DNA of 64,000 bases, from positions 3,206,664-3,270,663 of the forward strand of contig CP030158.1 in assembly GCA_003285105.1 (NCBI GenBank), in the 5' to 3' direction. The notes beneath the pieces are model-generated. The model was not told where the DNA came from, made no database searches, and saw only the letters and a list, made by a program, of their open reading frames with translations. A program made the translations under genes and the position numbers. Source of the DNA: Roseithermus sacchariphilus. Lineage in GTDB: Bacteria; Bacteroidota; Rhodothermia; Rhodothermales; MEBIC09517. Numbering within the stretch: the first letter of the stretch is position 1; every line of letters starts with the position of its first letter. Positions 1-64,000 of this stretch are shown one piece after another.

Positions 1-350
1 TCCGGGCTGCTATGGAGGGCCCGCTCGCGGTTGATGCGGATGATCTCCTGCTGTTCGGCCTTGTTGATGAGGTGGAACAGGGCCGTGTAGCCGCGCAGCA
101 GCCAGGTGATGGTTTCCAGGTCGAGCGGGCGGATACGGTGGGCTACTTCGGCGAAGGCGGAGGCGATCCGATCCGGCTCGGCGTCCCGGCAGAGCCGCCG
201 CAGTTCGATCACGAGGTCGAAGACGTCCGGCCCGGCCTGCTCGCGGAGGGCCTCGCCCAGCATGCCCCCCAGGAGCGCAATGTGTTCGCTCAGGGGGGCG
301 CTGATGCCGGCCTGACGGGTTTCTTCTTGCAGCGTCTGGGGGGTGCTCAT
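1..350 (-). CDS. ppc: Phosphoenolpyruvate carboxylase, N-terminal fragment (cut by window edge)
   Basis: Only the first 116 codons are present; the gene runs off the left edge of the window. The ATG at 350 opens a helical protein reading MSTPQTLQEE, then SEHIALLGGMLGEALREQAG, and later ITWLLRGYTALFHLINKAEQ followed by QEIIRINRER. The pattern of an early 'LLG..LGE.L.EQ.G' helix followed by a helix with 'F.L.N.AEQ...IR' is the N-terminal signature of PEP carboxylase, which fixes bicarbonate onto PEP to give oxaloacetate in the cytoplasm. The catalytic His and Lys/Arg residues lie outside the window, so the call rests on N-terminal similarity only. The gene upstream (DUF2911) is on the same strand but is separated by a terminator. 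Confidence 0.8.
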   Translation of the reverse strand, partial: MSTPQTLQEETRQAGISAPLSEHIALLGGMLGEALREQAGPDVFDLVIELRRLCRDAEPDRIASAFAEVAHRIRPLDLETITWLLRGYTALFHLINKAEQQEIIRINRERALHSSP

Positions 351-460
351 GGAGTTCGAGGGGTCGGAATCGAGCGGGTGGAAGGAGCGGGTGTGAACGG
401 GAATCCGCTTCGGGGGCGCGGAGGCGTCCCTGTCAAACTACTAACGCCGGAGGAACCGGT

Positions 461-501
461 GCAAAAAGAGAAGCGCCGATCCCGCAGGGGAACCGGCGCT
501 T
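461..501 (-). terminator. Intrinsic terminator after the DUF2911 gene
   Basis: The arms AAGCGCCG (471-478) and CGGCGCTT (494-501) pair, with an inner CCC/GGG pairing around a short loop. Read on the minus strand, the hairpin is followed by CTCTTTTTGC (470-461), a proper T-tract. It lies 25 bases after the stop codon of the DUF2911 gene and before ppc. Confidence 0.75.
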
Positions 502-525
502 CGCTGGAAGGAGGCGGGCGGCGGC

Positions 526-1104
526 TCACTGCGCCTGAACGGGGAGCGCGACGCGCGTCTGTCCCCACGTCATCGTGAGGTACGTCTGGCCGTTGCGATC
601 CTCGAAGGAGATCGTGAAGGCCTCGTGATCCTGGTCGATGGTTTCCGCCGGAGCCGTCACGCGCAGCACGTCCTGCGAGGCATCGTAGCTGTAGGCGCCC
701 CACTGGCCGAGGCCGCTGTTGAAGATCACGGTCCAGGTGTCGGGGCCGGGGATGGTAAAGACGGCATAGGTGCCGGCCGGAAGCGTCTCGCCGCCGACCG
801 TCAGGTCGCCGGTGGTGGTGAGTTCGGTCGCCTCGTTGGCGCCGGTGCGCCAGACGGTGCCGTAGGGCACCAGGGCGCCGGCGTCTTCGGGGCCGAAGAG
901 GGTGCGTCCCTTCTTGCGCGGGGATCCGTAGACGACCTTCACGTACGTGTCGCCCAGCATGGTCTGGGCCATGGCGAGCGGGCTGGGTCGAGGATCGGGC
1001 GGCGGCACGTGCTCCTGGGCGGCACTCGTCAGCGGGATCGAGGCGCAGAGCAGCGCAGCCACCAGCAGGGTGCTACGCAGAACAGGCAGAGTCAGGGATC
1101 GCAT
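526..1104 (-). CDS. DUF2911 family exported protein
   Basis: A 192-residue protein with an N-terminal signal peptide (about residues 1-29: Arg, a hydrophobic LLVAALLCASIPL stretch, then an AQE cleavage region). The mature part matches DUF2911 as known from Bacteroidota: KVVYGSPRKKGR, 'VPYGTVWRTGANEAT', a GG..LPAGTY.VF.IPG strand pair and 'TVIFN'. The function of the family is unknown; the fold is a small beta-sandwich and the protein should be periplasmic. The ATG at 1104 is the only start that gives a signal peptide. It is transcribed alone, since its own terminator follows and the upstream gene ends about 100 bases away. Confidence 0.85.
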   Translation of the reverse strand: MRSLTLPVLRSTLLVAALLCASIPLTSAAQEHVPPPDPRPSPLAMAQTMLGDTYVKVVYGSPRKKGRTLFGPEDAGALVPYGTVWRTGANEATELTTTGDLTVGGETLPAGTYAVFTIPGPDTWTVIFNSGLGQWGAYSYDASQDVLRVTAPAETIDQDHEAFTISFEDRNGQTYLTMTWGQTRVALPVQAQ

Positions 1105-1206
1105 GGTTCGAGAGGTCCGGTTGGGGGAGGGAAAGATGGGCGTTGAAAGCGAGAGGGCGGCCCGGGTTTCCTCCGGGGGCGTCCGGCGCTCCGCCTCGGG
1201 CGGTGG

Positions 1207-1980
1207 TCAGGGGGTCAGGGGACGGACCTCGATGTGCTCGAGACGGATCTCCGAGACGGGCTCCAGGCTGTCGGCCTCCATCAGCGTGTCGTAGCGCTCG
1301 ATGGGCGTGCCGGGGCCCGGCAGAGCAGGACTGGTGTAGTTCAGGTAGTCGGCAAAGCGGACGCCGCCGACGGTGCGCACGTTGACGGCCTGGCGAAAGC
1401 GGGTGCCGCCTCCGTTGACGTGGAAGTCGTAGGCCAGGTAGTCCATGGTGCCGTGCCGCCGGTGGAACCAGTAGACGAACCGGTCCTCGTAGTCCCGCCC
1501 GCCGCCTTCCGGGCGGAAGGTGACCTCGACCTCGTGGTACGGCTCTCCGCCGATGGTGGAGGGGCCGAGGTAGCGTTTGCGCACGGCCGGGTCGTTGAGC
1601 GGGAAGGGCAGCAGGGCAAAGTAGATGACCGAGTTGACCCCGGACTCGACGGCGGCGGCTTCTTCTTCCGTGAGCGGGACGCGGAGGCCGTCTACCTCCC
1701 GGTACAGGCCGTCGTTGGTGAGCACGTCGTGGACCTGATGCAGGGTGTCGGTCCCGAGCGAGTCGGTCATCCAGCGCTCATAGGAGAAGCGCCCGCCCTG
1801 GCGCCAGGCCCGGTAGCGGCGTCCGCGAAAGTCGAACGTGACCTCGGCGTGGGCCAGCACCGCCCCGCCGTGGACGGCGATGGCACGGTCGACGATGGCC
1901 TGCGGGTCGGGTTCGTCGTCGCAGGCGGCGAGCAGCAACATCGCCGGCAGGCAGAGCAGGAGGCCGGATGGAACGCGCAT
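1207..1980 (-). CDS. DUF6503-type lipoprotein
   Basis: A 257-residue predicted lipoprotein. The signal sequence MRVPSGLLLCLPAMLLLAAC ends in a lipobox (LLAAC), so Cys20 would be lipidated and the protein anchored in the envelope. The mature domain begins 'IVDRAIAVHGG', followed by 'VTFDFRGRRYRAWRQGGRFSY', a YFALLPFPLNDPAV segment and 'FRPEGGG.DYEDRFVYWF'. This resembles the Bacteroidota DUF6503 family, whose beta-rich fold is related to LolA/outer-membrane lipoprotein sorting proteins. Function unknown. It is on the same strand as the DUF2911 gene and 102 bases upstream of it; co-transcription is possible but not shown. Confidence 0.75.
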   Translation of the reverse strand: MRVPSGLLLCLPAMLLLAACDDEPDPQAIVDRAIAVHGGAVLAHAEVTFDFRGRRYRAWRQGGRFSYERWMTDSLGTDTLHQVHDVLTNDGLYREVDGLRVPLTEEEAAAVESGVNSVIYFALLPFPLNDPAVRKRYLGPSTIGGEPYHEVEVTFRPEGGGRDYEDRFVYWFHRRHGTMDYLAYDFHVNGGGTRFRQAVNVRTVGGVRFADYLNYTSPALPGPGTPIERYDTLMEADSLEPVSEIRLEHIEVRPLTP

Positions 1981-2088
1981 GGCGTGAGGGGGGAAGGGAG
2001 GAGGGATGATGCGCTTCTCTGCGTCTACGTAGCGCCGGGATTGTTACGCCGGAGCGGTCTCACGTGCCTGCGGCGGGCCTCCCGCGGG

Positions 2089-5000
2089 CTACAGGTCCGT
2101 GCCGATACCCAGGAGCCAGCGGAAGCCGAGGGCGTCCTCGTCCGGGCGGAGCAGGTCCGGGTCGCTGACCCACAGCGGAAAGCGGGCCACCAGGTGGAGC
2201 TGGCTCAGGACGTCCGACTGGGCCGCCCAGCGGCGCAGCGGGGCGGCTTCGCCAGCGTGGTAGGAGACGCCGAGGCCGGCGTCGGCCAGGAGGTCGGCCG
2301 GGGGCGGGGCGTCGAGGAAGGGCCGGGTCCACGTCGTGCCGATGCCGGAGAAGGCCTGGATCCGCAGCGGGCGAAGCCACGGATGGCGGACCAGCGGGCC
2401 GGTGGAGAGCGACAGGCTGCCGGCCAGCACATGGCGACCCGTGGGGGTGCCGATGATGCGGGCGTCGCCGACGAGGCACCCGCACTCGTCGCTCTCGGCG
2501 AGCAGATAGGCCACGGGTCCGGGTCCCTGCGGCATCACGAAATGGGCCTGGGTCAGCGGGTTATCGAAGGCGGCTGCCACGGTGCGGAAGGCCGCATTGC
2601 GCCACCGTTCCTCGTACGTGGCCGCCCCCAGGCGATATTGCTTGTGCAGCGCCAGCTGGGCCGATCCCAGACCCACCTTGAACTGCGCCAGCCCCCGCAA
2701 CGGCCCCAGGCGGGCACTCCGGGCCGCCGTCAGCATCAGCCGGGAGGCCGTGCGCGCCCGCTCGAGCGAACTGCCGAGCTCGACCGTCAGCGCCAGCCGG
2801 TCGTCCCCGTCGGCCACGGCCAGGGTGACGTTCGCCGCCGCCATGTGCTCCCGGAGGAACGGGTTGAGGGTGATCTCGGGATCGGGCGCCTTGAAGACCC
2901 GATCCGTCGGGTTGAGCTGGTGCAGGAGGGCCACCTCCACCGTGCGTGTGGCGCCCCGGTTCAGGGCGGCCCAGCGGCCCAGCGGGCGGGACAGCCGCAC
3001 GCTGTTCTCCATGAAGCCCAGGTGCTTCTCGGCCGAGAGCGTGAGCATCGTCAACGGCCCGAGGGCCCGGAGGGGGTTCGTGTAGCGCAGCGTGTAGTCG
3101 ATGCCGTCGAAGAACGAGACGTCCGTCTCGAAGGGCAGCAGCTCCGGCTGCTCCCCGCCGGTGGCGAGCACCTGCGGCCACAGCTTCAGCGTGGCCGTGA
3201 GCTGATGGCGGCCGAACAGGTAGGTGCCCCGCGCCTGGAGCCCGACGCCGACGCCGAAGTCATGCGCGTACTGCACCAGCGGCCGGTAGCCCACCTCATA
3301 CGTGAACCAGTTCGGACGGGGTGCCCGGAGGAAGCGCGCCTCGACGGGGCGGCGGGCCGTGTTGTTGAGGCGGTTGCGATCCGGCGTGTAGCCCAGCGGG
3401 TCGATCTCGACCTCCACGACGCGCTCGGGCAGGTCGAGGCTCAGCCGGTACGTCCGGTAGGTCCAGAGCCAGGGCCTTGCGACGATCCAGTCCTCGGGTA
3501 CCGGCTTGTGCCCCTGCATGATGCCGAGCGGGATTGTGACCCACCGCTCCGACCCGTCGGCCAGCGTCAGCCGCAGGTCCACCGGCATCACCACCTCGTC
3601 CCGGCGGGCCAGGTCGATGGTCGTGTGCCAGGTGGTCCCCCGGCGCTCGGAAGTCACGTCCTCGACGGCGTAATCCAGGGTGCGGGTGGTGTTGGTGAAC
3701 TGCTCGAAGTACCAGTCCAGCCGCAGGCCGCTGACGTCCTCGGCGACCTTCTCTACGTCGTAGGGGTTGGGATGGCGGAAGGCAAAGCGCTCGTAGTACT
3801 CCAGCAGGAAGCGGTCGCGGGTTTCTTCCCCGATGACGTAGCCGAGCATATGCACGAGCATGCCGCCGGCGCTGTAGGAGGCCGTGGAGAAGCCGGTGTT
3901 GGTGAGGAACCAGTCCGCCGGGGTGTTCAGCCGCTCGAAGAGGCCGCGTTCCTGCAGGGCGAGGACGCCGAGGGTCGAGCCGAGATGGTTGGGACGGCGC
4001 TGGTAGAGGAACGCGGAGGCTTCCTCGGCGGCGTACGTCACGAAGCCCTCATCCAGCCACGAGTAGTCCGCCTCGTTGTTGCCGAGGACGCCGTAGTACC
4101 ACATGTGCGCCAGCTCGTGGATCGTCGTGCCCAGCACGGAGCCGGCCGTTCGCGGGCGGGTGAAGCCGGCGGTGTAGCCGCTGACGAACGTCATCATCGG
4201 GTACTCCATGCCGCCGTCCCCGCCCTGCACGACGCTGAACTGAGGCCATGGGTAGGGGCCGAAGCGGGCGTTCATGTAGCGCAGCAGCGGGGGCATCGCC
4301 TGCCGGAGCAGCCGCCAGTGGTCGGCCACGTCCGGTTTGTAGAAGAGATGGATGGTGGTGCCGTCCACGTCGAAGCGATCGTGCAGGTACTCGGGGTCGG
4401 CCCCCCAGGCGAAGTCGTGTACGTTCTCGGCGACGAAGTGCCAGGTGAGCGAGTCCTGCCCGGCGGGGGCCGGGACGTCCGCGTAGCCGTGGCCGATCTC
4501 CTCGGGGTTCTGGAGCACCCCGGTGGCCGCCACCACATAGTCGGCCGGGAGGGTCAGGCGCACGTCGAAGCGCCCGAACGGCGCGTAGAACTCGCGGCCG
4601 ATGTAGGGGTCGGCGTGCCAGCCGCGGCTGTCGTAGGCGGCCATCTTCGGGTACCATTGCGCCATCGAGTAGTCGATGCCGCCACCCCGGCTGTCCCGGC
4701 CGCTGCGGCGCGTCTGCAGCGGCACCTGCGAGCGAAACCGCATCTCGAAGACGGACGACTCGCCGGGGCCGATGGGCCGGGCCAGGTCGACGCGCATCAC
4801 CGTGTCGGTGATCTCGAAGGACACGGGCTGGCCGTCCTGGGTCAGCGAGAGCACGTCGTGGTAGCCGATCTCCTCCGGCCCCAGCTCCCAGATGCGCGGG
4901 ACGACGCGCGCGTCGGGGTCGGGCAGATGGCGGTTCTGCTCGGCCATCATCGAGGTGGGCTGGAAGGCGTTGAAGTAGAGGTGGTAGAAGACGTGGTCGA

Positions 5001-5193
5001 GCACGTCGGGGGCATTGTTCGTGTACGTCAGCCGCTGGAAGCCGATGAGCTGGTGGCGGTCGGCCAGGAGGGTGATGTCCATCTCGTAGGCCACGTGCTG
5101 CTGCCAGGTCGGCGAGGCCTGGCCGGCTGCGGACAGCGGGGCCGCCAGCAGGAAGAGGACGCACAGCGCCGGTCGGAACCAGGTGGGGAGCAT
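2089..5193 (-). CDS. M1-family zinc metallopeptidase with a C-terminal beta-barrel-like region
   Basis: A 1034-residue exported protein. The ATG at 5193 gives a clear signal peptide (residues 1-25, ending AAGQ); the reading frame stays open further upstream but without a signal sequence. Residues 30-300 are the M1 N-terminal beta-saddle. The exopeptidase motif is GGMEYP (M329, E330), a variant of GAMEN. Zinc ligands are HELAH (H359, E360, H363) and E382 in WLDEGF, with the exact HExxH-x18-E spacing, so the enzyme is predicted active as an aminopeptidase. From about residue 628 to the end the sequence changes to alternating polar/hydrophobic strands (for example VGVGLQARGTYLFGRHQLTA) and ends FRWLLGIGTDL. 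This looks like an outer-membrane barrel rather than the usual helical M1 C-terminus. If so, the peptidase is tethered to the outer membrane; that part is inference. Confidence 0.88.
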   Translation of the reverse strand: MLPTWFRPALCVLFLLAAPLSAAGQASPTWQQHVAYEMDITLLADRHQLIGFQRLTYTNNAPDVLDHVFYHLYFNAFQPTSMMAEQNRHLPDPDARVVPRIWELGPEEIGYHDVLSLTQDGQPVSFEITDTVMRVDLARPIGPGESSVFEMRFRSQVPLQTRRSGRDSRGGGIDYSMAQWYPKMAAYDSRGWHADPYIGREFYAPFGRFDVRLTLPADYVVAATGVLQNPEEIGHGYADVPAPAGQDSLTWHFVAENVHDFAWGADPEYLHDRFDVDGTTIHLFYKPDVADHWRLLRQAMPPLLRYMNARFGPYPWPQFSVVQGGDGGMEYPMMTFVSGYTAGFTRPRTAGSVLGTTIHELAHMWYYGVLGNNEADYSWLDEGFVTYAAEEASAFLYQRRPNHLGSTLGVLALQERGLFERLNTPADWFLTNTGFSTASYSAGGMLVHMLGYVIGEETRDRFLLEYYERFAFRHPNPYDVEKVAEDVSGLRLDWYFEQFTNTTRTLDYAVEDVTSERRGTTWHTTIDLARRDEVVMPVDLRLTLADGSERWVTIPLGIMQGHKPVPEDWIVARPWLWTYRTYRLSLDLPERVVEVEIDPLGYTPDRNRLNNTARRPVEARFLRAPRPNWFTYEVGYRPLVQYAHDFGVGVGLQARGTYLFGRHQLTATLKLWPQVLATGGEQPELLPFETDVSFFDGIDYTLRYTNPLRALGPLTMLTLSAEKHLGFMENSVRLSRPLGRWAALNRGATRTVEVALLHQLNPTDRVFKAPDPEITLNPFLREHMAAANVTLAVADGDDRLALTVELGSSLERARTASRLMLTAARSARLGPLRGLAQFKVGLGSAQLALHKQYRLGAATYEERWRNAAFRTVAAAFDNPLTQAHFVMPQGPGPVAYLLAESDECGCLVGDARIIGTPTGRHVLAGSLSLSTGPLVRHPWLRPLRIQAFSGIGTTWTRPFLDAPPPADLLADAGLGVSYHAGEAAPLRRWAAQSDVLSQLHLVARFPLWVSDPDLLRPDEDALGFRWLLGIGTDL

Positions 5194-5376
5194 GGGGCGA
5201 TGAGGGATGGGCGGGACGGCGGGGAGCGATCTCAAGCCGGAGGCCGGTAAAGGTTCCAGCGGTCCATGGGCCCTCTCCGAAGCCTCATCCGGTATTCTCG
5301 CCGCCCCGGAATCCTGCTCCCACCGCCTGCGTTTAGGACACCCCGCCGCTCGCTCCCTCACCCACCGACCCTGGCC

Positions 5377-5679
5377 GTGAACAAAGCCGACATCATCGAC
5401 CGGATCGCCACCGGCACCGGGCTGACGAAGATCGAAACCGAAGCCGTCGTCAACGGCTTCATGACCACCGTCTTGCAGGCGCTGGAAGCGGGCGACCACG
5501 TCGAGCTCCGGGGGTTCGGCACGTTCCGCGTCCAGCATCGGGCGGCGCGCACCGCGCGCAATCCGCGCACGAACGAGGTGGTCCAGGTGCCGGACCAGTA
5601 CGTCCCGCAGTTCAAGCCGTCGCGGGAGTTTCGGGAGCGCGTCGATGCGGCCTGGCAAGAGCGCGGCGACGACCGCTAG
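5377..5679 (+). CDS. HU/IHF family DNA-binding protein
   Basis: A 100-residue histone-like protein. The GTG at 5377 is chosen because translation VNKADIIDRIATGTGLTKIE matches the usual N-terminus of HU, whereas the open frame upstream to 5266 is Pro/Arg-rich and unlike the family. Family landmarks are visible: the helical dimer domain (residues 1-40), 'VELRGFGTFRV', the DNA-binding arm 'RTARNPRTNEVVQVP', and 'QFKPSREFRERV' at the end. It bends DNA and organises the nucleoid; whether it behaves as HU or IHF cannot be told from sequence. It stands divergent from the M1 peptidase and 66 bases before the zinc-ribbon/TPR gene. Confidence 0.9.
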   Translation: MNKADIIDRIATGTGLTKIETEAVVNGFMTTVLQALEAGDHVELRGFGTFRVQHRAARTARNPRTNEVVQVPDQYVPQFKPSREFRERVDAAWQERGDDR

Positions 5680-5745
5680 CGCAGCGGGTCGCCGGCCCGG
5701 GTCGCGGCCGCACGGTTCACGGTGTCCATCCCTTTTCCGTAGATC

Positions 5746-6885
5746 ATGTCCTCGTCCGATTCCGTCATCTGTCCGGCCTGTGGCGCCCGCAACGCGCCGG
5801 GCGCGGTCCATTGCGAGCTGTGTGGCACGCCGTTCGATCTGGCCGCCGGTGTGGAAGCCTCCGGGGCGGAGGCCTCCGGCAGCGACCGTCCCCCCTCCGA
5901 TGCGCCGGCCGAACCCCCACCCGGCCCCGCTGCGGCGCCGGAGGGGACGGCGTCCGGGGTGTTTTGCAACCAGTGTGGCTGGAAGAACCCGCCGGGCGCC
6001 CGCTTCTGTAGCCAGTGTGGGGCCCGTCTGCAGGACGTTCCCGCCGCGGCCCCGCGCCCGGCGGCGCCCGTGCTGCCCGGCACCCGCCCGGCTGCCCCGC
6101 CGGAGCCGCCCGCCGCGTCCGACGCCACCCCCGAAGGGGCGAGCCCCGTCCGCCGGCAGATCGCCCTGCTGGTGGGGATCAGCGCGGTGCTGGTGGTGGC
6201 CCTCTTTCTCGTGACCTCGGTCAGCAAAGAGCTCCAGGCTCCCCCCGCCGGGTCCGCGGCGGCGCCGTCGATGGCGACGACGCCGGAGGATCCGCACGAC
6301 GACGTGCCGCTGCCGGCGTCCGTGGCGGAGCAGGTGGCCCGGCTGGAGGCGGCCATCGACGCCGCCGACGGTGCGGAGCGGCTGGCCCGGCAACGGGAAC
6401 TGGTGAACCTCTACATCGGCGTGGGGCGCTACGGGAGCGCGGCGCAGATCCAGGAGGCCATCGCCACGGCGGCGAATACGGCGGAGGACTGGCGGCGGGC
6501 CGGCGACCTGTTCTACGACTGGATGGATACGCTCCAGGACCAGACCCCGGAGAAACGGGCCGCGGCCGACCGGGCCATCCAGGCCTACCAGCGGGCGCTC
6601 GAACTCGACCCGGACAACCTCGATATTCGTACGGACATGGCGACGGCCTACCTCCAGTCCAACAACCCCATGCTCGGGGTGCAGGAGATCAAGGCGGTGC
6701 TGGACGAAGATCCGAACCACCTTCAGGCCCGGTTCAACTACGGCATCATGCTGAGCATGATCAACCGGCCGGAGCAGGCCATCGAGCAGTTCGAGGCGGT
6801 CCAGCGCATCGCGGGGCCGGAGTCGCCCTTCTACCGGCAGGCCGAGGACGCCATAGCCGCCCTCCGGTCCGCGCCCGGCTCCTGA
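5746..6885 (+). CDS. Double zinc-ribbon, single-TM, TPR protein
   Basis: A 379-residue protein of unknown function with a clear modular layout. Two zinc ribbons occur at the N-terminus: CPAC...CELC (about residues 9-28) and CNQC...CSQC (about 74-93), joined by a Pro/Ala/Glu-rich linker. After a second Pro-rich linker comes one transmembrane helix (IALLVGISAVLVVALFLV, about 140-157). The C-terminal part is tetratricopeptide-like: 'AIQAYQRALELDPDNLDIRTD', 'ATAYLQSNNPMLGVQEIKAV', 'LDEDPNHLQARFNYGIML'. With no signal peptide, the ribbons should be cytoplasmic and the TPRs periplasmic. The same architecture is widespread in Bacteroidota and deltaproteobacteria, so a scaffolding role is plausible, but no substrate is suggested by the neighbours. 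Confidence 0.8.
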   Translation: MSSSDSVICPACGARNAPGAVHCELCGTPFDLAAGVEASGAEASGSDRPPSDAPAEPPPGPAAAPEGTASGVFCNQCGWKNPPGARFCSQCGARLQDVPAAAPRPAAPVLPGTRPAAPPEPPAASDATPEGASPVRRQIALLVGISAVLVVALFLVTSVSKELQAPPAGSAAAPSMATTPEDPHDDVPLPASVAEQVARLEAAIDAADGAERLARQRELVNLYIGVGRYGSAAQIQEAIATAANTAEDWRRAGDLFYDWMDTLQDQTPEKRAAADRAIQAYQRALELDPDNLDIRTDMATAYLQSNNPMLGVQEIKAVLDEDPNHLQARFNYGIMLSMINRPEQAIEQFEAVQRIAGPESPFYRQAEDAIAALRSAPGS

Positions 6886-6897
6886 GGCGAAGGGGCG

Positions 6898-7308
6898 TCA
6901 ACCCTGTTCGATCTCGAGCACGAGCCCGTCGGCGTCGCGGACGAAGAGGCGGCCGTTCACCTCCTGGTAGGCGTGTCCGGTGGCGTCGAGGCGGGCGCGG
7001 AAGCTCTGCCAGGCGCGCTGCGGCAGGCGGAAGCCGAGGTGGTGCAGGCTGCCCCGGCCCGGCACGGTCGGGTGAGCCAGTTCCGGCATCTCGATGATCT
7101 CCAGCACGTCCCGTCCTTCGCTGTCGGTCAGCATGGCCCGGCGGTGGCCTTTGCGGAGCGGGTCTTCCTCGATCACCCGGAGCGTCAGCCCCAGCAGCGT
7201 CGTGTAGAAGTGCAGCGCCGGTTCCAGCGCCGTCGTCATGATCGAGGCGTGGTCCAGGCGGATCGTCACGGCGTCGGAGGAAGTCGAGGAAAGCGGTCGG
7301 GTAGCCAT
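6898..7308 (-). CDS. VOC (glyoxalase/dioxygenase) superfamily protein
   Basis: A 136-residue single-domain protein with the paired beta-alpha-beta-beta-beta layout of the vicinal-oxygen-chelate fold. 'IRLDHASIMTTALEPALHFYTTLLGL' is the first module with a metal-ligand His. 'GSLHHLGFRLP' opens the second module, and 'FVRDADGLVLEIEQG' ends with the metal-ligand Glu. The lactoylglutathione lyase, methylmalonyl-CoA epimerase and extradiol dioxygenase families share this fold; the short length and lack of other motifs do not allow a choice. It begins 33 bases after the stop of the AAA+ regulator on the same strand, so it is probably the last gene of that transcript. Confidence 0.8.
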   Translation of the reverse strand: MATRPLSSTSSDAVTIRLDHASIMTTALEPALHFYTTLLGLTLRVIEEDPLRKGHRRAMLTDSEGRDVLEIIEMPELAHPTVPGRGSLHHLGFRLPQRAWQSFRARLDATGHAYQEVNGRLFVRDADGLVLEIEQG

Positions 7309-7340
7309 GGGGGCCGGCGGCGGATGCGGGAGGAACGGGT

Positions 7341-10211
<2,871 letters not shown>

Positions 10212-10251
10212 GGAGCGTCTCGATGTTGCAGGAAGGATCGCCGCGTGGGGC

Positions 10252-10623
10252 TCACATGAAGCCCAGCGCCACCTTGGCCTCGTCGGACATCAGGTCCGGG
10301 GTGAAGGGCGGGTCGAAGGTCAGCTGCACGATCACGTCTTCCACGCCGTCGGTGTGCCCCACGGCGGCTTCCACCTGCCCCGGCAGCACCCCGGCAACCG
10401 GGCAGTTGGGCGTCGTCAGCGTCATCTTGATGAAGATCGTCCGGTCCTCGCGGATCTCGATGACGTAGATGAGCCCGAGGTCGAACACATTGACCGGAAT
10501 CTCGGGGTCGTAGACCTCCCGGATCGCGTCGATGACGCGGGCCTCGAGGTCCTGGTCGCCGGTGTGGTTCTCGATGACGGTGTGCATGGGTCGGTCGGCA
10601 GGGTCGGCGTGGGTGGAAGGCAT
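10252..10623 (-). CDS. sufT: SufT-like DUF59/MIP18 Fe-S assembly protein
   Basis: A 123-residue protein. After a short variable N-terminus the MIP18/DUF59 core is clear: 'VIDAIREVYDPEIPVNVFDLGLIY', then 'IFIKMTLTTPNCPVAG' carrying the conserved Cys, and 'VQLTFDPPFTPDLMSDEAKVALGF'. SufT proteins act as maturation factors in SUF-type iron-sulfur assembly. The start ATG at 10623 overlaps the sufE stop codon by one base (TGATG), which implies translational coupling. An internal ATG at 10587 would also give a complete domain. The position directly after sufE supports the SufT call over the related phenylacetate protein PaaD. Confidence 0.87.
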   Translation of the reverse strand: MPSTHADPADRPMHTVIENHTGDQDLEARVIDAIREVYDPEIPVNVFDLGLIYVIEIREDRTIFIKMTLTTPNCPVAGVLPGQVEAAVGHTDGVEDVIVQLTFDPPFTPDLMSDEAKVALGFM

Positions 10624-11051
10624 CAGGAGCGGGCCGTCTGGCCGTGGGCGAGGGCGTACAGCTTCATCTGCTTGATCATCGAGGCGAGCCCGTTCTTGCG
10701 GGTCGGGGAGAGGTGTTCCTGCATCCCGATCCGGTCGAGGAACTTCAGGTCGGCCTCGATGATGGCGTCGGCCGGCTGGCCGGAGAGCACGCGGATCAGC
10801 AGCGCCACCAGCCCCCGCGTGATGAGGGCGTCGCTGTCTCCCTCGTAGTAGATGCGCCCGTCGCGTTCCTCGGCGCGGATCCAGACCTGCGACTGGCAGC
10901 CGTGGATCTTGTAGTCGTCCGTCTTGTAGGCGTCGTCCAGCGGGGGCAACTCCCTGCCGAGGTCGATGAGGTACTCGTAGCGACCCATCCAGTCGTCGAA
11001 CAGCGCGAAGGCATCGACGATCTCCTGTTCGCGTTCGGCGATGGTGGACAT
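10623..11051 (-). CDS. sufE: Cysteine desulfuration protein SufE
   Basis: A 142-residue protein. SufE takes persulfide sulfur from the active-site Cys of SufS and passes it to the SufBCD scaffold. The acceptor cysteine is C52 in HGCQSQVW, matching the position in E. coli SufE. The motifs 'YEYLIDLGRELPPL', 'GDSDALITRGLVALLI', and 'FLDRIGMQEHLSPTRKNGLASM' are family hallmarks. It lies 39 bases after sufS and overlaps sufT by one base, so the three are almost certainly translated from one message. Confidence 0.96.
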   Translation of the reverse strand: MSTIAEREQEIVDAFALFDDWMGRYEYLIDLGRELPPLDDAYKTDDYKIHGCQSQVWIRAEERDGRIYYEGDSDALITRGLVALLIRVLSGQPADAIIEADLKFLDRIGMQEHLSPTRKNGLASMIKQMKLYALAHGQTARS

Positions 11052-11090
11052 GGCAGGGTCGGGGTGGGCTCGTGGGGGAGGGGGCGTCGG

Positions 11091-12347
11091 TCAGGCCAGC
11101 AGGGAGCGGACCCGGTGCAGCCCGTCGACCAGGGCGTCGACGTCGTCGGTCGTGTTGTAGAAGGCGAGCGAGGCGCGGATGGTGCCGGGCAGGCCGAAGC
11201 GTTGCATCAGGGGCTGCGTGCAATGGTGGCCCGTTCGCACGGCGATGCCGAGCCGGTCGAGGAGGGTCCCGGCGTCGTAGGGGTGGATGCCGTCGAGCAC
11301 GAACGAGAGGACGCTCGTCTTTTCCCGGGCGGTGCCGATGAGGTGCAGTCCCTCGATGGCCGTCAGCCGCTCGGTGGCGTAGGCCAGCAGCGCGTCCTCG
11401 TGCCGGGCCAGGGCCGTCCGCCCCCGGGCCTCGACGTAGTCCAGCGCCGCCTTCAGCCCGATCCCGCCGGCGATGTGCGGCGTGCCCGCCTCGAACTTGT
11501 GCGGCAGCTCGTTGAACGTCGTCCGCTCGAAGGAGACCGTCTCGATCATGTCCCCACCGCCCTGCCAGGGCGGCATGGCATCGAGCAAGGCCTCCTTGCC
11601 GTAGAGGATGCCGATGCCGGTCGGGCCGAAGACCTTGTGGCCCGAGAAGCAGTAGAAGTCGCAGTCGAGGGCCTGCACGTCCACGGGCAGGTGCGGGGCG
11701 GCCTGCGCCCCGTCGAGCAGGACGGGGATCCCGAGGCCGTGGGCGTCGGCGATCATCCGCTGCACGGGGTTGATAGTGCCCAGCGTGTTGGAGACGTGGC
11801 AGAGGGCGACGAGCTTCGTGCGCTCGGTCAGCAGCCGCCGGTAGGCCTCCTCGTCGAGCTCCCCGCGGTCATCCACCGGGATCACACGCAGGCGGGCGCC
11901 GCGCTCCTGGCAGAGCATCTGCCACGGGACGATGTTGGAGTGATGCTCCATGGCAGAGACCACGATCTCGTCGCCGCGCTCCAGCCGGGATCGGCCGAAG
12001 GTGGCGGCGACGAGATTGATCGACTCCGTGGTGCCGCGCGTAAAGACGATCTCCGTACGGCGGCGGGCGTTGAGGAAGCGGCGTACCGTCTCACGGGCCT
12101 GCTCGTAGGCCTCGGTGGCCTGCTGGCTCAGGTAGTGCACCCCCCGGTGGATGTTGCTGTTCTCCCGGGCATAGAAGTCACGCACCCGGTCGATGACCAC
12201 CTGCGGCTTCTGCGACGTGGCGGCGTTGTCCAGGTAGACGAGCGGCCGGCCGTCGTAGAGCGTCTGATGGAGCGCCGGGAAGTCGGCCCGGATGGCGTCG
12301 ACGTCCAGCGGGGGGGCCGTCAGGGAGGGAGAGCCGGAGGCAGGCAT
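11091..12347 (-). CDS. sufS: Cysteine desulfurase SufS (class II)
   Basis: A 418-residue PLP enzyme that converts cysteine to alanine and holds the sulfur as a persulfide. The PLP lysine is K238 in FSGHKVFGPTGIG. The catalytic Cys is C376 in VRTGHHCTQPLMQRFG, on the short loop typical of class II (SufS) desulfurases. Other landmarks are VYLDNAATSQKP, 'NIHRGVHYLSQQAT', and 'VSAMEHHSNIVPWQ'. It follows sufD by 12 bases and precedes sufE. All key residues are present, so it is predicted active. Confidence 0.97.
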   Translation of the reverse strand: MPASGSPSLTAPPLDVDAIRADFPALHQTLYDGRPLVYLDNAATSQKPQVVIDRVRDFYARENSNIHRGVHYLSQQATEAYEQARETVRRFLNARRRTEIVFTRGTTESINLVAATFGRSRLERGDEIVVSAMEHHSNIVPWQMLCQERGARLRVIPVDDRGELDEEAYRRLLTERTKLVALCHVSNTLGTINPVQRMIADAHGLGIPVLLDGAQAAPHLPVDVQALDCDFYCFSGHKVFGPTGIGILYGKEALLDAMPPWQGGGDMIETVSFERTTFNELPHKFEAGTPHIAGGIGLKAALDYVEARGRTALARHEDALLAYATERLTAIEGLHLIGTAREKTSVLSFVLDGIHPYDAGTLLDRLGIAVRTGHHCTQPLMQRFGLPGTIRASLAFYNTTDDVDALVDGLHRVRSLLA

Positions 12348-12359
12348 GGTGGCACCGGG

Positions 12360-13694
12360 TTAGCTGTGGAAACGCGCGTCCAGCCGCTCGTCGAGGTAGG
12401 TGCGCAGCACGTCGAGCTCGATGGTGTCGAGCACGTCGCGGGCGAAGGCGATCAGCAGCATGGCCCGGGCTTCCTTCGGCGGGATGCCGCGTGCCCGCAG
12501 GTAGAACATCGCCTCCTCGTCGAGCTGGCCGGAGGTGGCCCCGTGGCTGCAGCGCACGTCGTCGGCGTAGATCTCCAGTTCGGGCTTGGAGTACATCTGC
12601 GCCGCATCGCTCAGCACGATGCTCTTGTTCGACTGGTAGGCGTTGATCTGCTGCGCATCCTGGCGGACGAGCACCTTGCCGTTGAAGACGCCCGTGGAGG
12701 CGTCGTCGAGGATGCCCTTGTAGAGCTCGTTGCTGACGCAATGCGGCCGGGCGTGGTCCATCATCGTATGGTTGTCCACGTGCATCCGGTTCTTGCCCAG
12801 GAACAACCCGTACAGGTTCGACTCGCAATGCTCGCCGTTGGGCAGGACGTAGACGTTGTTGCGCACGGTGGCGCCGCTGAGCGTGGTGGTGGCGGCGGTG
12901 AAGGTGCTACCGCCCTCCTGGTAGACGCTCAGGGTGTTCACCGCCGAGGCGGCCTCCCCGGCGTCCTGCACCAGGTAGTGCCGCACGTGGGCGCCGGTGC
13001 CGACGAACACCTCGGTGACGCCGTTGGTGAAGGTCGGCACAGCCGTGCGGCTGGCGTCGGTCTGGATGAGCTGGACCTGGCTGCCGGGCTCGGCCACCAC
13101 GAGCAGGCGCGGCTGAAGGAACAGATCTTCCTCGGCCTGGATCAGGTTGATCAGGTGGATGGGCCGGCGCAGGCGCGTGCCCTTCGGGACGTAGACGAAC
13201 AGCCCGTCGAGGGTGAAGGCGGTGTTCAGCGCCGTGAACGGGTCCTGCTCGTCTCCGGCATACGCTCCGAAGTGCCGGTTGACCAGGTCCTCGTGGGTTT
13301 CGCTGGCCCGGGCGAAGCCGGTCACCACGGCCCCGTCCGGCAGGTGGCCGATGTCGGAGAGGCCGGCGGCGAAGCGGCCGTTGACCAGCACCACGGTGTG
13401 GGCGTCCAGGCCCGGGATGCGGTAGGGCGCCAGGTCATCCGGCGTCAGCCGGGTTTCGACCGGCAGGAGGTTGAGCCGGTACTCGTGCTGGAGCACGCGG
13501 GTGATGTTCGTGTATTTCCAGGCTTCCGTGCGCGGAGGCGGGAAGCCCAGCTCGCGGAACCGCGCAATGGCCTGCTTGCGCAGCCCGTGGAGGCGGGCAT
13601 TGCTACCATTGAGTGTGTGGCCCTCGTTCAACTCGAAGGCGGTCAGGAAGCGGTCTTCCGGACGCGCCACGATCGGGGCGGGAGGTGCTTGCAT
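12360..13694 (-). CDS. sufD: Fe-S cluster assembly protein SufD
   Basis: A 444-residue scaffold protein, partner of SufB and SufC in the SufBC2D complex. The N-terminal helical part (FRELGFPPPRTEAWKYTNI) and the beta-helix core are as expected; 'CSHGATSGQLDEEAMFYLRARG' near the C-terminus is the strongest signature, followed by 'ARAMLLIAFARDVLD'. It lies between sufC (47 bases upstream) and sufS (12 bases downstream). The slightly divergent N-terminus is normal for SufD, which varies more than SufB. Confidence 0.95.
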   Translation of the reverse strand: MQAPPAPIVARPEDRFLTAFELNEGHTLNGSNARLHGLRKQAIARFRELGFPPPRTEAWKYTNITRVLQHEYRLNLLPVETRLTPDDLAPYRIPGLDAHTVVLVNGRFAAGLSDIGHLPDGAVVTGFARASETHEDLVNRHFGAYAGDEQDPFTALNTAFTLDGLFVYVPKGTRLRRPIHLINLIQAEEDLFLQPRLLVVAEPGSQVQLIQTDASRTAVPTFTNGVTEVFVGTGAHVRHYLVQDAGEAASAVNTLSVYQEGGSTFTAATTTLSGATVRNNVYVLPNGEHCESNLYGLFLGKNRMHVDNHTMMDHARPHCVSNELYKGILDDASTGVFNGKVLVRQDAQQINAYQSNKSIVLSDAAQMYSKPELEIYADDVRCSHGATSGQLDEEAMFYLRARGIPPKEARAMLLIAFARDVLDTIELDVLRTYLDERLDARFHS

Positions 13695-13741
13695 GGCAAT
13701 CGAAAAAGGGGATGGTTCAAACCGGGAAGGCAGAGGCAGGG

Positions 13742-14509
13742 TCAGGCGGCGACGGTCTCCTCGCGGATCCAGTCGTAGCCCTTCTCTTCCAGCTCCAGCG
13801 CCAGCGTCTTGTCGCCCGACTTCACGATGCGCCCGTCGACCATGACGTGGACGATGTCCGGGACGATGTAGTCGAGCAGCCGCTGGTAGTGCGTGATGAC
13901 GAGGAAGGCCCGATCCGGCGCGCGCATCTTGTTGACGCCGTCGGCGACGATGCGCAGGGCGTCGATGTCGAGGCCGGAGTCGGTTTCGTCCAGGATGGCG
14001 AGGGTCGGGTCGAGCATTGCCATCTGGAAGATCTCGTTGCGCTTCTTTTCCCCACCCGAGAAGCCTTCGTTGACGGCGCGGCGCAGGAAGGAGGGGTCGA
14101 GGTGGACCAGCTGGGCCTTCTCGCGCATGAGCTTCAGGAAGTCCCCCGCGCTCAGCTCGTCGAGGCCCCGGTGTTCACGCATCGAGTTGACCGCCTGCTT
14201 CAGGAAGTTGGACATGCTCACACCGGGCAGCGCCACGGGGTACTGGAACGCCAGGAACACCCCTTCGCGGGCGCGCTCGTCGGGTTCCATCTCCAGCAGG
14301 TCCTGCCCCTTGTAGAGGACTTCGCCCTCGGTGACTTCGTAGTCCTCGCGGCCGGCCAGCACGGAGGCCAGGGTGCTCTTGCCCGAGCCGTTCGGCCCCA
14401 TGATGGCGTGGACCTCGCCGGGGTTGATGGTCAGGTTGACGCCCTTGAGGATGTTCATGCCGGTCTCTTCGACCCGGGCGTGGAGGTTTTTGATGTCAAG
14501 CAGTGCCAT
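13742..14509 (-). CDS. sufC: Fe-S assembly ATPase SufC
   Basis: A 255-residue ABC-type ATPase that drives conformational change of the SufB-SufD scaffold. Walker A is GPNGSGKST, the signature motif is [13 protein letters not shown], Walker B is [18 protein letters not shown] and the switch His is in [12 protein letters not shown]. The ATG at 14509 ([15 protein letters not shown]) matches the usual SufC start; the open frame upstream is not protein-like. A 115-base spacer separates it from sufB, the longest gap inside the operon. Confidence 0.97.
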
Positions 14510-14624
14510 GTGGGAGTGTCGAGATGTTGGGTTTCGAGGGTCGAATGGGGATGGGAAGGTGTAATCACTGGCCGCAGCCGAATGCCGAGCAACCGAACAT
14601 CGTTCGTCATTCGTCACTCGACAT

Positions 14625-16088
<1,464 letters not shown>

Positions 16089-16426
16089 GGGTTTCCGTGG
16101 GGTTGGGGGTCGAAACGCGCAGGGAGCGGGCTCGGCAACGAACGGAGCCTGCGCTGTTTGTACTCAGTTTACGAAAAGAGCGGGAGGGGTGTAAACGAAA
16201 GTTGACAGATGGTGCCTGTGTCAACTGTTGGTTACAACCCCGGGTGCGCGGGCGCGTTCCGGGGCCTCGGGCAGGGCGCGGTGGGGGGTGTCGTTCTTGG
16301 CGGAAGCTTCACCGTGAAACCCGTCCGGGCATGGCTCGTTACTCCCCCGGCTCGCCGCGACGGCCCGGCCCCGGGCCGCTGCGGCCGGCCTCGCCGTCCC
16401 GCTGTACCGATCGTATGGAGGCCGCC
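16089..16426. promoter_or_regulatory. Divergent control region between sufB and the A-type carrier gene
   Basis: A 338-base non-coding interval. The sufB-proximal half is AT-richer than its surroundings and contains several inverted repeats: GTTTAC (16167-16172) with GTAAAC (16191-16196), GTTGACA with TGTCAAC (16201-16225), and a short GTTG/CAAC pair at about 16227-16238. The half nearest the carrier gene is very GC-rich and shows only a Shine-Dalgarno-like GGAGG six bases before the ATG at 16427. I see no small ORF or structured RNA that I recognise. Confidence 0.55.
16197..16225 (-). promoter_or_regulatory. Candidate sufB promoter overlapped by a 7-11-7 palindrome
   Basis: On the minus strand TTG (16224-16222) is followed after 17 bases by CAACTTTC (16204-16197), which partly fits the Bacteroidota TTTG / TAnnTTTG pattern. 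The perfect inverted repeat GTTGACA-N11-TGTCAAC (16201-16225) covers both elements, as an operator would. The deduced leader is about 100 bases. Promoter placement is inference; the palindrome is directly visible. Confidence 0.4.
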
Positions 16427-16759
16427 ATGACCCTTGCCCTGACCGATCGCGCCCTGGCCAAAATCCGCGACATCGCCCGCGAGGAGGCCGTCGACCTGGA
16501 GACGACGCTGCTGCGCATCGCCGTCGTGCCCGGCGGCTGCTCGGGGCTGACGTACGACCTGGGCTGGGACACCACCCGCACCGAGACGGACGAGGTGCTG
16601 GAGCTCGACGGCGTGCGGATCGTGCTGGACCGCAAGAGCCGCCTCTACGTCGATGGCTCGGAGCTGGACTTCTCCGACGGGCTGGAGGGCCGGGGCTTCC
16701 ACTTCGTCAACCCGCAGGCTGCCCGCACCTGTGCCTGCGGTGAATCCTTCGGGCTCTGA
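16427..16759 (+). CDS. A-type iron-sulfur carrier (IscA/SufA/ErpA family)
   Basis: A 110-residue protein. The three conserved cysteines of A-type carriers are present: one in VVPGGCSGLTYDL and two in the C-terminal CACGESF motif. 'GVRIVLDRKSRLYVDGSELDFSDGLEGRGFHFVNPQA' is also typical. These proteins carry clusters from the scaffold to target enzymes. The second ATG (16427) is chosen because GGAGG sits six bases before it; an ATG at 16415 is possible. It is divergent from sufB and probably substitutes for the sufA missing from that operon. IscA, SufA and ErpA cannot be separated by sequence alone here. Confidence 0.92.
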   Translation: MTLALTDRALAKIRDIAREEAVDLETTLLRIAVVPGGCSGLTYDLGWDTTRTETDEVLELDGVRIVLDRKSRLYVDGSELDFSDGLEGRGFHFVNPQAARTCACGESFGL

Positions 16760-16843
16760 TGCGCCCGCCCCGGCGCTGACGTGCCCGCCCCGGCGCTCTC
16801 TTTATCTCCGAGCACCCCGCAGGCCGCCGGGGCATTTCAGCCC

Positions 16844-17329
16844 TCACGGTGATTCCGTCCAGCGAATCCGGTCGCTCTCCGCGATGCCGTAGGTATCGGT
16901 AAAGCCGGCGGGGACTTCGACGACGAACTGTGCGGGGGCGGTGGAACGCACGCTCTGGGCGGAGAGGGGGCGTGTGTACTTCTCGATGTTCACGATCTGG
17001 GAGTCGGCGTCGACGAACAGGATGTCCAGCGACATCTGGGTGTTCGCCATCCAGAAGCTCTGCATCTCCTCCCGTGGAAAGATGAACAGCATCCCGCTGC
17101 GTTCCGGCAGCGAGGTGCGCTGCATGAGCCCGCGGGCACGCGTGGAGTCGTCGTCGGCGATCTCGATGGCAATGGTCAGATACGGTTCGCCGTCGCGCAG
17201 GAACGTCAGCGTGCCCTCTTCGCGGAAGGGAATGCTGGGCAGGGGCGGTTCGGGGGCCGGTTGGTCGGTGCCGCAGCCGAGCAGCAGGAGCGTCAGGGCC
17301 GGCACGAGCAGCAGGCGTAACCAGGGCAT
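16844..17329 (-). CDS. DUF192 lipoprotein (first of two paralogues)
   Basis: A 161-residue lipoprotein. MPWLRLLLVPALTLLLLGC is a signal with a LLGC lipobox; the ATG at 17329 places it properly, while an upstream ATG at 17371 would add a charged extension. The DUF192 core is evident: 'TIAIEIADDDSTRARGLMQRTSLPERSGMLFIF', 'SFWMANTQMSLDILFVDADSQIV', and 'APAQFVVEVPAGF'. DUF192 proteins are small beta-barrels of unknown role found in periplasm. A second, similar copy lies at 17904-18383 with a PH-domain gene between them. Confidence 0.88.
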   Translation of the reverse strand: MPWLRLLLVPALTLLLLGCGTDQPAPEPPLPSIPFREEGTLTFLRDGEPYLTIAIEIADDDSTRARGLMQRTSLPERSGMLFIFPREEMQSFWMANTQMSLDILFVDADSQIVNIEKYTRPLSAQSVRSTAPAQFVVEVPAGFTDTYGIAESDRIRWTESP

Positions 17330-17400
17330 GGGGCGAAACCAAGGGCGGGTGAAGGGGCGAAACTCCGGCATCCGATCCGCTCCGCGCGCAGAGGTTCCGG

Positions 17401-17865
17401 CTATGCGGCGGCTTCCCTTGCCGCCCGGATGCGCGCGGTCAGCGCTTCGATGAAGGCGGCACGGGGTTCGGGGGAGATGAGCACGGACTGGCGGTAGGAT
17501 CCGGTGCGGTAGACGATGCGCAACCGGTCGAGCGACATCGACGGCCCGGAGAGCCAGGAGCGGGCGGGTTCAACGGCTTCGATCCGATCGTAGGGAATCC
17601 GCCAGCGCTGGATGCCGCAGCGCACGAGCAGGTGCGTCTCGCCCAGTTCGTAGTAGAGCGGAAAGAGCAGCCCGAGCGGCAGGAACAGCGCCACCACCGT
17701 CACCACCGTCATTACCACGGTCGTCGTGCTGAAGTCGGTCAGCAGCGTGTAGGCGAGCAGCGCCAGGGTGCCCAGGTACGTGCCGCCCAGCAGCACGAGT
17801 AGCCAGGTGTCTACGCCGGAGTGGAACCGGGGTGGGGAAGGCCGGGGTGAGGACGCGATGGGCAC
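17401..17865 (-). CDS. Two-TM membrane protein with bacterial PH-like domain
   Basis: A protein of about 154 residues (start uncertain; GTG at 17865 is the first reasonable start, no good ribosome-binding site is visible). Two hydrophobic helices occur near the N-terminus: WLLVLLGGTYLGTLALLAYTLL and, after a short turn, VVMTVVTVVALFLPLGLLFPL. The rest is a beta-rich cytoplasmic domain: YYELGETHLLVRCGIQRWRI, 'PYDRIEAVEPA', 'LDRLRIVYRTGSYRQSVLISP' and 'RAAFIEALTARI'. This pattern resembles bacterial PH-like (YdbS/bPH) domains. The role is unknown. It sits between two DUF192 lipoprotein genes on the same strand, so a shared transcript is likely. Confidence 0.65.
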   Translation of the reverse strand: MPIASSPRPSPPRFHSGVDTWLLVLLGGTYLGTLALLAYTLLTDFSTTTVVMTVVTVVALFLPLGLLFPLYYELGETHLLVRCGIQRWRIPYDRIEAVEPARSWLSGPSMSLDRLRIVYRTGSYRQSVLISPEPRAAFIEALTARIRAAREAAA

Positions 17866-17903
17866 GGCGGCCGGAGGGAGCGAATGCCAGGGGGGAGGGT
17901 GCT

Positions 17904-18383
17904 TTACGGCGTCCGGCGCCAGCGGATGCGCATGCCCTCGGTGAGGCCCGCCCGGTCCGCGAATCCGGCGCGGACCTCCACGACGTACTGGGCCGGGGCC
18001 GTCGAACGGATGTGGTCGTCGGAGAAGGGGGTGGTGCGGCGGACGATGGTGACGATCTGGGAGTCGGGGCTGACGAAGAGGATGTCGAGCGGGAGCGGGG
18101 TGTTGTGCATCCAGAAGCTCAGCGTGTCGGGCGCATCGAACAGGAAGAGCATGCCGCTGTTGGGGGGCAGGGACCGCCGGTGCATCAGGCCACGCGCCCG
18201 CTCCTGCGGCGTCTCGGCCAGCTCCACGGCGATGGTGGCGACGGGGGTGCCGTCGGCCTGCAGGAAGGTCAACGTGCCTTCCTCCTCGAAGGCGATGTCG
18301 GTCTGGATGACCCGGCCGGAGTCGTCCCGGCAGGCGGCGAAGAGCAGGGCAAGGCCGAGCAGGCAGAGCAGGCGGGCAGGCAT
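17904..18383 (-). CDS. DUF192 lipoprotein (second of two paralogues)
   Basis: A 159-residue lipoprotein with signal MPARLLCLLGLALLFAAC (lipobox FAAC); the ATG at 18383 is preferred to a GTG at 18407. The core parallels the neighbouring copy: 'EEGTLTFLQADGTPVATIAVEL', 'RARGLMHRRSLPPNSGMLFLF', 'SFWMHNTPLPLDILFVSPDSQIV', and 'RSTAPAQYVVEVRAGFADR'. About half the residues match the copy at 16844-17329 by eye. Function unknown. It begins 54 bases after the hemW stop, on the same strand. Confidence 0.88.
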   Translation of the reverse strand: MPARLLCLLGLALLFAACRDDSGRVIQTDIAFEEEGTLTFLQADGTPVATIAVELAETPQERARGLMHRRSLPPNSGMLFLFDAPDTLSFWMHNTPLPLDILFVSPDSQIVTIVRRTTPFSDDHIRSTAPAQYVVEVRAGFADRAGLTEGMRIRWRRTP

Positions 18384-18437
18384 CGTGCGCGGGGGGATGG
18401 GAAGCACGGGGGAACCTACGGCAGGCCGGGCAAACCC

Positions 18438-19589
18438 TCAATCGGGGTCCGCCAGCAGGCGGGCGGTGATGTGGTCGCAGAGGTGCCGTCCGGCATCGGT
18501 CAGGCGGACGTGCGTGCGCACCGGCTCGATCAGCCCGTTCGCTTCCAGCCGGGCCAGTTCCTCGACCCGGCTCACGAGCAGGTCGACGCCGTAGCGGGTT
18601 TCGTAGGCGTCGAGGTCCAGCCCCTCGCTGGTGCGGAGGCGGAGCATCAGATACTCGTCGGCCAGGTCGTCCAGATCCAGGTGCTCGTTCAGGTCGAGCG
18701 GTTGCAGCCGCTGGGCGATGAGGGCTTCGTAGCGCCGCAGGTTGCGGATGTTCGACCAGCGGCGGGCCGGGAGGCCCTTCCACCAGAACGAATGGGCCGA
18801 CGGGCCGAAGCCGAGGTAGTTGGCGTGCTCCCAGTAACGGCGGTTGTGTACGGCGCGAAACCCCGGGCGGGCGAAGCTGGAGATCTCGTACGCCTCGTAG
18901 CCGGCGCCCCGCAGCACGTCCAGCGTGAGCTGGTACCGCTCCCGCATCACCTCCTCGTCGGGAGGGCGGACCAGCCCGCGGGCGACCTGCCTGGCCAGCG
19001 GAGTGCGTTCCTCGACCGTGAGGCCGTAGGTGGACAGGTGCGGGACCTCCAGCTGGATCGCGCGCTGGAGGTTGGCGCCCCAGTATTCGAGCGGCTGATC
19101 CGGCAGGCCGAAGATCAGGTCGACGCTGAGGTTCTCGAAGCCGGCCGCGCGGGCCATGGGCACGATGGCCGCGGCTTCCTCCGGGGTGTGGCTCCGGTTC
19201 ATGAAAGCCAGATCGTCCGCGAAAAACGACTGGATGCCGATGCTCAGCCGGTCCACGCCCAGCCCCCGGAGCTGGACCAGGTAGGTGTGGTCGACGTCCT
19301 CGGGGTTCAGCTCGAAGGTGGTCTCCAGCACGTTCGATGTGTCGAAGTGCAGGTCGATCGTATCGAGGATGCGCTGTACCTCGTCGATGGTCAGCAGCGA
19401 CGGCGTCCCGCCGCCGAAGTAGATCGTTTCGACGGGTTCCTGCGCGGCGTAGGTCGCCGCGTAGTGTTCGATCTCGACGCACAGCGCCTCGACGAACGAC
19501 GTGTGCGACGAGCGGGTGGTCACGAAGTAAAAATCGCAGTAGGAGCAGCGCTGCGAGCAGAAGGGGATGTGCAGGTAAAGGCCGGCCAC
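18438..19589 (-). CDS. hemW: HemW-type radical SAM heme chaperone
   Basis: A 383-residue radical SAM protein. The cluster-binding CxxxCxxC is C11, C15 and C18 in FCSQRCSYCDFYF, followed by IYFGGGTPSLL, 'TFELNPEDVD', 'LGVDRLSIGIQSF' and NLSVDLIFGLPDQ. The HemW-specific HNxxYW is present as HNRRYWEHANYLGFGPSAHS, which supports the heme chaperone HemW over coproporphyrinogen dehydrogenase HemN. A GTG at 19589 gives the start (VAGLYLHIPFC) usual for the family; the frame runs open upstream without similarity. HemW inserts heme into respiratory enzymes and needs a 4Fe-4S cluster, which the nearby suf system can supply. Confidence 0.93.
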   Translation of the reverse strand: MAGLYLHIPFCSQRCSYCDFYFVTTRSSHTSFVEALCVEIEHYAATYAAQEPVETIYFGGGTPSLLTIDEVQRILDTIDLHFDTSNVLETTFELNPEDVDHTYLVQLRGLGVDRLSIGIQSFFADDLAFMNRSHTPEEAAAIVPMARAAGFENLSVDLIFGLPDQPLEYWGANLQRAIQLEVPHLSTYGLTVEERTPLARQVARGLVRPPDEEVMRERYQLTLDVLRGAGYEAYEISSFARPGFRAVHNRRYWEHANYLGFGPSAHSFWWKGLPARRWSNIRNLRRYEALIAQRLQPLDLNEHLDLDDLADEYLMLRLRTSEGLDLDAYETRYGVDLLVSRVEELARLEANGLIEPVRTHVRLTDAGRHLCDHITARLLADPD

Positions 19590-19750
19590 GAGGAGAACGA
19601 GATCGATAAGGAAACGGCAACGGGACGCGGACCCGTCCGACGGCAGGGGGATCGGGGAACCTAACGCCGATCTTGCGGCATTGATGCGCATGGAAGGCCG
19701 CTGCCGTATTCTCCACCTGATCCTCGAACAGCCCACCCCGGTCGTATCCC

Positions 19751-20929
19751 GTGCTCGATCTCCGTCGCCTCCAGGAGCAGTTTGCCGATTTCGGTGCCTA
19801 TCAGGTGCGAGAGGAGCAGCGGATGCGTTCCCGCCTGGAGGACGCCCTCGCCGCGCTGAAGGACTGCCATCCCGTCTGGGAAGACCTGCGCGAGCGGGCA
19901 CGGACGGCACGGCCGGGCTGGCTCGTGGCCGGCCTCCGGGAGCCTCCCGGCGCGGCGCACCCTGCCTCCCCGCGGCCGACGCCCGTCACCGTGGTGGCGG
20001 CCGACGGGTCGCAGATCTTCCCGGACCGCCACGTGCAACCCACGTGCTACCTGCTCAACATCAGCCGGATCGCCTTCCAGTACGGCACGCTCGAGCGTCC
20101 CATCATGGAGGCCGTGCCCGACTTCCGCTATCACCGGGAGGAGGTGCAGGAGGCCATGGACGACCTGGAAGACCTGCTCGACCAGCAGGCCACGAGCGAG
20201 GTTGTCTCGGCCCTGCGGGACGAGCGGGAGCTGGAGGCGCTGCTGGACACGGCGCAGCGGGCGCGCGTCCCGGGCCGCCCGCTGGTGGCCCTGGCCGACG
20301 GCACGCTGATCCGGTGGATGCTGCGCCGGATGCAGAACCGGACCCTGGAGGAAAAGCTGATCGAACGGTACGCGGCGCTGCTGGAGCGTTTCCGTGCCGA
20401 GTGCATCCCGCTGTGCTCGTACATCAGCATGCCGGGCAACACCGAGGTCGTCAACCTCTTGCGGCTGTTCCGGGAGGAAGACGTGCGGCCGCCCGACCCG
20501 GAGGCGTCGCTGGAGGGCCTGCCGGACCGGCGCCTCTTTGAGCAGGTGCTTCGTCCGGGCGAACGATCGGCCGTCTTCGAGTCGGCCTCGCACATCCAGC
20601 GAGACTATGCGCCGGGCAGCCGCATCTGCTACTTTTACGTCCACGTACCCGCCACCCGCACGGGGGCAGCCGAGATCGGGCGCGTCGAGGTGCCGCACTG
20701 GCTGGCCGAGGACCCCGCGCTGCTCGACCTGGTGCACGCCGTCGTGCTGAGCGAGTGCGAGAAGGGAGACGGATACCCGATGATCCTCTCCGAGGCCCAC
20801 GAGCGGGCCGTCGTCCGGGCGCGGGAGAAAGCGCTGTTCTACGAGCTGATCGAGCGGCAGATGAACGCGGCCGGGCTGCCGTTCGGCGGCTCGCGCAAGG
20901 CCGCCTCGAAGCGCCGACCGATGCTCTGA
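19751..20929 (+). CDS. nurA: NurA-domain nuclease
   Basis: A 392-residue protein with the NurA 5'-3' nuclease domain. The metal-binding motifs are VVAADGSQIFPD (D85) and LVALADGTLIRW (D183), and a conserved acidic/Tyr region precedes the C-terminus (DPALLDLVHAVVLSECEKGDGYP, 'LSEAHERAVV'). NurA works with the HerA translocase in DNA end resection in archaea and some bacteria. The start is a GTG (19751). The next gene, 66 bases downstream, encodes a HAS-barrel protein, the fold used by HerA to bind NurA. No HerA ATPase is present nearby. Active-site residues are intact. Confidence 0.82.
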   Translation: MLDLRRLQEQFADFGAYQVREEQRMRSRLEDALAALKDCHPVWEDLRERARTARPGWLVAGLREPPGAAHPASPRPTPVTVVAADGSQIFPDRHVQPTCYLLNISRIAFQYGTLERPIMEAVPDFRYHREEVQEAMDDLEDLLDQQATSEVVSALRDERELEALLDTAQRARVPGRPLVALADGTLIRWMLRRMQNRTLEEKLIERYAALLERFRAECIPLCSYISMPGNTEVVNLLRLFREEDVRPPDPEASLEGLPDRRLFEQVLRPGERSAVFESASHIQRDYAPGSRICYFYVHVPATRTGAAEIGRVEVPHWLAEDPALLDLVHAVVLSECEKGDGYPMILSEAHERAVVRAREKALFYELIERQMNAAGLPFGGSRKAASKRRPML

Positions 20930-20995
20930 GGCCACCGGCCGCATCCGTTCCACCCGTCCCACGATCCACGTCTCACCCCAGGTTCACGCGCGACC

Positions 20996-21589
20996 ATGAG
21001 GAAACCCATCGCGGAAGTCATCGAATCCGGCACCCGCTCGTTCGTGGCCGAGGTCTACCGGGAGGCCGAGCCGCCCGCGTTCGGGGCGTGGGTGCGCGTG
21101 CCGGGGGGGGCCGCGGTGCTCTACGCCGTGGTCAGCCACGTCGAGATCGGCAGCGTCGAGCCCAACCGGCGGGCGGTGGCCTTCGGCAAGACGCCGGACG
21201 AGCTGCGCCGGGAGATGCCGCAGGTGCTCGAACTGCTGCGCACCACGTTCCGCGCCCAGGTCGTCGCCTACCGTCCCGAGGGCGGCCCGCTCCGCCAGAC
21301 CCTTCCGCCGCAGCCGGCCGACATCCATGCCTTCGTCGCGCCGTGCCCGGCCGACGAGGTCAAGGCGCTCGGTGCGCCGTTCGACTACCTGCGCACCCTC
21401 GTGCGCCATCCCGACCCATCCGTCCCCGTGGACGATCTGCTCGTGGCGCTGCTGGGGCAGATCTACACGGCCCATGGCGGGCCGCACGGGGGCGAGCAGG
21501 CGCTGCTGGCCGCCGGCCGCGTGCTCAGCCGGCTGATGGACGACGACCACGAACGGCTTCAGTCCGTCCTGCGCCGGGTGGTCGTGTGA
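20996..21589 (+). CDS. HAS-barrel domain protein, HerA N-terminus-like
   Basis: A 197-residue protein without an ATPase domain. 'GTRSFVAEVYREAEPPAFGAWVRV' and 'VLYAVVSHVEIGSVEPNRRAV' resemble the HerA-ATP-synthase (HAS) barrel, followed by 'FGKTPDELRREMPQVLELLRTTFRAQVV' and 'LPPQPADIHAFVAPCPADEV', which are shared with stand-alone bacterial HAS-barrel proteins. It follows nurA by 66 bases on the same strand, and the next gene is convergent, so the operon ends here. In HerA this barrel docks NurA; the free-standing version may be an adaptor. That role is inference from the neighbour. Confidence 0.75.
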   Translation: MRKPIAEVIESGTRSFVAEVYREAEPPAFGAWVRVPGGAAVLYAVVSHVEIGSVEPNRRAVAFGKTPDELRREMPQVLELLRTTFRAQVVAYRPEGGPLRQTLPPQPADIHAFVAPCPADEVKALGAPFDYLRTLVRHPDPSVPVDDLLVALLGQIYTAHGGPHGGEQALLAAGRVLSRLMDDDHERLQSVLRRVVV

Positions 21590-21615
21590 AGGCGACCCGT
21601 CCGTGCCGGAGCGGG

Positions 21616-21650
21616 CAGAAGATGATGCCGATTCAGAAGATGATGCCGAT
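21616..21650 (-). repeat. Tandem 17-bp repeat at the 3' end of a barrel gene
   Basis: The same 17 bases occur at 21616-21632 and 21634-21650, period 18. Read on the minus strand the upstream copy encodes IGIIF followed by a TGA stop; the downstream copy stays in frame as IGIIF but with TGC in place of TGA. Confidence 0.9.
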
Positions 21651-22139
21651 GCGAAGCGGCAGGGCGAAGCGGACCTTGTCTTCTTCGATGAGCATCTGCG
21701 GGTCCGCCTCGTAGTAGATCGTGGTTTCGTAGAGCCGCTGCACCCATCCGGCTCCCAGGTGGAAGAACGGGCTGGCCGGGCGTCCTTCGTCGTCGCCGAT
21801 GGGGATGTAGAGGCCGAGGCCGGTGAGGATGTAGAGCGCCCGCTCGGATTGCTGGGGCACCGTCACGATGAGCGAGGCCTGCGGGTCGAACAGGTAGGAG
21901 GCGTCGTCGAGCCCCAGGAAGATGAAGCCGGTCAGCCCCAGGTCCAGCGCGGCCGAGAGGTCCGCGTTGAGGGGTTGCGACAGGCGGGTGCGCAGCCCCA
22001 TCCCCACGCCCTCGCGGACGTCGGCCTGCAGGTTCAACCCGAAGCCGTAGCGCGTGCGTTCGGGCTGGGCCGCGGCGGAGGGGGCCAGCAACCCGGCCGT
22101 CAGAAGCAGACACGCGGACAGCGTGAAAACACGATGCAT
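21633..22139 (-). CDS. Small exported outer-membrane-type beta-barrel protein
   Basis: A 168-residue protein. MHRVFTLSACLLLTAGLLAPSAAAQ is a signal peptide, and the ATG at 22139 is chosen for it. The mature sequence is a series of amphipathic strands: TRYGFGLNLQADVREG, 'GLRTRLSQPLNADLSAALDLGL', 'SLIVTVPQQSERALYILTGLGLYIP', and it ends with RIGIIF, a terminal Phe as in many outer-membrane barrels. No family is recognised with certainty. It may be an 8-stranded OmpX/OmpW-like barrel. It is convergent with the HAS-barrel gene, 43 bases apart. Confidence 0.65.
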   Translation of the reverse strand: MHRVFTLSACLLLTAGLLAPSAAAQPERTRYGFGLNLQADVREGVGMGLRTRLSQPLNADLSAALDLGLTGFIFLGLDDASYLFDPQASLIVTVPQQSERALYILTGLGLYIPIGDDEGRPASPFFHLGAGWVQRLYETTIYYEADPQMLIEEDKVRFALPLRIGIIF

Positions 22140-22410
22140 ATGATGAAAAAGGGATGGTGTCTGGGACAGGCCGGAGGCAAGGTACGTCGGGCTCCCGTGC
22201 GAAAGACAGGCCAAAACGATGAAGAATGGGCGTTTTTCGGGAGCCGGGCGGCCCAGAGCCGCCGGGGGTGCCGCTCCCGGTCCCCCGCGCCGAGAAAGGC
22301 TGCGTTTCAAAAAGCAAAATCCTTCGCTAAGTTAGCGGCGACCCGCCCCGGCACGCGTCTCCCCGGCGCCGGGGTGGGGACGACCCCGTCTACTCATCCC
22401 GCATCCGATC

Positions 22411-23640
22411 ATGCGTACCCCCACCCCGGTGCCTGACGCCAGCCCCGTCAGCACGACCTACGACCCGGCCGCCTTCGAGGCGCCCGACTACTACGCCCTC
22501 GACGACCTGCTGACCGAAGAGGAAAAAGCCATCCGCCAGCGGGTGCGGGAGTTCGTGACGCGGGAGGTGTTACCGGTGATCGAGGCCCACGCGCAGGCGA
22601 TGACGTTTCCGCGGGATCTCGTCCCCGAGATCGCCCGGCAGGGGCTGCTCGGCCCGTCGATCCCGACGGCCTACGGCGGGGGCGGGCACAACGGCATCGT
22701 CTACGGCCTGATGATGCAGGAGGTCGAGCGCGGCGATTCCGGGCTGCGGTCGTTCTGCTCGGTGATGAGCTCGCTCGTCATGTATCCCATCTGGCGGTAC
22801 GGCAGCGAGGAGCAGAAGCGCAAGTGGCTCCCGGCGCTGGCCCGGGCCGAAGCCATCGGCTGCTTCGCGCTCACCGAGCCCCACCACGGCTCCAACCCCG
22901 CCGGGATGGAGACGCGCGCCGTGCGCGACGGGGGCGAGATCGTCATCAACGGCCACAAGCGCTGGAGCACGAATGCCTCCGAGGGCGATGTGTGCGTCGT
23001 CTGGGCTCGCGATGACGAAGGGGATGTGCGCGGGTATCTGGTCGAGCTGGACCGCCCCGGTGTCTCCACGCCGCGGATCATGGACAAGTGGTCCCTCCGG
23101 GCGGCCATCACGTCGGAGGTGATCTTCGACGAGGTGCGCATTCCCGCCACCAACCAGTTGCCCGAGGCGAAGGGCCTGCGGGCGCCGCTCTCCTGCCTGA
23201 CGCAGGCCCGCTACGGCATCGCGTGGGGCGTCATCGGTGCGGCCATGGCGTGCTACGACGCCGCGTTGCAGCATGCCCGGAACCGCGAGCAGTTCGGCCG
23301 CCCCATCGGTGGCTTCCAGCTCATCCAGGAGCGGCTCGTGGAGATGGTCTCGGAGATCACCAAGGCGCAACTCCTCGCCTGGCGGCTCGGCAAGCTCAAG
23401 GATGCCGGTACGATGAGGCCGCAGCAGGTGTCGCTCGCCAAGCGCAACAACTGCCAGATGGCGCTCGACGTGGCCCGCTCGGCCCGGCAGGTGCTCGGCG
23501 GCAACGGGGTGCTGGGGATGTATCCGGTGATGCGCCACATGATGAACCTGGAGTCCGTCATCACCTACGAGGGTACGCACGAGATTCATACCCTCATCGT
23601 GGGCCAGGACCTGACCGGGCTCAATGCCTTTGCCGGCTGA
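22411..23640 (+). CDS. Acyl-CoA dehydrogenase, glutaryl-CoA dehydrogenase-like
   Basis: A 409-residue flavoprotein. It has 'GPSIPTAYGGGGHNGIVYGLMMQEVERGDSG', the FAD motif 'CFALTEPHHGSNPAGMETRA', 'QARYGIAWGVIGAAMACYDAAL', 'REQFGRPIGGFQLIQERLVEM', and 'ARQVLGGNGVLGMYPVMRHMMNLE'. The catalytic base is E387 in TYEGTHEIHTLIVGQ, in the position used by glutaryl-CoA and short-chain acyl-CoA dehydrogenases. The YEGTHEIH sequence is especially like glutaryl-CoA dehydrogenase, which would degrade lysine/tryptophan-derived glutaryl-CoA, but substrate cannot be fixed by reading. No electron-transfer flavoprotein gene is adjacent. Confidence 0.87.
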   Translation: MRTPTPVPDASPVSTTYDPAAFEAPDYYALDDLLTEEEKAIRQRVREFVTREVLPVIEAHAQAMTFPRDLVPEIARQGLLGPSIPTAYGGGGHNGIVYGLMMQEVERGDSGLRSFCSVMSSLVMYPIWRYGSEEQKRKWLPALARAEAIGCFALTEPHHGSNPAGMETRAVRDGGEIVINGHKRWSTNASEGDVCVVWARDDEGDVRGYLVELDRPGVSTPRIMDKWSLRAAITSEVIFDEVRIPATNQLPEAKGLRAPLSCLTQARYGIAWGVIGAAMACYDAALQHARNREQFGRPIGGFQLIQERLVEMVSEITKAQLLAWRLGKLKDAGTMRPQQVSLAKRNNCQMALDVARSARQVLGGNGVLGMYPVMRHMMNLESVITYEGTHEIHTLIVGQDLTGLNAFAG

Positions 23641-23741
23641 AGCGACCGGACCAGCGTGGCCGACCGGGGCGCAACCGGCGCTGCAGACGGCCGTATCGCT
23701 CCCTGCTCCGCCTTCTCGTAACGTTCCATCCCATCGCGCTC

Positions 23742-24089
23742 ATGCCGGAAGAAATCGTTGCCATCATCATCATTGCCATCGTGGCAGGAACGATCACGGG
23801 CGTCATCAAGCAGATCCTCCAGTACAAGCGGGACACGAAGCTGCAACAGGGCGGCGTGGCCAATGCACAGGGTGGCGTGACCACGAGCGAGCTGAAGGGC
23901 TTGCTCCGGGAGGCCGTCGAGGAGGCGACGGCGCCGCTGGTCGATGAGGTCGAGCGCCTGCGTGAACAGATGGCGCGGCTGGAACGCCCGGCGCTGCCCG
24001 AGGCCGAGATGACGCGGCTGCTCGATGCGGACGACGTGGAGCCACCTTCCACCGAGGCGGTGCGGGCCTCCCGTCGGCGCACGTCCTGA
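23742..24089 (+). CDS. Small single-TM coiled-coil protein, tandem copy 1
   Basis: A 115-residue protein: a hydrophobic N-terminal helix (EEIVAIIIIAIVAGTITGVI, residues 3-22), a short basic linker, then an amphipathic/coiled-coil segment (SELKGLLREAVEEATAPLVD, 'EVERLREQMARLE'). This layout (TM followed by cytoplasmic coiled coil) resembles PspB, but there is no convincing sequence match. The next gene, 31 bases downstream, is a paralogue sharing a 24-residue core starting GGVTTSEL and ending EEATAPLV with no amino-acid change. Function unknown. Confidence 0.75.
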   Translation: MPEEIVAIIIIAIVAGTITGVIKQILQYKRDTKLQQGGVANAQGGVTTSELKGLLREAVEEATAPLVDEVERLREQMARLERPALPEAEMTRLLDADDVEPPSTEAVRASRRRTS

Positions 24090-24120
24090 TCCATCCTGAC
24101 CCACCCGATCACTGTCGACC

Positions 24121-24441
24121 ATGCCGTTCGAGGTGTTCATCATTGCCATCGTGGCGATCAGCGTGGGGGCCGGCGCGGTCATCACGATCGTCAAGTCCGT
24201 CCTGGGGTATCTGGATCGGCGTGAGGAGCGGCGGCTGGGCGTTGGCCGGGCGGGAGGTGTGACCACGAGTGAGCTGAAGGGGCTGCTGCGGGAGGCGGTG
24301 GAGGAAGCCACGGCGCCGCTGGTCGAGCGGCTGGAGGCGCTGGAACGCCAGCGGCCGGCCGCCGGGTTGCCGGGGCATGACCCGCACCGGCTCCCGGAGC
24401 CACAGACCCCGGCCGATACGGCAGCGCCACCGCCCGCCTAG
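24121..24441 (+). CDS. Small single-TM coiled-coil protein, tandem copy 2
   Basis: A 106-residue protein. FEVFIIAIVAISVGAGAVIT is the N-terminal membrane helix, followed by a basic stretch (LDRREERRLG), the same GGVTTSEL...EEATAPLV core as the preceding gene, a short coiled coil (ERLEALERQ) and a Pro-rich tail. The tail and linker differ from copy 1, while the core is identical. Separated by 31 bases from copy 1 and convergent with the asparagine-synthase-like gene. Function unknown; co-transcription with copy 1 is likely. Confidence 0.75.
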   Translation: MPFEVFIIAIVAISVGAGAVITIVKSVLGYLDRREERRLGVGRAGGVTTSELKGLLREAVEEATAPLVERLEALERQRPAAGLPGHDPHRLPEPQTPADTAAPPPA

Positions 24442-24460
24442 CGCGCCGGCCCGGCGGCGG

Positions 24461-26200
24461 TCAGCGTGCCCCGATGGCCTGTCGCCAGGCTTCGAACGCC
24501 AGCCACCAGTCTACCGCGGCCGCCCGGGCGTCGTCGCCGGCATAGTAGCCCTCGACCAGCGCCGTCAGCTTCTTCCGGTCATAGGGGGCGTAGGTGCGCA
24601 CGGCGGCGCTGTGCAGCAGATCCAGGACGAGGGGGCGGAGGGTCGCCAGGAACGAGGTGCGGGCGGAGTCCGCATACCGGCGTCCGAGACGAGCCTGGAG
24701 GGCGGTCCAGAGATGCGCCGGGAGGGTCGGGAGGGCGAAGGGGTAGGTCGTGCCTGCTTTGACGAGCGGCAGGCGGGCCAGGGCCGGCGCGTGCCGACGG
24801 ATCGTCTGGCGCACGAACCGTCCGTTGCGGCGCAGCGCCACGGGCAGGCCGAAGACGGCGGCGAGGAGCGACGGCTGGGCGAACGGCATGTAGCTCGGGA
24901 TCAGGGCGTCCAGGCGGTTCTGCTCGAAGCCGAAGAAGCCCGGTAGCCGCACCCGTACGCCCAGCAGGTCGGCCGCCGTTTCCGGGTCGTGCCGGGCGAG
25001 GGCGGACAGGGAGGCCCAGCGCTGCTCCATGGCCGCGGCCAGGCCGTCGGTCATCCGGCGGGTGACGTCCGCGGTGAAGACGTCCGCCCGGTGGAAGCGG
25101 AGGTAGGCGGCGAGGTCGGCGGCAGAGCCGCGTTGCAGCGCCCGGCGGCCCCGGTGCAGCAGCCGGTTGAAGAACTGGCGGCGCAGAATCTCCCCGAAGC
25201 CGCCGTCCACCATCCAGCATCCGGCGTCGTAGAGCGACCGGACCTGCCGCAGGCCGAGCACCGCCGAAGCCGGGGAGACGCCCTGCGTGAGCGCGACGTG
25301 GTCGAGGAGCAGCGACCAGCACGTGTCGGCCTCCGGTACGGGGGCGTCCAGATGCACGTGCGGAAGGCCGGTTGCCGCCGCCAGGCGACGGGCGATGCGG
25401 GCGTCCGGGTGATCGGGCGATCCGAAGGTGTGGAGTTGCACGTCCGCGTCCGGGGTGCGGGCGAGCATCGCCAGCAGCAGGCGCGAGTCGAGCCCGCCGG
25501 AGAGCCCCAGGCTGAGCCGGCGGCCGGCCGGCAGGGCGGGGTGCAGGGCGGCGTGCAGCCGCGCCAGGACGGCCTCGGCCGGTCGGTCCGGCGGGGGCGG
25601 GGGCGACCAGTCCTGCTCCGCGAAGTGGCAGGCGCGGCCGGCTTCGGCCGTCCACCGGCCGCCCGGTCCGAGCCGCCGGACGCCGGCCAGCAGCCCGCGC
25701 GTGTCCAGCTGGTTGAAGGCGAGCCAGTGGCTCCCGAAGGCGCTGAAGTCGATCGCGGCCGGGCCGCCGAGCCGGGCCAGTCCGTCCAGCCGCGTCGAGA
25801 AGCACTCGTGGTCTTCTGCCTCGCGGAGGTAGAGCGTGCGCAGGCCGAGGGCGTCGGTGAAGGCTTCCACCGTGTCTCCGCGCCACCGCATCGCCACGAA
25901 GTGACCGTCGAGGTCCGAGAGGTCGGGGCGGTCGCAGGTGAGGAGGGCCGCCCAGTCGGCCTCCTGGAGGGGGTGGGCACGGCCGTCGTGGAGGCGGAGC
26001 CCCAGGCCGGCCACGACCCAGCCGCCATCCGGGAGCGGGCCGTGCCGGAGCGTATCCGGCAGGCCGCCGGCCACGAGCGCGAGGCGAGGGCCGTCGGCGA
26101 GCAGCGTGCCGGGAGGCGTGCCCCGTGGCCGGAAAGCAACGAGCCTCTCCCGGACGTCCCGAGAGAGGCTCGTGCTGGTACAACCCAGGATCCAGCTCAT
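24461..26200 (-). CDS. Asparagine synthase-related protein lacking the N-terminal glutaminase Cys
   Basis: A 579-residue protein. The first 200 residues look like the Ntn amidotransferase-type domain (GHFVAMRWRGDTVEAFTDALGLRTLYL), but residue 2 is Ser, not Cys, so the glutaminase reaction is not expected. The C-terminal half is the adenylating synthetase domain with the PP-loop LSGGLDSRLLLAML (about residue 233). 'GVSPASAVLGLRQVRSLYDAGCWMVDGGFGE' corresponds to the second conserved stretch. Such proteins often act in peptide or polysaccharide modification. It begins three bases after the PPDK stop codon (TGA-TCC-ATG), an arrangement that implies translational coupling. The substrate is unknown. 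Confidence 0.82.
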   Translation of the reverse strand: MSWILGCTSTSLSRDVRERLVAFRPRGTPPGTLLADGPRLALVAGGLPDTLRHGPLPDGGWVVAGLGLRLHDGRAHPLQEADWAALLTCDRPDLSDLDGHFVAMRWRGDTVEAFTDALGLRTLYLREAEDHECFSTRLDGLARLGGPAAIDFSAFGSHWLAFNQLDTRGLLAGVRRLGPGGRWTAEAGRACHFAEQDWSPPPPPDRPAEAVLARLHAALHPALPAGRRLSLGLSGGLDSRLLLAMLARTPDADVQLHTFGSPDHPDARIARRLAAATGLPHVHLDAPVPEADTCWSLLLDHVALTQGVSPASAVLGLRQVRSLYDAGCWMVDGGFGEILRRQFFNRLLHRGRRALQRGSAADLAAYLRFHRADVFTADVTRRMTDGLAAAMEQRWASLSALARHDPETAADLLGVRVRLPGFFGFEQNRLDALIPSYMPFAQPSLLAAVFGLPVALRRNGRFVRQTIRRHAPALARLPLVKAGTTYPFALPTLPAHLWTALQARLGRRYADSARTSFLATLRPLVLDLLHSAAVRTYAPYDRKKLTALVEGYYAGDDARAAAVDWWLAFEAWRQAIGAR

Positions 26201-26203
26201 GGA

Positions 26204-28873
<2,670 letters not shown>

Positions 28874-29261
28874 GATGCGTGGTTCGGTAGGTGAGGTTCG
28901 CAGGGTAGAACGACGGGCGCGCGGGCAGAAGTCCCGCAGCGACGCAGGGGCGGAAGATAAAAAGCGGCCGGCAACGGGGCCACGTGTCTGTGCGAATTTG
29001 CGCTTAAACCACGCTCTGCCCGGCCTCGATGGGACGCGGCCGGGGGCATGACGGAGCAGGGTGGCGGGAAGCCGCAGGAACGTTGGGACCGGGGCAAGCG
29101 TGAGATCTCGCCGCTTCCCCCCGGACCGTGCCCGCGCCGGCCGGCTCGCCGCCTCGATCGCAGAAGGCCGGCTCACCCCGATGACACAGGGCCGTCAGGG
29201 GGAGGTGGTTTCTTCGTCCTGTACCGTCGCTATCCATCGTTCCGATTCCTCGATCTTCCTC
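28874..29261. promoter_or_regulatory. Divergent intergenic region, ppdK / topA
   Basis: A 388-base non-coding stretch between two divergent genes. Toward ppdK, the minus strand carries TATCTTCCG at 28959-28951, a possible -7 element that is identical to one upstream of chrA; no good -33 element stands at the usual distance (a TTG at 28974-28972 is only 12 bases away). AT-rich patches at about 28950-28966 and 28994-29010 break the GC-rich background. Toward topA I see only TACCGTCG at about 29222 as a weak candidate. The region is open in a frame continuous with topA, but that translation is not conserved-looking. Confidence 0.4.
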
Positions 29262-31844
<2,583 letters not shown>

Positions 31845-31859
31845 GGGCGCGGCCAGGGC

Positions 31860-31891
31860 CGCCGGCCTGCCCGGCGCCACGCCGGCCGGCG
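31860..31891. terminator. GC-rich hairpin between convergent topA and rsgA
   Basis: CGCCGGCC (31860-31867) pairs with GGCCGGCG (31884-31891). It lies in the 47-base gap between two convergent stop codons. There is no T-tract on either side, so this is a weak call, although hairpins without U-runs are common in GC-rich genomes. Confidence 0.35.
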
Positions 31892-32875
31892 TCAGCGGCC
31901 CACGTCCCGTTCGCCCAGGTGCAGCGAATCGAGGATGTTCAGGTAGCTGGTGTACCGCGCTTCGGTGATGAGGCCTTCCTCCACGGCCGCCTTCACGGCA
32001 CAGTCCGGTTCGTGGTCGTGCGTGCAGTTGGGGAAGCGGCAATCGTGCAGGTAGGGCTTGAATTCCCGGAAGTAGTGGCCCAGGTCGGCCGGGTCCAGGT
32101 CGATCAGGCCGAATTCCCGGATGCCGGGGGTGTCCACGACGAAGCCGCCGAAGGAGAGGGGCAGGAGGGAGGCGTAGGTCGTCGTGTGGCGGCCCTTGCG
32201 CGTCTTGAGGCTGACCTCGCCCGTGCGCAGCCCCAGCCCGGGCTCGACGGCGTTGAGGAGCGACGACTTGCCCACGCCCGAAGGCCCGGCTACCACGCTC
32301 GTGCGGTCGCGCAGCGCCTCCCGAAAGGTCTCCACCCCCTCGCCCGACACCACGCTGGTTCGCAGCACCCTGTAGCCGAGGCCGGCGTAGAGGTCGTGCA
32401 GGGCGTCGATGTCGGCGCGGTCCTTTTCCCGGAGCAGGTCGGTCTTGTTGATGACCAGCCCGGGCGTGATCTCGTTCACCTCGGCCATGACGATGAACCG
32501 GTCGATGAAGCCGGGGTTGATCTTCGGCAACCGCACCGACTGCACCGCCCAGGCGATGTCGATGTTGGCCGCGATGACGTGTTCGAGGCCGACCCGCCGG
32601 CCGGCCGCGCGCCGGCTGAGCTGGTTGCGACGGGGGTGGATCTCCGTGATGAGGCCGGAGTCGTCCGGCTCCAGCCGGATCGTGACCCGGTCGCCGACGG
32701 CGACGGGGTTGGTGACGTCCTGCTCCTCCAGCCGGAACTTGCCCCGCACCCGCGACGGCACCACCCCCCGCTCCGTCTGCACGTCGTACCAGCTCCCGGT
32801 GGACCGGATCACGGTGCCTTCCAGGAAGGTCGGGGAAGCGGATGCCGATTCGGGCGAAGCGGGGGCGGCCGGCAT
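31892..32875 (-). CDS. rsgA: Ribosome small-subunit GTPase RsgA (circularly permuted)
   Basis: A 327-residue GTPase that helps mature the 30S subunit. It has an N-terminal OB fold ('GSWYDVQTERGVVPSRVRGKFR'), then GTPase motifs in the circularly permuted order G4 (VINKTDLL) - G1 (GPSGVGKSSLLNAV) - G3 (VVDTPGIREFGL). The C-terminal zinc site is CRFPNCTHDHEPDC. The ATG at 32875 (MPAAPASPES) is preferred; the frame is open up to 32995, but the extra residues would run into the divergent gene's start region. It is convergent with topA. Confidence 0.95.
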   Translation of the reverse strand: MPAAPASPESASASPTFLEGTVIRSTGSWYDVQTERGVVPSRVRGKFRLEEQDVTNPVAVGDRVTIRLEPDDSGLITEIHPRRNQLSRRAAGRRVGLEHVIAANIDIAWAVQSVRLPKINPGFIDRFIVMAEVNEITPGLVINKTDLLREKDRADIDALHDLYAGLGYRVLRTSVVSGEGVETFREALRDRTSVVAGPSGVGKSSLLNAVEPGLGLRTGEVSLKTRKGRHTTTYASLLPLSFGGFVVDTPGIREFGLIDLDPADLGHYFREFKPYLHDCRFPNCTHDHEPDCAVKAAVEEGLITEARYTSYLNILDSLHLGERDVGR

Positions 32876-32976
32876 GAGCGGACGTGGAATGAGACGGGAG
32901 GGGAACGGGTGAAACTCCGGGTGCCGGGGCTCGTCTACTGCCTCGGTACGCATTTGCTCCAGAGCCGAGGAACACC

Positions 32977-33381
32977 ATGGCCGAACCGCATGCATCCCGC
33001 CGCGAGCACGTCAACCGGGTCCGCGAAGCTTTCGAGCGACTCGCCGTGGAGGACCGGGCGCTTTTCCTGATCGAGGCGACGGCCTCCACGCTGGCTCTGG
33101 GGGTGGAACAGGCCGGCCGTGCGCTGGCCGAGGAACTCGGCCGCTGGTTCGGCGGTGCCCATGAGGCCGACCCGCCGGCGGAGGCAGCGCCCGAGGCGGC
33201 CCACGAGGCGGCCTCGGAGCCGGCCGACGCGGCGGCCGACACCCCGGCGAAAAAGCGGGGTAAAACCTCCGGCACCGCGAAGAAACGCGGCGGCACGGCC
33301 TCGCGCAAGTCCTCCACCGGGACCTCCTCCGGTGCGGCCTCCTCCGGCACGCCGTCCGAGCCGGATGACGAGGCTGCCTGA
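32977..33381 (+). CDS. Small protein with helical N-terminus and Lys-rich low-complexity tail
   Basis: A 134-residue protein of unknown function. Residues 8-58 are a strongly helical, acidic/basic segment (REHVNRVREAFERLAVEDRA, LGVEQAGRALAEELGRWFGG). An Ala/Glu/Pro-rich linker follows, then a basic Lys/Arg/Ser/Thr/Gly tail (AKKRGKTSGTAKKRGG, 'ASRKSSTGTSS') and a final acidic cap. This design recalls phasins with AlgP/histone-H1-like tails, but no specific family is recognised. The stop overlaps the next start (TGATG), implying coupling. It is divergent from rsgA with a 101-base spacer. Confidence 0.7.
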   Translation: MAEPHASRREHVNRVREAFERLAVEDRALFLIEATASTLALGVEQAGRALAEELGRWFGGAHEADPPAEAAPEAAHEAASEPADAAADTPAKKRGKTSGTAKKRGGTASRKSSTGTSSGAASSGTPSEPDDEAA

Positions 33382-33680
33382 TGCCTGAATCGACCGAACC
33401 CATGGCGGACCGAGACGACCGTATCGTGCAGTTCGACCGGCTCAACCTGCTGGGCAAGGCGGTCTTTGTCACCGGGGCGGCCGTGCGGGTGACGGCCTCT
33501 CTGCTGGATGCGGCCATCCATCGCGCCGCCGACCTCTGGATCGAGGCCGAGGAAGCCTTCAAGAAAGAGCTGGATCCAAACCTGGAAGACGCCAAGATCC
33601 TGGAAGAGGTCGAAGACCGGTCCGGGACGCACGGCGAGGCGACACCGCCACCGCCGCCGGGCACGGCCGCGGATCGCTGA
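33381..33680 (+). CDS. Unknown small helical protein coupled to the previous gene
   Basis: A 99-residue protein whose ATG (33381) overlaps the preceding stop by one base. The middle is an amphipathic/hydrophobic helix region ('VQFDRLNLLGKAVFVTGAAV', 'RVTASLLDAAIHRAADLWIE') followed by an acidic helix ('AEEAFKKELDPNLEDAKILEEV') and a Pro-rich end. No signal peptide and no clear transmembrane segment. The pair could form a small complex; there is no known family I can name. It is convergent with lon. Confidence 0.65.
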   Translation: MPESTEPMADRDDRIVQFDRLNLLGKAVFVTGAAVRVTASLLDAAIHRAADLWIEAEEAFKKELDPNLEDAKILEEVEDRSGTHGEATPPPPPGTAADR

Positions 33681-33698
33681 CGGGCGCTACGCTTCGGC

Positions 33699-33736
33699 AA
33701 ACAAAGAACGGGCTCCCCGCCGTGGCAGGGAGCCCG
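33699..33736 (-). terminator. Intrinsic terminator of lon
   Basis: CGGGCTCCC (33709-33717) and GGGAGCCCG (33728-33736) form a perfect 9-bp stem with a 10-base loop. On the minus strand it is followed by TTCTTTGTTTG, a T-rich tail. It lies 27 bases after the lon stop codon. Confidence 0.8.
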
Positions 33737-33763
33737 TGTGCGTCGAGGTGAGCCTGTGGCCGA

Positions 33764-36280
33764 TCAGTTCACCGCCGGTTGCTCGATGATGGTAGATCCG
33801 TTGGCCGGCGAGCCGTCGTGCTCCTCCGGCGTCCGGACGGTGAAGAGCGCCTTCGGGTCCGTGACGGGTTCCGCCTCGAGCACCTGCTCGATGGCTTCCT
33901 CCATCCGCCGGAGGTAGACGATCTGGAGATCCTGGATGGCTTCGTCCTTGATCTCCTCGATGTCCTTCCGGTTTTTCTCCGGCAGCAGCACCGTCTCGAT
34001 GCCGGCCCGTTTGGCGGCCAGCACCTTCTCCTTGATGCCGCCCACGGGCAGCACCAGGCCCCGGAGCGTGATCTCGCCGGTCATGGCGACGTTGTGCTTC
34101 ACGCGCCGCTGCGTGTAGATGGAGGTCAGCGCCGCCAGCAGCGCCACGCCGGCCGAGGGGCCGTCTTTGGGCACGGCACCGGCGGGGACGTGGATGTGGA
34201 GGTCCCAGTGCCGGAAAGCATCCTGGGGGATGCCCAGCTCGTCGGCGTGCGCCTTCACGTACGAGAGGGCCGCCTGCGCCGACTCCTTCATCACGTCGCC
34301 GAGCTGCCCGGTCAGGATCATCCGCCCAGAGCCGCGCGAGACGGACGCCTCGATGAACAGGATGTCGCCGCCCACGGGCGTCCAGGCCAGCCCCGTGGCC
34401 ACGCCCGGGACCTCGGTGCGCTCGGCCACGTCGCTGAAGTACTTCCGGGCGCCCAGGTACTCCTTGACGTCGTCGACGTCGACCGTCCCGGACTCGATCT
34501 CGCCCATGGCAATGCGTTTGGCGATGCCGCGGACCAGCCCGCCGATCTCTCGTTCGAGCTGCCGCACGCCGCTCTCGCGCGTGTAGCCGTCGATGACCAG
34601 GCGCAGGGCCTCGTCGGTCACGGTGAACTGGCCGGGCTTGAGGCCGTTGCGTTCCACCTGACGCGGCACGAGGTACTGCTTAGCGATCGCCAGCTTTTCG
34701 TTCTGCGTATAGCCGGTGATCTCGATCATCTCCATCCGGTCCCGCAGCGGCGCCGGAATCTGCTCCAGGTAGTTCGCCGTGGCGATGAAGAGGACCTTGG
34801 AGAGGTCGTAGTCGAGCTCCAGGTAATGGTCGTTGAAGGCGAAGTTCTGCTCCGGGTCGAGCACTTCGAGCAGGGCGCTCGACGGGTCGCCCCGGAAGTC
34901 GGAGCCGAGCTTGTCGATCTCATCCAGCATGAAGACCGGGTTGGAGGTTCCGGCTTTCTTCAGCCCCTGGATGATGCGGCCGGGCAGCGCGCCGACGTAG
35001 GTGCGGCGGTGTCCGCGGATCTCGGCTTCGTCGCGCACCCCGCCCAGGCTCATGCGCACGAACGAGCGCCCCATGGCCCGGGCGATGCTCTTGCCCAGGC
35101 TGGTCTTGCCGACGCCGGGCGGGCCGTAGAAGCACAGGATGGGCGCCTTCATGTCCCCCTTGAGCTTCAGGACGGCCAGGTGCTCCAGGATGCGCTTCTT
35201 GACCTTTTCGAGCCCGAAGTGATCCTCGTTGAGGACCTCCTCGGCGTGCTTGATGTCGAGGTTGTCCTCGGAGTACTCCAGCCAGGGGAGGTCCAGGATC
35301 CAGTCGATGTAGTTGCGCGTGACGGCGTAATCCGGGCTGGCCGGGTTGCTGCGGGCCAGCTTCTCCAGCTCCTTGTTCAGCGTCTCGCGGACGTGATCCG
35401 GCAGACGCTTCTTCTCGGCCCGCTCGCGCAGTTCGTTCAGCTCGGGGTTGTTGCCCTCGCCTTCGCCCAGCTCGTCCTGGATCGCCTTCATCTGCTGGCG
35501 GAGCAGGTACTCGCGCTGCTGCTTGTCCACGTCCGTCTTCACGCGGGAGCGGATCTCCTCGGAGAGCTGGAGCACCTGCAACTCCCGGTTGAGGTGGTCC
35601 ATCACCAGGTCCGCCCGCTCCAGCAGCGGGATCGTCTCCAGCAGCTCCTGCTTCTCCTTCACGTCGATCTGGAGGTTCGACGCGATGAAGTGGATCAGGA
35701 ACGTGGGCGATTCGATGTTCTGGATCGCATAGGCCGCCTCGCTGGGCAGGTTCGGGGACATGTTGACGATCTGGATCGCCAGGTCCTTCACCGACCGGAT
35801 GCGCGCCTGCAGCTCGACGTCCTCCAGGTTCACCGCCTCGTCCTCGATCGGGGTGACGCGGGCCTTGAAGTAGGGCTCCGTCTGGACGAATTCCGTGATC
35901 TGGAAGCGGCGTTTGCCCTGGATCACGATCGACTTGGAGCCGTCCGGCATCTTGATGAGCTTCAAGATGCTCGCCACCGTCCCGACGCGGAACAGGTCGT
36001 CCGGTCCGGGATCCTCGATCTCGCTGTTGCGCTGGGAGACGACCCCGATGAGCCGATCCCCGGCAAAGGCATCCTTGACGAGCTTGAGCGACGTGTCGCG
36101 GCCGACGGTGATCGGCAGCACGACGCCCGGGAACAGCACCGTGTTGCGCAGCGCCAGGATGGGCAGCGTGTCCGGGATGTCGGACTTACTCATCGCTTTC
36201 TCCTCGTCCGGCGTGGGCAGGGGGATGCTCTGCTCGGGATCCTGGTCTATGGTCCAGAGAATGGGTTGGTGTCTCATCAT
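33764..36280 (-). CDS. lon: ATP-dependent Lon protease
   Basis: An 838-residue LonA protease. The N-terminal substrate domain starts at '[19 protein letters not shown]', followed by a long coiled coil ([21 protein letters not shown]). The AAA+ domain has Walker [16 protein letters not shown] and Walker B '[11 protein letters not shown]', with '[26 protein letters not shown]'. The protease catalytic dyad is S709 in [15 protein letters not shown] and Lys in [15 protein letters not shown] (about residue 752). ATG at 36280 is used; ATG at 36194 ([11 protein letters not shown]) would also give a complete protein. A 9-bp inverted repeat stands 51 bases upstream. Lon degrades misfolded and regulatory proteins. 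Confidence 0.97.
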
Positions 36281-36330
36281 GTCGCTATCGGCATCTATCG
36301 TGGGTTCCTAAGACCGGGCGGATCGGTTTT

Positions 36331-36355
36331 CGATGGCGTACCGATGACGCCATCG
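36331..36355. promoter_or_regulatory. 9-7-9 palindrome upstream of lon, candidate operator
   Basis: CGATGGCGT (36331-36339) and ACGCCATCG (36347-36355) are perfect inverted repeats with a 7-base centre, 51-75 bases before the lon ATG. It differs from the CIRCE element (TTAGCACTC-N9-GAGTGCTAA) and from the HspR element (CTTGAGT-N7-ACTCAAG), though the 7-base spacing is like the latter. The rest of the 217-base gap to the hybrid kinase gene has no other clear signal. Confidence 0.45.
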
Positions 36356-36497
36356 CCCCGGCGCCGCGTCGCTTCGGGGGGCATCGTCGCCCGGAATCAG
36401 GTCAGGTATCGAGGGTGGGTCAAAAATTGGGCCACGCGGCGGGAGGCTGCCATTTTGTCGCATGCCTCGGCGGCCCGGTTCGAGGCGGGGGCGGCGG

Positions 36498-37931
36498 TCA
36501 GATCAGCGACTGGATGACGGCTTCGAGGTCATCCACCTTGAACGGCTTGCTGAGCACGGCATCGATGTCGTCATCGACCGAGCCCAAATCGGTGTCGCCG
36601 GTCAGGAGCACGATGGGCAGGTGGGGGTATTGCTGGCGCAGGGCGTGGGCAAACTGCCGCCCGCTCATGTCGGGCATGGCCTGGTCGGTGAACACGATGT
36701 CGAACGGTTCGGACCGGGCCAGGCGCAGCGCTTCCGGGCCGGAGGCGGCCTGCCGGATGGTGTGGCCGCGCAGGGTGAGGAGGCGGTCCAGCACCGTGCG
36801 CACCGCCGCTTCGTCGTCGACGACGAGGATGCGGGCGTGGCGGGTCACGGCGGTCGTGGGCGGGGCCTGGTCCGGGTGGTCCGGCTGAGCGACGGGGGGA
36901 AACGTCAGCGTGAACGTCGTCCCTTCGCCCGGCGCCGAGGCGACGTCGATCGTGCCGCCGTGCTCCTGGATGATGCCGTAGCTGACGGCGAGGCCCATGC
37001 CGGTGCCGTGCTGGCCTTTGGTGGTGAAGAGCGGCTCGAAGATGCGGCGGCGCACGTCGTCCGGCATGCCGATGCCCGTGTCGCGGACGATCATCTGCAC
37101 GCCCGTGGCCGGGTCGTGGCGGGTCTCGAAGGACAGATCGCCTCCGTGCGGCATGGCCTGGACGGCGTTCAGGACGAGGTTGACGAGCACCTCGCGCAAC
37201 TCGGTGGGCGAGCCCAGGATGGGCGGGACGTCCGCGAGCCGGCGCTTGATTTTGATGGAGATGCCTTTGCGGCGGGGGTCGTTGTACCAGTAGGGGCGGG
37301 TCAGCGCGATCACCTCGCGGACGAGGGCATCGAGGTGGACGGGCTCGAACTCGCTCAGCTTCTCCTGGCGGATGTATTGCTGGATCTTGCGGATGAGGGC
37401 GGCCCCGTCGAGGGCGGCTCGCTCGATGGCCTGCAGCGACTCCTGCTGTGCCGGGGTGTGGGCGCCCCCCTCGGTCTTCATCAGCTCGGCGTGCCCCAGG
37501 ATCGTGCTGAGCAGATTGTTGAAGTCATGGGCGATGCCCATGGTCATGTGCCCCAGGTTGGCCATGCGGTCCCGTTGCGTCTGGCTGCTGACCCACGTGG
37601 TCGGTTCCGCCAGCGTTTCGCCGACGATGCTGACGGCGGTGACGCCGTCGGGCAGGTGGACCGGGAGGAAGTGCAGCAGCACCGGCACCGGCTCGTCGCG
37701 ATCCGGGCGGTGTACGGGGAAGATCTGGCGGGTGACGAGGTGGCCGGCGGCGGCGTCGCGCACGCACTGCCGGGCCTGCGGCCGGTCCGCCTCGCTGAGG
37801 AAGGCCCAGAGCTCCGGTCCGGCCCCGAAGAGCGCCGTCCAGGCGTTGTTGCGGGTCGTGACCGTTCCGTCGGGCAGGCAGGTGGCATGCAGCAGATCGG
37901 CTTCGACCGGGTGATACGGGGGCGTGTCCAT
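36498..37931 (-). CDS. Hybrid sensor histidine kinase with PAS-like sensor and receiver domain
   Basis: A 477-residue cytoplasmic protein with no transmembrane helix. Residues 10-110 look like a PAS-type sensor (LPDGTVTTRNNAWTALFGAG). The phosphoacceptor is H135 in MGIAHDFNNLLSTILGHAEL, of the HDFNN type shared with NtrB-like kinases. The HATPase domain has 'ELREVLVNLVLNAVQAMP', 'VRDTGIGMPDD', 'LFTTKGQHGTGMGLAVSYGI' and 'GTTFTLTFP'. The C-terminal receiver has 'ARILVVDDEAAVR' and D416 in IVFTDQAMPDMSG. No output regulator is adjacent; it presumably relays to a protein elsewhere. The ATG at 37931 is used because the open frame above it is not domain-like. Confidence 0.9.
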   Translation of the reverse strand: MDTPPYHPVEADLLHATCLPDGTVTTRNNAWTALFGAGPELWAFLSEADRPQARQCVRDAAAGHLVTRQIFPVHRPDRDEPVPVLLHFLPVHLPDGVTAVSIVGETLAEPTTWVSSQTQRDRMANLGHMTMGIAHDFNNLLSTILGHAELMKTEGGAHTPAQQESLQAIERAALDGAALIRKIQQYIRQEKLSEFEPVHLDALVREVIALTRPYWYNDPRRKGISIKIKRRLADVPPILGSPTELREVLVNLVLNAVQAMPHGGDLSFETRHDPATGVQMIVRDTGIGMPDDVRRRIFEPLFTTKGQHGTGMGLAVSYGIIQEHGGTIDVASAPGEGTTFTLTFPPVAQPDHPDQAPPTTAVTRHARILVVDDEAAVRTVLDRLLTLRGHTIRQAASGPEALRLARSEPFDIVFTDQAMPDMSGRQFAHALRQQYPHLPIVLLTGDTDLGSVDDDIDAVLSKPFKVDDLEAVIQSLI

Positions 37932-38076
37932 CGAGCGGGGACCGGGCGGGTGCGCTTCGGGAACCTTTGACGAAGCAGGTGACCTATTGAAATCGGAATC
38001 CGTACCTTGGAGTCCGGCAGAGCAGGTGCCTGCTCCCGAATAAACGGTTCCTGAACGCAAAGTTGCCAGCCTGACC

Positions 38077-39486
38077 ATGTGGCACGACGACATCCTGGGC
38101 ACGATCGGCCGGACGCCGCTGGTGCGCCTCAACCGCATCCCGGCAGGCCTGCCCTGCACGGTGCTGGCCAAGGTGGAGTTCTTCAACCCCGGCGCCTCGG
38201 TCAAGGACCGGATCGGGATTGCGATGATCGAGGCCGCCGAGCGAGAGGGGCGGTTGAAGCCGGGGGGCGTCATCGTCGAGGGGACGAGCGGCAACACCGG
38301 CGCCGGCCTCGCGCTGGCCGCCATCGCCCGGGGCTACCGGTGCATCTTCACCACCACCGATAAGCAGAGCCAGGAGAAGATCGACGTGCTCCGGGCGCTC
38401 GGGGCCGAGGTCATCGTCTGCCCCACGGCCGTCGCCCCGGACGATCCGCGGTCGTATTACTCGGTGGCCCGGCGCCTGGCCCAGGAGCTGCCCAACGCCG
38501 TCTACCTGAACCAGTACGACAACCCGGCCAACACGGCAGCGCACTACGCCACCACCGGCCCGGAGCTGTGGGAGCAGACGGAAGGCCGTATCACCCACTT
38601 CATCGCCGGCGCCGGTACGGGCGGGACGATCTCCGGGACGGGCCGTTTCCTCAAGGAACAGAACCCGGACGTGAAGATCATCGGCGTGGACCCCTATGGA
38701 TCGGTCTACTACAAGTACTTCCACACGGGAGAGTTCGACGAGAACGAGATCTATCCGTACCTCACCGAAGGCGTCGGGGAGGACATCCTGGCGGGCAACA
38801 TGGACTTCGGCATCGTGGACGACTACGTGCGGGTGACGGACAAGGAGGCGATGCAGATGACGCGGCGCCTGGCGCGGGAGGAGGGGCTCTTCGTGGGCCA
38901 GTCGTGCGGCATGGCCATGGCCGGTGCCTTGCAATGGATGCAGGCCCACCGCGCCTCCCTGACGCCGGAGGACGTCGTGGTGCTGCTCTTCCCGGATTCG
39001 GGCTTCCGCTATCTCTCGAAGACCTACAACGACGCCTGGATGCGGGACCACGGCTTCCTGGCGCAGGTGCCGGAGATGAGCACGGAGCAGGTGCTGGCCG
39101 TGCGCCGGCGTTCGCGCGTACTCGCCGCCGCCCCGACCGACACACTCGCCCAGGTCATCGAGCGCATGGCCGAGCATGGCATCTCGCAGATGCCGGTGCT
39201 GGAAGAAGCCGGAGGCGTCATCGGCAGCCTGACCGAGGCCCACATCCTCAACCGCCTCATCCAGGACCCGCAGGCCCGCGAGGCGCACGTCATCGACGTG
39301 ATGGGGCCTCCGTTCCCCGTCGTTCCGCGCACCCTCCCGCTCGACGAGCTCTCGGCCCGGCTGGAGGAAGGCAACGGGGCCGTGCTCGTCCCGGTGGACG
39401 ACGAGCCGGGGGCGTACGAGATCATCACCAAGAGCGACCTCATCAGCGCACTGGCCAGAGCGGGTCGCAACGGAAACCAGGGGTAG
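38077..39486 (+). CDS. Cystathionine beta-synthase (PLP domain plus CBS pair)
   Basis: A 469-residue enzyme. The PLP lysine is K43 in FFNPGASVKDRIG, followed by 'VEGTSGNTGAGLALAAIARGY' (phosphate-binding), 'YLNQYDNPANTAAHYATTGPE' and GAGTGGTISGTGRFL. The C-terminal 140 residues contain two CBS domains (VLAAAPTDTLAQVIERMAEHG, 'ISQMPVLEEAGGVIGSLTEAHI', 'VIDVMGPPFPVVPRTLPLDELS'). Domain order and length match eukaryote-like cystathionine beta-synthase, which condenses serine with homocysteine. A plain cysteine synthase lacks the CBS pair. A possible -7 box TACCTTGG occurs at 38003. The DUF3467 gene follows by 27 bases. Confidence 0.9.
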   Translation: MWHDDILGTIGRTPLVRLNRIPAGLPCTVLAKVEFFNPGASVKDRIGIAMIEAAEREGRLKPGGVIVEGTSGNTGAGLALAAIARGYRCIFTTTDKQSQEKIDVLRALGAEVIVCPTAVAPDDPRSYYSVARRLAQELPNAVYLNQYDNPANTAAHYATTGPELWEQTEGRITHFIAGAGTGGTISGTGRFLKEQNPDVKIIGVDPYGSVYYKYFHTGEFDENEIYPYLTEGVGEDILAGNMDFGIVDDYVRVTDKEAMQMTRRLAREEGLFVGQSCGMAMAGALQWMQAHRASLTPEDVVVLLFPDSGFRYLSKTYNDAWMRDHGFLAQVPEMSTEQVLAVRRRSRVLAAAPTDTLAQVIERMAEHGISQMPVLEEAGGVIGSLTEAHILNRLIQDPQAREAHVIDVMGPPFPVVPRTLPLDELSARLEEGNGAVLVPVDDEPGAYEIITKSDLISALARAGRNGNQG

Positions 39487-39513
39487 GCACGCCCGCCTCC
39501 CGTTCAATCACCG

Positions 39514-39846
39514 ATGCAGACATCCATGCAAGATTCCGAACATCTGCCTCCGGGCCATCACATCAACATCGAGTTGAGCGAGGAGACGGCCGAGGGCACG
39601 TACTCCAACCTCGTCATGATCGCCCATTCCTCCGAGGAGTTCATCCTCGACTTCATCCGGGTCATGCCGGGGATTCCCAAAGCCCGGGTGAAGGGCCGCG
39701 TCATCATCACCCCGCCGCACGCCAAGCGGCTGCTCCGGGCGCTGGCCGACAACATCGAGCGCTACGAGCGGACGCACGGGGAGATCATCGAACGCGCGGC
39801 TCCCGACGAGCCGATCCAGTTCGGCGGCCCCACGGCGGAGGCCTGA
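39514..39846 (+). CDS. DUF3467 family protein
   Basis: A 110-residue protein. 'INIELSEETAEGTYSNLVMIAHSSEEFILDFIRVMPG' and 'ARVKGRVIITPPHAKRLLRALADNIERYE' match the DUF3467 family, small beta-rich cytoplasmic proteins common in Bacteroidota and of unknown function. The 27-base spacing suggests it shares a transcript with the cystathionine beta-synthase gene. It is convergent with the permease gene, 17 bases apart. Confidence 0.88.
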   Translation: MQTSMQDSEHLPPGHHINIELSEETAEGTYSNLVMIAHSSEEFILDFIRVMPGIPKARVKGRVIITPPHAKRLLRALADNIERYERTHGEIIERAAPDEPIQFGGPTAEA

Positions 39847-39863
39847 CGAGGAAGGAGCCGGGG

Positions 39864-40949
39864 CTACTTCCGGGCGCGCAGCAGCAGGATCAGGGCGACG
39901 CCCAGGAAGACGGCATGGGGGATCCAGGCCGTGGCCGCGGGAGGCAGCTCCCCGGAGTAGCCGAACGGTTCGGTGAGTTTCTGCAGGGCGAGATAGGCGA
40001 AGGCCGTCAGCAGCCCGAGGGCCAGCTGCGCGGCCTGCCCGCCGCGCCGCCGCACGGAGGCCAGCGGCAGCGCGATCAGCACCAGAATCAGGTTGGCGAA
40101 GGGATAGGCAAACTTGACGTAGTAGCCCACCAGCGTCCGGCCGATCTGATTGGCCCCGGAGCGACGGAGCGCGTCCACGTAGCCCCGCGCCTCCGGGATC
40201 GTCATCGACTCGACGTCCCGCTCGGTCCGGGCAAAGTCCCGCGGGTAGACGGTCAGCGCGGTGTCGAGCTGGTTGATGGTGCGCTGGAGGACCCGCCCGT
40301 CCGCCTCGAAGCGGCGTAGCGTGGCATGGCGCAACCGCCAGACCTGCAACGAGTCCACCCATTCCATGCGGCTGGCGTCGATGCGGGAGACGAGGCGGTC
40401 GGCCTCGTCGAAGGCTTGCAGGGAGACGCGGATGGCCGTTTGTGCCGTGCGGTCGTAGAACCCGACCGACACGATCTGGCCCGGTCGATGCTGCCGGTGG
40501 ATGTCGTTCACGTCGGCCGGGCCGGGTCCGTCTTTCAGGTACTGCTGCTCGAAGGCCAGCACGGTGGCGTTGGTGCGGGGCACCACCCAGCCGTTGAACC
40601 AGAACATGAAGCCGGTGACGGCCACCCCGATGACCAGGTAGGGACGGAGCAGCCGGTACAACGACACGCCGCTGGCCTGCAACGCGATCAGTTGCAGCTC
40701 CTGGGCCAGCTTCCCCGTCAGGTACACGCAGGACAGAAACAGCGCCAGCGGGGAGGTCAGCTTGACGATCTCGGGGATGTAGCTGGGGTAGTAGACCAGG
40801 AACACCTCCCGCATCGTCGCCCCCCGGTCCATGAAGTCGTCGATGAACTCGACGTAATGCAGGACGATGAAGAAGACGATCAGCGTGCCGACGAAGAACA
40901 GGAAGCCGGAGAAGAGCCGGCGGAGGATATGTCGGTCGAACGTGTTCAT
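39864..40949 (-). CDS. LptF/LptG family lipopolysaccharide export permease
   Basis: A 361-residue inner-membrane protein. Three N-terminal transmembrane helices (LFSGFLFFVGTLIVFFIVL; 'YIPEIVKLTSPLALFLSCVYL'; 'LLRPYLVIGVAVTGFMFWF') precede a periplasmic beta-jellyroll domain (about 130-255), and three more helices follow ('YVKFAYPFANLILVLIALPL', 'AQLALGLLTAFAYLALQKL', 'WIPHAVFLGVALILLLRA'). 'LTGKLAQELQLIALQASGVSLYRLLRPYL' is the signature of the family. It works with LptB to extract LPS. Whether it is the F or G paralogue is not clear. LptD, the outer-membrane end of the same pathway, is encoded about 4 kb away. Confidence 0.9.
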   Translation of the reverse strand: MNTFDRHILRRLFSGFLFFVGTLIVFFIVLHYVEFIDDFMDRGATMREVFLVYYPSYIPEIVKLTSPLALFLSCVYLTGKLAQELQLIALQASGVSLYRLLRPYLVIGVAVTGFMFWFNGWVVPRTNATVLAFEQQYLKDGPGPADVNDIHRQHRPGQIVSVGFYDRTAQTAIRVSLQAFDEADRLVSRIDASRMEWVDSLQVWRLRHATLRRFEADGRVLQRTINQLDTALTVYPRDFARTERDVESMTIPEARGYVDALRRSGANQIGRTLVGYYVKFAYPFANLILVLIALPLASVRRRGGQAAQLALGLLTAFAYLALQKLTEPFGYSGELPPAATAWIPHAVFLGVALILLLRARK

Positions 40950-41130
40950 GGCAGGGGACCCTTACTCACCGCGTGGCGGGGCCTTGTTCCCGGGAGGGCC
41001 GGGGGCCCGGCGTGCCGGAGAACAAAACACGAAGATCGGGGGCCGGCACGCATCGTTTCTGGCGACTTAGGGCCGTGATGATGTACCTTCGACGCGGCAA
41101 AATCCCTCTTCGATCCACGTAACGCGAACG

Positions 41131-42318
<1,188 letters not shown>

Positions 42319-42382
42319 CGGTCGATCCCGGGCCGGGGCGAGCGCTTCCGTTGGCCTGCATCCTCTCACCGGCGTGCCGTCC

Positions 42383-43471
42383 ATGACCCGCGCTTCCGAC
42401 ACACCGATGGCGGCCGTCCGCGCCTCCGGGGGCGCGGTGCGCCTGGAGGCCGTCACCCGGCGATTCGGGGAGCTGACCGCGGTGGACGGGGTCAGCCTGG
42501 AGATTCGCCCGGGGGAGTTCTTCTCGCTGCTCGGACCGAGCGGCTGTGGCAAGACTACGCTCCTGCGGATCATCGCCGGGTTTACGCCGCCGGATGCGGG
42601 CCGGGTGTACATCAATGACCGGGACGTGACGGAGGCCGCTCCGCAGGCGCGCCCGACGGCGATGGTCTTCCAGAGCTATGCCCTCTTTCCCACGATGACG
42701 GTGGCCGAGAACGTGGCCTACGGACTGCGCGTGCGCAAGATGGGCCGCACGGAGCGCCGGCGCCGCGTGGCCGAGGCCCTCGCGCGGGTGGACCTGGCCG
42801 GGTACGAGGAGCGGCCCGTCACGCACCTCTCGGGCGGCCAGCAGCAGCGCGTGGCGCTGGCGCGTGCGCTGGCCGTGCGCCCGGCCGTGCTCCTGTTCGA
42901 CGAACCCCTGTCGAACCTGGACGTGGCCCTGCGGGAACAGACCCGGCGGGAGTTGAAGCGGCTCCAGCACGAAGTGGGGACGACCAGCATATATGTGACG
43001 CACGACCAGCAGGAGGCGCTCGCGCTGTCCGATCGGATCGCCGTGATGCGGGCGGGGCGGCTCCAGCAGGTCGGTACGCCGGAGGCGCTCTACGGTGCGC
43101 CCGAGACGGCCTTCGTCGCGCAATTCCTGGGAGGCAGCAACCTGATCCACGATCCCGCCCTCGCGGCGCGCTTCACGGGCGGAGAGCCCCCGCCGGACGG
43201 CCACGTGCTGGCGATCCGGCCCGAGGATCTGCGCGTGTCGCCGGACGGCGGCGTCCCGGCCCGCCTGCAGTTCCGGCAGTTCCTCGGCCTCTACGCCGAA
43301 TGGGAACTCCGCGTCGCCGATCAGGTGCTACGGGCCTGGGTGGATCCGGGCCTCGAACCGTCCGCCGACGTCCGCCTGCAGGCCACCCGGTACCGCTGGG
43401 TGCGCGCCGACGACGAGGCTCCCGCCCGGCCGCCCGCCACGCCCCTCCACGACGCCACAACTGGGACCTGA
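42383..43471 (+). CDS. Orphan ABC transporter ATPase with TOBE-like C-terminus (FbpC/PotA type)
   Basis: A 362-residue ATPase of the importer type that powers iron(III), spermidine/putrescine or sulfate uptake. Walker A is LLGPSGCGKTTLLRIIAG, the Q-loop region is VFQSYALFPTMTVAENVAYG, the signature is HLSGGQQQRVALARAL and Walker B is VLLFDEPLSNLD; the switch His is in YVTHDQQEALALSDRI. The C-terminal 100 residues form a TOBE-like regulatory domain ('VLAIRPEDLRVSPDGG'). The ATG at 42383 is preferred to a GTG at 42374. No permease or binding protein is adjacent, so partners must lie elsewhere and the substrate cannot be assigned. The GNAT gene follows by six bases. Confidence 0.9.
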   Translation: MTRASDTPMAAVRASGGAVRLEAVTRRFGELTAVDGVSLEIRPGEFFSLLGPSGCGKTTLLRIIAGFTPPDAGRVYINDRDVTEAAPQARPTAMVFQSYALFPTMTVAENVAYGLRVRKMGRTERRRRVAEALARVDLAGYEERPVTHLSGGQQQRVALARALAVRPAVLLFDEPLSNLDVALREQTRRELKRLQHEVGTTSIYVTHDQQEALALSDRIAVMRAGRLQQVGTPEALYGAPETAFVAQFLGGSNLIHDPALAARFTGGEPPPDGHVLAIRPEDLRVSPDGGVPARLQFRQFLGLYAEWELRVADQVLRAWVDPGLEPSADVRLQATRYRWVRADDEAPARPPATPLHDATTGT

Positions 43472-43477
43472 TCCGTC

Positions 43478-43900
43478 ATGGCAGACGACACCGCCAAGAC
43501 CGCTATCCATCTGGAAATCCGGGAAGGCCTCGACGGCCTCACGCCGGCGCGCATCGTCACCCTCTACCGCCGCGCCCCCCTCCTGCGGCCCGTCGATCGG
43601 AATGAGCGCGTCTGGGAGATGTTCGAGAAGGCCTCGCTGGTCCTCACGGCCTGGCGGGACGGCGACCTGGTCGGGATCGCCCGTGTGCTCACCGACGGGG
43701 TGCTCTACAGCTACCTGTGCGACCTCGCCGTCGAGCCCGACGTGCAGCGGCACGGCGTCGGGAAGGCGCTGCTGCACGAAATCTTCGAGCGGTGCAAGGG
43801 GACGGAGCTGGTACTGCGCGATTCCGACATCTCCTCCAGCTATTACGCGCACCTCGGCTTCCAGCGGGTCGGGAACGCCTGGGTCAAATATCTTCGCTGA
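43478..43900 (+). CDS. GNAT family acetyltransferase
   Basis: A 140-residue GNAT protein. The acetyl-CoA-binding region is 'YLCDLAVEPDVQRHGVGKALLHEI' with the Q/R-x-x-G-x-G/A type motif, preceded by 'LVGIARVLTDGVLYSYL' and followed by 'RDSDISSSYYAHLGFQRVGNAWVKY', the usual C-terminal strand. Substrate unknown. It begins six bases after the ABC ATPase, so it is probably co-transcribed. Its last 17 bases overlap the end of the convergent BON gene. Confidence 0.87.
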   Translation: MADDTAKTAIHLEIREGLDGLTPARIVTLYRRAPLLRPVDRNERVWEMFEKASLVLTAWRDGDLVGIARVLTDGVLYSYLCDLAVEPDVQRHGVGKALLHEIFERCKGTELVLRDSDISSSYYAHLGFQRVGNAWVKYLR

Positions 43901-44249
43901 GGTCCGTCGCATCCACCGACGACGGCGTACGGGACGCGGCCGGTTCGGTATCCTGGAACGGCTCGGCGACGACCTGGAGGTGTTCGACGACGCCCTCCAC
44001 GCCCGGCAGATCTTCGACGAGGGAAACCAGCAGTTCCCGGTCCAGATCGTGCCGTACGACCCCGTAGAGGGTGACGATGCCGTTCTGGACGTAGAAGTGG
44101 ATTCCCTGCACGTCGGCCAGGGCCAGGTCGTGTTCGAAGGTGCGATAGAGCCGCCGCGCCAGTTGCTCGTCCTTCAGCGTCATCCGGTGGTCACGGGGCG
44201 GACGCCCGCGAAGACGGCGTGCAAGGCTTCGGAATCGGATGCCGATCAT
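43884..44249 (-). CDS. BON-domain protein
   Basis: A 121-residue protein. 'DEQLARRLYRTFEHDLALADVQGIHFYVQNGIVTLYG' followed by 'VVRHDLDRELLVSLVEDLPGVEGVVEHLQVV' is a single BON domain, thought to bind phospholipid or act in envelope stress. There is no signal peptide; the basic N-terminus (MIGIRFRSLARRLRGRPPRD) is not hydrophobic enough. The ATG at 44249 is chosen; a TTG at 44303 would extend it. The C-terminal tail overlaps the convergent GNAT gene by 17 bases. Confidence 0.75.
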   Translation of the reverse strand: MIGIRFRSLARRLRGRPPRDHRMTLKDEQLARRLYRTFEHDLALADVQGIHFYVQNGIVTLYGVVRHDLDRELLVSLVEDLPGVEGVVEHLQVVAEPFQDTEPAASRTPSSVDATDLSEDI

Positions 44250-44630
44250 GGAGTCGTCGAGGTGGTCCGTGGGGCAGAGACCCTGGCCTGACGGAGGGGG
44301 CAAGAACCCTGCCGCCGGGGCGAAGGAAGCCGATGGCGACCTCCGAGAGGCCCAATTCTCGGACAGTCTTGCGGTTTCCCCGGGCTAAATCCTGAGTGGA
44401 TGTTTGGATCCCGAGAGGGCGCGGAGGGTCGATCCGCGGCAGGGAAACCTGCAGGGGCGATGACGGGTGCCGGCTGAGGTCGGCGTCGTGCGTAGGTCGT
44501 GGTAAAACAAAGGATTGCCGCGAGCATAGGCAGGGCAATCCGGGGACGGGCAGCCTGGTCAGCGAGGGCCAGTTTAACGAAATGCGTGGAGAAATCCAAC
44601 GACGCGGCGGGATGCGGGTGAGCGGCCCGG
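44250..44630. other. Intergenic region between lptD stop and BON gene
   Basis: A 381-base stretch with no convincing gene. One inverted repeat is visible: TCCGAGA (44342-44348) with TCTCGGA (44357-44363), loop of eight. The part nearest lptD (about 44490-44600) is AT-richer and includes TTTGTTTTACC on the minus strand at about 44517-44507. It may hold the lptD transcript end and the BON promoter, but I cannot place either with confidence. Confidence 0.4.
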
Positions 44631-47399
44631 TTACTGGAGGAGCCGGTCGAACCGGCCGCGCACGTCGGAGCGGGGCTGGCGTAGCCGTAAAATATCCCTG
44701 AGGGGGCCGGACTTGACCTGTAGCAGGAAGCTGTACGACTGATAGGCGCCGAAGGGCACCCAGCTGAAGGACATCTGCCAGCAGTCGAAGTCGCGGGCGA
44801 GGACGAGGCTGGTCGAGACGATCTCCTTGCGTTCGAAGTCGTAGCCGGAGCGTCCCTGCACCTTCCATCGCGGGGTGGCGTTGAAGTCGAACCCGACGTT
44901 GAAGATGGCGCGGCGCGTGAGGGTGGTGCGGGGCCGGGAGAGGCCGTAGGTGACGTCGAGGTTCAGCGACCAGGGGATGGCAAAGTCGGCGTATCCGACG
45001 GCGGTGTTGTAGAAGGCGGCGTCGAACGGGTCCAGGGCGTTGGGCAGCACGTCACCGTCGGTGGCGAAGCCGGGGGTGTTGGCCATGCGGGCGCGGTTCA
45101 TGTTCAGCGGGCGGCTCTGGCCGGTGGACTGACGGCTGCGGATGGAGGTGCGGGCCGTCAGGCTGAGCTGCGTCAGCCGTGCCAGGCGCCGGCCGTCGGC
45201 CGCCACGAAGCGGTCGATGCGGTTGCCGTTGGCGTCGAGCCGGTAGGGAGAGAAGGTCGAGCGGAAGGAGACGTCCACCTGTCCGAAGAGGCGGGTGCGG
45301 GCGTTCAGCCCGATGTCGGAAAGCCGGAGGGAGTCCGCGGCGAAGTTGTAGCTGCCGCTGAGGTCCAGGTTCAGCAACTGGAGGGTACGGCTTCGTTCCT
45401 CGCCCGTGGTGTCGGTCTCCACGCGTTTGGTTTCGAAGACGTTGGCCAGCGAGAACGACAGGGCCTGCTGGAGCCCACGCTGCACGCCGGGGACCCGGTC
45501 GTATTCGATCACCTGGCCGCTGGTATCGACGTACGAGGCCCGGTAGCCCCAGAAATCCGATCCGAAATCCGGGCGGTAGTTGAACGAGAGGGTGGGACGG
45601 AGGGTGTGCCGCACGCCCCGGTACGGGCCGATGCCGACGGGGAAGAGGCCATAGATGGTGGTGTTGGCCGAAACGCCGGTGGAAAACTGCCGCAGAGCGA
45701 AGAAGCCGGGGTCCTGTTCGGAGATCCGCGTGCCCGTCGAGTCGACGTACCGCCGCGTGGTCTGGAAGAACCAGTCCTCGGTGTAATTGAGGTTGGGGGA
45801 GAGGTTGAGGATGAACGTGCGGTTGAGCACCGGAAGCCGCTGGATGGAGAACGGAGCGGCGATGGGCAGGCGATGGGTGGCTTTGATCTCGAACGGCGTG
45901 TTATCGCCCGTGGCCGCTTCGTATTTCTCGGGGGACAGCAGCGCCTCGTACCAGCTGATGCCCGTGGTGTCGGAGAGCGGGGTGAAGCGGAAGTTGTTGT
46001 CCAGGCTGCTGGTATAGCTGTAGGTGATGCGCTCGTACCAGCGTTCCCGCGCGCCGGCCGGCCGGTTCTCCCGCTGGAAGGGTTTGCGCTGGTTCTGAGA
46101 GAAGCGGATCTGCGGCAGCGTCATGCTGACCTGCCCGGAGGCCAGTTGCTGCTGCTGGCTGGCCGACGCCGTGAGCGAGCGCCCGGAGCCCCAGCGCTTG
46201 CTGTAGCGAATGGACGACTGGATGGTCTGGCGCACGCGGTCGTCGTACTGCTCGGACACGGTGCGGAGGTAGTTCTGCGTGGACAGGTTGACATTGCCCG
46301 AGAACGACGCCGTCGGGCTGATGGTCTGGCTATGGTTCCAGCGCAGCGAGGCCGTGTTGACGACGCTGAAGTCCGGGTCTTCCCGCTCCCCGCGGCGGTT
46401 CTGCACATAGTCGAGCTGGAGCTGGCCGTTGTAGCGGTAGCGGCGGTTGTAGCGGTAGAGGGGGGCCACCTGCCAGCTGCCCTGGCTCCAGATGCCGAAG
46501 CGGGCCTGGAGGTCCATGTACTCGTTGATGGCCCAGTACCAGCCCCAGTCCCGCAGGTAAAAGCCGCGTTCGTCCTCGCCGTAGGTCGGCGGGAGCGGTC
46601 CGCTGCGGCGGCCTTCCTGCGCCGGCAGGAACCCGAACGGCAGCCACAGGGGGGTCGGGATGTTGAACAGGTAGAGGCGGATGGGCCCGCTGTAGATCCA
46701 TTTGCCCCGGACCTTCATCCGGCTGGCGCGCAGGGAATAGGAGGGATCCTCGACGCACGGGCAGGTCGTGTACCGCGCATGGGCGATGTAGATGGTGCTG
46801 TCTTCCACCACCTTCACCACGCCGCCCATGATGGTGCCCTCGCCCTGCGGGACGGCCGTCCGGGCTTCCACGACGCGGCCGCGCTCGGTCTGCATGTTAT
46901 AGGCCAGGGCCTGCCCGTAGAACGTCTCGCCGCGCTGCGTAAAGGTCGGGCGGCCCACCATGCCCGTATCCACCGGCAGCCCGTCGGCGTGCAGTTCGTC
47001 CTGCTCGAAGCGCATGGCAATCCGATAGGCCGTGAGCTGCGCGTCTTCGTAGCTCACCCGGGCCTCGCCGAAGAGGGTGCCCTCGTCTCCATGATCGCCG
47101 TCGAAGACGATCACCAGCGAATCCCTCGCGGCAAACTGGATCGGCGCGGAGAGCCCGGTGCCGGAGGCCGTCCGGGCGGGCGACGGCGTGGGGGAGACGG
47201 CGAGCGAGTCCGACGGCGTCGGGCGTAGGGCCGGGGCGTCCGCGAGCGAATCCGGGGGCGGGGCGGGATCCGGCACCTGCGCGGCTGCCGTGGGGGGGGC
47301 GAGCAGGCCGGCCACGAGCAGGCCGGCCAGGAGGAGCGTCCGAGCGAGACGGGAAGCGCGGCGGGCTGCGCGGCTACTGCGGCTCGGACGAGGGGCCAT
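44631..47399 (-). CDS. lptD: LPS-assembly outer-membrane protein LptD, Bacteroidota type
   Basis: A 922-residue outer-membrane protein. The ATG at 47399 yields a signal peptide (ARTLLLAGLLVAGLLAPPTA, then AAAQ); ATG 47405 is equally possible. After a Pro/Ser-rich linker comes an OstA/LptA-like beta-jellyroll (VIVFDGDHGDEGTLFGEARV, 'AYRIAMRFEQDELHADGLPV', 'AYNMQTERGRVVEARTAV'), then a Cys pair (TTCPCVEDPSYSLRA), 'LYLFNIPTPLWLPFGFLPA', and a long C-terminal barrel rich in aromatic strands. It inserts LPS in the outer leaflet with LptE. The start lies 26 bases inside the 3' end of the ROK kinase gene, suggesting translational coupling. Confidence 0.88.
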   Translation of the reverse strand: MAPRPSRSSRAARRASRLARTLLLAGLLVAGLLAPPTAAAQVPDPAPPPDSLADAPALRPTPSDSLAVSPTPSPARTASGTGLSAPIQFAARDSLVIVFDGDHGDEGTLFGEARVSYEDAQLTAYRIAMRFEQDELHADGLPVDTGMVGRPTFTQRGETFYGQALAYNMQTERGRVVEARTAVPQGEGTIMGGVVKVVEDSTIYIAHARYTTCPCVEDPSYSLRASRMKVRGKWIYSGPIRLYLFNIPTPLWLPFGFLPAQEGRRSGPLPPTYGEDERGFYLRDWGWYWAINEYMDLQARFGIWSQGSWQVAPLYRYNRRYRYNGQLQLDYVQNRRGEREDPDFSVVNTASLRWNHSQTISPTASFSGNVNLSTQNYLRTVSEQYDDRVRQTIQSSIRYSKRWGSGRSLTASASQQQQLASGQVSMTLPQIRFSQNQRKPFQRENRPAGARERWYERITYSYTSSLDNNFRFTPLSDTTGISWYEALLSPEKYEAATGDNTPFEIKATHRLPIAAPFSIQRLPVLNRTFILNLSPNLNYTEDWFFQTTRRYVDSTGTRISEQDPGFFALRQFSTGVSANTTIYGLFPVGIGPYRGVRHTLRPTLSFNYRPDFGSDFWGYRASYVDTSGQVIEYDRVPGVQRGLQQALSFSLANVFETKRVETDTTGEERSRTLQLLNLDLSGSYNFAADSLRLSDIGLNARTRLFGQVDVSFRSTFSPYRLDANGNRIDRFVAADGRRLARLTQLSLTARTSIRSRQSTGQSRPLNMNRARMANTPGFATDGDVLPNALDPFDAAFYNTAVGYADFAIPWSLNLDVTYGLSRPRTTLTRRAIFNVGFDFNATPRWKVQGRSGYDFERKEIVSTSLVLARDFDCWQMSFSWVPFGAYQSYSFLLQVKSGPLRDILRLRQPRSDVRGRFDRLLQ

Positions 47400-48366
47400 G
47401 CGCATCGAGATACTCGAACACCAGATGGGCGGCGCCAAGCATACCGACGGCGTTTCCGAGGGTTTCCCGGAGGATCTCGACATCGTTGCGCAGGGCCGGC
47501 ATCACGTACCGCCGGACGGTACGCCGGGCCGGTTCGAGGATGTAGTCGCCCGCGGCGGACATGCCTCCGCCCACGATCACCTTCCGGAGATCGAGCAGGT
47601 TGATGGCCGATCCGAGCACCACGCCCAGCTTGTGTCCGGCCCAGGCCAGCACCTCGCGGGCGGCCTCATCGCCCTGCTCGGCGGCGTCGTAGAGCATCTT
47701 CGGGGTCAGGTTCTTCAGTTCCTCACCGGCCAGTTCGTGGATGATGCTCGGCTCGCGGGTGAGGAGCTGGTAGCGCGCATGGCGGGAGAGGAAGCGCTGG
47801 CCGATGTAGGCCTCGATGGAGCCGGCCACCCCCGCCCGGTCCCAGGGCCCTTCGTAGTCGATGCTCATATGGCCGATCTCCCCGGCAGCGCCCGTGGTGC
47901 CCCGGAAGATCGTATTGCGGTAGATGATGGCCCCGCCGACGCCCGTGCCGAGCGTGATCATGATGAACGAGTCGTACGGGCGGCCGACGCCGTAGTGGGC
48001 CGAGCCGAGGCCGGCCACGTTCGCGTCGTTCTCCACGATCACCGGCAGCGTGCGCCCGAGCCGCTCCTGCAGGGTGCGGCGGAGGTTGACCACCTCCCAG
48101 CCCGGCAGGTTGGCCGGATAGTGCACGCTGCTGCGTTCCCAGTCCACGCTCCCGGGCACCCCGATGCCCACCCCCGCGATGTCCCCGGTCGGGGCCTCCT
48201 TCATCATCATCTCGATGGCCTGCTGGATCCGGCCGATGACGTGATCCGGGCCTTTCTCCGCGTGGGTGTCGATGGCAATGTGATGGCGCAGGCCCTGGCC
48301 GCGCTCCACGAGCGCAGCCTTCATCATCGTGCCTCCCAGATCGATTCCGACGGCAAAGTGGTTCAT
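47374..48366 (-). CDS. ROK-family sugar kinase lacking the zinc-binding cysteines
   Basis: A 330-residue glucokinase-like protein. The ATP-binding 'AVGIDLGGTMMKAALVERG', 'GVGIGVPGSVDWERSSVHYP', 'NLPGWEVVNLRRTLQERLG', catalytic 'IVENDANVAGLG' (END with the catalytic Asp) and 'ITLGTGVGGAIIYRN' are all present. ROK proteins usually follow GEIGH with a CxCGxxGCxE zinc motif; here GEIGHMSIDYEGPWDRAG is followed by VAGSIEAYIG, so all three Cys are missing. The protein lacks a DNA-binding domain, so it is a kinase rather than a repressor. The ATG at 48366 is used. It overlaps lptD by 26 bases. Confidence 0.88.
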   Translation of the reverse strand: MNHFAVGIDLGGTMMKAALVERGQGLRHHIAIDTHAEKGPDHVIGRIQQAIEMMMKEAPTGDIAGVGIGVPGSVDWERSSVHYPANLPGWEVVNLRRTLQERLGRTLPVIVENDANVAGLGSAHYGVGRPYDSFIMITLGTGVGGAIIYRNTIFRGTTGAAGEIGHMSIDYEGPWDRAGVAGSIEAYIGQRFLSRHARYQLLTREPSIIHELAGEELKNLTPKMLYDAAEQGDEAAREVLAWAGHKLGVVLGSAINLLDLRKVIVGGGMSAAGDYILEPARRTVRRYVMPALRNDVEILRETLGNAVGMLGAAHLVFEYLDAHGPSSEPQ

Positions 48367-48380
48367 GGGTACGGGGTAAG

Positions 48381-48429
48381 CAAACACAACGAGGCCCCGG
48401 GCCGGCCGGGGGGCCGCACCGGGGCCTCG
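48381..48429 (-). terminator. Intrinsic terminator after the DivIC/FtsB gene
   Basis: CGAGGCCCCGG (48390-48400) pairs with CCGGGGCCTCG (48419-48429), an 11-bp stem. On the minus strand the following bases are TTGTGTTTGC. It sits directly after the divIC stop and before the ROK start, so ROK-lptD probably needs its own promoter or relies on read-through. Confidence 0.7.
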
Positions 48430-48431
48430 TG

Positions 48432-48707
48432 TCAGGGTTCAACGACGCGATAGACCGTCTCGCCGGGGCGGCGCATGCCGTACTGCTCACGGGCGATCCG
48501 CTCGATCACGAGGTCCGAGTCGAGCGCCTGCATCTGCGCCTCCAGCGTCGCGATCTCGGCCTCCAGGCGGGCGTTTTCTTCGAGCAGGGCCTGGTGCTCA
48601 TGGTGCCATTGCACCCGCCGCAGGACGCTGTGGCTGTCGAAGAACAGCAGCCACAGCCCGAGGGCGAGCAGGGCGATGAGGAGCGTCCGTTTGCGCAGCG
48701 AAGACAT
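48432..48707 (-). CDS. FtsB/DivIC septum formation initiator
   Basis: A 91-residue bitopic membrane protein. A short basic N-terminus (MSSLRKR), one membrane helix (TLLIALLALGLWLLFFD), then a coiled coil ('LLEENARLEAEIATLEAQMQ') and the conserved 'IERIAREQYGMRRPGETVYRV'. This ending, with E..AR..YGM..PGE..Y, is diagnostic of FtsB/DivIC proteins, which bridge FtsL and FtsQ in the divisome. It lies just after enolase, the same arrangement as eno-ftsB in many bacteria. Confidence 0.92.
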   Translation of the reverse strand: MSSLRKRTLLIALLALGLWLLFFDSHSVLRRVQWHHEHQALLEENARLEAEIATLEAQMQALDSDLVIERIAREQYGMRRPGETVYRVVEP

Positions 48708-48726
48708 GACGGCAGGGGGGATGACG

Positions 48727-48754
48727 CCCCGGAACGGAGCAGGCCGTTCCGGGG
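48727..48754 (-). terminator. Hairpin between eno and divIC
   Basis: CCCCGGAACGG (48727-48737) and CCGTTCCGGGG (48744-48754) form a perfect 11-bp stem with a 6-base loop, 12 bases after the eno stop. No T-tract follows on the minus strand, so it could be a terminator, attenuator or mRNA-stabilising element. Confidence 0.55.
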
Positions 48755-48766
48755 CATGGAACAGGG

Positions 48767-50146
<1,380 letters not shown>

Positions 50147-50206
50147 GTTAATCCCCCGCATATTTCGCGCGGTGGCCGGGGGGCATGCCGGCCTGGAGAG
50201 GCGATG

Positions 50207-50245
50207 AGGCCAAAGAAAAAGCCGGTGGGCGGGGAGCCCACCGGC
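50207..50245 (-). terminator. Intrinsic terminator of the TPR/outer-membrane gene cluster
   Basis: GCCGGTGGGC (50221-50230) pairs with GCCCACCGGC (50236-50245) over a GGGGA loop. On the minus strand the stem is followed by TTTTTCTTTGG. It lies 25 bases after the stop of the TPR gene. Confidence 0.85.
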
Positions 50246-50270
50246 CGGGGTTTGAACGAGCCGGGCGGGG

Positions 50271-51614
50271 TCAGCGGACCGTCGTGGTCTCGTTGATCCA
50301 CTCGTAGCAGCCGTAGTTGATGGTGAGCGACTGCCCCGTCTCCCACTTCTTGAAGAACTTGGCTTCCGCATCCGGGAAGTAAGGGGTGATGCTGCGGAGC
50401 TTCAGGTTCGCCTGGTTGGCCACCGAGGGGTCCACCCGCCGGGCGCGCTCGTAGTAGTCGGCGGCGAGCCAGTAGACGGCCTGGTCCTCGCGGTCCATCT
50501 TGGAGCCGCCACATTCAGCGACCGCCGTCACGTACAGGTCGCCGATGCCGATGAGGGCCGGTCCGAAGTTGCTGTCTTCCTGCAGGGCGCGGCGGTAGTA
50601 GGTGCGGGCGTTGGAGAGGCGACCGAGCTGCTGGTAGGCCACGCCCATGTTGTAGTAGATGTCACGGCGGTACCGTTCGGCCCCTTCCATCTCGAGGGCC
50701 TGCTCGTAGAGCTTGAGGGCTTCCTCGGCCTCACCGTCCTCCAGGCGAGCCTGCCCGAGGAGCTGGTACGTGCGGGCCGAGGGGTCGAGCTCGCTGAGGC
50801 GCTGCCCCATCTCGTACATCTTCTGCCGGTATTGCAACTCCCGGTAGATCTCGAACAACTCGGCGATGAGCTCGACGTTTTGCGGGTCCTTCTCCAGTTG
50901 CTGCTCCAGGAACTCCATGCGTTCCTCGGGGCTGCGGAAGAGGCTGTTGCGTTGCTGGGCGATGTACTCGGCCAGGTCGGCATCGTCCCCGTGGATCTGC
51001 TCGACCTCCTCCATGAAGTCGACGGCGCCCTGCTTGTCGCCCTGGCGGATGTAGTCGTAGATGATGAGCTTGATGTAGTAGGGCTGCATCCGCTCGGGGT
51101 CGATCTCGTAGGCCTGGCGGTAGAGCGCGAGGGCTTCGTCCTGCAGGTCGGGCAGGTCTTCCTGATGCTCCTGGATGAAGCGGCCTTTTTCGAGGAGCCA
51201 CTGGAACTCATCCACGTCCTCCATACCGGCCTGTTTCAGCGTAGGCACGGCCTTGTCGAACCAGGCCAGGGCGGTGTCAAGGTAGGCGCGTTTCAGTTCG
51301 GGGTCCTCGGCGGCGGCCGCCAGACCCTCGTAGGCCTCGATGGCGCGCTCGATGTTCCGGTCGCTGAGGCGGCCGGGGCCGGCGTAGGCCGGAGCGCGCT
51401 CCAGGATCCAGCGCAGATACGGCATCGCGCTCTGGTAGTCCCCGTTCTTGAAGGATTCGTAGTAGAGGCTGTAGTTCATCGCCTTCTCTTCTTCCGAAGG
51501 CTCCTCCTGGGCCTGCTGAGCCACGGCGGGGCGGGCGCCCAGCAGGGCGAGCAGGACCAGCGCCAGGGTGCCGGAGAGGAAGACGTAGGGGAGGCGTAGA
51601 GCAAGCGTTTTCAT
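50271..51614 (-). CDS. Exported tetratricopeptide-repeat protein
   Basis: A 447-residue protein with a signal peptide (MKTLALRLPYVFLSGTLALV, cut near ARPAVAQQ); a second ATG at 51620 adds two residues. The mature part is TPR-like throughout: 'YYESFKNGDYQSAMPYLRWILERAP', 'ALALYRQAYEIDPERMQPYYI', 'ALKLYEQALEMEGAERYRRD', 'IYYNMGVAYQQLGRLSNARTYY', 'RRALQEDSNFGPALIGIGDLY'. The C-terminus has a Cys-containing 'GQSLTINYGCYEWINETTTV'. Located in the periplasm or attached to the outer membrane. It follows the YSRYG-type outer-membrane protein gene by 62 bases, and the two may work together. Specific function unknown. Confidence 0.82.
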   Translation of the reverse strand: MKTLALRLPYVFLSGTLALVLLALLGARPAVAQQAQEEPSEEEKAMNYSLYYESFKNGDYQSAMPYLRWILERAPAYAGPGRLSDRNIERAIEAYEGLAAAAEDPELKRAYLDTALAWFDKAVPTLKQAGMEDVDEFQWLLEKGRFIQEHQEDLPDLQDEALALYRQAYEIDPERMQPYYIKLIIYDYIRQGDKQGAVDFMEEVEQIHGDDADLAEYIAQQRNSLFRSPEERMEFLEQQLEKDPQNVELIAELFEIYRELQYRQKMYEMGQRLSELDPSARTYQLLGQARLEDGEAEEALKLYEQALEMEGAERYRRDIYYNMGVAYQQLGRLSNARTYYRRALQEDSNFGPALIGIGDLYVTAVAECGGSKMDREDQAVYWLAADYYERARRVDPSVANQANLKLRSITPYFPDAEAKFFKKWETGQSLTINYGCYEWINETTTVR

Positions 51615-51676
51615 CGACATGGGGAAGGTTGAGTTGGTCCGGAAACGCAGGCCATCTGCGTATAGACCCGAAGCGT

Positions 51677-53002
51677 CTATCGTAGTTTCCGTTTGTTGAA
51701 CCAGCGCTCGCCGATGTTCACATTAGCGGACAGACTGTAGAACAATTCGCGCACGAGCGCGCGCTCGGTGGTACCACGGGTACCTACCTCTATGGTCAGG
51801 TCAATACGCGTGCCAGGAATGAGGGTGGGCAGCCCCAGGCCCAGGGTCCCCGCCACCGTATGCAGTTCGGTCGAGGACGTGGGCTGAATATACGCTTGAT
51901 CGTAGTAAAAACCGATCCGGTAGGCCACGCGCCGGAGGTACGGGGCCAGCAGGTCGTCGCCCGCCGGGACGACCTCGGCCCCGCCGGAGAACCGGAGGCG
52001 ATCCGTGAAGCGGCTCGTCCCGGCCGGGTCATAGCCGGAGAAGGTGTAGGAGCTCTCGAAGGAGGACCAGGGTTCGTAGAGCCCGTCGGCGATGAGCGTC
52101 CACCGGCTGTTCGGGGTGTAGGCCAGGCCCAGGCGGGCACTCATCGGCAGGGTGGCGCTGCCGGACAGGACGGTGCCCAGCGTATCCCGGTCGAGGCTCT
52201 CGCCGAACGTGCGGACGCGGTCGCCATCGAGCGACACGGGCAGCATCACCGAGGCCCCGACGGCCAGCAGGTCCGTCGAGGAGAGCAGCCGGGGGACGGT
52301 CAGCATGGCGCCCAGCGTTCCGGTGAAGCCGCTCAGCCTGGTGGATTCCGTGACGATGGCATCGTCGTAGGCGGGGTCCTCGAACGTCGTCACGCGCGCG
52401 TCCTCGATCAGCCCGAAGAGGAAGCTGCCGGTTGCGCCGAAGCTGAGGTGCCGGTTCAGCCGGTATCCCAGGCCGACGTCCACCTGCTGGAGCCCGCCGT
52501 TCCCCTGGTAGGAGATGGCGTAGGGGACCGGCTCGTCGCGGTCGGGGTCCGTCAGCTCGCTGTCGACGGCGACGCGGTAGTTGCGGCGGGAATAGGGCTT
52601 GAAGGCCACGCCGACGCCGAGGCGGCGCTGCCGCAGCGGAAAGCTGAACTGGACGGCCTGCAGCGAGCCGGAGGCCAGGCGGCTGAGGTTGTCGGAGACG
52701 TCGGTCGCTTCGAGCGTCTGGTAGGTGAGCCCGAGCGAGGCCCGGGTGAGCACCTGATCGCTGAGCGAGGCCGGATTGGCGGTGTTGGCGTAGTTGTAGG
52801 ACAGCAGGGCCAGGCCGCCTCCACCCATGGCATGGGCCTGCGCCGAGGTGAAGCTGCCCAGCTGGCCCAGGCCGTATCGGGAGTAAATGGACCCGTCCGT
52901 GCCTTCCTGGGCATGGACGGCCGTGGGCGCGGCCATCAGCACCGCCAGCGTGAGCAGGCCGGCGCGAAGGAGGCGGAGGGGGGTGAGAGGGGCGACAGAC
53001 AT
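51677..53002 (-). CDS. Outer-membrane beta-barrel protein, YSRYG/FadL-like
   Basis: A 441-residue barrel protein. The ATG at 53002 gives a signal peptide (LLRAGLLTLAVLMAAPTAVHAQ); a TTG at 53014 is less likely. The mature start 'GSIYSRYGLGQLGSFTSAQAHAMGGGGLAL' and 'NYANTANPASLSDQ' are typical of Bacteroidota outer-membrane proteins distantly related to FadL/OMPP1, in which 'N.ANPA.L' is conserved. Strands alternate through the rest (for example RRLGVGVAFKPYSRRNYRV), ending SANVNIGERWFNKRKLR. Function unknown, perhaps transport of hydrophobic compounds. The upstream DUF4270-like gene is only 17 bases away. Confidence 0.75.
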   Translation of the reverse strand: MSVAPLTPLRLLRAGLLTLAVLMAAPTAVHAQEGTDGSIYSRYGLGQLGSFTSAQAHAMGGGGLALLSYNYANTANPASLSDQVLTRASLGLTYQTLEATDVSDNLSRLASGSLQAVQFSFPLRQRRLGVGVAFKPYSRRNYRVAVDSELTDPDRDEPVPYAISYQGNGGLQQVDVGLGYRLNRHLSFGATGSFLFGLIEDARVTTFEDPAYDDAIVTESTRLSGFTGTLGAMLTVPRLLSSTDLLAVGASVMLPVSLDGDRVRTFGESLDRDTLGTVLSGSATLPMSARLGLAYTPNSRWTLIADGLYEPWSSFESSYTFSGYDPAGTSRFTDRLRFSGGAEVVPAGDDLLAPYLRRVAYRIGFYYDQAYIQPTSSTELHTVAGTLGLGLPTLIPGTRIDLTIEVGTRGTTERALVRELFYSLSANVNIGERWFNKRKLR

Positions 53003-53019
53003 GGCAAGCGGCAATAGCC

Positions 53020-54174
53020 TCAGTTATCGGTGGGGGTCAGGGTCAGCCGGGCCCGCGGGGCATCCTCGGCCGGGGGGATCCGCACCAGCAGGACGTTGAG
53101 CGTGTTGTCCGTGGCCGGGGCCTCGATGGTGAAGTGGGTGATGGGCGTCTCGTCGAACAGCAGCCGCTGCACGATCGTCCGCAGATCGGCCGACTCGAAG
53201 GCGATGACGCCGTCGGACAGCGTGGCGGACGACACCAGCGTCGCCGCGTTCCCGCTCGTCTCGTCCACGCCGCGGAGGTTGAGCGTGGAGAGGAGCGGGC
53301 GGTGGAAGTTCGCGGGGGTGTTGGCGGCCAGCACGTCCTCGACGGCGGGAAGCTGCACCACCACCCGGTTCAGGACCTGCTGCCGCGTGGAATCCCGCGC
53401 GAAGTCGAACGTCAGGCGGCCCATCGGCCCCGTACCGTCCCGGATCAACAGCACGTCCGGCGGGAGGTCCGCCCCGTCGGCCTGCTGCACGTAGGTCGAC
53501 AGGTTTTTCGTGATGCTGAAGATCGTCGTGTCCTCGCTGGCGGTGACGGCCAGGAGCGAGGAGTCGTCCCCGTTGAAGCCCACCACGGCATTGCCGGCCG
53601 TCGTGGTCAGCTGGAAGCCGTTGAAGGCCGTCAGGAAGTCGTCGCTGCGGAGGACCTCGTCGTTGGCGGCAACCCAGTCCGCAGGCAGCGGCACCTCGAT
53701 GAGCGTGTCGGCGGCGCTGAAGGTGAAGCCCTCCAGGATCACGTCGCCGGGTTCGAGCGTGGTGTCCGCCGGGACGTCCTCGGCCGACCAGTCCTCGGGC
53801 ATCGCGCGGAGCATCAGGGTGATGGTGGCCGTGGTGTCGCCGTAGAGGTAGTCCCGTTTGAGGCGCAGCACGACGGTGTCGACCGTGCTGGCCTGGAAGT
53901 CCGCGCTGGCCGTTGCGAAGAAGTCGACGTAGGCGGTGGCCGTGGTCGTGCCGAGCAGGGGGTCGAAGACCGAGCCGGTCAGGAAGCGGGCGGCGTTGCC
54001 GGTGAGGTCGTGCGTTGGTTCCGCCGAGACGGTGGCGCCGGGGATGTCGACGATGAACGGGGTTCCGCCTTCCTCGCCCACGAGCCCGATGCCGACGTTC
54101 GAGGGGTCTTCGCAGGCGATGAGGGTACTCGCGAGGCCGATGAGAAGGGCCCCGATGATCCAGTCAATCCGCAT
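53020..54174 (-). CDS. DUF4270-like lipoprotein
   Basis: A 384-residue lipoprotein. MRIDWIIGALLIGLASTLIAC ends in a lipobox (LIAC) with Asp-free Glu-Asp following (CEDPSNVGIGLV); the ATG at 54174 places it. The mature protein is beta-rich: 'LTGSVFDPLLGTTTATAYVDFF', 'ASTVDTVVLRLKRDYLYGDTTATITL', 'GFQLTTTAGNAVVGFNGDDS', 'LTFDFARDSTRQQVLNRVVVQLP'. The CEDPSNVGIGL start followed by conversion of 'G.Y.DP.LG...A..Y..F' is like the Bacteroidota DUF4270 family. From memory, that family is often encoded beside the short GT5 'glycogen synthase' gene, as here. Role unknown. Confidence 0.68.
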   Translation of the reverse strand: MRIDWIIGALLIGLASTLIACEDPSNVGIGLVGEEGGTPFIVDIPGATVSAEPTHDLTGNAARFLTGSVFDPLLGTTTATAYVDFFATASADFQASTVDTVVLRLKRDYLYGDTTATITLMLRAMPEDWSAEDVPADTTLEPGDVILEGFTFSAADTLIEVPLPADWVAANDEVLRSDDFLTAFNGFQLTTTAGNAVVGFNGDDSSLLAVTASEDTTIFSITKNLSTYVQQADGADLPPDVLLIRDGTGPMGRLTFDFARDSTRQQVLNRVVVQLPAVEDVLAANTPANFHRPLLSTLNLRGVDETSGNAATLVSSATLSDGVIAFESADLRTIVQRLLFDETPITHFTIEAPATDNTLNVLLVRIPPAEDAPRARLTLTPTDN

Positions 54175-54325
54175 AGGGAGCAGAGGGGGTGGGTCCGTGC
54201 AGGCGGCCCGGCGGGCGTCGTCGGGCCGTGAATCGTATGAACTACCCGGCGGCGGCATTATTGTGTGGAGCTCCGGAGCGTCTGGAGGGCACCGGGCCTC
54301 CTGCGGAGCGGCCCGCCGGGCCGTG

Positions 54326-54368
54326 CGATCAAAGCAAAACCCCACGCGACGGAGCGTCGATGGGGTTT
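54326..54368 (-). terminator. Intrinsic terminator after the short GT5 gene
   Basis: AAACCCCA (54337-54344) pairs with TGGGGTTT (54361-54368), with an inner CGACG/CGTCG pairing. On the minus strand GCTTTGATCGC follows, a weak T-tract. It lies in the 260-base gap between the GT5 gene and the DUF4270-like gene, 66 bases after the GT5 stop. Confidence 0.65.
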
Positions 54369-54434
54369 CGCCGTGGGAGCCTGTGAATGCAGGAACGGGA
54401 GCGCAGGTTTCAGGGGGCTCCGTCTTTGCCCGGC

Positions 54435-55205
54435 TCAGGCCGGCACACCGAGGACCTGCTCGTAGATGGCCTTGATGTCGTCGACGAGGGCCTCGCCGGT
54501 GGGGTCGAAGGTGAGCGCGTCGTCGGCGCTCCGGGTGCTCGTCCCGGGCAGCGCGACGGCGTCGGCCCGGGCGGCAGCGAGGTCCTGCAGCGCACCACGG
54601 GCGGTGTCGGCGGGCAACTGGAGCCGGGCCACCAGCTCGTCGGTGACGTCGGCCACCACGCCCGTGTCGTCCGGCGTGAAGACGAGCTTCGTCTTGGCGA
54701 ACAGCTCGGCGTCGGCATACTCGGTGCGGAGCAGCGTGGCGACGGGGGCGGCCATCCAGCCGAAGAGGTGGATGAGGTCCGGCCCCCAGCCCAGCTTGGA
54801 GATGGTTTCGAGGACGGCGCGCCCGAAGAAGATCGCCCGCTCGGCGTTGTCCTCGTACGGCTCCTTGCTCTTGCGGTCGGCATAGACGCCTTTGCGCTTG
54901 AAGTAGCGCTTGCTGTCCATGAAATACACCTGCAGCCGGATGCCGGGGATGGAGGCCACTTTGACCTTGAGGGTTTCCGTCTCCTCGCCCATCGGGATCT
55001 CGGTGCCGGAGAGGCGGATGACTTCGTGCAGGCGGTTCTTGCGCTCGCTGATGGTCCCGTAGCGAGGCATCATGATGCGGGTTTCAACGTCTCCCGATTC
55101 CTGCAGGCGCTCCGGTAGCGTACGAACCAGCGCGGCTGTGTCCGATACGTCGGCGAACGGCTTGACCTCTCCGCTCACGAAGAGGATCCTCGTTGCTTGT
55201 GCCAT
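54435..55205 (-). CDS. Glycogen/starch synthase N-terminal-domain protein (short GT5)
   Basis: A 256-residue protein equivalent to the N-terminal Rossmann domain of GT5 glycogen synthase. 'ATRILFVSGEVKPFADVSDTAALVRTLPERL' aligns with the glycogen synthase opening, but the ADP-glucose KxGGL motif is replaced by KPFADV. 'VETRIMMPRYGTISERKNRL', 'VYFMDSKRYFKRKGVY', 'NAERAIFFGRAVLETISKLGW' and 'PDLIHLFGWMAAPVATLL' also match. The C-terminal GT-B domain is missing, so it is not expected to make glycogen alone. Proteins of this short form are frequent in Bacteroidota. ATG 55205 is chosen; a candidate promoter starts about 150 bases upstream. Confidence 0.82.
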   Translation of the reverse strand: MAQATRILFVSGEVKPFADVSDTAALVRTLPERLQESGDVETRIMMPRYGTISERKNRLHEVIRLSGTEIPMGEETETLKVKVASIPGIRLQVYFMDSKRYFKRKGVYADRKSKEPYEDNAERAIFFGRAVLETISKLGWGPDLIHLFGWMAAPVATLLRTEYADAELFAKTKLVFTPDDTGVVADVTDELVARLQLPADTARGALQDLAAARADAVALPGTSTRSADDALTFDPTGEALVDDIKAIYEQVLGVPA

Positions 55206-55352
55206 ACTTCTCTTGCTTTTGAGTGGGTAGAGAGCGGGCCGGGATCCACCCGGGCCGGGCGGCCGCCGGGGAGGGTCGTCGGTGCCGGGGAGGGGCGGCT
55301 GAAAAGCGATTCCAGGACCGACGGCCTCTGCCGCTGGGCGCTGCATCAGCCT

Positions 55353-55384
55353 AAAAAGGTACGGAATGAATGGCCGTTATTCAA
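55353..55384 (-). promoter_or_regulatory. Candidate promoter of the short GT5 gene
   Basis: On the minus strand TTG (55384-55382) is followed after 20 bases by TACCTTTTT (55361-55353), a near match to the Bacteroidota TAnnTTTG -7 element. It lies in the 255-base gap between the GH31 stop and the GT5 start, in the most AT-rich part of that gap. Confidence 0.5.
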
Positions 55385-55460
55385 GATCGGCCGGTGTCGA
55401 AATACGGCGTGGGAAGCGAGCATACGGCCCCGGCAGGCACGGGGATCCGTGCGGAGCGGC

Positions 55461-57842
55461 TCAGCCCCATCCGAGCGTCACCTCATCGACGTGTGCCGGC
55501 ACGCGCACGCCCTCCGGCTCTTGCCCCTCGGTGGCGCCTGCATCCCACCCGGTGGCTTCTGTGCCGTCGAGGCGCACACGATCCGGCCGCAGCGTACGGC
55601 CGGGCACGACCAGCCGGAAGCGGCGCAGGTCGCCGGCGTACGATCCGGTGCGGGTGCACCGCACGCGCAGCCGCGGCCCGTCGATCTCGGTCATGGAGAA
55701 CACGGTGTGCTGGAAGTCGCCCTGCCGGTAGGCCCGGCTCCGGCCGTCGTCTCGGTAGAGCGCAGAGGTGCCGGTACCCGGGTACAGCCGCAGTTCCAGT
55801 TCCTCGACGGGCCGCTCGTCCACGTGCTGGCGGACGGGCGCCAGCGGCAGCACGGTGCCGGCCTTCACGAAGAGCGGCAGGTGGTCCAGTTCGGCGGAGA
55901 CGAGCACCGTGCGGCCGCCCTCGAACGCCGCGCCGGTCCAGAAGTCGTACCAGCGACCGGCGGGGAGGTAGACCTTCCGGGCGGTGCGGCCGGGATGGAG
56001 CACGGGCGCCACGAGCAGGGCCTCGCCCAGGAGGAACTGGTCGTCGAGGGCGAGAACCGCGTCGTCCTGGGGATAATGCAGCACGAGGGGGCGGAGCGGT
56101 GGCAGGCCGGTGCGGGCGTGCTCCTCGAACAGGGTGTAGAACAGCGGGATCAGGCGGTAGCGCAGCTCGATGTACCGCCGGGCGATGGCTTCCACCTCCG
56201 GCCCGTAGCTCCAGGGCTCCTGGCGCGGGGCGTCGTAGGCCGAGTGTGTGCGGAACAGCGGGGAAAACGCGCCGAGCTGGATCCAGCGGGCATACAGCTC
56301 CGGGCTGGGCGCTCCGATGAAGCCGCCGACGTCGCTCCCGGCGAAGGGCACCCCGCTCAGCCCCAGCGAGAGCAGCATGGGGAGCACCATCTGCAGGTGC
56401 GACCAGTCGGCCACGTTGTCGCCGGTCCAGACGGAGGCGTAGCGCTGGATGCCGGCGAACGCGGCGCGGGTGATGAGGAAGGGGCGCGTGTCGGGGTCGC
56501 GGGCGTCCAGCGCTTCGTAGGCCGCCCGGGCCATCAGCAGGCCATAGACGTTGTGGGCTTCCCGATGGGTGCCTCCCAGCCCCTCGAAGTCGTGCACCAG
56601 CAGCGCCGGCGCGGTGTTGCCTTCGAAGACCGCCGGCTCGTTCATGTCATTCCAGAACCCCGCCACCCCCGTGTCGGCGAACGTCCGGTAGTAGCCGCCG
56701 AACCAGTCGCGCGTGGCGGGGCGGGTGAAGTCGGGGAAGTGACAGTCGCCCGGCCAGACGGGGGCGGTGTAGGGCGTGCCGTCCGGGTAGGTCACGAAGG
56801 CCTCCCGGCGCCGGCCTTCCTCGTAGACGGCATAGCCCGGGTCTACCTTCACGCCGGGGTCTACGATGACGATGGTTTTGACGCCCTCGTGCGCCAGGTC
56901 GTGCAGCAGGCGTTCCGGGTCGGGGAAGCGCTCGGGGTCCCAGGTGAAGACCCGGTAGCCGTCCATGTAGTGGATGTCGAGGTGGAGGACGTCGAGGGGG
57001 ATGCGGCGGTCCCGGAATTGGCGGACGAGGCTGCGCACCTCGTGCTCGGGATGGTAGCTCCACCGGCTCTGGTGGTAGCCGAGCGCCCAGCGTGGCGGCA
57101 ACGGCATCCGCCCGGTGAGGGCCGTGTAGCGCCGGAGGACGTCGTGGATGGTGGGGCCGAGGCAGACGTAGTAGCGCATCTCGCCGCCCTCGGTGCCGAA
57201 GGAGACGCAGCGGCGCGCCTCGGCGGCGAAGTCGAACCGCGAGCGGTGGCTGTTGTCGAGGAAGATGCCGTAGGCCCGCCGCGGGCCGTCGGCACAGGGT
57301 TGCAGGGCGATGAAGAAGGGCAGGCTTTTGTAGATGGGATCCTGGAGCCGCTGGTAGCCGAAGAAGTCGGTGTTCCAGTTCTCGAAGGCCCGGTGCGTAC
57401 GGTCCAGCGGGGCCGTCTTTTCCCCGAGGCCGTAGTAATGCGTGCCCTCCACGTGCCGCTTCCAGACCCAGGTCAGCCCGTCCTGCCAGCCGATGCCGAA
57501 GTCGTCGGCGGCGAAGACGTGCCCGTCGGCGTCCTCGAATCGGATCCGCAGCGGGTCGCGGGCGAGGACGCCGGCGTAGGCGCCGCACCGGACCCGGACC
57601 TCGTCCGGCGTCCGGGTGATGGTCACGGGGTGGTCCGGGGCCGCGGGGGCGTCGGCGCGGACGGCGTAGGAGAAGGGCGGGTCGTCGAAGGCCGCACCGG
57701 GCGGCGCGAAGCGGACCCGGAAGACGCCGTCGGCGAGGGCGTGCAGGCGCACCCGCGCTTCGCCGGCCACCGCCTCGATGCCGGCAGCGTCTTCGGTGAG
57801 GGCGGTGGTGGACGTGAGATAGGAGATGAGTTGCCGGGGCAT
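55461..57842 (-). CDS. Glycoside hydrolase family 31 (alpha-glucosidase-like)
   Basis: A 793-residue enzyme. The N-terminal beta-sandwich (residues 1-230) contains 'VEGTHYYGLGEKTAPLDRTHRAFENWNTD'. The catalytic barrel starts 'MPLPPRWALGYHQSRWSYHPEHEV', with 'PLDVLHLDIHYMDGYRVFTWDPERFPD', the nucleophile D399 in GFWNDMNEPAVF and the acid/base D475 in VWTGDNVADWSHLQ. 'FAGSDVGGFIGAPSPELYARWIQLGAFSPLFRTHSA' is also canonical. GH31 enzymes release glucose from alpha-glucans or xylose from xyloglucan; the residues present suit an alpha-glucosidase. No signal peptide is visible with the ATG at 57842, so it is probably cytoplasmic. It may feed glucose to the ROK kinase. Confidence 0.95.
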   Translation of the reverse strand: MPRQLISYLTSTTALTEDAAGIEAVAGEARVRLHALADGVFRVRFAPPGAAFDDPPFSYAVRADAPAAPDHPVTITRTPDEVRVRCGAYAGVLARDPLRIRFEDADGHVFAADDFGIGWQDGLTWVWKRHVEGTHYYGLGEKTAPLDRTHRAFENWNTDFFGYQRLQDPIYKSLPFFIALQPCADGPRRAYGIFLDNSHRSRFDFAAEARRCVSFGTEGGEMRYYVCLGPTIHDVLRRYTALTGRMPLPPRWALGYHQSRWSYHPEHEVRSLVRQFRDRRIPLDVLHLDIHYMDGYRVFTWDPERFPDPERLLHDLAHEGVKTIVIVDPGVKVDPGYAVYEEGRRREAFVTYPDGTPYTAPVWPGDCHFPDFTRPATRDWFGGYYRTFADTGVAGFWNDMNEPAVFEGNTAPALLVHDFEGLGGTHREAHNVYGLLMARAAYEALDARDPDTRPFLITRAAFAGIQRYASVWTGDNVADWSHLQMVLPMLLSLGLSGVPFAGSDVGGFIGAPSPELYARWIQLGAFSPLFRTHSAYDAPRQEPWSYGPEVEAIARRYIELRYRLIPLFYTLFEEHARTGLPPLRPLVLHYPQDDAVLALDDQFLLGEALLVAPVLHPGRTARKVYLPAGRWYDFWTGAAFEGGRTVLVSAELDHLPLFVKAGTVLPLAPVRQHVDERPVEELELRLYPGTGTSALYRDDGRSRAYRQGDFQHTVFSMTEIDGPRLRVRCTRTGSYAGDLRRFRLVVPGRTLRPDRVRLDGTEATGWDAGATEGQEPEGVRVPAHVDEVTLGWG

Positions 57843-58054
57843 AGCACCAATCGAGTGGGTTGTGCGTAGAAGCGACGGTTCGTAGAAGGCCCACGCCAAG
57901 AGATCGCGTCCGCCGCCGGCCGGTGGGGGGCGATCGGGGGAGGAGGCAGGGCCCGTCCTTGTAGCCTCGCCTCGGCCGCCTGATCCCATGCGCGCCGCCG
58001 GACACGGACGCCATCGACATGCACGCGACATCGAACAACATTGGAGGACAGACG

Positions 58055-59002
58055 ATGCGGCTATCGCACCCTGCAACGGACGGCACCGACGGCTCCACGA
58101 CCGGCCTGGGGCTGGGGGTGGCGCTGGGCGGCGGCGGGATGAAAGGCTGGGCACACCTGGGCGTCATCTCGGTGCTGGACCGGCTGGGGTTGCGGCCCAG
58201 CGTCATCGCCGGGTGCAGCGCCGGAGCGCTCATCGGCGCCTACTACGCCTATGGCTATTCCATGGAGGAGATGCGGCGGTTCATGCGCGAGCAACGCACC
58301 TCCTCGCTCTTCGCGCTGCGCCTCGACGGCCTCGGACTGCTCGGCACCGACGGCTTCCGTGCCTACCTCCAGCAGCACCTGGGCGACTGCACGTTCGAGG
58401 ATCTGAAGGTCCCGTTCTACGTCATCACGACGGATCTGGAGACGGGCCGAGAGGTGGTGCTGAGCCGGGGGTCGCTCGTCGATGCGGTGCTGGCCTCCAG
58501 CGCCATGCCCGGCATCTTCGCTCCAGTCGAGATCGACGGGCGGCTGCTGATCGACGGGGGGCTGTGCAACAACGTGCCGGTGAGCGCCCTGGTCAACCAC
58601 GGGGCGCGCTACACCGTGGGCGTCCGCCTGCACCGGGACGTCAACAGCCTGGATGCGCCGTCTCTTCGCAAACTCCCGCAGGCCCGTGGGGATCAGCCGG
58701 TGAGCCTGGCGATGTGGACGGAACGGCTGGCCCGCTCCATCCGCCGGCAGAACGGGCACCTTCCCAACGGCTTCGAGGTGATGAGCCGCGTGATGGAGAT
58801 CGTCGTGTCGCAGATCGAGCGGTACCGGCTGCAGGCGTATCCGCCGGATGTGCTCATCGAGCCGGAAGTCTCCCACGTCAATGTGCTGAGCTTCTCGGAA
58901 GAGAAAGAGGATATCTTCGCCTGCGGGGTCCAGGCGGCCGAGGCGCACGAAGCCGTGCTGCGCCAGATCGCCCTCCGGCTCGGGGCGGTGGCGGCGTCCT
59001 GA
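58055..59002 (+). CDS. Patatin-like phospholipase
   Basis: A 315-residue protein. The oxyanion loop is ALGGGGMKGWAHLGVI, the nucleophile S55 lies in IAGCSAGALIGAYYAYGY (GxSxG), and the catalytic D167 is in LLIDGGLCNNVPVSAL, so the Ser-Asp dyad is complete. 'LEDLKVP'-like 'FEDLKVPFYVITTDLETGREVVL' and 'SRGSLVDAVLASSAMPGIFAPV' are also standard. It probably hydrolyses membrane lipids or acyl esters. The ATG at 58055 is chosen because GGAGGA stands 6-7 bases upstream; an ATG at 58019 lacks this. Divergent from GH31 and convergent with the archaemetzincin-like gene. Confidence 0.93.
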   Translation: MRLSHPATDGTDGSTTGLGLGVALGGGGMKGWAHLGVISVLDRLGLRPSVIAGCSAGALIGAYYAYGYSMEEMRRFMREQRTSSLFALRLDGLGLLGTDGFRAYLQQHLGDCTFEDLKVPFYVITTDLETGREVVLSRGSLVDAVLASSAMPGIFAPVEIDGRLLIDGGLCNNVPVSALVNHGARYTVGVRLHRDVNSLDAPSLRKLPQARGDQPVSLAMWTERLARSIRRQNGHLPNGFEVMSRVMEIVVSQIERYRLQAYPPDVLIEPEVSHVNVLSFSEEKEDIFACGVQAAEAHEAVLRQIALRLGAVAAS

Positions 59003-59047
59003 AACGGCCCCTCGTCTGCCCGTGCCGGTAACCCCTCGGGGTCCCCC

Positions 59048-60277
59048 TCAGGTTTCCTCGTTCACGAAGGCGACGTGACGGAAGTAGGTCTGCTCCTCGA
59101 AGCTGGCCCCGAGCGCGCCGATGATGATGCCGAGCGAGGCGACGAAGGCCGCGAGGTTCAGGTAGTGGTAGAGGTGGACGGTCCCATCCAGCGAGGCCGC
59201 CCAGCCTTCCACCAGATGGGGGCTGAAAAAGGCGCGGGTGAGGCCCAGCGTGGTACCGAAGAGCAGGACGTACATGGTGAACATCCCGAGGAGGACGGCC
59301 AGGCTGATCGAGACGTTGCTGACGACGCGCTGCTCGGCCAGCCCCCGGCGCTGCCGCCGGAGCAGCAACTGTTGCCGCCAGATGATGTAGGCGCTCGTCC
59401 CCATGAGGGCCAGCAGCGACACGCCGACCACCCGGGCGGGAGGCTGGCTCATGCCCAGATCCCAGGCCTCGGCGGTGAGGAGCAACACCGTCAGGGTCGA
59501 TGCCGCCGCGGTCGTGAGCCGGCTGAACCAGAAAGGGAACTGCCACGGTCGGATCTCGCCGACGGCCGCCAGGATGTCCGCCCATCCCAGCAGGATCACG
59601 CGCAGGTAGAAGAGCAGCGCGTTGTTGCGGTGACGGCCGGTTTCTTCCAGGCGCACGTCGGCCACGTCCTGCAGGGCCTCCTCCAGGCGGTTCGCCCCCT
59701 CGGGGCCAAAGCGCACCATGTGGTCCAGGTCGGTCACGGTCTTCAGGTCATACATGAAGTCCGCCGGGTCATCTTCCTCATGAGGCAGGTCGTTCAGGTG
59801 GCCGAAGAGGTGCAGCGCGAGCGAAACCACGCGCCGGGCGAGGCGTTCGGCCCGCTCCTCCTCGCCGATCAGCTCGGACGCCGCGGCCGGGTCGATGCGC
59901 GCCGTGGAGAGGGCGGCCACGCTGACGGCCTGTGACGGCGTTCCCAGTGCGTAGGGCTTGTAGTAGCTCCTGAGGTCGCTGTCGGTGACGACGAGGGCAA
60001 AGTCCCAGTGCCGGGTATCCCGTTCCTGCACGCCCAGGTCGAGCAGCTTGACGGGTTCCAGCGGGCTGCTGCGGTCGAACTCGCGACGCAGGACGAGGGG
60101 CATCCGCCACGTGAAGGCGGGAAACTGCGCCTCCAGGAGCCGCAGCACCCGGCTCCGGGCGGCCTCCACGGCCTGCACGTCGATGGCGTCGAGCCGGCCG
60201 GCCAGCACCCAGCCGACTTCGATCAGGGCCAGGGATTCGGGGGCGGCGTCGGGGGCGGTGGCCGGGGCGTCGGGCAT
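59048..60277 (-). CDS. Archaemetzincin-like membrane protein without the catalytic Glu
   Basis: A 409-residue protein with two parts. Residues 10-190 resemble archaemetzincin: 'WDFALVVTDSDLRSYYKPYALGTPSQAVSVAALSTARID' followed by 'RVVSLALHLFGHLNDLPHEED'. In the zincin motif HExxHxxGxxH the three His are kept (H156, H160, H166), but the Glu is Leu157 and the Gly is Asp163, so proteolysis is not expected although zinc could still bind. The archaemetzincin Cys ligands are also absent. From about residue 210 there are four or five transmembrane helices ('ASTLTVLLLTAEAWDL', 'VVGVSLLALMGTSAYIIW', 'SISLAVLLGMFTMYVLLFG', 'LNLAAFVASLGIIIGALGA'). Family assignment is by motif reading only. It precedes chrA's stop by 48 bases on the same strand order. 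Confidence 0.6.
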   Translation of the reverse strand: MPDAPATAPDAAPESLALIEVGWVLAGRLDAIDVQAVEAARSRVLRLLEAQFPAFTWRMPLVLRREFDRSSPLEPVKLLDLGVQERDTRHWDFALVVTDSDLRSYYKPYALGTPSQAVSVAALSTARIDPAAASELIGEEERAERLARRVVSLALHLFGHLNDLPHEEDDPADFMYDLKTVTDLDHMVRFGPEGANRLEEALQDVADVRLEETGRHRNNALLFYLRVILLGWADILAAVGEIRPWQFPFWFSRLTTAAASTLTVLLLTAEAWDLGMSQPPARVVGVSLLALMGTSAYIIWRQQLLLRRQRRGLAEQRVVSNVSISLAVLLGMFTMYVLLFGTTLGLTRAFFSPHLVEGWAASLDGTVHLYHYLNLAAFVASLGIIIGALGASFEEQTYFRHVAFVNEET

Positions 60278-60325
60278 GCGGGGGGGATCGGAAGCGAGGG
60301 TGGGAGACGGTGCGGGGCGAGGCGA

Positions 60326-61522
60326 TCAGGACAGGCCGAGGAGCCAGCCGAGCAGGGCGCCGCCCGGGACGAGGTAGGCGGTGCTCAGCCGGTAGCGCAA
60401 CGTCGCCACGGCGGCCAGGACGAAGATCGCCGCGGGAGCCCAGCCGATGAGCACGCCCAGCCCGATCCGCACGGTGACGACCAGCATCAGCGCCACGGCG
60501 CTCACGTTCACGGCGTCCAGAAAGGCGGCGGACCAGGCGGACCCGCGTAGCCGGGGCACGATGGGATTCAGGAGGGCGACGAACACGAAGGAGGGCAGAA
60601 AGATGCACACGGTGGCGACGGCGGCGCCCTGCAGGCCGAGGCTCACGCTGTCCTGGCCCATCACCACGTAGCCGATGAAGGTCGCCGTGGTCAGCACCGG
60701 CCCGGGGGTGAACTGGCCGATGGCGATGGCATCCAGCAACTGCGCCTCGGTCAGCCAGCCGTAGTCCTGCACCAGGCCGCCCTCCAGAAAGGCGACGAGC
60801 ACGTAGCCGCTGCCGTAGAGGACGGCGCCGACTTTCAGGAAGAACAGGCCGAGGGGCCAGAGCGCTGCCTCGGCAGGGGGCGCGGCGGATGAGAACGTGG
60901 TCAGCAGCGGCAGCGGGGCGGTGCCCAGCGGCAGCAGCCCTCGCAGGCCGGACAGGCCGTCACGCCGGTGGCGGTAGCCCGTCAGCCAGAGCATGCCCAG
61001 CACCCCGCCGCCCAGCAGCGCCCACACCTCGCCCAGCCCGAGGACGAGCGCGGCGGCCACGCCCACACCAACGGGGACGAGCGTCCAGGAGGTGACGGCC
61101 TTGCGGCCGAGCCGCCACAGCGCGCCGAGGATCACCGCGAGCACCGCCGGTTTGACGCCGGCCAGGAAGGGCGTGACCTCCGGGAGCGTCCCATACCGCA
61201 CGTAGAGCCATCCCAGCGTCCCCGTGATCACCGCCGCCGGCAGAATGAAGCAGGCCCCCGCGACCAGCATCCCCCGCCATCCGCCGCGCTCGTAGCCCAC
61301 GTGCATCACCATCTCCGTCGAGTTCGGGCCGGGGATGAGGTTGGTCGCCCCCATCAGGTCCAGGAAATGCTGCCGGGACAGCCAGCCGCGGCGCTCGACG
61401 ACCTCGTCCTCCAGCATGGCGATGTGGGCCGCCGGACCACCGAAGGCGATGACGCCGAGTTTCAGGAACAGCCGGGCGAGCGTGCCGAGCGATGTCCCGT
61501 CCGGGACGGAGGCAGAGGGCAT
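60326..61522 (-). CDS. chrA: ChrA-family chromate transporter (two-domain)
   Basis: A 398-residue membrane protein made of two homologous halves. The first half has 'LFLKLGVIAFGGPAAHIAMLEDEVV', 'MGATNLIPGPNSTEMVMHVGY' and 'RGGWRGMLVAGACFILPAAVI'. The second half repeats these motifs as 'FFLKVGAVLYGSGYVLVAFLEGGLV' and 'LDAIAIGQFTPGPVLTTATFIGYVV'. FGGP and PGP motifs in both halves are the family signature. It exports chromate or another oxyanion. ATG 61522 is used. The archaemetzincin-like gene follows on the same strand 48 bases downstream, so they may share a transcript. ChrB-type regulators are not seen. Confidence 0.93.
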   Translation of the reverse strand: MPSASVPDGTSLGTLARLFLKLGVIAFGGPAAHIAMLEDEVVERRGWLSRQHFLDLMGATNLIPGPNSTEMVMHVGYERGGWRGMLVAGACFILPAAVITGTLGWLYVRYGTLPEVTPFLAGVKPAVLAVILGALWRLGRKAVTSWTLVPVGVGVAAALVLGLGEVWALLGGGVLGMLWLTGYRHRRDGLSGLRGLLPLGTAPLPLLTTFSSAAPPAEAALWPLGLFFLKVGAVLYGSGYVLVAFLEGGLVQDYGWLTEAQLLDAIAIGQFTPGPVLTTATFIGYVVMGQDSVSLGLQGAAVATVCIFLPSFVFVALLNPIVPRLRGSAWSAAFLDAVNVSAVALMLVVTVRIGLGVLIGWAPAAIFVLAAVATLRYRLSTAYLVPGGALLGWLLGLS

Positions 61523-61551
61523 ACGGGGAAAGCGATCCACGACGAGGGGAT

Positions 61552-61583
61552 CGGAAGATAACCCATCGCGCACAGAGCCGGAA
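61552..61583 (-). promoter_or_regulatory. Candidate chrA promoter
   Basis: On the minus strand TATCTTCCG (61560-61552) is preceded, after 20 bases, by TTC (61583-61581), one base off the TTG -33 element. The same TATCTTCCG sequence occurs upstream of ppdK. It lies 30 bases before the chrA start codon. Confidence 0.35.
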
Positions 61584-61659
61584 CCGGATCAATCGCCTTG
61601 CCGGGGAATTGGACTCTCCCGCATCGCCTTCCCCTTTGTGCGAACCCTGCAACGACCCC

Positions 61660-62091
61660 ATGGACGACCCCCGCAAGGATCCGCTGGACGTGCTGAAAGA
61701 GCATGCCGTGATCTTGTTCGATGGCGTCTGCAATCTGTGCAATGCCTCGGTCAACTTCGTGATCGACCACGACCCGGCGGGGTACTTCAAGATGGCAGCC
61801 CTCCAGTCCGACGAAGCCGCTCCGCTGCTGGCGCATTTCGGGCTGGAGGCCGACTATCTCGACAGCATCGTCCTGATCGAAGGCGACCGGGTGTATCGCC
61901 ACTCCGACGCCGCCCTGCGGGTGGCCCGGCGGCTCGACGGGGCCTGGCCGTTGCTCTATGCCTTCATCGTCGTCCCCCGGCCCATCCGGGACGCCGTCTA
62001 CGACTGGATCGCCCGGAACCGGTACGCGTGGTTCGGCCGGCGGGAGAGCTGCCGCATCCCCACGCCGGACGTGATGGACCGCTTCCTCTAG
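61660..62091 (+). CDS. DCC-family thiol-disulfide oxidoreductase (DUF393)
   Basis: A 143-residue protein with the DxxCxLC motif as D21-G-V-C24-N-L-C27 (ILFDGVCNLCNASVNFVIDHD). 'FKMAALQSDEAAPLLAHFG' and 'DSIVLIEGDRVYRHSDAALRVARRL' continue the family pattern, and the protein ends near 'IARNRYAWFGRRESCRIP'. The DCC family is predicted to carry out thiol-disulfide exchange on a thioredoxin-like fold. The ATG at 61660 is the first start that leaves the domain complete. Divergent from chrA. Confidence 0.92.
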   Translation: MDDPRKDPLDVLKEHAVILFDGVCNLCNASVNFVIDHDPAGYFKMAALQSDEAAPLLAHFGLEADYLDSIVLIEGDRVYRHSDAALRVARRLDGAWPLLYAFIVVPRPIRDAVYDWIARNRYAWFGRRESCRIPTPDVMDRFL

Positions 62092-62136
62092 CCCGAGGCG
62101 CGAGGCCCTGCCCGCGAAGGTCGCCGCCTGCCGGCG

Positions 62137-64000
62137 CTACGGGTCGGTCGACTGCAGGAGTTCGAAGTAGCGTTTGATGAGCTCTTCGTAGTCGGGGGCA
62201 TAGCCGCTTTCCAGCGCCCGGATGAGGGCCCGGCGGAGCTGGTCGGCCTGTTCGGCCGGCGTCTGGCCCGGCGGGCTGTCACGGTCGAACAGGTCCTGCT
62301 CGGGCCGCTGGCCCTCGCGGCGGTTTTCGCGGCCGCGTTCGCGGATGGAACGTTGCGCGTCGAGCAGGCGCGTCAGGATCTGCTGCTGGCGCTGGACGGT
62401 CTGCCGGTTGACGCGGTTGCGTTGCAACTCCTGGATCGTCTCTTCCATCTGCTCCGCGATCTTGTTGAGATCCCCCAGCAGCTTGCCGCGGGCTTCCGGG
62501 TTGCGGCTCATCTCCCGGAGTTGCCGGCGCAGGGCGTCCTGCTGGGCCGCCATCTGCTGGAGGCGCTGTTGCATGTCCGACGTGAGGCGGTCGCCCTGCA
62601 TGTCGTTGAGGAGTTGCTGGAGCTGCTGGTTGAGCTGCTGCTGCTGCCCGGCCATCTGCTGGAGCTGCTGGATCATCTGCTGCAACGACATCGAGCCGCT
62701 GCCGCCGCTCTGCTGCATGTTCATGAGCTGATCGAGCAATTCCGAGAGCAGCAGGGCCAGCTCGTTGAGGTGCATCATGGAGCCTTTCTGATGCCCGGCG
62801 GCGCGGACGGCCGTGCGTTCGGCGAGGGCCTCCGTGGCCGAGGCCATCTCGCGCAGGGCCTCGCCGGCCTGCTGCTGGACCTGGCGGCTCATCTGCGGGA
62901 TCTCCCGTGCCAGCCGCTGCAGCGAGTCGCTGACGACCGCGAGGCCTTCGCTGAGCTCGACCTGGCGCTGGGCGTAGGTCCGCAGCTGGGGGCTGTCCGA
63001 GGCGAGGCGGCTCACGTCCCCGCGCAGGCTTTCCTGCTGCTGGGAGAGGCGGAGGATGTCGTCCAGGGCCCGGCGCAGACCGGCCCGATTGATCTGGATC
63101 ATCTGCCCCTGCATGCCCTGCTGCATCTGCTGGAGCTGTTGCTGCATCTGCTGGAGCTGCTGCTGCATCTGCTGCTGGCCCTGCTGCGCCTGATCGAGCC
63201 GGTTCTGGCGCAACTGCTCGGCATTCTGCTCCATCTGCCGGGGCAATCGCCGGGCGTCTTCGTGGAGTTGCTCCATCTCGTCGGCCGGCGTGTTGCGCAT
63301 CTGCTCCATCTGTTCCAGCAGGTCCCGTAGCTGCTCGGCCAGCTCCTCCATCTCCTCCCGGGAACGTTCCTGCTCCCGGGCCAGCCGCTCGGCGTCCTGC
63401 GGCTGCTCGCCCTGCGGCTGCTCGTCCTGCGGCTGCTCGCCCTGCGGCTGCTCGCCCTGCGGCTGCTCGCCCTGCGGCTGCTCGCCCTGCGGCTGCTCGC
63501 CCTGCGGCTGCTCGCCCTGCGGCTGTTCGCCCTGCGGCTGTTCGCCCTGCGGCTGTTCGCCCTGCGGCTGTTCGCCCTGCGGCTGTTCGCCCTGCGGCTG
63601 TTCGCCCTGCGGCTGCTCGTCCTGCGGCTGCTCGTCCTGCGGCTGCTCGTCCTGCGGCTGTTCCTCTTTGAGCCGGCGGGTCTGTTCGGCGAGGCGTTCC
63701 TGGCGGCGGGCCAGCTCCTCGGCGCGGCGGGCGGCTTCCTCCAGGTTCTGTTGCAGACGGATGCGCTTGAACAACTCCAGCGCCCGCTCCAGCCGCTGCT
63801 GGTACTGCTCCTCGTTGAACTCGAAGTCCTGCAGCGACTGTTGCATCTGCGGCAGGTCGAGGTTCTGCATGGCTTCCTGGAGCCGCTGGAGGGCTTCCCG
63901 TAGCTCCGGCGAGTTGATCTCCTCGACGGTCTTCTGCAGCTCCCGGTACAGTTCGAGCGTCTCCGGGCTGACCAGGTCGTTCTCCTCCATCTGCTCGGAG
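62137..64000 (-). CDS. DUF4175-type coiled-coil protein with Gln-rich repeats (5' end outside the window)
   Basis: At least 621 codons; the frame is open to the right edge (…SEQMEENDLVSPETLELYRE), so the true start lies beyond the window. The visible part is almost entirely charged coiled coil: 'LELYRELQKTVEEINSPELREALQRLQEAM', 'RRAEELARRQERLAEQTRRL', then 18 copies of EQPQ(G/D), then Gln/Met-rich helices (MQQQLQQMQQQLQQMQQGMQ) and a final region with 'GSGSMSLQQMIQQLQQMAG', ending 'ESGYAPDYEELIKRYFELLQS'. This fits the C-terminal part of the large Bacteroidota DUF4175 membrane proteins, whose N-terminal helices would be upstream. Function unknown. Confidence 0.7.
   Translation of the reverse strand, partial: SEQMEENDLVSPETLELYRELQKTVEEINSPELREALQRLQEAMQNLDLPQMQQSLQDFEFNEEQYQQRLERALELFKRIRLQQNLEEAARRAEELARRQERLAEQTRRLKEEQPQDEQPQDEQPQDEQPQGEQPQGEQPQGEQPQGEQPQGEQPQGEQPQGEQPQGEQPQGEQPQGEQPQGEQPQGEQPQDEQPQGEQPQDAERLAREQERSREEMEELAEQLRDLLEQMEQMRNTPADEMEQLHEDARRLPRQMEQNAEQLRQNRLDQAQQGQQQMQQQLQQMQQQLQQMQQGMQGQMIQINRAGLRRALDDILRLSQQQESLRGDVSRLASDSPQLRTYAQRQVELSEGLAVVSDSLQRLAREIPQMSRQVQQQAGEALREMASATEALAERTAVRAAGHQKGSMMHLNELALLLSELLDQLMNMQQSGGSGSMSLQQMIQQLQQMAGQQQQLNQQLQQLLNDMQGDRLTSDMQQRLQQMAAQQDALRRQLREMSRNPEARGKLLGDLNKIAEQMEETIQELQRNRVNRQTVQRQQQILTRLLDAQRSIRERGRENRREGQRPEQDLFDRDSPPGQTPAEQADQLRRALIRALESGYAPDYEELIKRYFELLQSTDP
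63394..63660 (-). repeat. 18-copy 15-bp coding tandem repeat (EQPQG/EQPQD)
   Basis: A 15-bp unit encoding Glu-Gln-Pro-Gln-Gly or -Asp is repeated 18 times without interruption. Reading along the protein the last residue is D, D, D, twelve G, then D, G, D. The Glu codon is GAA in a block in the middle and GAG near the ends, which suggests local expansion by slippage or unequal exchange. Confidence 0.95.

Follow-up and report, generated by a model that had tools for sequence, protein, structure and literature searches.

Two tandem genes of Roseithermus sacchariphilus belong, on sequence comparison, to an order-restricted family distantly resembling PspB

Two adjacent genes within a 64,000-nucleotide stretch of the Roseithermus sacchariphilus genome (the window) belong, on sequence comparison, to an undescribed family of small membrane proteins that is restricted to the order Rhodothermales and distantly resembles PspB. 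What is new is the family, which was previously undescribed; the general PspB-like build is already known. We propose that the two are tandem members of this family acting as membrane-anchored coiled-coil adaptors encoded apart from the psp genes, a proposal that we consider evenly balanced between right and wrong.

Two small membrane proteins with one core

Gene 1 (23742..24089, + strand) is an open frame for a putative PspB-like small membrane protein of 115 aa and, in a whole-genome search, matches the family profile with an E value of 4.5e-28. Gene 2 (24121..24441, + strand), an open frame for a putative PspB-like protein of 106 aa, follows after a gap of 31 bases and matches with an E value of 3.3e-25 in the same kind of search. 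A preliminary description of this DNA had reported two adjacent genes, each with an N-terminal membrane helix and a core behind it; the frames are open as placed, and hydropathy agrees. The membrane helix spans residues 4-22 in gene 1 (23751..23807, +; 19-residue hydropathy, 2.54; net charge of +3 in the next 15 residues) and residues 5-23 in gene 2 (24133..24189, +; 19-residue hydropathy, 2.71; net charge of +2 after the helix). AlphaFold2, run on a two-sequence alignment, predicts helices in gene 1 at residues 2-36 and 48-80 with a low mean pLDDT of 66.9. The second of these (23883..23981, +), predicted to be cytoplasmic and consisting of the core and its continuation, reaches a pLDDT of about 77-83 over the blocks that take in residues 51-80 and is amphipathic by hydrophobic moment shuffling (P = 0.0135); by shuffling, the amphipathicity of the gene 2 helix was not significant (P = 0.10). 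The count of K and R is higher after the membrane helix than before it in 98/99 family members, which by the positive-inside rule indicates a cytoplasmic C-terminus. Hydropathy, charge and the low-confidence predicted helices thus describe a membrane helix at the N-terminus with a cytoplasmic helical domain after it, the arrangement expected of PspB. A basic tail, with at least three K or R in the last eight residues, ends 47/99 members, often behind an acidic stretch, as at window positions 24060-24089; gene 2 lacks such a tail.

The core, GGVTTSELKGLLREAVEEATAPLV, occurs in both genes, at 23871..23942 (+) in gene 1 and at 24253..24324 (+) in gene 2. Our recount agrees with the 10 synonymous differences and zero amino-acid changes reported for it earlier: all 24 residues are identical, and 10 of the 24 codons differ, by one base each. 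If changes fell at random in the core, the probability that 10 of 10 would be synonymous lies between 6e-6 and 2e-5, according to the weight given to transitions. By the Nei-Gojobori method, dS is 0.75 and dN is 0 in the core, dS is 0.79 and dN is 0.77 in the part N-terminal to it (42 codons), and dS is 1.08 and dN is 0.57 in the C-terminal part (32 codons), bearing out the earlier statement that helices, linkers and tails had diverged. With codon usage taken from eight genes in the window, full saturation would give 12.0 codon differences on average (SD, 2.4), and the 10 observed come close to that (P for a count this low or lower, 0.27). Since synonymous sites in the core are near saturation and dS is alike in the flanks, the duplication is old, and the dN of 0 against a dS of 0.75, the comparison that had been suggested as a check, shows strong purifying selection on the core; both parts of the earlier interpretation are therefore upheld.

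A family confined to one order

With a family profile built from an alignment of 43 members, 39 of the 60 order genomes searched, that of R. sacchariphilus included, proved to carry the family. These 39 genomes carry from one to six copies (one in 19 genomes, two in 14, three in 1, four in 2 and six in 3), which supplies the homologue search and copy count that had been proposed. In a sample of 247 genomes from the phylum, 18 gave a match, 17 of them from the order and one from outside it (G122); the outside match lies in a 324-aa frame and covers only profile positions 37-88 of 111, was judged a chance coil match and was rejected as a family member. Gene 1 alone as the query found matches in 38 of 114 order genomes at an E value of 1e-6, and gene 2 as the query in its own genome recovered the pair and otherwise weak matches (best E value, 0.05). 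The members collected amount to 99 distinct sequences assigned to 54 genomes; in the genome tables, R. sacchariphilus is the only representative of its taxonomic family. Three genomes with six members each (L069:7729-8536, L073:7904-8717 and L074:7495-8352) have a main tandem array plus further loci without the usual neighbors.

Searches of the window proteins against Pfam, NCBIfam and PHROGs returned weak matches only, to BAG, CorA, the RcGTA tape measure and PHROGs of unknown function; we took these as chance and rejected all of them as identities. PDB sequences searched with the family profile gave five weak matches (best E value, 0.19), and our search of the literature for Rhodothermus small membrane proteins and for duplication in Rhodothermales found nothing relevant among the papers listed.

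The identical core is peculiar to this genome

In the family at large the core mostly varies and is no generally invariant element; on this point the preliminary description does not stand as worded. The residues that the window shares with more than 75% of the 97 other members are E (0.93), L (0.98), A (0.77), V (0.94), A (0.81), P (0.92) and L (0.95). Near-invariance is thus limited to some six of the 24 positions, and at eight positions the window residue occurs in less than 20% of the other members. The cores of both window copies share at least six residues that few family members have (<15%), which means that the cores are of common descent in this lineage and do not reflect a universal demand. 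Among the 4157 member pairs with a helix identity of 40% or less, the window pair alone has a core identity of at least 90% (the next has 87.5%), and the highest other core identity among 74 within-genome pairs is 71%. The 24/24 identity is thus peculiar, within the family, to the R. sacchariphilus genome. Free variation of the core among homologues had been named as an observation that would count against the earlier account, and it holds by half: few core positions are fixed across the family, and mean core identity between genomes at equal helix divergence is 0.41-0.44. We also considered whether the copies within a genome generally evolve in concert and rejected this; in the helix-identity bins below 0.45, mean core identity is 0.43-0.49 within genomes versus 0.41-0.44 between genomes, only a slight excess and in the lower bins only.

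Origin of the pair

To explain the pair, an ancient duplication whose core stayed under constraint is enough. A rival reading, which we find plausible but would not bet on, is a plain lineage-specific tandem duplication in which the membrane helices drift fast and the core slowly, with no special co-constraint on the two copies. Both copies begin with MP, dS is even over their length, and the shared rare core residues fit a single ancestor. A tree of the N-terminal part sets gene 1 and gene 2 apart, yet a topology that pairs them is not rejected by the AU test (P = 0.177), a result that fits plain duplication and counts against exchange between already distinct members. The other 8 of the 9 identical-core pairs in the family, however, have a helix identity of at least 70%, so that divergence of the core is as a rule more tightly coupled to that of the helix than it is here.

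Another explanation, to which we give less credence and which we regard as rather unlikely, is that the core was homogenized by old gene conversion or partial recombination between members that were already distinct, with the synonymous changes coming later; the identity would then reflect shared recent ancestry of the core and not exceptional constraint. The shared rare residues would suit this explanation as well. In the helix region, gene 1 is nearest to a copy from G022 and gene 2 to a copy from G327 (20/30 each), whereas they match each other at 12/30; the cores match each other at 24/24 and any of the 97 other members at no more than 17/24. When quartets were drawn from members starting with MP, the core paired the two copies in 630/630, whereas the helix paired them in 266/630, splitting them in 345 and tying in 19. 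The quartet made with the two best helix matches split the copies in 1993/2000 column bootstraps, but it was chosen after the matches had been seen, and when quartets were drawn from the full set of 97 other members, the helix paired the copies in 3118/4656. The core dS is, moreover, similar to that of the flanks, and the 10 codon differences lie near saturation. Recent gene conversion limited to the core, the other observation that had been named as damaging to the earlier account, is unsupported because dS is even along the genes and near saturation; an older conversion of the core is possible.

Remote similarity to PspB

In the envelope stress response of bacteria, PspB acts as both sensor and adaptor. 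It was the family most often matched by the 43 members, both in Pfam and in NCBIfam: 19/43 matched TIGR02976 (best E value, 2e-5) and 16/43 matched PF06667 (best E value, 6.2e-5), with matches that cover both the helix and the coil. A shuffle control left the first 32 residues (the membrane helix), composition and hydrophobic pattern unchanged; of the shuffled sequences, 0/43 matched TIGR02976 and 1/43 matched PF06667 (E value, 0.13); PRK09458, another NCBIfam model of PspB, matched 11/43 real members versus one shuffle (E value, 0.13). The likeness along helix and coil therefore goes beyond composition, and we conclude from these profile matches that the resemblance of the family to PspB is remote but specific. 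When whole genomes of the order are searched with PF06667, several of the best matches also fall on family loci. The clearest case is one member (L078), which matches the family profile with an E value of 9e-21 and TIGR02976 with an E value of 1.4e-6.

Curated cut-offs were not reached by the members: the best member seen scores 28.4 bits against the 51.7 demanded by TIGR02976, and L078 scores 25.5 bits against the 25.6 of PF06667, although its place in the genome scores 25.7 bits, over that cut-off, when the flanking frame is included. Because these cut-offs are unmet, the family is not filed as PspB. The window proteins themselves gave a best E value of 0.51 against PspB, over the membrane helix only, and otherwise no match; in terms of the cut-offs, they scored 10.7 bits and no match. 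The statement in the preliminary description that no known family is recognizable thus holds for the window proteins taken singly but not for the family as a whole, which is remotely PspB-like. The absence of any kinship with PspB, with a match generic to a membrane helix plus an amphipathic helix (a convergent coiled coil), would fit the subthreshold scores and the fact that other coiled-coil or membrane models match too (an NikL-type ECF subunit in NCBIfam, 17/43), but the loss of the match in the shuffles and the coincidence of top PF06667 matches with family loci make it doubtful.

We hold that the family is built like PspB, as far as its sequences tell: the members are of similar size and share a single N-terminal membrane helix, a short linker and a predicted cytoplasmic helix ending in R-I/V-x-x-L-E. 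Unlike PspB, they have a longer, acidic/basic tail, score below the curated cut-offs, start the helix with S/T-x-S-E-L and have a conserved P-L inside it; they are confined to one order and occur away from pspA and pspC, in tandem arrays with as many as four members at a single locus. One published account (PMC11237479) reports duplicates of PspB inside an operon and describes the protein as rare outside proteobacteria.

No psp genes were present at the locus, where pspA, pspC and pspF were sought as neighbors. The R. sacchariphilus genome encodes PspC twice and PspA once, with PspC at 4.277 Mb, PspA at 1.900 Mb and the window at 3.207-3.271 Mb. Among the 60 order genomes, PspA is found in 59, PspC in 58 and the family in 39; PspA and PspC are present with or without the family, and there is thus no signal of co-occurrence with either. 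A second, single PspB-like protein is encoded in the same genome beside a DivIVA gene (L097:3976-4347, - strand; G000:C1, about 4.316 Mb) and matches TIGR02976 with an E value of 7e-5 and PF06667 with an E value of 0.001. It likewise has a membrane helix and a coil, but it is single copy and lacks the S-E-L helix start and the P-L of the family; its type is present in 14/60 order genomes (E value of 0.01 or less).

Possible function

As membrane-anchored adaptors, the two proteins would be held in the inner membrane by the N-terminal helix, with the remainder in the cytoplasm. After a short linker, the amphipathic helix, running from the conserved S/T-x-S-E-L through A-V-x-E-A-x-x-P-L-x-x-R-I-E-x-L-E, is predicted to form a coiled coil that, as in PspB, may dock on itself, on the sister protein or on a membrane or signaling partner, the protein probably serving as an adaptor and not as an enzyme. 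Docking through the post-linker helix is the simplest reading. Both copies in this lineage would have to show the same docking face, which would explain why selection preserves the protein sequence of the core and lets anchors and tails vary; that two copies kept one face suggests a shared partner or hetero-association. The partner might belong to envelope homeostasis, with PspC and PspA, encoded elsewhere in the genome, as candidates; binding to either of them and a role of the family in envelope stress are guesses by analogy with PspB. More speculative still, and in our view improbable, is that the array provides interchangeable anchors that show one lineage-specific docking helix, the identical 24-residue face allowing hetero-oligomers or competition for one partner and the faces being kept matched while the anchors specialize.

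On that last view, a PspB-type adaptor system would have departed from the psp operon and expanded within Rhodothermales. A PspB-like family that is spread through the order, multiplied in tandem and placed at a conserved locus away from pspA and pspC would illustrate adaptor reuse. The window pair offers a natural test of which surface matters, as one stretch is unchanged in two old paralogues.

A conserved locus

At least one of the window's eight neighbors lies nearby in 35 of 41 loci (40 from relatives plus the window itself; some genomes supply more than one locus, and neighbors were sought within the retrieved stretch), which suggests that the family has mostly been inherited in place. 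Directly upstream of gene 1 is an acyl-CoA dehydrogenase gene (22411..23640, +; Pfam Acyl-CoA_dh_1, _N and _M), and such a gene starts less than 2 kb upstream, on the same strand, in 12/41 loci. Pfam confirmed as neighbors NurA, the acyl-CoA dehydrogenase, an Asn synthase domain, PPDK, TopA and RsgA. Two further neighbors, a 197-aa frame (20996-21589) and a 225-aa frame in the opposite orientation (21633-22310), provisionally labeled HAS and OMP, had no Pfam match; their place beside NurA and the family is kept across the order.

Follow-up and report, generated by a model that had tools for sequence, protein, structure and literature searches.

The gene at positions 59048..60277 on the minus strand of the window (the entire 64,000-nucleotide stretch of Roseithermus sacchariphilus DNA analyzed here) codes for a 409-aa protein that joins an N-terminal archaemetzincin-like domain to a C-terminal membrane module. 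The reading that we favor, with moderate confidence, is that it is a membrane-tethered, cytoplasm-facing pseudo-archaemetzincin in which a structural metal would serve binding or sensing. The gene is delimited by its open frame and by full-length homologs in genomes of the same order, and the frame, strand, coordinates, and residue numbers given in the original prediction are exact. The protein is devoid of cysteine throughout its 409 residues, and no second copy or other archaemetzincin match was found in the genome (4.8 Mb, one contig).

Profile searches and structure prediction both relate the N-terminal half to the archaemetzincins, as had been predicted. The NCBIfam archmetzin model NF033823 matches residues 87-186 of the window protein (E=1e-7), with a score of 32 bits that lies far under its curated cutoff of 145 bits, and NF033824 (non-proteolytic archaemetzincin-like), which we take from its name to stand for CarG, matches with E=0.0019 and 18 bits against a cutoff of 250. 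Across the 26 family members scanned, NF033823 matches 25 (best 1.5e-14) and NF033824 matches 22 (best 5.1e-8). The Pfam M54 model (PF07998), which had been proposed for this comparison, gave no match in the window protein and only weak ones in relatives. A profile of the family itself also retrieves true soluble archaemetzincins from Bacteroidota and Acidobacteriota (1e-8 to 1e-10), in each case through the first half only. The AlphaFold model, computed with 26 sequences as input, has a mean pLDDT of 86.5, rising to 91-97 in the block around the histidines of the active-site helix. In a Foldseek search with this model, the five best PDB matches are archaemetzincin chains (2x7m, 3lmc, 3zvs, and 4axq among them), headed by 2x7m (E=9.3e-7, TM-score 0.74 on the target), with fragilysins and ADAMs ranking behind them. 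These structures are of AmzA from M. kandleri (2x7m), A. fulgidus (3zvs and 4axq), and M. labreanum (3lmc). The archaemetzincin match is thus above chance, and the domain can be traced over residues 15-190 (59708..60235, minus strand; predicted to be cytoplasmic) from the NF033823 match, the AlphaFold model, and the Foldseek results. Two sets of candidates were rejected: DoxX_2 and DUF6692, the sole Pfam matches of the window protein taken alone, both fall under their cutoffs, and the matches grouped as f16 (E about 1e-4, around 310 to 320 aa, with HExxH) are other zincins that have the helix alone in common.

The domain follows the order of elements that had been described for it: the VTDSDL motif (residues 97-102) comes first, next YALGTPSQAVSVAALS, and last the zincin helix RRVVSLALHLFGHLNDLPHEEDDPADFM. 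The helix is predicted to span residues 139-161 (59795..59863, minus strand) and bears H156, H160, and a leucine at the position of the catalytic glutamate. We compared the site in 29 family members and nine canonical archaemetzincins. The three metal ligand positions are in register, as originally noted: H156 (59810..59812, minus strand) is present in 29/29, H160 (59798..59800, minus strand) in 26/29, with D, E, or R in the other three, and H166 (59780..59782, minus strand) in 27/29; judging from the fold match, they would cluster into a single site. To these we add the Met-turn methionine M175 (59753..59755, minus strand), absent from the original prediction, which is kept in all 29 members and in all nine canonical sequences. 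G159 is likewise invariant across the 29 members, and L161 is invariant in the family as well.

Position 157 itself, a CTC-encoded leucine in the window protein (59807..59809, minus strand), is occupied in the family by L in 13 members, T in five, A in three, S in two, E in two, and M, V, C, and Q in one each, so that 27 of the 29 have one of eight non-Glu residue types; in this alignment, loss of the glutamate is the rule. The expectation that homologs would never have Glu there holds for all members except two (L012 and L017, see below). The second canonical glutamate, E153, has given way to Leu in 28 members and to Phe in one; E153 and E157 are both present in 9/9 canonical sequences. The further substitutions reported for the window protein, Asp163 at the Gly position and loss of the Cys after the third His, are borne out, with E167 at the Cys position. 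Position 163 is D in seven members, N in seven, and G in 14. Both cysteines of the HCx4CxM motif are gone from the aligned family, with the Met staying in register, and the Cys4 zinc site of archaemetzincins (Cx4CxMx17CxxC) is absent from the window protein. The claim of a conserved metal site stands for the 25 members that keep all three histidines and fails for the other four, which have lost at least one (D in L008, E in L025, R and Y in L056, T in L057), two of them by replacement with Asp or Glu. Given these losses, the metal may be dispensable.

The window protein has 28 relatives: 23 from the same order, two from elsewhere in the phylum (L056 and L057, in two other Bacteroidota families), and three from Thermoanaerobaculia MAGs (L025, L089, and L090, reached via one such MAG and its class). 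A homolog is present in 18 of the 99 same-order genomes, and a search of the class added one further full-length homolog; 396 genomes of the Thermoanaerobaculia phylum yielded no members beyond these three. Close relatives are collinear along their full length, and several genomes carry a second paralog (L019-L023) of about 30% identity. The dN/dS ratios between relatives lie at about 0.04-0.3, in the zincin and membrane halves alike, which argues that the gene is under purifying selection and maintained, not decaying, in keeping with the earlier view that this is no decayed peptidase. The zincin domain is co-conserved with the membrane half.

The predicted membrane anchoring is upheld by hydropathy, charge, and structure models, which place the membrane part at residues 250-393 (59099..59530, minus strand). 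Where four or five helices had been proposed, we find four transmembrane helices, preceded by an amphipathic helical stretch. By the positive-inside rule, both ends of the membrane part are predicted to lie in the cytoplasm, and a cytoplasmic location is expected for the zincin domain too because the TM2-TM3 loop is Arg-rich (six Arg versus one acid) and no signal-peptide-like start is seen in the window protein. For the membrane half, DUF2391 (PF09622) and TIGR02587 are the only families matched by more than one member. PF09622 matches six of 27 family members (E<0.05, best 5.4e-6), passing its cutoff in four genomes of one genus and giving no match in the window protein itself, and TIGR02587 matches five. 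In profile-profile comparison with hhalign, the membrane half reaches a weak probability of 28-62% against these families, and no similar fold was found for it in the PDB (best E 0.5). The resemblance lies in TM2 and in TM1, where an E-x-W motif recurs in similar form (TAEAWDLG versus TMEVWWLG/TEEAWTLG), but DUF2391 proteins reach about 275 positions in length and lack a zincin domain. We therefore treat the likeness as a weak lead. In a separate 176-aa protein (L083:1483-2010, minus strand), the DUF2391 match is confined to profile positions 149-269, and family members cover positions 9-87; DUF2391 may have arisen by duplication of a four-helix unit within one protein.

The two members with Glu at position 157 come from one genus (L012 of genome G011 and L017 of G053), are about 50% identical, and have the sequence HELGHLNGLGH, with a GAA codon in each and hence a full HExxHxxGxxH. 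They could be taken to indicate an ordinary family of active archaemetzincins in which the window copy is merely mutated, the fallback that the original prediction had kept in reserve. Yet in trees built with and without the motif columns these two nest inside the Glu-less clade as sisters to members with HA and HT, and therefore this explanation is wrong for the window copy: a stem loss of Glu and one later regain require only two changes, versus 6-13 losses over the bootstrap trees (eight on the best tree) if no regain is allowed. Together with the lack of E153 and of the Cys of HCx4CxM in both proteins, and with the 27/29 non-Glu residues at 157, this makes an ordinary active family highly improbable. 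Since position 157 varies freely, regain of the Glu by drift is plausible and would not in itself be a sign of activity. A bolder proposal, which we regard as doubtful, is that the family comprises membrane-embedded receptors or regulators derived from a dead archaemetzincin, of which one genus re-evolved the Glu and the complete HExxHxxGxxH on a Cys4-less scaffold, yielding a re-armed pseudoenzyme. Sisters of which one carries Glu and the other does not form a natural comparison for asking whether catalysis can return.

The same residues could belong to a metalloenzyme with altered chemistry, of the hydrolase, lyase, or esterase type, in which the metal remains catalytic and the role of base falls to a different residue or simply to the water on the metal. 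The retained three-His site and Met-turn, the Glu at 157 in one genus, and two nearly invariant acids, E85 and D129, would suit such an enzyme. We nonetheless think it quite unlikely: D163, the most evident stand-in for the Glu, is an Asp in no more than 7/29 members, D129 is found in most canonical enzymes too and is hence not a replacement, the second ligand is non-His in three members, and the hydrophobic and small residues at 157 vary as would be expected of a site freed from catalysis. Alternatively, the membrane half might be the working part, as a DUF2391-like channel, transporter, or lipid-related module, with the zincin domain serving only as an appendage for folding or regulation, its metal site being lost to drift. 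By dN/dS the membrane half is under a constraint similar to that on the zincin half and has invariant residues of its own (W272, E315, and W359), four members have lost His ligands, and one relative has an extra, ion-channel-like N-terminal segment. Against this, the invariance of H156, G159, L161, and M175 exceeds what drift would leave, and we consider it unlikely. The segment in question is an observation on a protein from another Bacteroidota family (L079:6036-7640, minus strand, genome G521), in which it stands ahead of the zincin and membrane halves and resembles an ion transport protein (PF00520, E=0.0015, under the cutoff); the third His is lost in this protein.

Retention of the ligands and Met-turn, loss of both glutamates, strong purifying selection, and the membrane tether thus fit a metal-stabilized binding domain better than an enzyme, which is the pseudo-archaemetzincin reading that we prefer. 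Counted against it are the His losses in 4/29 members, the two full HExxHxxGxxH motifs, and the lack of a recurrent gene partner and of a CarD-like partner. We infer metal binding, absence of protease activity, a cytoplasmic orientation, and a role as scaffold or sensor. The N-terminal domain, with its archaemetzincin fold, would face the cytoplasm, where H156, H160, and H166 together with the Met-turn M175 would hold one metal ion, probably zinc, in a structural or sensing capacity. With the general base replaced by L157 and the second, Cys4 zinc site gone, it would not cut peptides; the old cleft would most likely bind a protein or ligand and hold it at, or signal to, the four-helix membrane module.

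The window protein shares with archaemetzincins (MEROPS M54/PF07998/NF033823) the fold, the register of the His triad, the Met-turn, an STxRLD-like strand, and the G in HxxGH, but lacks Glu157, Glu153, and the Cys4 zinc finger and, at 409 aa versus about 180 aa, has the four-helix membrane half in addition. To our knowledge, the physiological role of archaemetzincins is not settled. The sole well-established non-enzyme use of this fold that we found is CarG of Myxococcus xanthus, whose HQxxHxxExxHC motif binds zinc and which has no protease activity and acts via CarD (PMC8156234; PMC3427221). Like the window protein, CarG is archaemetzincin-like, has lost the Glu (to Gln) and kept the His triad, and has an acid in place of the Gly before the third His (Glu in CarG, Asp in the window protein). 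It differs in being a soluble monomer that carries the Cys motif, holds two zincs, and is coupled in myxobacteria to CarD; the window protein lacks both this motif and a CarD partner, possesses a membrane half, and matches NF033824 only weakly. With the help of this precedent, a sensor or scaffold role is a reasonable inference. Vertebrate AMZ1 is another archaemetzincin whose zinc site is altered and whose activity as a protease is in doubt, but the residue it lacks is the third His rather than the Glu, and membrane anchoring is not part of its description there (PMC3427221). A second Glu-less, Cys4-less, membrane-anchored branch in other bacterial phyla suggests that the fold can be kept for metal-dependent binding.

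The carD gene adjacent in the CarG type is absent here. No CarD-type partner was found in the genome, where the one PF02559 match lies elsewhere, inside a 1151-aa frame that by its length is probably Mfd. The window gene is preceded, after 48 bp on the same strand, by a chromate transporter gene (PF02417) and faces a convergent patatin gene (PF01734) downstream; the patatin neighbor is common to genomes G005 and G021, the chromate transporter being restricted to G005. In other lineages, the neighbors are endonuclease I-like, sodium/proton-exchanger-type with TrkA domains, and chalcone synthase-like or malonyl-CoA decarboxylase genes, and no gene partner recurs across lineages. In the f12 group (L069:4698-6044, minus strand, and L072:7491-8846, plus strand), an endonuclease I-like gene (PF04231), not seen beside the family gene in other groups, comes next after it; in L069 it overlaps the family gene by a few bases and has a lipoprotein-like product. 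Elsewhere in the window, positions 62137-63990 on the minus strand code for a Gln/Glu-rich, coiled-coil-like protein with tandem GEQPQ/DEQPQ repeats, the frame of which runs close to the window end.
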